Shown in pieces: positions 1 through 14,741 of a stretch of 14,741 nt of DNA. The notes under the pieces were generated by a model. That model was not told where the DNA came from, did not search any database, and worked only from the letters and a program-made list of their open reading frames with translations. The position numbers and the translations under genes are program-made. Each line of letters opens with the position of its first letter. The stretch's first letter is position 1. This stretch comes from Candidatus Aenigmatarchaeota archaeon (GTDB lineage: Archaea; Aenigmatarchaeota; Aenigmatarchaeia; Aenigmatarchaeales; JAHLMR01): positions 1-14,741 of the forward strand of contig JAHLMR010000012.1 in assembly GCA_018920255.1 (NCBI GenBank), read 5' to 3'.

Positions 1-2044
1 ATAATTTTAATTTTGGTGAGGATTGAGCTGTTGAATAAATTTTTGCTTTAACTGTTATTTGAGTATCTGTATAAACTTCTGAAGGTTCGATTAAGATATC
101 TTGGACTGATAGGTCTATGAGCAAAATTGTAAAGTATCTTTTTTCAGAAACATTACTTAATTCTCCATCACTGCAATTAATATACCAGTTATGATTACCA
201 TATGAAATTCTTTGTATTAAGAAGTTTGTTAATGTGTTGTTTTGCACGCTTGAATTTGTTTGATTTAAATTTCCATCTAAATATATTGAACATTCAAATG
301 TATTATTTAAATCATCTGTTGCTGTGAAATTGAAATTAATGTCTTGAATGTTATTGAAAACTGTGTTGTTTTCTGGTTCATTTAATGAAATTTGAGGTGG
401 TCTGTTAAACTTGGTTGATAATGGCAAATAATCAATATTATTTGTAGTAAGAGTATAACTTGAATCACATATTCCATCATGATTTGTATCATCACATGTT
501 TCACTGAATCCTGTTCCATCCGGTTTTGCCCAGAAGTTTCCGCCTAAGTAGTTTCCACCAACAATGTTTGTTCCGAGTGTTTTTGTTGTGTTCCAGGTGT
601 TTGAAGCTGTTCCCTGAAAATAAAAATTATTCGTATTCTTAAAGAAATTGTTATAGATGTTGTTGTTTGAGGAAGAATATAAATAAATTCCATAAACAAT
701 GAAGTTTGTAATGTTGTTTGTTAGAGTGTTGTTTATTAGAGTGTTGTTTGAGGAAGAATATAAATTAATTCCAGCCCAACTATTTGAGTTTGCAATATTG
801 TTTGTCAGGGTGTTGTTTGAAGAAGAGTATAAAAAAATTCCATCATAATTTGAGTTTGCAATATTATTCAAAATTTTGCTGTTTGTTGTATTTACTAATA
901 AAATTCCATAAGCATTTTTATTTAAATTTAAATTTTTTACTGTAATATTATCACAAGAAATTAATGCAACAAACCCAGCATTAGTTGATTCATTTATTTC
1001 TGCGTTTTTACAATTATTTGGAGCATTTTTTTCATTTGTCCAATAATAAATTGGCTTTCCATCAACTGTGTTTGATGCATCAATGTCTTGATAATAATCA
1101 GAAATATCCCATCCATCTATGTGAAAATTATAATATTCATTGTTGTTCATTGTATTATTTGTTAGAATGTTGTTTGAAGAAGAAGTTAAATAAATTCCAT
1201 CATAGCTATTTAAGTTTGCAGTGTTATTTATCAGGGTGTTGTTTGAGGAAGAAGATAAATAAATTCCGGCCCAATTTGAATTTGCAGTGTTGTTTGTTAT
1301 GATGTTGTTGTTTGAGGGAGATTCTAAATCAATTCCATAACCATTTGAGTTTGCAACATTATTCAAAATTTTGCTGTTTGTTGTATTTACTAATAAAATT
1401 CCATGAGAGTTTTTACTTAAATTTAAATTTTTAACTGTAATATTATCACAAGAAATTAATGCAACAAAGCCAGCATTAGTTGATTCATTTATTTCTGCGT
1501 TTTTACAGTTATTTGGAGCGTTTTTTTCATTTGTCCAATAATAAATTGGTCTTCCATCAACTGTGTTTGAAGTATCAATATCTTGATAATAATCAGAAAT
1601 ATCCCATCCATCTATGCCAAAATTATATGTATTGTTGTTCATTGTATTATTTCTTAGGGTGTTGTTTGAGGAAGAATATAAATGAATTCCATCATAAAAA
1701 TCAGTAATTATACAATTTTTTATTGTGTTATTTTGCTTGCTATCTAAATAAATTCCATACTCCCTGCCAACTCCATCTATCGTATGTCCTCGACAGTCAA
1801 AAATTTTATTATTAAAATTTTCAGGATTATCAATGCATGTTCCTGCCCAATTTGAAATGTCTGCTGTTAAATATACAATATTACAATTAGGACTATTCAA
1901 AGCATTTATACAATCTCCGCATGAATTGCATTCACATTCTCCATTTCCTAAATCTATAAAATATCCAGTTGATCTTAAATTATATAAAGAAATCAATAAC
2001 ATTGATATAATTACTAAAACTCCTATAATATACTTAATTTGCAT
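1..2044 (-). CDS. NosD-like right-handed beta-helix surface protein (C-terminus off the left edge)
   Basis: The reverse strand is open from an ATG at 2044 to the window edge, giving at least 681 residues. Residues 5-20 form a hydrophobic export or anchor segment, followed by a Cys-rich patch (GECECNSCGDC, about 36-45) and the phrase FDCRGHTIDG (82-91), typical of archaeal NosD-like proteins. From about 95 to 480 there are repeated turns of the type YGIYLYSSSNNTL, the Asn/Ser-rich ladder of a parallel beta-helix. An 110-residue block occurs twice (about 124-233 and 288-398). The helix closes with GGNYLGGNFW and a Ca-loop-like DDTNHDGICD (about 490-525). An Ig-like domain starting near PPQISLNEPENN (about 546) and a CARDB-like segment starting near LIDLSVQDI (about 640) follow. 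I infer a secreted or anchored adhesin or glycan-binding protein; the ligand is unknown. The start is supported by a TATA element 22-31 nt upstream. Family assignment is firm, function is not. Confidence 0.88.
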   Translation of the reverse strand, partial: MQIKYIIGVLVIISMLLISLYNLRSTGYFIDLGNGECECNSCGDCINALNSPNCNIVYLTADISNWAGTCIDNPENFNNKIFDCRGHTIDGVGREYGIYLDSKQNNTIKNCIITDFYDGIHLYSSSNNTLRNNTMNNNTYNFGIDGWDISDYYQDIDTSNTVDGRPIYYWTNEKNAPNNCKNAEINESTNAGFVALISCDNITVKNLNLSKNSHGILLVNTTNSKILNNVANSNGYGIDLESPSNNNIITNNTANSNWAGIYLSSSSNNTLINNTANLNSYDGIYLTSSSNNILTNNTMNNNEYYNFHIDGWDISDYYQDIDASNTVDGKPIYYWTNEKNAPNNCKNAEINESTNAGFVALISCDNITVKNLNLNKNAYGILLVNTTNSKILNNIANSNYDGIFLYSSSNNTLTNNIANSNSWAGINLYSSSNNTLINNTLTNNITNFIVYGIYLYSSSNNNIYNNFFKNTNNFYFQGTASNTWNTTKTLGTNIVGGNYLGGNFWAKPDGTGFSETCDDTNHDGICDSSYTLTTNNIDYLPLSTKFNRPPQISLNEPENNTVFNNIQDINFNFTATDDLNNTFECSIYLDGNLNQTNSSVQNNTLTNFLIQRISYGNHNWYINCSDGELSNVSEKRYFTILLIDLSVQDILIEPSEVYTDTQITVKAKIYSTAQSSPKLKL
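849..1182 (-). repeat. Long intragenic repeat, copy A (nosD-like gene)
   Basis: This stretch is repeated at 1344-1674 with an offset of 495 nt, dropping to 492 nt near the end because of a one-codon difference. About twenty mismatches are seen by eye. It encodes one NosD-type module containing DISDYYQDID, PIYYWTNEKNAPNNC and GFVALISCDNITVKNLNL. Confidence 0.9.
1344..1674 (-). repeat. Long intragenic repeat, copy B (nosD-like gene)
   Basis: Direct repeat of 849-1182 in the same reading frame. The offset is a whole number of codons (165, then 164), so the duplication keeps the beta-helix phase. Protein differences are few, for example T/A after QDID and R/K before PIYYW, which points to a fairly recent duplication or gene conversion. 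Confidence 0.9.
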
Positions 2045-2065
2045 ATTTAAAAATCGTTAAAAATA

Positions 2066-2075
2066 AAATTTAAAG
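2066..2075 (-). promoter_or_regulatory. TATA element of the nosD-like gene, leaderless spacing
   Basis: The minus strand reads CTTTAAATTT at 22-31 nt before the ATG at 2044, with no Shine-Dalgarno between. The same decamer at nearly the same distance precedes two pilin genes and ppsA, which supports transcription starting at or next to the start codon. Confidence 0.65.
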
Positions 2076-2103
2076 TTATTTAAATATTTATAAATGAAAA
2101 GCT

Positions 2104-2122
2104 TTTTAATTTAAAAATAAAT
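2104..2122 (+). promoter_or_regulatory. Probable TATA region of the tRNA-Ile gene
   Basis: An A/T-only tract reading ttttaatttaaaaataaat lies 16-34 nt upstream of the tRNA 5' end, where an archaeal TATA box is expected. The whole divergent interval is extremely AT-rich, so the exact element is uncertain. Confidence 0.4.
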
Positions 2123-2137
2123 ATTAAATGAAAAGAT

Positions 2138-2228
2138 GGGCGAGTAGCTTAGCCAGGTTGGAGTACCCGACTGATAATAAATATTAGAAATCGGGTGGTC
2201 AGGAGTTCAAATCTCCTCTCGCCCACCA
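2138..2228 (+). tRNA. tRNA-Ile (anticodon GAU) with a 13-nt intron
   Basis: All cloverleaf arms can be traced. The acceptor GGGCGAG (2138-2144) pairs with CTCGCCC (2218-2224), followed by discriminator A and an encoded CCA (2226-2228). The anticodon stem CCCGA (2166-2170) pairs with TCGGG (2191-2195), and the T-arm is AGGAG-TTCAAAT-CTCCT. The stretch between the anticodon-stem strands is 20 nt instead of 7. Removing 13 nt after position 37 leaves CTGATAA, a normal loop with anticodon GAT (2173-2175), so it reads isoleucine AUC/AUU codons. The gene diverges from the nosD-like gene and is followed 12 nt later by the protease start codon. Confidence 0.95.
2177..2189 (+). other. tRNA intron at position 37/38 (13 nt)
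   Basis: The inserted sequence ataaatattagaa sits at the canonical archaeal site one base 3' of the anticodon. ATTA (2183-2186) can pair with TGAT (2172-2175) using one G-U pair, so a small relaxed bulge-helix-bulge for the splicing endonuclease is possible. The exact cut points cannot be fixed because flanking A residues make the ends ambiguous. Confidence 0.8.
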
Positions 2229-2231
2229 AAA

Positions 2232-2236
2232 GTGAT
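2232..2236 (+). promoter_or_regulatory. Shine-Dalgarno-like GTGAT deciding the protease start
   Basis: GTGAT matches the part of the archaeal 16S 3' end that pairs with GGTGAT and lies 4 nt before ATG 2241. A ribosome site is what a non-leaderless gene inside a tRNA-mRNA transcript would need. It also explains why the GTG at 2232 need not be the start. Confidence 0.5.
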
Positions 2237-2240
2237 ATTT

Positions 2241-3530
2241 ATGGATATATATACTATTTCAATAATAGTTTTTTTCATAATATTAGGTGTTTTAATTTGG
2301 TTTGATAGAAAAAAAATAGAAATAAAAAATTATATTTTAATAATGCGTCGTACTAAAAAGTTTTCAAATTTAATTGACAATATTTCAAACCCAAAAACAA
2401 AAATATTTTTTATATTCAATTTTTGTTTTAGTATAATTTTAACTTTATTAAGCTTATTTCTTGTCCTTAAAAAATTTGATATTATACCAGTTTTTACTTT
2501 TTTATTTGGAATCTCTATACTTTTAATTCTTTTTATAAAACCAAATAAATTCTGGAAATTTGTTTCAAATATAGCAGTTTTAACATCGTTTTTTATTATA
2601 ATTTATGGAGTTTATTTATTAGTTTTATCTTCTTATATGATATATACAGGTATAATTAAAGAGCCTGGTATTAAATTTGTATTTCCATCGTTTTCCTCAG
2701 AATCTGCTTCTGGTCCTGGATATTTTTTAATACCGTTTTGGATATGGATAATTTCAGTTGCATGTATTATTATTCCTCATGAATTATTTCATGGTATAAT
2801 TGCAAGATCAGAAAAAATTAAATTAAAATCAGTTGGGCTCCTTTTATTTGCTATTTTTCCTGGTGCTTTTGTAGAGCCAGATGAAAAAAATCTTAAAAAA
2901 TCAAAATTATTAACAAAATTAAGAATATTTTCTGCTGGAAGTTTTGCAAATTTTTTAGTTGCAATTATTTCATTTTCTTTACTTTCAACTGTAATTTGGC
3001 CATTAAGTGTAGAACCAGGAGTTAAGATATTTAATGTTACAGAAGGAAGTCCTGCGTACATTGCTGGTTTAAAACCAAACATGACAATATTAAAAATAAA
3101 CAATATAAACATTGAAGCAAGTTATTTTGAATTTGTTTCTGGAAAAGGATATTTTCAAGAAGAACTTAAAAATATTAAGGTTGGAGATAATTTATCTGTT
3201 TTAACTGATAATGGAGAGTACAATATAACTTTATCTGAACACCAAAGCAAACCATATATGGGAATAATATATGGACCAGTAATTAAAAAAGATGCATCAG
3301 GTTTATTATTAAACTTATATCCGCTTCTTACTATGATTTTTATATTTTCTTTAGGAGTTGGTTTATTTAATTTATTACCATTAATTCCATTAGATGGCGG
3401 TCTTATTTTTAATTCTATAATAGAAAAATATTTTAAGAAAAGAAAGGAAGTTATAATAAATTTTATTAATAGTTTAATTATATTTTTAATTTTGTTTAAT
3501 TTAGTTGGTCCATTTATTTTAAAAATATAA
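2241..3530 (+). CDS. Site-2 protease family (M50) membrane zinc metalloprotease with PDZ domain
   Basis: This 429-residue multi-pass membrane protein carries the M50 hallmarks. The zinc-binding HELFH is at 180-184 in a hydrophobic segment, and the third ligand motif NLLPLIPLDGG has its Asp at 385 in a C-terminal membrane segment. Between them lies a PDZ-like region (VFNVTEGSPAYIAGLKPNM, roughly 265-350). Members of this family cut membrane-embedded substrates, often anti-sigma factors or signal-peptide remnants; the archaeal substrate is unknown here. I chose ATG 2241 over GTG 2232 because GTGAT at 2232-2236 looks like a Shine-Dalgarno at proper spacing. No TATA box can lie 22-31 nt upstream, as that is the T-arm of tRNA-Ile, so the gene probably shares the tRNA transcript. 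It precedes scpB by 34 nt, but that gene has its own promoter-like box. Confidence 0.92.
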   Translation: MDIYTISIIVFFIILGVLIWFDRKKIEIKNYILIMRRTKKFSNLIDNISNPKTKIFFIFNFCFSIILTLLSLFLVLKKFDIIPVFTFLFGISILLILFIKPNKFWKFVSNIAVLTSFFIIIYGVYLLVLSSYMIYTGIIKEPGIKFVFPSFSSESASGPGYFLIPFWIWIISVACIIIPHELFHGIIARSEKIKLKSVGLLLFAIFPGAFVEPDEKNLKKSKLLTKLRIFSAGSFANFLVAIISFSLLSTVIWPLSVEPGVKIFNVTEGSPAYIAGLKPNMTILKINNINIEASYFEFVSGKGYFQEELKNIKVGDNLSVLTDNGEYNITLSEHQSKPYMGIIYGPVIKKDASGLLLNLYPLLTMIFIFSLGVGLFNLLPLIPLDGGLIFNSIIEKYFKKRKEVIINFINSLIIFLILFNLVGPFILKI

Positions 3531-3535
3531 AATAA

Positions 3536-3544
3536 TTTAAATTT
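3536..3544 (+). promoter_or_regulatory. TATA element of scpB
   Basis: TTTAAATTT lies 21-29 nt before the scpB ATG within a 34-nt intergenic gap, with no Shine-Dalgarno. This is the same box and spacing as the leaderless-type promoters on the other strand. Confidence 0.6.
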
Positions 3545-3564
3545 CAAGAAATAACTATATTTTT

Positions 3565-4089
3565 ATGAGAAATAGAAAAGCAATGATTGAAGCTACTCTT
3601 TTTATGGCAACAAAAAATTTAACAGCAGAAGAAATTGCAAAAATTTTAAAAATACAACCAGAAGAAGTTAAACAAGTTGTAAATGAAATGAAAAAAGAAC
3701 TTGAATCTGAAGATAGAGGTATATATCTTTTAGAAACAAATACAGGGTATAGATTGTTTGTAAAACCAGAATATATAAAATATGTAAAAAATCTTGCTTC
3801 TTATCAAGATTTAAGCAGAGGGCTTCTTAGAGTTCTTGCTTTAGTTGCATATAAGCAACCAATAACGCAATCTGAAATTGTAAAAGTTATTGGAAATAGA
3901 ACATATGAATATGTTAAAGAACTTGAAAAACGTGGGTTAATAACTACAGTTAAAAGCGGTAGAACAAAAGCATTAGTAGCAACAAAAGAGTTTGCAGAAT
4001 ATTTTGGTATACAAAACCCAGAAGATGCAAAAAAGCTTTTTGAAAGTTTAAAGGGTGAAAATATTGAAAAAGGAAATGACAGCGCTTGA
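3565..4089 (+). CDS. scpB: Segregation and condensation protein B
   Basis: ScpB is the winged-helix (KITE) subunit that binds the ScpA kleisin and joins the SMC ring that organises and segregates chromosomes. The protein has 174 residues, slightly short for the family. A first winged-helix domain spans about 3-70 (IEATLFMATKNLTAEEIAKIL). The second, about 85-155, carries the family phrase LALVAYKQPITQSEIVKVIG followed by LEKRGLITTVKSGRTKALVATKEFAEYFGI with only conservative changes. The tail (FESLKGENIEKGNDSA) is low complexity and its last 14 nt overlap the start of the next gene. With scpA downstream this is the same functional pair, but separated by two other genes; smc itself is not in the window. 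The start is supported by a TATA-like box 21-29 nt upstream. Confidence 0.95.
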   Translation: MRNRKAMIEATLFMATKNLTAEEIAKILKIQPEEVKQVVNEMKKELESEDRGIYLLETNTGYRLFVKPEYIKYVKNLASYQDLSRGLLRVLALVAYKQPITQSEIVKVIGNRTYEYVKELEKRGLITTVKSGRTKALVATKEFAEYFGIQNPEDAKKLFESLKGENIEKGNDSA

Positions 4090-5188
4090 AATTAAATTTC
4101 TTATTCCTGAATTAAAAAATCTTATAGGGGGTTTTATTCAAAAAATTTATCAGGAAGAAAAAAATGTAAGAATTCAAATTTATATAACTGATAAAGGTTT
4201 ATTTGAATTATTTTATGAGCCTAATAAAATTTTTATAACAGAATATAAAAGAAAATCATCTGAGCATCCTGATGCGTTTGGAATGGCTTTAAGAAAATAT
4301 TTAATTGGGCAAAAAATTATTGATATTAAACAACATGGTTTTGATAGAATTATTGAAATTAAAACAGAAAAAAATATACTTATTTTTGAATTGTTTTCTA
4401 AAGGAAATGTAATACTTTGTGATGAAAATAAAAATGTTATATTACCATTAGAAGTTCAAATATGGAAAGATAGACAAATAGTACCTAAAAAGCCATATGT
4501 ATATCCACCACCAGTGATAGATCCATTTTCATTAAGTTTTGAAGAATTTAAAAAAATTGTATTTTCAAATGAAAAAAGTATTGTAAGATTTTTAGCATCT
4601 GATATGTCACTTTCAAGTGTTTATGCTGAAGAAGTTTGTATAAGATCTAAAATTGATAAAAATATGATTTGTAAAAATATGAACGAATCTGATATTTTAA
4701 AGGTTTACAATTCTATTCAAAGTTTATTAAAAGATTTTTCTCCAAGAATTATAAAAAAAGATAATGAATATATTGATGTTATTCCAATTAAACTTAATTA
4801 TTATGATGATTATGAATCAATAGAATTTAATACTTTAACTACTGCTTTAGATGAATTTTTTACAGAACAATCAATTAAAATAAAAGAAAAAGAAGCTGAA
4901 AAAATTAAAGAAGATATTAGTAAAAAAATTGAAATAAAAATTTCAGAACAAATTTCTGCTCTTGAAAAATATAAAAAATTTGAAATGGAAGCAAAACTTG
5001 CAGGTGAATTAATATATAAAAACTTTGAGTTAATTCAAAATATAATAAACGGAATTCAAAACGCTAGGAAAAACAATATTTCTTGGAAGGAAATAAAAGA
5101 AAGAATTAAAACTGAAGATACTCCTGAAGCAAAAGCAATAAAGGAAATAAGAGAAAACGATGGGATAGTCGTAGTAGAAGTTGATTAA
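4076..5188 (+). CDS. rqcH: RqcH/NFACT-family protein lacking the NFACT-R domain
   Basis: The start MTALEIKFLIPELKNLIGGF is the classic NFACT N-terminus, so ATG 4076 is preferred over the in-frame GTG at 4055; it overlaps scpB by 14 nt. Visible in order are the NFACT-N domain (1-150) with PDAFGMALRKYL and the DR pair (D90-R91 in QHGFDRII), a helix-hairpin-helix region (about 155-225), the remainder of NFACT-N, and coiled coil (about 265-340). In bacterial RqcH and eukaryotic Rqc2 the DR residues help hold tRNA on the obstructed large subunit during tail synthesis. Family members are normally 550-650 residues and continue past the equivalent of VVVEVD into NFACT-R. Here the protein stops exactly there, at 370 residues, and the next codon is the nurA ATG. 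It may be a split or reduced RqcH; tail synthesis is unproven. Confidence 0.85.
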   Translation: MTALEIKFLIPELKNLIGGFIQKIYQEEKNVRIQIYITDKGLFELFYEPNKIFITEYKRKSSEHPDAFGMALRKYLIGQKIIDIKQHGFDRIIEIKTEKNILIFELFSKGNVILCDENKNVILPLEVQIWKDRQIVPKKPYVYPPPVIDPFSLSFEEFKKIVFSNEKSIVRFLASDMSLSSVYAEEVCIRSKIDKNMICKNMNESDILKVYNSIQSLLKDFSPRIIKKDNEYIDVIPIKLNYYDDYESIEFNTLTTALDEFFTEQSIKIKEKEAEKIKEDISKKIEIKISEQISALEKYKKFEMEAKLAGELIYKNFELIQNIINGIQNARKNNISWKEIKERIKTEDTPEAKAIKEIRENDGIVVVEVD

Positions 5189-6235
5189 ATGATAAATAAT
5201 GAATTACAATCTATTTTGGATAATATTAAAAAAATACATTTAAACAATAAGGAAATATCTGAAAAAATTTTAAAAATGAAAGATGAAATAGAGTTAAAAT
5301 TTGGAGAAGTTATTGAAAATAAATTAACATATAAAATTGATTATGAAACTATTCCAGAATTAAATGTACTTGCTATTGATGGTGGGTCTTATAGAAAAAT
5401 TTTTAATGGAATAGATGCTTTTATTATAAAAACTTCCGGTGTTTTTTGTAAATATGTAAATGGAAAATTAGTTAATACAGATTATCTTGAAACTGGAAGA
5501 CCTAAAATATTTTTTTCTCTTTTTGAAGCAAATGAAGGAAATATTTATGTTGGTTTAAAAAGAAATATGGAAGAAATAAAAACTGCTATAGAGGGATTTA
5601 AAAAATTTAATCCAGATATTATTTTGTTAGATGGAAGTGTAATTCCTCATAATTCTGAAAGACCGCAAAGAGATTCTCAATTCTGGAATGAATATGAAAC
5701 ATTAATAGAATATTTAAAAAATCTTTATGAAATTGCTGGAAATAAAGTTGTTGGTTGTATAAAGGATAGTAGAGGAAAAAGATTTTTAGATATTATTTCT
5801 CAAAATATAATTAATTTAAATGAAGCTAAATTTACAAACGATACAATTTTTTTAAATTATATTTTAAAATATTCTGAGCGTACTCCTGTTTTTAGATTTT
5901 CTAAAGGAGAACATTATATTTTAAATGATTTAAATGCTAAAAATAATATTTTTTGTTTTTATTTTTCAGCTGCTGAAAATGATTTTCCTATGAGAATAGA
6001 ATTTTGGTGTGAAAATGATAATAAAAAAATAATAGAAAATGCTAATAAAATTTCAAAAATTATGCTTATGCTTTGTAAACATTCAAGATACAGTGTTCCT
6101 GCACCTCTTATAGAAGCTGATTTAAGAGCAAGAGTAAATGAATATGATAGTGAGAGATTAATTAATCACATATTTAATTCTTCAGGTATTTTGTTTTCAT
6201 TTATGAAAAGAAGAAGAGATAATAGGCCATTTTAA
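5189..6235 (+). CDS. nurA: NurA-family nuclease
   Basis: The 348-residue protein shows the NurA core. LAIDGGSY places a catalytic-type Asp at 64, IILLDGS another at 148, and VGCIKDSRGKRFLD (from 188) supplies the conserved Lys/Ser/Arg stretch. The end (RYSVPAPLIEADLRARV) matches the YPxPLxxAHxxA region of the family. NurA is a Mn-dependent, RNase H-fold nuclease that partners the HerA helicase, and often Mre11-Rad50, to resect DNA ends. HerA is not present here. The ATG directly follows the rqcH stop (TAA then ATG), so translation is probably coupled. Residues 1-60 are helical and poorly characterised. The family call rests on motifs and order, not on strong overall identity, which I could not measure. 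Confidence 0.85.
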   Translation: MINNELQSILDNIKKIHLNNKEISEKILKMKDEIELKFGEVIENKLTYKIDYETIPELNVLAIDGGSYRKIFNGIDAFIIKTSGVFCKYVNGKLVNTDYLETGRPKIFFSLFEANEGNIYVGLKRNMEEIKTAIEGFKKFNPDIILLDGSVIPHNSERPQRDSQFWNEYETLIEYLKNLYEIAGNKVVGCIKDSRGKRFLDIISQNIINLNEAKFTNDTIFLNYILKYSERTPVFRFSKGEHYILNDLNAKNNIFCFYFSAAENDFPMRIEFWCENDNKKIIENANKISKIMLMLCKHSRYSVPAPLIEADLRARVNEYDSERLINHIFNSSGILFSFMKRRRDNRPF

Positions 6236-6240
6236 ATATT
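6231..6240 (+). promoter_or_regulatory. TATA element of scpA overlapping the nurA stop codon
   Basis: TTTAAATATT lies 23-32 nt before the scpA ATG, and the nurA stop TAA (6233-6235) is embedded in it. The 27-nt gap holds no Shine-Dalgarno, consistent with a leaderless scpA transcript in addition to any read-through. Confidence 0.5.
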
Positions 6241-6262
6241 TTAAAAAATAAAAAATTAAATT

Positions 6263-7015
6263 ATGCAAGAAAATAAAAAACTATCTGATCAAGATATTAT
6301 AAATATAACAATAAATGAACCAAGCTGGGAAGATGTAATAGTTAAAATTGTAATAGAAGAAAATATTGACCCATGGAATTTAGATTTAGTTAAATTATGC
6401 GATGCTTTTATTGAGTATTTAAAAAAACTTGAAAAATATGATTTAAGAATACCCGCAAGATTTATTCTCATTTCTGCTATTTTACTTAGAATGAAATCTG
6501 ATATTCTTTCAAATAAAAAAGAAAGAATATTAATACCAGAAGGTCCTGAAAATGAAAGGGATAGCGAATTACTACGTATTCTTGCAAGCATCCCACCACT
6601 CCAACCTCCATTAAAAAGAGTTACTTTTGCTAACGTTACATTATCTGAACTTATAACTGCATTAAAAAAAGCATTTGAAGTTGAAAAGAGAAGAGTAATG
6701 AAAAAAGAAAAAATTAGAGCAAAAATTAATGAAATACTTCCTAAAGATGAAGAAGATATTAATGACAGAATAGCAAAACTTCTTGAAAATATAATGGAAA
6801 CTATTGAGCATGTAGAAAAAATAACTACATTTAAAAAAATTGTTAAAAAATGGGAAAGAAAAGAAATAGTTAAAACTTTTCTACCAATGCTTTATTTAGA
6901 TCAAGAGGGGAAAATTGAATGTGAGCAACCTATTCTTTTTGAAGATATTTTTATTAAATTAAAATCTGAAGAAACCAAAAATCCAGAAAACAAATCCAAT
7001 CATAATACAAAGTAA
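6263..7015 (+). CDS. scpA: Segregation and condensation protein A (kleisin)
   Basis: ScpA is the kleisin that bridges the two SMC heads and recruits ScpB. The 250-residue protein has the typical N-terminal block IDPWNLDLVKLCDAFIEYL followed by LRIPARFILISAILLRMKSDIL (about 35-85). A variable charged linker (85-175) follows, then a C-terminal winged-helix segment (about 176-233) with ERKEIVKTFLPMLYLDQEGKI and ILFEDIFIKL. The last 17 residues (after FIKL) are polar and lie entirely in a 57-nt overlap with the convergent ydjM-like gene, so they may be a dispensable extension. The start is supported by the family N-terminus and the TATA box 23-32 nt upstream. The gene is the last of the plus-strand cluster scpB-rqcH-nurA-scpA. 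Confidence 0.94.
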   Translation: MQENKKLSDQDIINITINEPSWEDVIVKIVIEENIDPWNLDLVKLCDAFIEYLKKLEKYDLRIPARFILISAILLRMKSDILSNKKERILIPEGPENERDSELLRILASIPPLQPPLKRVTFANVTLSELITALKKAFEVEKRRVMKKEKIRAKINEILPKDEEDINDRIAKLLENIMETIEHVEKITTFKKIVKKWERKEIVKTFLPMLYLDQEGKIECEQPILFEDIFIKLKSEETKNPENKSNHNTK

Positions 7016-7369
7016 TAAAAATTCTCCAAAACCACCTGTTTTTATTGGGCCATGAAATTTTGGACCTAAAGGCCAAAATGGTCTTATACCAGAGTGTGTA
7101 AGTGCATCTGCAAAAAGATGTGATATAAATCCAATTGAAAATATAATTGAAACTGTTATATCAAAAATTTTAAAATAGAAACCAATAAAATTACAAAATA
7201 ATAAAAACCATAAATTATGACAAATTTTTCTATGATAAAATTTATAATCAATATCAGGTATTAAAGCACCTATAAATGCAAAAATTGACATATAAATTGG
7301 GTAGTGAAAAATAAAATTTAAAATTCCAAAAAATACTGCAGCAAAAATTAAATGGGTATACTTTTGCAT
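6959..7369 (-). CDS. YdjM/DUF457-family membrane-bound predicted metal-dependent hydrolase
   Basis: A 136-residue protein with about four membrane segments and the spaced His/Asp pattern of the YdjM (DUF457) family: H6, PDID (38-41), HR at 46-47 with H51, then HLFADALTHSG (H84, D88, H92) and FWPLG (98-102). These residues would bind metal at the membrane face; the substrate is unknown for the family. The ATG directly follows the stop codon of pilin-like gene 1 (TAA then ATG), so it is probably translated by coupling at the end of the pilin operon, though a role in pili is not established. Its last 18 codons and stop overlap the 3' end of scpA on the other strand, so the two transcripts share complementary ends. 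Confidence 0.85.
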   Translation of the reverse strand: MQKYTHLIFAAVFFGILNFIFHYPIYMSIFAFIGALIPDIDYKFYHRKICHNLWFLLFCNFIGFYFKIFDITVSIIFSIGFISHLFADALTHSGIRPFWPLGPKFHGPIKTGGFGEFLLLCIMIGFVFWIFGFFRF

Positions 7370-7789
7370 TTAAACCAAACATCCGCAAACTTTTTTATTA
7401 CAACAATTTAAACAATTTTCATCTTTAATAGGAAAATAAGAGGGTGGAGTTGTTTCTGTTGATATACCAAAACATGGACAATTATAATAATTATAACATA
7501 AAGCTGCTAAATTATCTCCATAAAGATTTGAAGGTGCTGGCTTATCATTTATGTGTCTATTTTTATTTGCATCAAAATCTTTAATCATTATATTAAATAT
7601 TTCATTAATATCTCCACACTTTCCACTTCTTATTAATTCTTGACATCCTTGAGATCTTGCAGATTCTAAACTAACTGTACCCCCTGAAGTTGTAAAAGAT
7701 CCAGAAAAAAGATAAAGGACTCCTAATAATACAACTGCAGCTATTATAATGATAATAATTAAATTAATTGGTAACTCTATTCCTTTCAT
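7370..7789 (-). CDS. Cysteine-rich type IV pilin-like protein 1 with degenerate EF-hand loop
   Basis: The 139-residue product begins MKGIELPIN and a hydrophobic stretch (10-30) ending in FSGSF. The very short charged leader MKG before the hydrophobic helix fits class III (prepilin) signal peptides, with cleavage likely after Gly3. The rest would be extracellular. There are ten Cys (49, 58, 98, 104, 106, 126, 129, 130, 135, 137), suggesting disulfides or metal binding, and a loop DANKNRHIND (73-82). That loop resembles an EF-hand or dockerin loop, but Arg replaces the essential Gly and Pro replaces the final acidic residue. It shares CQELIRSGKCG with protein 2. Start and upstream 40 nt are identical to pilin-like gene 2, including the TATA box. 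I infer a minor pilin or pilus-like surface subunit served by the ATPase at 8741-10993. Confidence 0.82.
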   Translation of the reverse strand: MKGIELPINLIIIIIIAAVVLLGVLYLFSGSFTTSGGTVSLESARSQGCQELIRSGKCGDINEIFNIMIKDFDANKNRHINDKPAPSNLYGDNLAALCYNYYNCPCFGISTETTPPSYFPIKDENCLNCCNKKVCGCLV

Positions 7790-7829
7790 AAATTAAAAAT
7801 AGAAAAAGAGAAATTTAAAGATTTTATTT
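7790..7829 (-). repeat. 40-nt promoter repeat, copy 1
   Basis: Upstream of pilin-like gene 1, these 40 nt are identical to 8304-8343 and continue into nearly identical first codons. The duplication that produced genes 1 and 2 therefore included the promoter. Confidence 0.9.
7811..7820 (-). promoter_or_regulatory. TATA element of pilin-like gene 1
   Basis: CTTTAAATTT on the minus strand, 22-31 nt before the ATG at 7789, without a Shine-Dalgarno. It lies inside a 40-nt repeat shared with the next pilin gene. Confidence 0.65.
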
Positions 7830-7877
7830 TAAAGTAAATTAAATAAAATTATTAGAACCAAAATAAAATTAAAAAAT

Positions 7878-8303
7878 TTAGAGTGCTGGGCATTTACAAA
7901 CTTTTTTATTACAGCATTCAAAACATGCTTCTTCATTAAAACTTTGAGTGCCAATAGCACAAGAATAACAATTATAGTAATTTTTACATAACATTCCTAA
8001 ACCATCTGCTCCTGGATCTATTACAGGTTCACCATGTGGACCTTGTATAAATATTGGATCATTTATTTTTCCATTTTTATTAGCATCAAAATCTTTTATT
8101 TGAATTTCAAATATTTTCATGACCTCTCCGCATTTTCCACTTCTTATTAATTCTTGGCATCCTTGAGATGTTGCTGCTTGTAATGAAACGGTGCTTCCAG
8201 AAGTTGATAATGCGCCTGAAAGAAGAAAAACAACTCCTATAAGTGCAATTAAAGCAATAGCTATTATAACAATTAGATTAATTGGTAATTCTATTCCTTT
8301 CAT
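7878..8303 (-). CDS. Cysteine-rich type IV pilin-like protein 2 with partial EF-hand loop
   Basis: The 141-residue paralogue of its two neighbours has the same MKGIELPIN leader, a hydrophobic helix (10-30) and an extracellular domain with ten Cys (49, 58, 106, 112, 115, 127, 130, 131, 136, 138). The loop DANKNGKIND (73-82) keeps D1, N3, N5 and G6 of an EF-hand-type calcium loop, but position 12 is Ile instead of Asp/Glu. After it comes a Gly/Pro/Asp insert (QGPHGEPVIDPGADG, 87-101) not present in the neighbours. The C-terminal motif ECCNKKVCKC is shared with the others. Its ATG sits 38 nt after the pilin 3 stop, and the TATA box is packed into that gap, so it can be expressed separately as a leaderless mRNA. 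Pilin identity is inferred from the signal type and the adjacent ATPase. Confidence 0.82.
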   Translation of the reverse strand: MKGIELPINLIVIIAIALIALIGVVFLLSGALSTSGSTVSLQAATSQGCQELIRSGKCGEVMKIFEIQIKDFDANKNGKINDPIFIQGPHGEPVIDPGADGLGMLCKNYYNCYSCAIGTQSFNEEACFECCNKKVCKCPAL

Positions 8304-8343
8304 AAATTAAAAATAGAAAAAGAGAAATTTAAAGATTTTATTT
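8304..8343 (-). repeat. 40-nt promoter repeat, copy 2
   Basis: Identical to 7790-7829. The far end of this copy runs into the stop codon of pilin-like gene 3. Confidence 0.9.
8325..8334 (-). promoter_or_regulatory. TATA element of pilin-like gene 2
   Basis: CTTTAAATTT on the minus strand, 22-31 nt before the ATG at 8303, in the 38-nt gap behind pilin-like gene 3. No Shine-Dalgarno is present. Confidence 0.65.
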
Positions 8344-8695
8344 AAGATCCACAACCGCAAACACGTTTGTTGCAACATTCTACAAAATCATAACCAGTCT
8401 TTCCAGAACAGCCATAATAATTTTCACATAAAGCTTGTAATGTATCTTTATCATCTAAATTTCCATCTTTATTAGCATCAAACCCTGGTGTTTTTATAGT
8501 CCCTGGATAACCAGCATTTCCACATTGTCCAGATCTTAGTAATTGTTGACATGCAGCTGATTTTGCACTTTCTAAGCCAATTCCTCCTGCTCCTTGTCCA
8601 AATCCTCCCATATATAATGCACTTAATCCTAACAATACAATTACAGCCATTGCAATAATTACTAATATATTAATTGGTAACTCTATTCCTTTCAT
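8342..8695 (-). CDS. Cysteine-rich type IV pilin-like protein 3 with intact EF-hand-type loop
   Basis: This is the shortest of the trio (117 residues) and the one nearest the ATPase. It has MKGIELPIN, a hydrophobic helix (10-30), a Gly-rich stretch (30-40) and eight Cys (49, 58, 90, 96, 107, 108, 113, 115). Residues 73-84, DANKDGNLDDKD, fit the EF-hand or dockerin calcium loop at every key position (D1, N3, D5, G6, L8, D9, D12), followed by TLQALCENYYGC. Eight Cys in about 70 extracellular residues suggests a disulfide-locked small domain. Unlike its paralogues it has a strong Shine-Dalgarno (AGAGGTGAT) and an upstream TATA that gives a short leader. I infer it may be the main subunit, or be expressed more strongly, but stoichiometry cannot be read from sequence. 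Confidence 0.85.
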   Translation of the reverse strand: MKGIELPINILVIIAMAVIVLLGLSALYMGGFGQGAGGIGLESAKSAACQQLLRSGQCGNAGYPGTIKTPGFDANKDGNLDDKDTLQALCENYYGCSGKTGYDFVECCNKRVCGCGS

Positions 8696-8700
8696 TTTAT

Positions 8701-8709
8701 ATCACCTCT
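8701..8709 (-). promoter_or_regulatory. Strong Shine-Dalgarno of pilin-like gene 3
   Basis: The minus strand reads AGAGGTGAT, complementary to the archaeal 16S 3' end, followed by five nt (ATAAA) and the ATG at 8695. It is the clearest ribosome-binding site in the window. Confidence 0.85.
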
Positions 8710-8730
8710 AATTTTTAATTAATTTTCTGA

Positions 8731-8739
8731 TTTATAAAG
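8731..8739 (-). promoter_or_regulatory. TATA element of pilin-like gene 3
   Basis: CTTTATAAA on the minus strand lies 36-44 nt before the ATG, directly behind the ATPase stop codon. That spacing leaves a leader of roughly 10-15 nt containing the Shine-Dalgarno. Confidence 0.55.
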
Positions 8740-8740
8740 A

Positions 8741-10993
8741 TTAAGTAGTTGATTTAGCTTCCTTTTTAAACCATTCTAACCATAAATCAAATACCCTTTT
8801 ACTATCTATTATTCCGATTTCTTTTCTGCTTTCTTCAGCAAATTTATGAAACATTTGATTTACTTTAATGAGCATTGGTGCTTCTAAAATTTCTAAGTTT
8901 TTTGTTTGCCTTGAGATATCAACCATTGTTTTTAAAATATTTGCTCTTAATTGAATATTATCCCAAACTAAGTCCCATCTTCCAGCCCATCCAGGAATTC
9001 TATTTGCAATAGAATTTAAAACCATAGATTCTCCGTTTAATAAAATATCTGTTGGTTTTAATGTATCTTCCTTAACATCATATTCCATTAAATTAATGAA
9101 TCCATTTTCTTCAACCGGATCTCTTTGCCAATGCTTTCTTATTTCAGTTATCTCAACAACTCTTCTATAACTTTTTAAACCATCAGGGCTTCTTATTTTA
9201 TTTGCAATTACAACAATATCTGTAGCTTTGAAAGATGTAACAGGTACCCCCAAATCATTAACAACTCTATCAAAAACACCATATGCACTTTCACCGTGAA
9301 TTGTTCCAGCAACAACATTAGCTAATGCACCTACTCTCATTGCTTCATATAAAGCTTTTGCTTCTACGCTTCTAACTTCTCCTAAAAATAAACAAGAATC
9401 TCCTAAACGCAATGCAGTTCTTAATGCATCTTCAGCTGAAAGCTCAAATTCTATTTTTGTAATTACAGATCTTGATTTTAATCTTTGAACATTATATCCT
9501 AATTCTCTTAATGCTTCAACAGGTAATTCTAATGTATCTTCGCATGTAACTATTCTATAAGAAGGTAAAATTTGAAGCATTAAAGATCCTAATAAAGATG
9601 TTTTTCCAGTACCTCTTGTACCCGCTACAAGTATTGTTCTTCCATACTCTGTTAAAAACCATAATAAACCTCCACATAATGGGTTAAAAAAATTAAGATT
9701 CATGAATAGAGGGAAAGTCCAAGGTTTAAATCTATGTCTTCTTAATGCAAATGCAAGCCCATCTGGTGATAAATGTGGATTTATTGCTGCAACTCTTGCT
9801 ACACCTCCAGGTACGCTAATTTCTGTATCTAAAACTGGATTTGCTTCGTCTAATGGTCTTCCGCTAATAAGCTTAAATCTGGTTGCCCATCTTTCTCCAT
9901 CATCCTTTGTTGGTATTAAATTAGTTTCACATTCATCAAAATCCTGATGATTTATAAAAATAGGAGAAATACCTAAAGGAGAATTTGAATATATATCTTG
10001 TATTTTTTCATCTGCAAGCAAAAGCTCTAAAATTCCAAGACCTGCAGTATATCTTGTAAGAATTCTTGCAAGCTTTTCAGTTTCTTCTGAAGATATAGAA
10101 ATATGCATTTGTTCTGATAAATCTTTTATAAGTTCTATTCCTATATTATAGAATAACTCTCTCATTTTTTCTTGTTCTCTTAATTCTAATTCCCTTGGTC
10201 TTCTTTTTTCTAATACTTGTCTTGCTGCATCAAGTAAAAGATATTGTTCTTCAGAAAGTCTAAATTCCGGAGGAGTTATAAAATAAACTGGTCTTACTTT
10301 ATCTGTTACTTTATATATTTCAACTAAAGAATCGCCTACATTATATCTATCTATTATTTCTCCTCTTGGTGGTACTGTCATATATTTTGTAAACATAAAA
10401 TTTGGACGTGTAGATGGTCTAAATATTTGTCTATATAAATCCCTGCTTCCTATATGATATGCTGTTAAATGTGGTTTTGATATTTGAATCAGCTGACATT
10501 TTTCTAAAATCTCTTTAATGGGAATTAATGTATTTTCAAGATAATACATTATTCCTTCTGAAATTTTTTGTGGCTCATGTTGAGCCTTTGCTTTTAAATG
10601 TCTTATTTCTCTTATTAAATTTACATATGCACCAATAGGATCTCCACGAAGTTGATAATGAACAAGATCTTGCAGCCAATTATACCAAATTTTTCCATAT
10701 TCTAAAAGCTCTTTTGATTTTATTATTTTATTTAATGAAACTAATTTTTTCTCATTAAGAATTTCTACATATGCATTTGCAATTTCTTTAAGCAATTTTG
10801 TTTGATCTGAGGGATAGTGGTATTCTCTTGTTGATGCTAATGTAAATTCTCTTACATCTTTTTGTTGTATAAGTTTATCTATTGTTGTTGCCATACAAAC
10901 ATCAAAATCTTCAACAGAAGATCCAAAAATGCATCCAAGACAATGAACGCGCATATTACCTTCTTTAATTTCTTCTATATTACATACGACCAT
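8741..10993 (-). CDS. Type II/IV secretion and pilus assembly ATPase (GspE/TadA/PilB superfamily)
   Basis: This is the cytoplasmic hexameric motor that drives pilus or pseudopilus assembly. In the 750-residue protein the core spans about 300-620: Walker A GTRGTGKTS (458-466), Asp box TCEDTLEL (483-490), Walker B with LFLGEVR (Glu539) and His box GTIHGES (563-569). The N-terminal part is long and begins with four Cys at 4, 18, 21 and 33 (HCLGC), a possible metal site. The 130 residues after the core are predicted soluble helices. It heads a minus-strand run with three pilin-like genes, which strongly suggests they are its substrates. No TadC/PilC-type membrane platform or prepilin peptidase is in the window. 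The ATG at 10993 has a Shine-Dalgarno-like GTGAG with a 6-nt spacer; an internal ATG (residue 14) is less likely because it would drop Cys4. Confidence 0.93.
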   Translation of the reverse strand: MVVCNIEEIKEGNMRVHCLGCIFGSSVEDFDVCMATTIDKLIQQKDVREFTLASTREYHYPSDQTKLLKEIANAYVEILNEKKLVSLNKIIKSKELLEYGKIWYNWLQDLVHYQLRGDPIGAYVNLIREIRHLKAKAQHEPQKISEGIMYYLENTLIPIKEILEKCQLIQISKPHLTAYHIGSRDLYRQIFRPSTRPNFMFTKYMTVPPRGEIIDRYNVGDSLVEIYKVTDKVRPVYFITPPEFRLSEEQYLLLDAARQVLEKRRPRELELREQEKMRELFYNIGIELIKDLSEQMHISISSEETEKLARILTRYTAGLGILELLLADEKIQDIYSNSPLGISPIFINHQDFDECETNLIPTKDDGERWATRFKLISGRPLDEANPVLDTEISVPGGVARVAAINPHLSPDGLAFALRRHRFKPWTFPLFMNLNFFNPLCGGLLWFLTEYGRTILVAGTRGTGKTSLLGSLMLQILPSYRIVTCEDTLELPVEALRELGYNVQRLKSRSVITKIEFELSAEDALRTALRLGDSCLFLGEVRSVEAKALYEAMRVGALANVVAGTIHGESAYGVFDRVVNDLGVPVTSFKATDIVVIANKIRSPDGLKSYRRVVEITEIRKHWQRDPVEENGFINLMEYDVKEDTLKPTDILLNGESMVLNSIANRIPGWAGRWDLVWDNIQLRANILKTMVDISRQTKNLEILEAPMLIKVNQMFHKFAEESRKEIGIIDSKRVFDLWLEWFKKEAKSTT

Positions 10994-10999
10994 AATTAA

Positions 11000-11004
11000 C
11001 TCAC
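11000..11004 (-). promoter_or_regulatory. Shine-Dalgarno-like GTGAG of the ATPase gene
   Basis: GTGAG on the minus strand, separated by six nt from the ATG at 10993. A TATA-like TTATTAAATAAAA (11018-11030) further upstream would start a short-leader transcript. Confidence 0.5.
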
Positions 11005-11017
11005 TTTTTAAATATTC

Positions 11018-11030
11018 TTTTATTTAATAA
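11018..11030 (-). promoter_or_regulatory. TATA-like element of the ATPase gene
   Basis: TTATTAAATAAAA on the minus strand, about 25-37 nt before the ATG, in the 78-nt divergent gap shared with the coiled-coil gene. The gap is nearly all A/T, so the call is tentative. Confidence 0.4.
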
Positions 11031-11041
11031 TAATTATAAGT

Positions 11042-11050
11042 TTTATTAAT
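11042..11050 (+). promoter_or_regulatory. TATA-like element of the coiled-coil gene
   Basis: TTTATTAAT lies 22-30 nt before ATG 11072, with no Shine-Dalgarno between. An overlapping alternative, tataaaag at 11050-11057, is too close unless the GTG or ATG usage differs. Confidence 0.4.
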
Positions 11051-11071
11051 ATAAAAGTTTATGTGAATAAT

Positions 11072-11446
11072 ATGCCTGAAAAGGGTATTGAAGCAATAGC
11101 AACAGAAGCAGTAAGAAGAATGAATGAACATACAAGAAGACTTAGATCTCTCGAAGAAAAAAATAACCTTTTAGAACTTAGAATAAATATGATTGAAGAT
11201 AGACTTTTAAAATCAATAGAAGAAACAAGAGATAGACTTGCAAAAATTGAAAAAAAGATAGTTGAAATTGATAATAATTTTGTAAAAATAGAAAATGAAA
11301 TTTCAAAAATAAATAAATCACTAGAAAAATCTGTAAAAAGAACAGAAATAAAAGAACTTGAAAGTATAATTTCATTTTTTAATCCACTAAAAAGTAAATT
11401 TGTAACAAAGGAAGAAGTAGAAAAAATGATAAGAGAAAAAAAATAA
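11072..11446 (+). CDS. Small coiled-coil protein divergent from the pilus ATPase
   Basis: Unknown function. From ATG 11072 the product has 124 residues and begins MPEKGIEAIATEAVRRMNEH. Residues 15-95 are a nearly continuous, charged heptad-type coiled coil (LRSLEEKNNLLELRI, then repeated I-x-x-I-E-x-x-I spacing). A short C-terminal piece, NPLKSKFVTKEEVEKMI, looks like a conserved helix-turn cap. There is no signal peptide or membrane segment, so it should be cytoplasmic. I preferred ATG 11072 to GTG 11063 because TTTATTAAT at 11042-11050 lies 22-30 nt upstream, matching the leaderless spacing seen elsewhere. Divergence from the ATPase across a 78-nt shared promoter region suggests, but does not prove, a role as an accessory of the pilus motor. 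Its stop is only 3 nt from the convergent ppsA stop. Confidence 0.75.
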   Translation: MPEKGIEAIATEAVRRMNEHTRRLRSLEEKNNLLELRINMIEDRLLKSIEETRDRLAKIEKKIVEIDNNFVKIENEISKINKSLEKSVKRTEIKELESIISFFNPLKSKFVTKEEVEKMIREKK

Positions 11447-11449
11447 TTA

Positions 11450-13756
11450 TTATTTATTTAATTCTATTTTTCTTTCTGCACGTGCAACCCAAAATCTTAC
11501 TTTTTCTATTGCATCTATATTAACACTAATAGAATCTATTCCAGATTTTACTAAAAACTCAACTATATCATATCTATTTGATGGTGCTTCACCACAAATA
11601 CTTGTCTTAACTCCAAACTTTTTACATATATCTATTACATGTTTAAATTGATATTGCATTGCTGGATGCATTTCATTAAACTTAGAAATCAATTTATCAT
11701 TATTTCTATCTATTCCTAAAGTTAATTGACATAAATCATTGCTTCCAAACGAAATAAAATCTATGTTTTCTTTACAAATATCTTCTATTGAAAGTGCTGC
11801 AGCTGGAGTTTCTACCATAACGCCTATTTTTAATGTTTCTGGAGCATTTAATTCTGAAATTAATTTCTTTATTTTTCTAACTTCTTCAGCAGAAATAACA
11901 AAAGGTAACATAATAGCAACATTTGTTAAACCAAGGTTATGTAATTTTATAATTGCTGAAATTTCTATTTTAATTAATCTTGGGTCATCAATATCTCTTC
12001 TTATTCCATGCCATCCTAACATTGGATTTGCCTCTTGAGGTTCTTTTTCTCCTCCAGTCATATGTCTAAATTCATCAGTTCTTCCATCAAAAGTTCTTAC
12101 CCATACAGGTTTAGGATAAAATGCAGCTGCAATTTGTTGAATCTCGTTTATTAATATTTCCTCTAGCTCAGATTCTCTACCTTGATTTATATATTCAAAA
12201 GGGTGAACTCCTGTTTTTGTAAGAAGATGTTCTAATCTTAATAATCCAACTCCATCAGTAATATTTGGAAGGTGCTCTAATTTTTCTGCGAAAGCTAAAT
12301 TTACTTTAATTTCAGTTGCAGTTGGTATTAGCTGTGTCGAAACAATAGGTTCTTGACTTATAGATATTGGCGATATATTTATTTCAGCACCTTTATCTTC
12401 ATAAACAATTCCATGAATAGCATCTACTATAACTTTATCTCCATCATGCAAGATAGAAGTTGCTTCTTTTGTACCAACTATACATGGAATTCCAAGCTCT
12501 CGTGAAACTATACTTGCATGACATGTAGCACCGCCCTGATCTGTAATTATTCCAGATGATTTTTCCATTGCTGGTACCATATCAGGGCTTGTCATTTTTG
12601 TTACTAATATATCACCCTTTTCAATTTTTGATATTTCATTTAAATCATGAATAATTTTTACTATTCCTCTTGCTATTCCCGGACTTGCTCCTAAACCGCG
12701 AAGTAATTCTTTTCCAAATCCTGTTACTTCTCTCTTTTCAATTTCTTTTAAAGTTGTTACTGCTCTTGTTTGTACTATATATATTTTTCCTTTTTCGATA
12801 CACCATTCTATATCTTGTGGATAATTATAATGCTCTTCTATTTTTTTACAATATGCTGCTACACGCACTATTTCATCATCAGTTAAAACTTGAATATTTT
12901 GTTTATCTGTAGGAACATCTATTTTTATTGTTTCATTTGTTTTTGGATCTCTTATCGTTTGAATAAGTTTTTTTCCTATTCTTTTTTCTAAAATTGTTCC
13001 AGAAATTTTATCAACATAATATGAATCTGGCTCTACTTGACCTTGTACAATAGTTTCTCCTAAACCCCATGTACCTTCTATTAAAATTTTATTGGCTCCT
13101 TCTTTTGGATTTTTAGGATCTACTGTAAATGCAACCCCACTTTTTTCAGCATTAATCATTCTTTGTACTATAACACCTATTGCTGTTTCTAATGGCTGAT
13201 TATTTTTATATCTATAATAAGTTGCGCGATCTGTATACAAACTTGCCCAAACTTTTTTTATTGCTGAAATTAATTCTTGTTCGCCACGAACATTAAGAAT
13301 ACTTTCATATTGCCCTGCAGAAGATGCCTTTGCTATATCTTCTACTATAGCTGAAGATCTAACAGCAACAAAAACCGGTTCTCTTCCAGCTCTTAACATT
13401 TCAATTCCTGTTATTTCTCTTGCTTCAGATGTAAGAGAAAGCTTTTTGTATGCTGATGCAATTTGCTCATAAACTTCTCTTGGCATTTTTGCTTCTAAAA
13501 TTAATCTTCTTAACTTTTCACAATTTTCTTTTATTGAAGAAATATTTTGAAAATCTATTGATTTAAGAATTTCAGAAAATTTTTCATGTAAACCATTAAA
13601 TTTTACAAATTCATTATAAGCAGATACAGAAACAAAAAAATGTTCTGGTACAGGAAATCCTGAATTTACAAGCTCTGCAAGATTTGCTGCTTTTCCACCA
13701 ACTTCGCTTATATTTTCTTTTCCTAGTTTTTCTGGAAATAATACATAAGATTGCAT
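11450..13756 (-). CDS. ppsA: Phosphoenolpyruvate synthase (pyruvate, water dikinase)
   Basis: Converts pyruvate, ATP and water to phosphoenolpyruvate, AMP and phosphate in the cytoplasm, the entry to gluconeogenesis. The 768-residue length is normal. Domains in order: the ATP-grasp/pyruvate-dikinase N-terminal domain (about 15-340) with GGKAANLAEL, VRSSAIVEDI, SSAGQYESIL and GLGETIVQGQVEPD; the swivelling phospho-His domain (about 350-450) with GGATCHASIVSRELGIPC, catalytic His413; and the C-terminal TIM barrel (about 475-760) with LRLEHL, GSNDLCQLTLGIDR and the CGEAPSN loop, catalytic Cys721. All key residues are present, so it should be active. The gene stands alone: it converges on the coiled-coil gene with a 3-nt gap and has its own TATA box (13777-13786) with leaderless spacing. 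PEP synthase is chosen over pyruvate phosphate dikinase by domain layout and length. Confidence 0.96.
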   Translation of the reverse strand: MQSYVLFPEKLGKENISEVGGKAANLAELVNSGFPVPEHFFVSVSAYNEFVKFNGLHEKFSEILKSIDFQNISSIKENCEKLRRLILEAKMPREVYEQIASAYKKLSLTSEAREITGIEMLRAGREPVFVAVRSSAIVEDIAKASSAGQYESILNVRGEQELISAIKKVWASLYTDRATYYRYKNNQPLETAIGVIVQRMINAEKSGVAFTVDPKNPKEGANKILIEGTWGLGETIVQGQVEPDSYYVDKISGTILEKRIGKKLIQTIRDPKTNETIKIDVPTDKQNIQVLTDDEIVRVAAYCKKIEEHYNYPQDIEWCIEKGKIYIVQTRAVTTLKEIEKREVTGFGKELLRGLGASPGIARGIVKIIHDLNEISKIEKGDILVTKMTSPDMVPAMEKSSGIITDQGGATCHASIVSRELGIPCIVGTKEATSILHDGDKVIVDAIHGIVYEDKGAEINISPISISQEPIVSTQLIPTATEIKVNLAFAEKLEHLPNITDGVGLLRLEHLLTKTGVHPFEYINQGRESELEEILINEIQQIAAAFYPKPVWVRTFDGRTDEFRHMTGGEKEPQEANPMLGWHGIRRDIDDPRLIKIEISAIIKLHNLGLTNVAIMLPFVISAEEVRKIKKLISELNAPETLKIGVMVETPAAALSIEDICKENIDFISFGSNDLCQLTLGIDRNNDKLISKFNEMHPAMQYQFKHVIDICKKFGVKTSICGEAPSNRYDIVEFLVKSGIDSISVNIDAIEKVRFWVARAERKIELNK

Positions 13757-13776
13757 AATTTTTAATTGAAAAAATG

Positions 13777-13786
13777 AAATTTAAAG
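13777..13786 (-). promoter_or_regulatory. TATA element of ppsA
   Basis: CTTTAAATTT on the minus strand, 21-30 nt before the ATG at 13756, inside the 39-nt gap behind the LamG gene. It matches the decamer before the nosD-like gene and pilins 1 and 2, and there is no Shine-Dalgarno. Confidence 0.65.
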
Positions 13787-13795
13787 ATTTTTATT

Positions 13796-14741
13796 TTAAA
13801 CTGGTCCATGCAAATAATGATTCAAAACTTCTTCAGGTGTTAGTGCACGGTTCCAGATTCGGACTTCATCGATTATGCCTCTGAAATAATAACCAGCACT
13901 AGCTCCCCAGCCACTAATAAAAATTTTTTCAGTTACACTTTTTGAGCTCTTTGTTATGGATGAACAACATTCAGATATATCCACTTTAGTTCCATTTATA
14001 TAAAGTGTATTATTTGTTGATGATGGGAGCCCATTATGAAATACTGCAACAACATATATCAAATTATTAGCCATATAACTATTACTGGTGCCCAATACAT
14101 TACTATCACCTGTATTAAAACCTAAACAGCCACAATTAATATATAAATCATATGCTGTATTCCAGCCAAAGGGCATTACACCTTGTGAACCTGTCCAATT
14201 CATCCAAAATTCTACTGTATTTTTAGCGTTGAGGGAAGTATTTACTAATAAATTATTCGCGGATACATTATTTGCTCCAGTAAAATTTAATGCTTTTCCA
14301 TATTTTCCATCTACCCATTGTGGATTATTTACTAATTGACCGTCGTTTCCATAAATAGAAGAATCATAAGCAATTGTCCCTGAACCTTCATCAAATTTCC
14401 AATATCCAACTAAACTTGGGTCTGAATTTTCTTTTCCAACTTGTTTTGTTTGCACAACTCCAGGAATTGTTATTTTTAAAGTCCTTGGATAAGAATAATC
14501 AATAAAATCATAAACAAAAAATGTATAAATTTCCCCTGGATTAACTATTTTTGAAGAATTAGTAAAATTAACTGGTTTTTCATCTACATAAATTGCAAAA
14601 TTTGTTATTGGGGTTTGTCCTGTATTTCTAATTGTTATTTGTTTTCCGCTAACTGCTTCTATAACAAAGTTTTGGGACATTCCTGTTGTAATTTGTGAAA
14701 TTCCAGAACTTGCTGTTGAAGTTGTTTGGGAAAAAATACTA
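13796..14741 (-). CDS. LamG-domain surface protein with pilin-like stalk (N-terminus off the right edge)
   Basis: The frame is open to the window edge, with 314 residues visible. The ATG at 14680 is internal to the frame and probably not the start, since upstream codons (SIFSQTTSTASSGISQ) read smoothly into it. This Ser/Thr-rich stretch followed by VIEAVSGKQITIRNTGQTPITN is the usual sequence after the membrane helix in archaeal pilin-like secreted proteins; the helix itself would be off-window. A LamG (concanavalin A-like) domain covers about the last 210 residues, from LVGYWKFDEGSGTIAYDSS through VEFWMNW to the hallmark RGIIDEVRIWNRALTPEEV. Such domains bind sugars or proteins on other cells. 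Several NxS/T sites could be glycosylated. The 3' part is about 42% G+C against about 20% in neighbouring ppsA, hinting at separate origin. The ligand is unknown. Confidence 0.87.
   Translation of the reverse strand, partial: SIFSQTTSTASSGISQITTGMSQNFVIEAVSGKQITIRNTGQTPITNFAIYVDEKPVNFTNSSKIVNPGEIYTFFVYDFIDYSYPRTLKITIPGVVQTKQVGKENSDPSLVGYWKFDEGSGTIAYDSSIYGNDGQLVNNPQWVDGKYGKALNFTGANNVSANNLLVNTSLNAKNTVEFWMNWTGSQGVMPFGWNTAYDLYINCGCLGFNTGDSNVLGTSNSYMANNLIYVVAVFHNGLPSSTNNTLYINGTKVDISECCSSITKSSKSVTEKIFISGWGASAGYYFRGIIDEVRIWNRALTPEEVLNHYLHGPV

Follow-up and report, generated by a model that had tools for sequence, protein, structure and literature searches.

The three tandem genes and their surroundings

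The window analysed in this work is the whole stretch of 14,741 nucleotides, an entire contig (C3). The genome, of 552 kb and 94.6% completeness, is that of an archaeon that is tiny and probably host-dependent. The central part of the window is occupied by a trio of tandem minus-strand open reading frames (ORFs), namely pil3, pil2 and pil1, preceded by an ATPase gene, with the following features:

8741-10993, minus strand: T2SSE ATPase of 750 aa (type II/IV secretion), immediately preceding pil3 in the same orientation (Pfam T2SSE, E 4.9e-16)
8342-8695, minus strand: pil3, ORF for a 117-aa pilin-like protein with 8 Cys and the best-formed calcium-type loop (AF2 head pLDDT ~80)
8351-8377, minus strand: C-terminal CCNKRVCGC of pil3, from the sequence
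8304-8343, minus strand: upstream element of pil2, ~40 bp identical to that of pil1, with a TATA-like CTTTAAA ~30 bp before the ATG
7878-8303, minus strand: pil2, 141-aa paralogue with 10 Cys, loop DANKNG and an insert ahead of the closing Asp100 (ORF, alignment)
7890-7916, minus strand: C-terminal CCNKKVCKC of pil2, from the sequence
7790-7829, minus strand: upstream element of pil1, same sequence as that of pil2
7370-7789, minus strand: pil1, 139-aa paralogue with 10 Cys, loop DANKNR and an insert ahead of the closing Asp92 (ORF, alignment, AF2)
7379-7405, minus strand: C-terminal CCNKKVCGC of pil1, from the sequence

All three ORFs start with MKGIELPIN, carry Cys49 and Cys58, open a loop at Asp73 and end in CCNK-x-VC-x-C, just as an earlier note on this DNA had described. 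The wider portrait drawn there, of archaeal, pilin-like, Cys-rich tandem duplicates bearing a calcium-type loop, is likewise supported by our results, which place the archaeon in DPANN (Aenigmatarchaeota), and its idea of an attachment filament is plausible. With mutual identities of ~45-61%, pil1, pil2 and pil3 are, judged by their sequences, true paralogues derived from tandem duplication; features common to the trio are expected because of this duplication, and the informative test lies in relatives outside it. Rough estimates, given the AT-rich codon bias, were dN 0.28 and dS 0.78 for pil1/pil2, 0.43 and 0.52 for pil1/pil3, and 0.52 and 0.74 for pil2/pil3, with synonymous sites unsaturated among the three; the high dN/dS in the comparisons with pil3 (0.7-0.8) is consistent with relaxed or diversifying change.

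Regarding expression, the upstream elements make a separate, leaderless transcription of pil1 and pil2 likely, and a related copy precedes a PEP-synthase-like gene (13756-11450). Scans for sigma-70 promoters and terminators performed no better than shuffles, and such scans have no relevance for archaea.

Other genes were observed in the window. A row of ScpB, NFACT-like, NurA and ScpA genes (3565-7015) represents bacterial-type condensin partners in a DPANN genome. A large NosD/right-handed beta-helix surface protein lies at one contig end (1-2044, minus strand), and a similar repeat protein starts contig C19 of the same genome. At the other end (13796-14741, minus strand), a LamG-type lectin-like protein is encoded by a frame that continues past the contig end; the true start therefore probably lies beyond the listed ATG, and the protein may lack a pilin-like N-terminus in this contig.

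The pilin-like family and its calcium-type loop

A single-sequence search with pil3 retrieved relatives in 43 of 59 related genomes, and a 24-row alignment (A1) used as profile detected the family in 95 of the 156 Candidatus Aenigmatarchaeota genomes covered by the search, pil3 being the highest-scoring member within its own genome. When single proteins and the family alignment were searched, no credible named family was obtained from Pfam or NCBIfam for any of the 24 A1 members, nor any chain related by sequence from the PDB; what emerges is a phylum-wide family of small pilin-like proteins, absent from both family databases and with no solved relative, in which a class III-type signal/TM helix is joined to a compact head. 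The A1 consensus comprises K-G-x-E-L-P-[IV]-N, a hydrophobic helix, C49, C58 or near, Leu-x-x-[LA]-C, a further Cys, and C-x-C. The proteins of the trio show a basic-Gly start of class III type, in which MKG is followed by residues 8-29, helical in the AF2 model, with an unusually short leader and a Glu that is off the classical +5 position and not conserved family-wide. Contig C19 encodes a fourth Cys pilin of this genome (L045:7629-7928), which displays the six-Cys core and no calcium-type loop.

The loops starting at Asp73 are:

8444-8479, minus strand: pil3 loop, D73-D84 (DANKDGNLDDKD), from the sequence, the Dx[DN]xDG motif and alignments A1/A3
8004-8087, minus strand: pil2 loop (DANKNGKINDPI), D73 to the closing D100, with a 16-residue insert relative to pil3
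7514-7573, minus strand: pil1 loop (DANKNRHINDKP), D73 to the closing D92, with an 8-residue insert relative to pil3 and Gly6 replaced by Arg78

Dx[DN]xDG is matched by pil3 (DANKDG plus D81/D84) and nearly matched by pil2 (Asn5), while pil1 does not match (Asn5, Arg6), its Gly6 being replaced by Arg and positions 3 and 5 both being occupied by Asn. In the alignment, D84 of pil3 shares a column with the Asp of DGLGMLC in pil2 (D100) and of DNLAALC in pil1 (D92). The apparent loss of the last ligand position (position 12) from these two proteins is thus for the most part a matter of alignment: insertions have displaced this position, and the closing Asp persists. In the same manner, the decay that was proposed to have followed duplication was over-read, since only pil1 is clearly weakened (Gly6 to Arg). 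This closing Asp is invariant in the close set, where it is located at the start of the next helix; among members from the same order, almost all of the loops detected by pattern retain it, with up to ~39 intervening residues, and its spacing in the family ranges from 2 to ~39 residues. Elsewhere in the phylum the loops are short (DVTGDGVSD, DITGDGIKD, DIDDDGASD), spaced much as in the calcium blades of integrin and PilY1 and not as in EF-hands, by comparison with Rigden et al. (2011; PMC3123361). According to these authors, calcium is bound by Dx[DN]xDG in many settings other than EF-hands, the distance to the last ligand being variable, and such loops are biased to surface proteins and rare in archaea. 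Given the displaced closing Asp and the short loops of other members, Dx[DN]xDG is the right comparison, and our preferred reading of the trio's loop is a calcium loop of Dx[DN]xDG type, for which calcium binding is predicted.

The EF-hand or dockerin identity suggested in the earlier note was discarded. No EF-hand match in Pfam passes, as EF-hand_1 reached 12 bits against a cut-off of 25.4 in pil2 only, with none for pil1 or pil3; in place of the helix-loop-helix, usually paired, of EF-hands, the low-depth AF2 model predicts coil before a single loop and helix 86-93 after it. Dockerins need two 22-residue repeats, in contrast to the single loop found here, and no Pfam dockerin match appeared at E up to 1.

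The frequency of the loop in the family was compared with that in sequences shuffled with the Cys held in place, and in reversed sequences as a second control. Among 121 non-redundant members, the strict Dx[DN]xDG motif occurs in 13 (0.5 expected from shuffles), and an anchored form, in which the loop is tied to the following Leu-x-x-x-Cys helix, in 29 (2.1 expected). Because the choice of rows for the A1 profile had in part favoured members with the loop, these statistics were repeated without those rows: the 99 non-redundant relatives outside the profile gave 14 anchored loops against 1.3 expected and none in reversed sequences, and 5 strict motifs against 0.4 expected, but 2 in reversed sequences. 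On these counts, the loop is a real but optional element; its absence from many members and from the C19 pilin indicates that calcium is not essential to the fold. Free variation in orthologues, named in the earlier note as an outcome that would refute its reading, was borne out half-way: close relatives keep the loop and many members of the class lack it. Loops are present in ~nine genome families and cluster on the family tree, a poorly resolved tree that includes the loop columns, with 16 label changes compared with 21.8 for shuffled labels (3 of 500 shuffles as low); at least 6 of the 16 are forced by well-supported branches, which points to several gains or losses.

This history bears on an alternative, in which the same pilins carry an acidic, variable surface loop that resembles a calcium loop by chance, binds no calcium in the cell and would act as a glycan, partner-binding or diversifying region. 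The repeated changes and absences along the tree, the wide range of closing-Asp spacings, and the pil1 loop with no Gly6 and few acidic ligands are all compatible with it; however, ligand-patterned loops far exceed both the shuffled and reversed controls, they are tied to the conserved Asp of the next helix, and the pil3 loop is ordered in the model (block pLDDT 83-85). We regard this alternative as possible but doubtful.

Gene context and type IV pilus machinery

The ATPase encoded next to pil3 has matches in 58 of the 59 relatives at E <= 1e-20, most of which are full-length orthologues ~50-69% identical. In 18 of the 22 genomes whose pilin and ATPase genes share a contig, the former lies downstream of the latter in the same orientation (positions read by hand; binomial against 1/4, p 4e-8); this strand and order signal is stronger than that of the pilin-ATPase distance alone, which was borderline in eight large contigs (Fisher p 0.05). 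A typical locus runs from the ATPase through TadC, which follows it in most loci examined, and a run of large proteins whose starts are class III-like, to one to three small Cys pilins. In the genome studied here this locus is split, the window carrying the ATPase and the trio, and contig C19 a 695-aa double TadC, large pilin-like proteins and the fourth Cys pilin. A prepilin peptidase is encoded on C24, TadC genes on C19, C11 and C23, and other T2SSE genes are also present in the genome. The trio is therefore found in the context of archaeal type IV pilins: adjacent ATPase, ATPase-TadC-pilin order conserved in relatives, and peptidase in the genome.

Instead of filament-forming major pilins, the trio could be pseudopilins or minor pilins belonging to a machine for secretion or DNA uptake. 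The many large proteins with class III-like starts, which make the system more than a simple pilus, and an ATPase that falls within the general T2SSE family would suit this option; nevertheless, the small size of the proteins, their tandem copies, the repeated upstream elements of their own and their position at the end of the locus suit structural subunits, and we consider a minor-pilin role unlikely. Major-pilin type subunits are our preferred reading of the trio.

Several other observations were made on these loci. One ATPase orthologue (L193:14889-18296, genome G013) lies in a frame with Intein_splicing and LAGLIDADG domains, and in G002, G004, G008, G017, G027, G034, G038 and G055 the ATPase match is split near residues 488 or 541 within frames of 1250-2000 aa; judging by the split matches, these orthologues appear to carry inteins, and the copy in the window (8741-10993) has none. 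Next to the latter, 11063-11446 encodes a 127-aa coiled-coil-like protein, divergent from the ATPase and with no Pfam match, which is possibly a regulator or a part of the pilus system; similar N-terminal sequences adjoin the ATPase in several relatives (L185, L186, L190, L191, L193). Directly before the double TadC of C19, a secreted transglutaminase-like protein (L167:7112-8866; PF01841) could act on pilus or surface proteins. A gene for an Alba-like chromatin protein (GKKPxMSYVLA, recognised by eye) is found beside small pilins in several relatives (L185, L189, L195 and L197).

Cysteines, predicted head and proposed pilus

Among 118 non-redundant family members of <=170 residues, the number of Cys outside the signal region is even in 113, with six in 70 and eight in 23; the nominal p of 1e-27 for this parity overstates its strength, as the members are related. 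Odd counts are nearly absent over a wide range of genome families, which is what disulfide pairing predicts. C113 is invariant and C115 nearly invariant in A1 (pil3 numbering, C-terminal tail). We infer a head stapled by a six-Cys core forming three disulfides, with one or two extra pairs in the trio. Binding of zinc or iron-sulfur through the CC-x4-C-x-C tail in place of disulfides was judged improbable: the dense terminal cluster (CCNKxVCxC), a probably anaerobic organism and a genome search that found no VKOR speak for it, but the extra Cys arrive as pairs, typical of disulfides, the most frequent family tail is only CxxxCGC, and the predicted location is extracellular.

The AF2 models rest on four sequences (pTM 0.53-0.58). 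In that of pil3, residues 8-29 form a helix, 30-37 a linker of low confidence, and the head has helices at 41-55, 86-93 and 102-112; in pil1, pLDDT drops to 65 in the loop and to 47 in the insert. In solved archaeal pilins the head is an Ig-like beta-sandwich (PMC7347861), in contrast to the helices and loops predicted here, where such a sandwich was not seen. Searches of the PDB with Foldseek and VIA-align gave nothing useful for pil3 and chance-level matches only for pil1; given the shallow alignment, a new fold for the pilin head is offered as a hypothesis only.

With the integration of these findings, we consider it reasonably probable that the trio are structural subunits of a phylum-wide type IV pilus, having a disulfide-stapled head and, in some subunits, a calcium loop. 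As tandem major-pilin type subunits, each would be synthesised as a pre-pilin, in which a short Lys-Gly leader precedes a hydrophobic helix. The prepilin peptidase of the genome would then process it, and the adjacent ATPase would act with the double-TadC platform encoded on C19 in its assembly. The exposed head would be small, mostly helical and loop-rich, held by the six-Cys staple and its extra pairs, with the loop placed between the second core Cys and the helix bearing the third, and closed by the Asp with which that helix begins. By ordering the exposed loop, calcium would help the head to withstand unfolding or to bind a partner cell, and the differences in loop length and ligand strength would give the three copies distinct surfaces. 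Such a pilus would most likely be adhesive or host-contact in role. A broader proposal, which we put forward tentatively, is a phylum-wide pilin class whose new small, helical, disulfide-stapled head replaces the Ig-like or bacterial fold, and in which the Dx[DN]xDG loop has been repeatedly gained, lost or re-tuned, calcium setting the stiffness or partner-binding of host-holding filaments.

Archaeal type IV pilins of PilA type (Makarova et al., 2016, PMC4858521; PMC7347861) share with the trio the Lys-Gly start, the hydrophobic N-terminal helix, the ATPase/TadC context and the small size; the trio differs in having no Pfam, NCBIfam or PDB match, six or more paired Cys, and the calcium-type loop. 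Cys-rich pilus loci in Thermoproteales (PMC4858521) and a disulfide in a Pyrobaculum pilin (PMC4858521; PMC7347861) were already known. Makarova et al. (2019; PMC6393860) used signal peptides and nearby ATPase/TadC genes to predict, for some DPANN genomes, diverse pilins with no detectable similarity to those of other archaea; the passages considered here describe no calcium loop, Cys pattern or the present family for these 'dark matter' pilins. Among bacterial systems, the head of the T2SS major pseudopilin PulG/GspG needs calcium for folding and assembly (PMC6692295 and references). It resembles our proposal in being a calcium-dependent, pilin-type major subunit, the binding being predicted for the trio, and differs in its bacterial alpha/beta head and in showing no detectable sequence relation. 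The calcium site of PulG/GspG is also different from that predicted for the trio loop. PilY1 and other calcium blades (PMC3123361) have the linear Dx[DN]xDG motif in common, and some family members show the short DxDxDGxxD spacing (DITGDGIKD); however, the PilY1 loop belongs to a beta-propeller protein and that of the trio to a pilin.

Little is known about the structures with which uncultured DPANN archaea attach, and the cells considered here may build surface filaments stapled by disulfides and stiffened by calcium. If calcium binding holds true, a pilin would be added to the structures in which the Dx[DN]xDG loop is known; the pilins can be produced as small soluble heads, so that both the calcium and the disulfide question are open to direct test. 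For Aenigmarchaeota, a published survey reports type IV pili only in genomes from thermal sites (PMC8407114), and the prevalence of the ATPase and of the pilin family found here suggests that pili in this phylum may have been under-detected.
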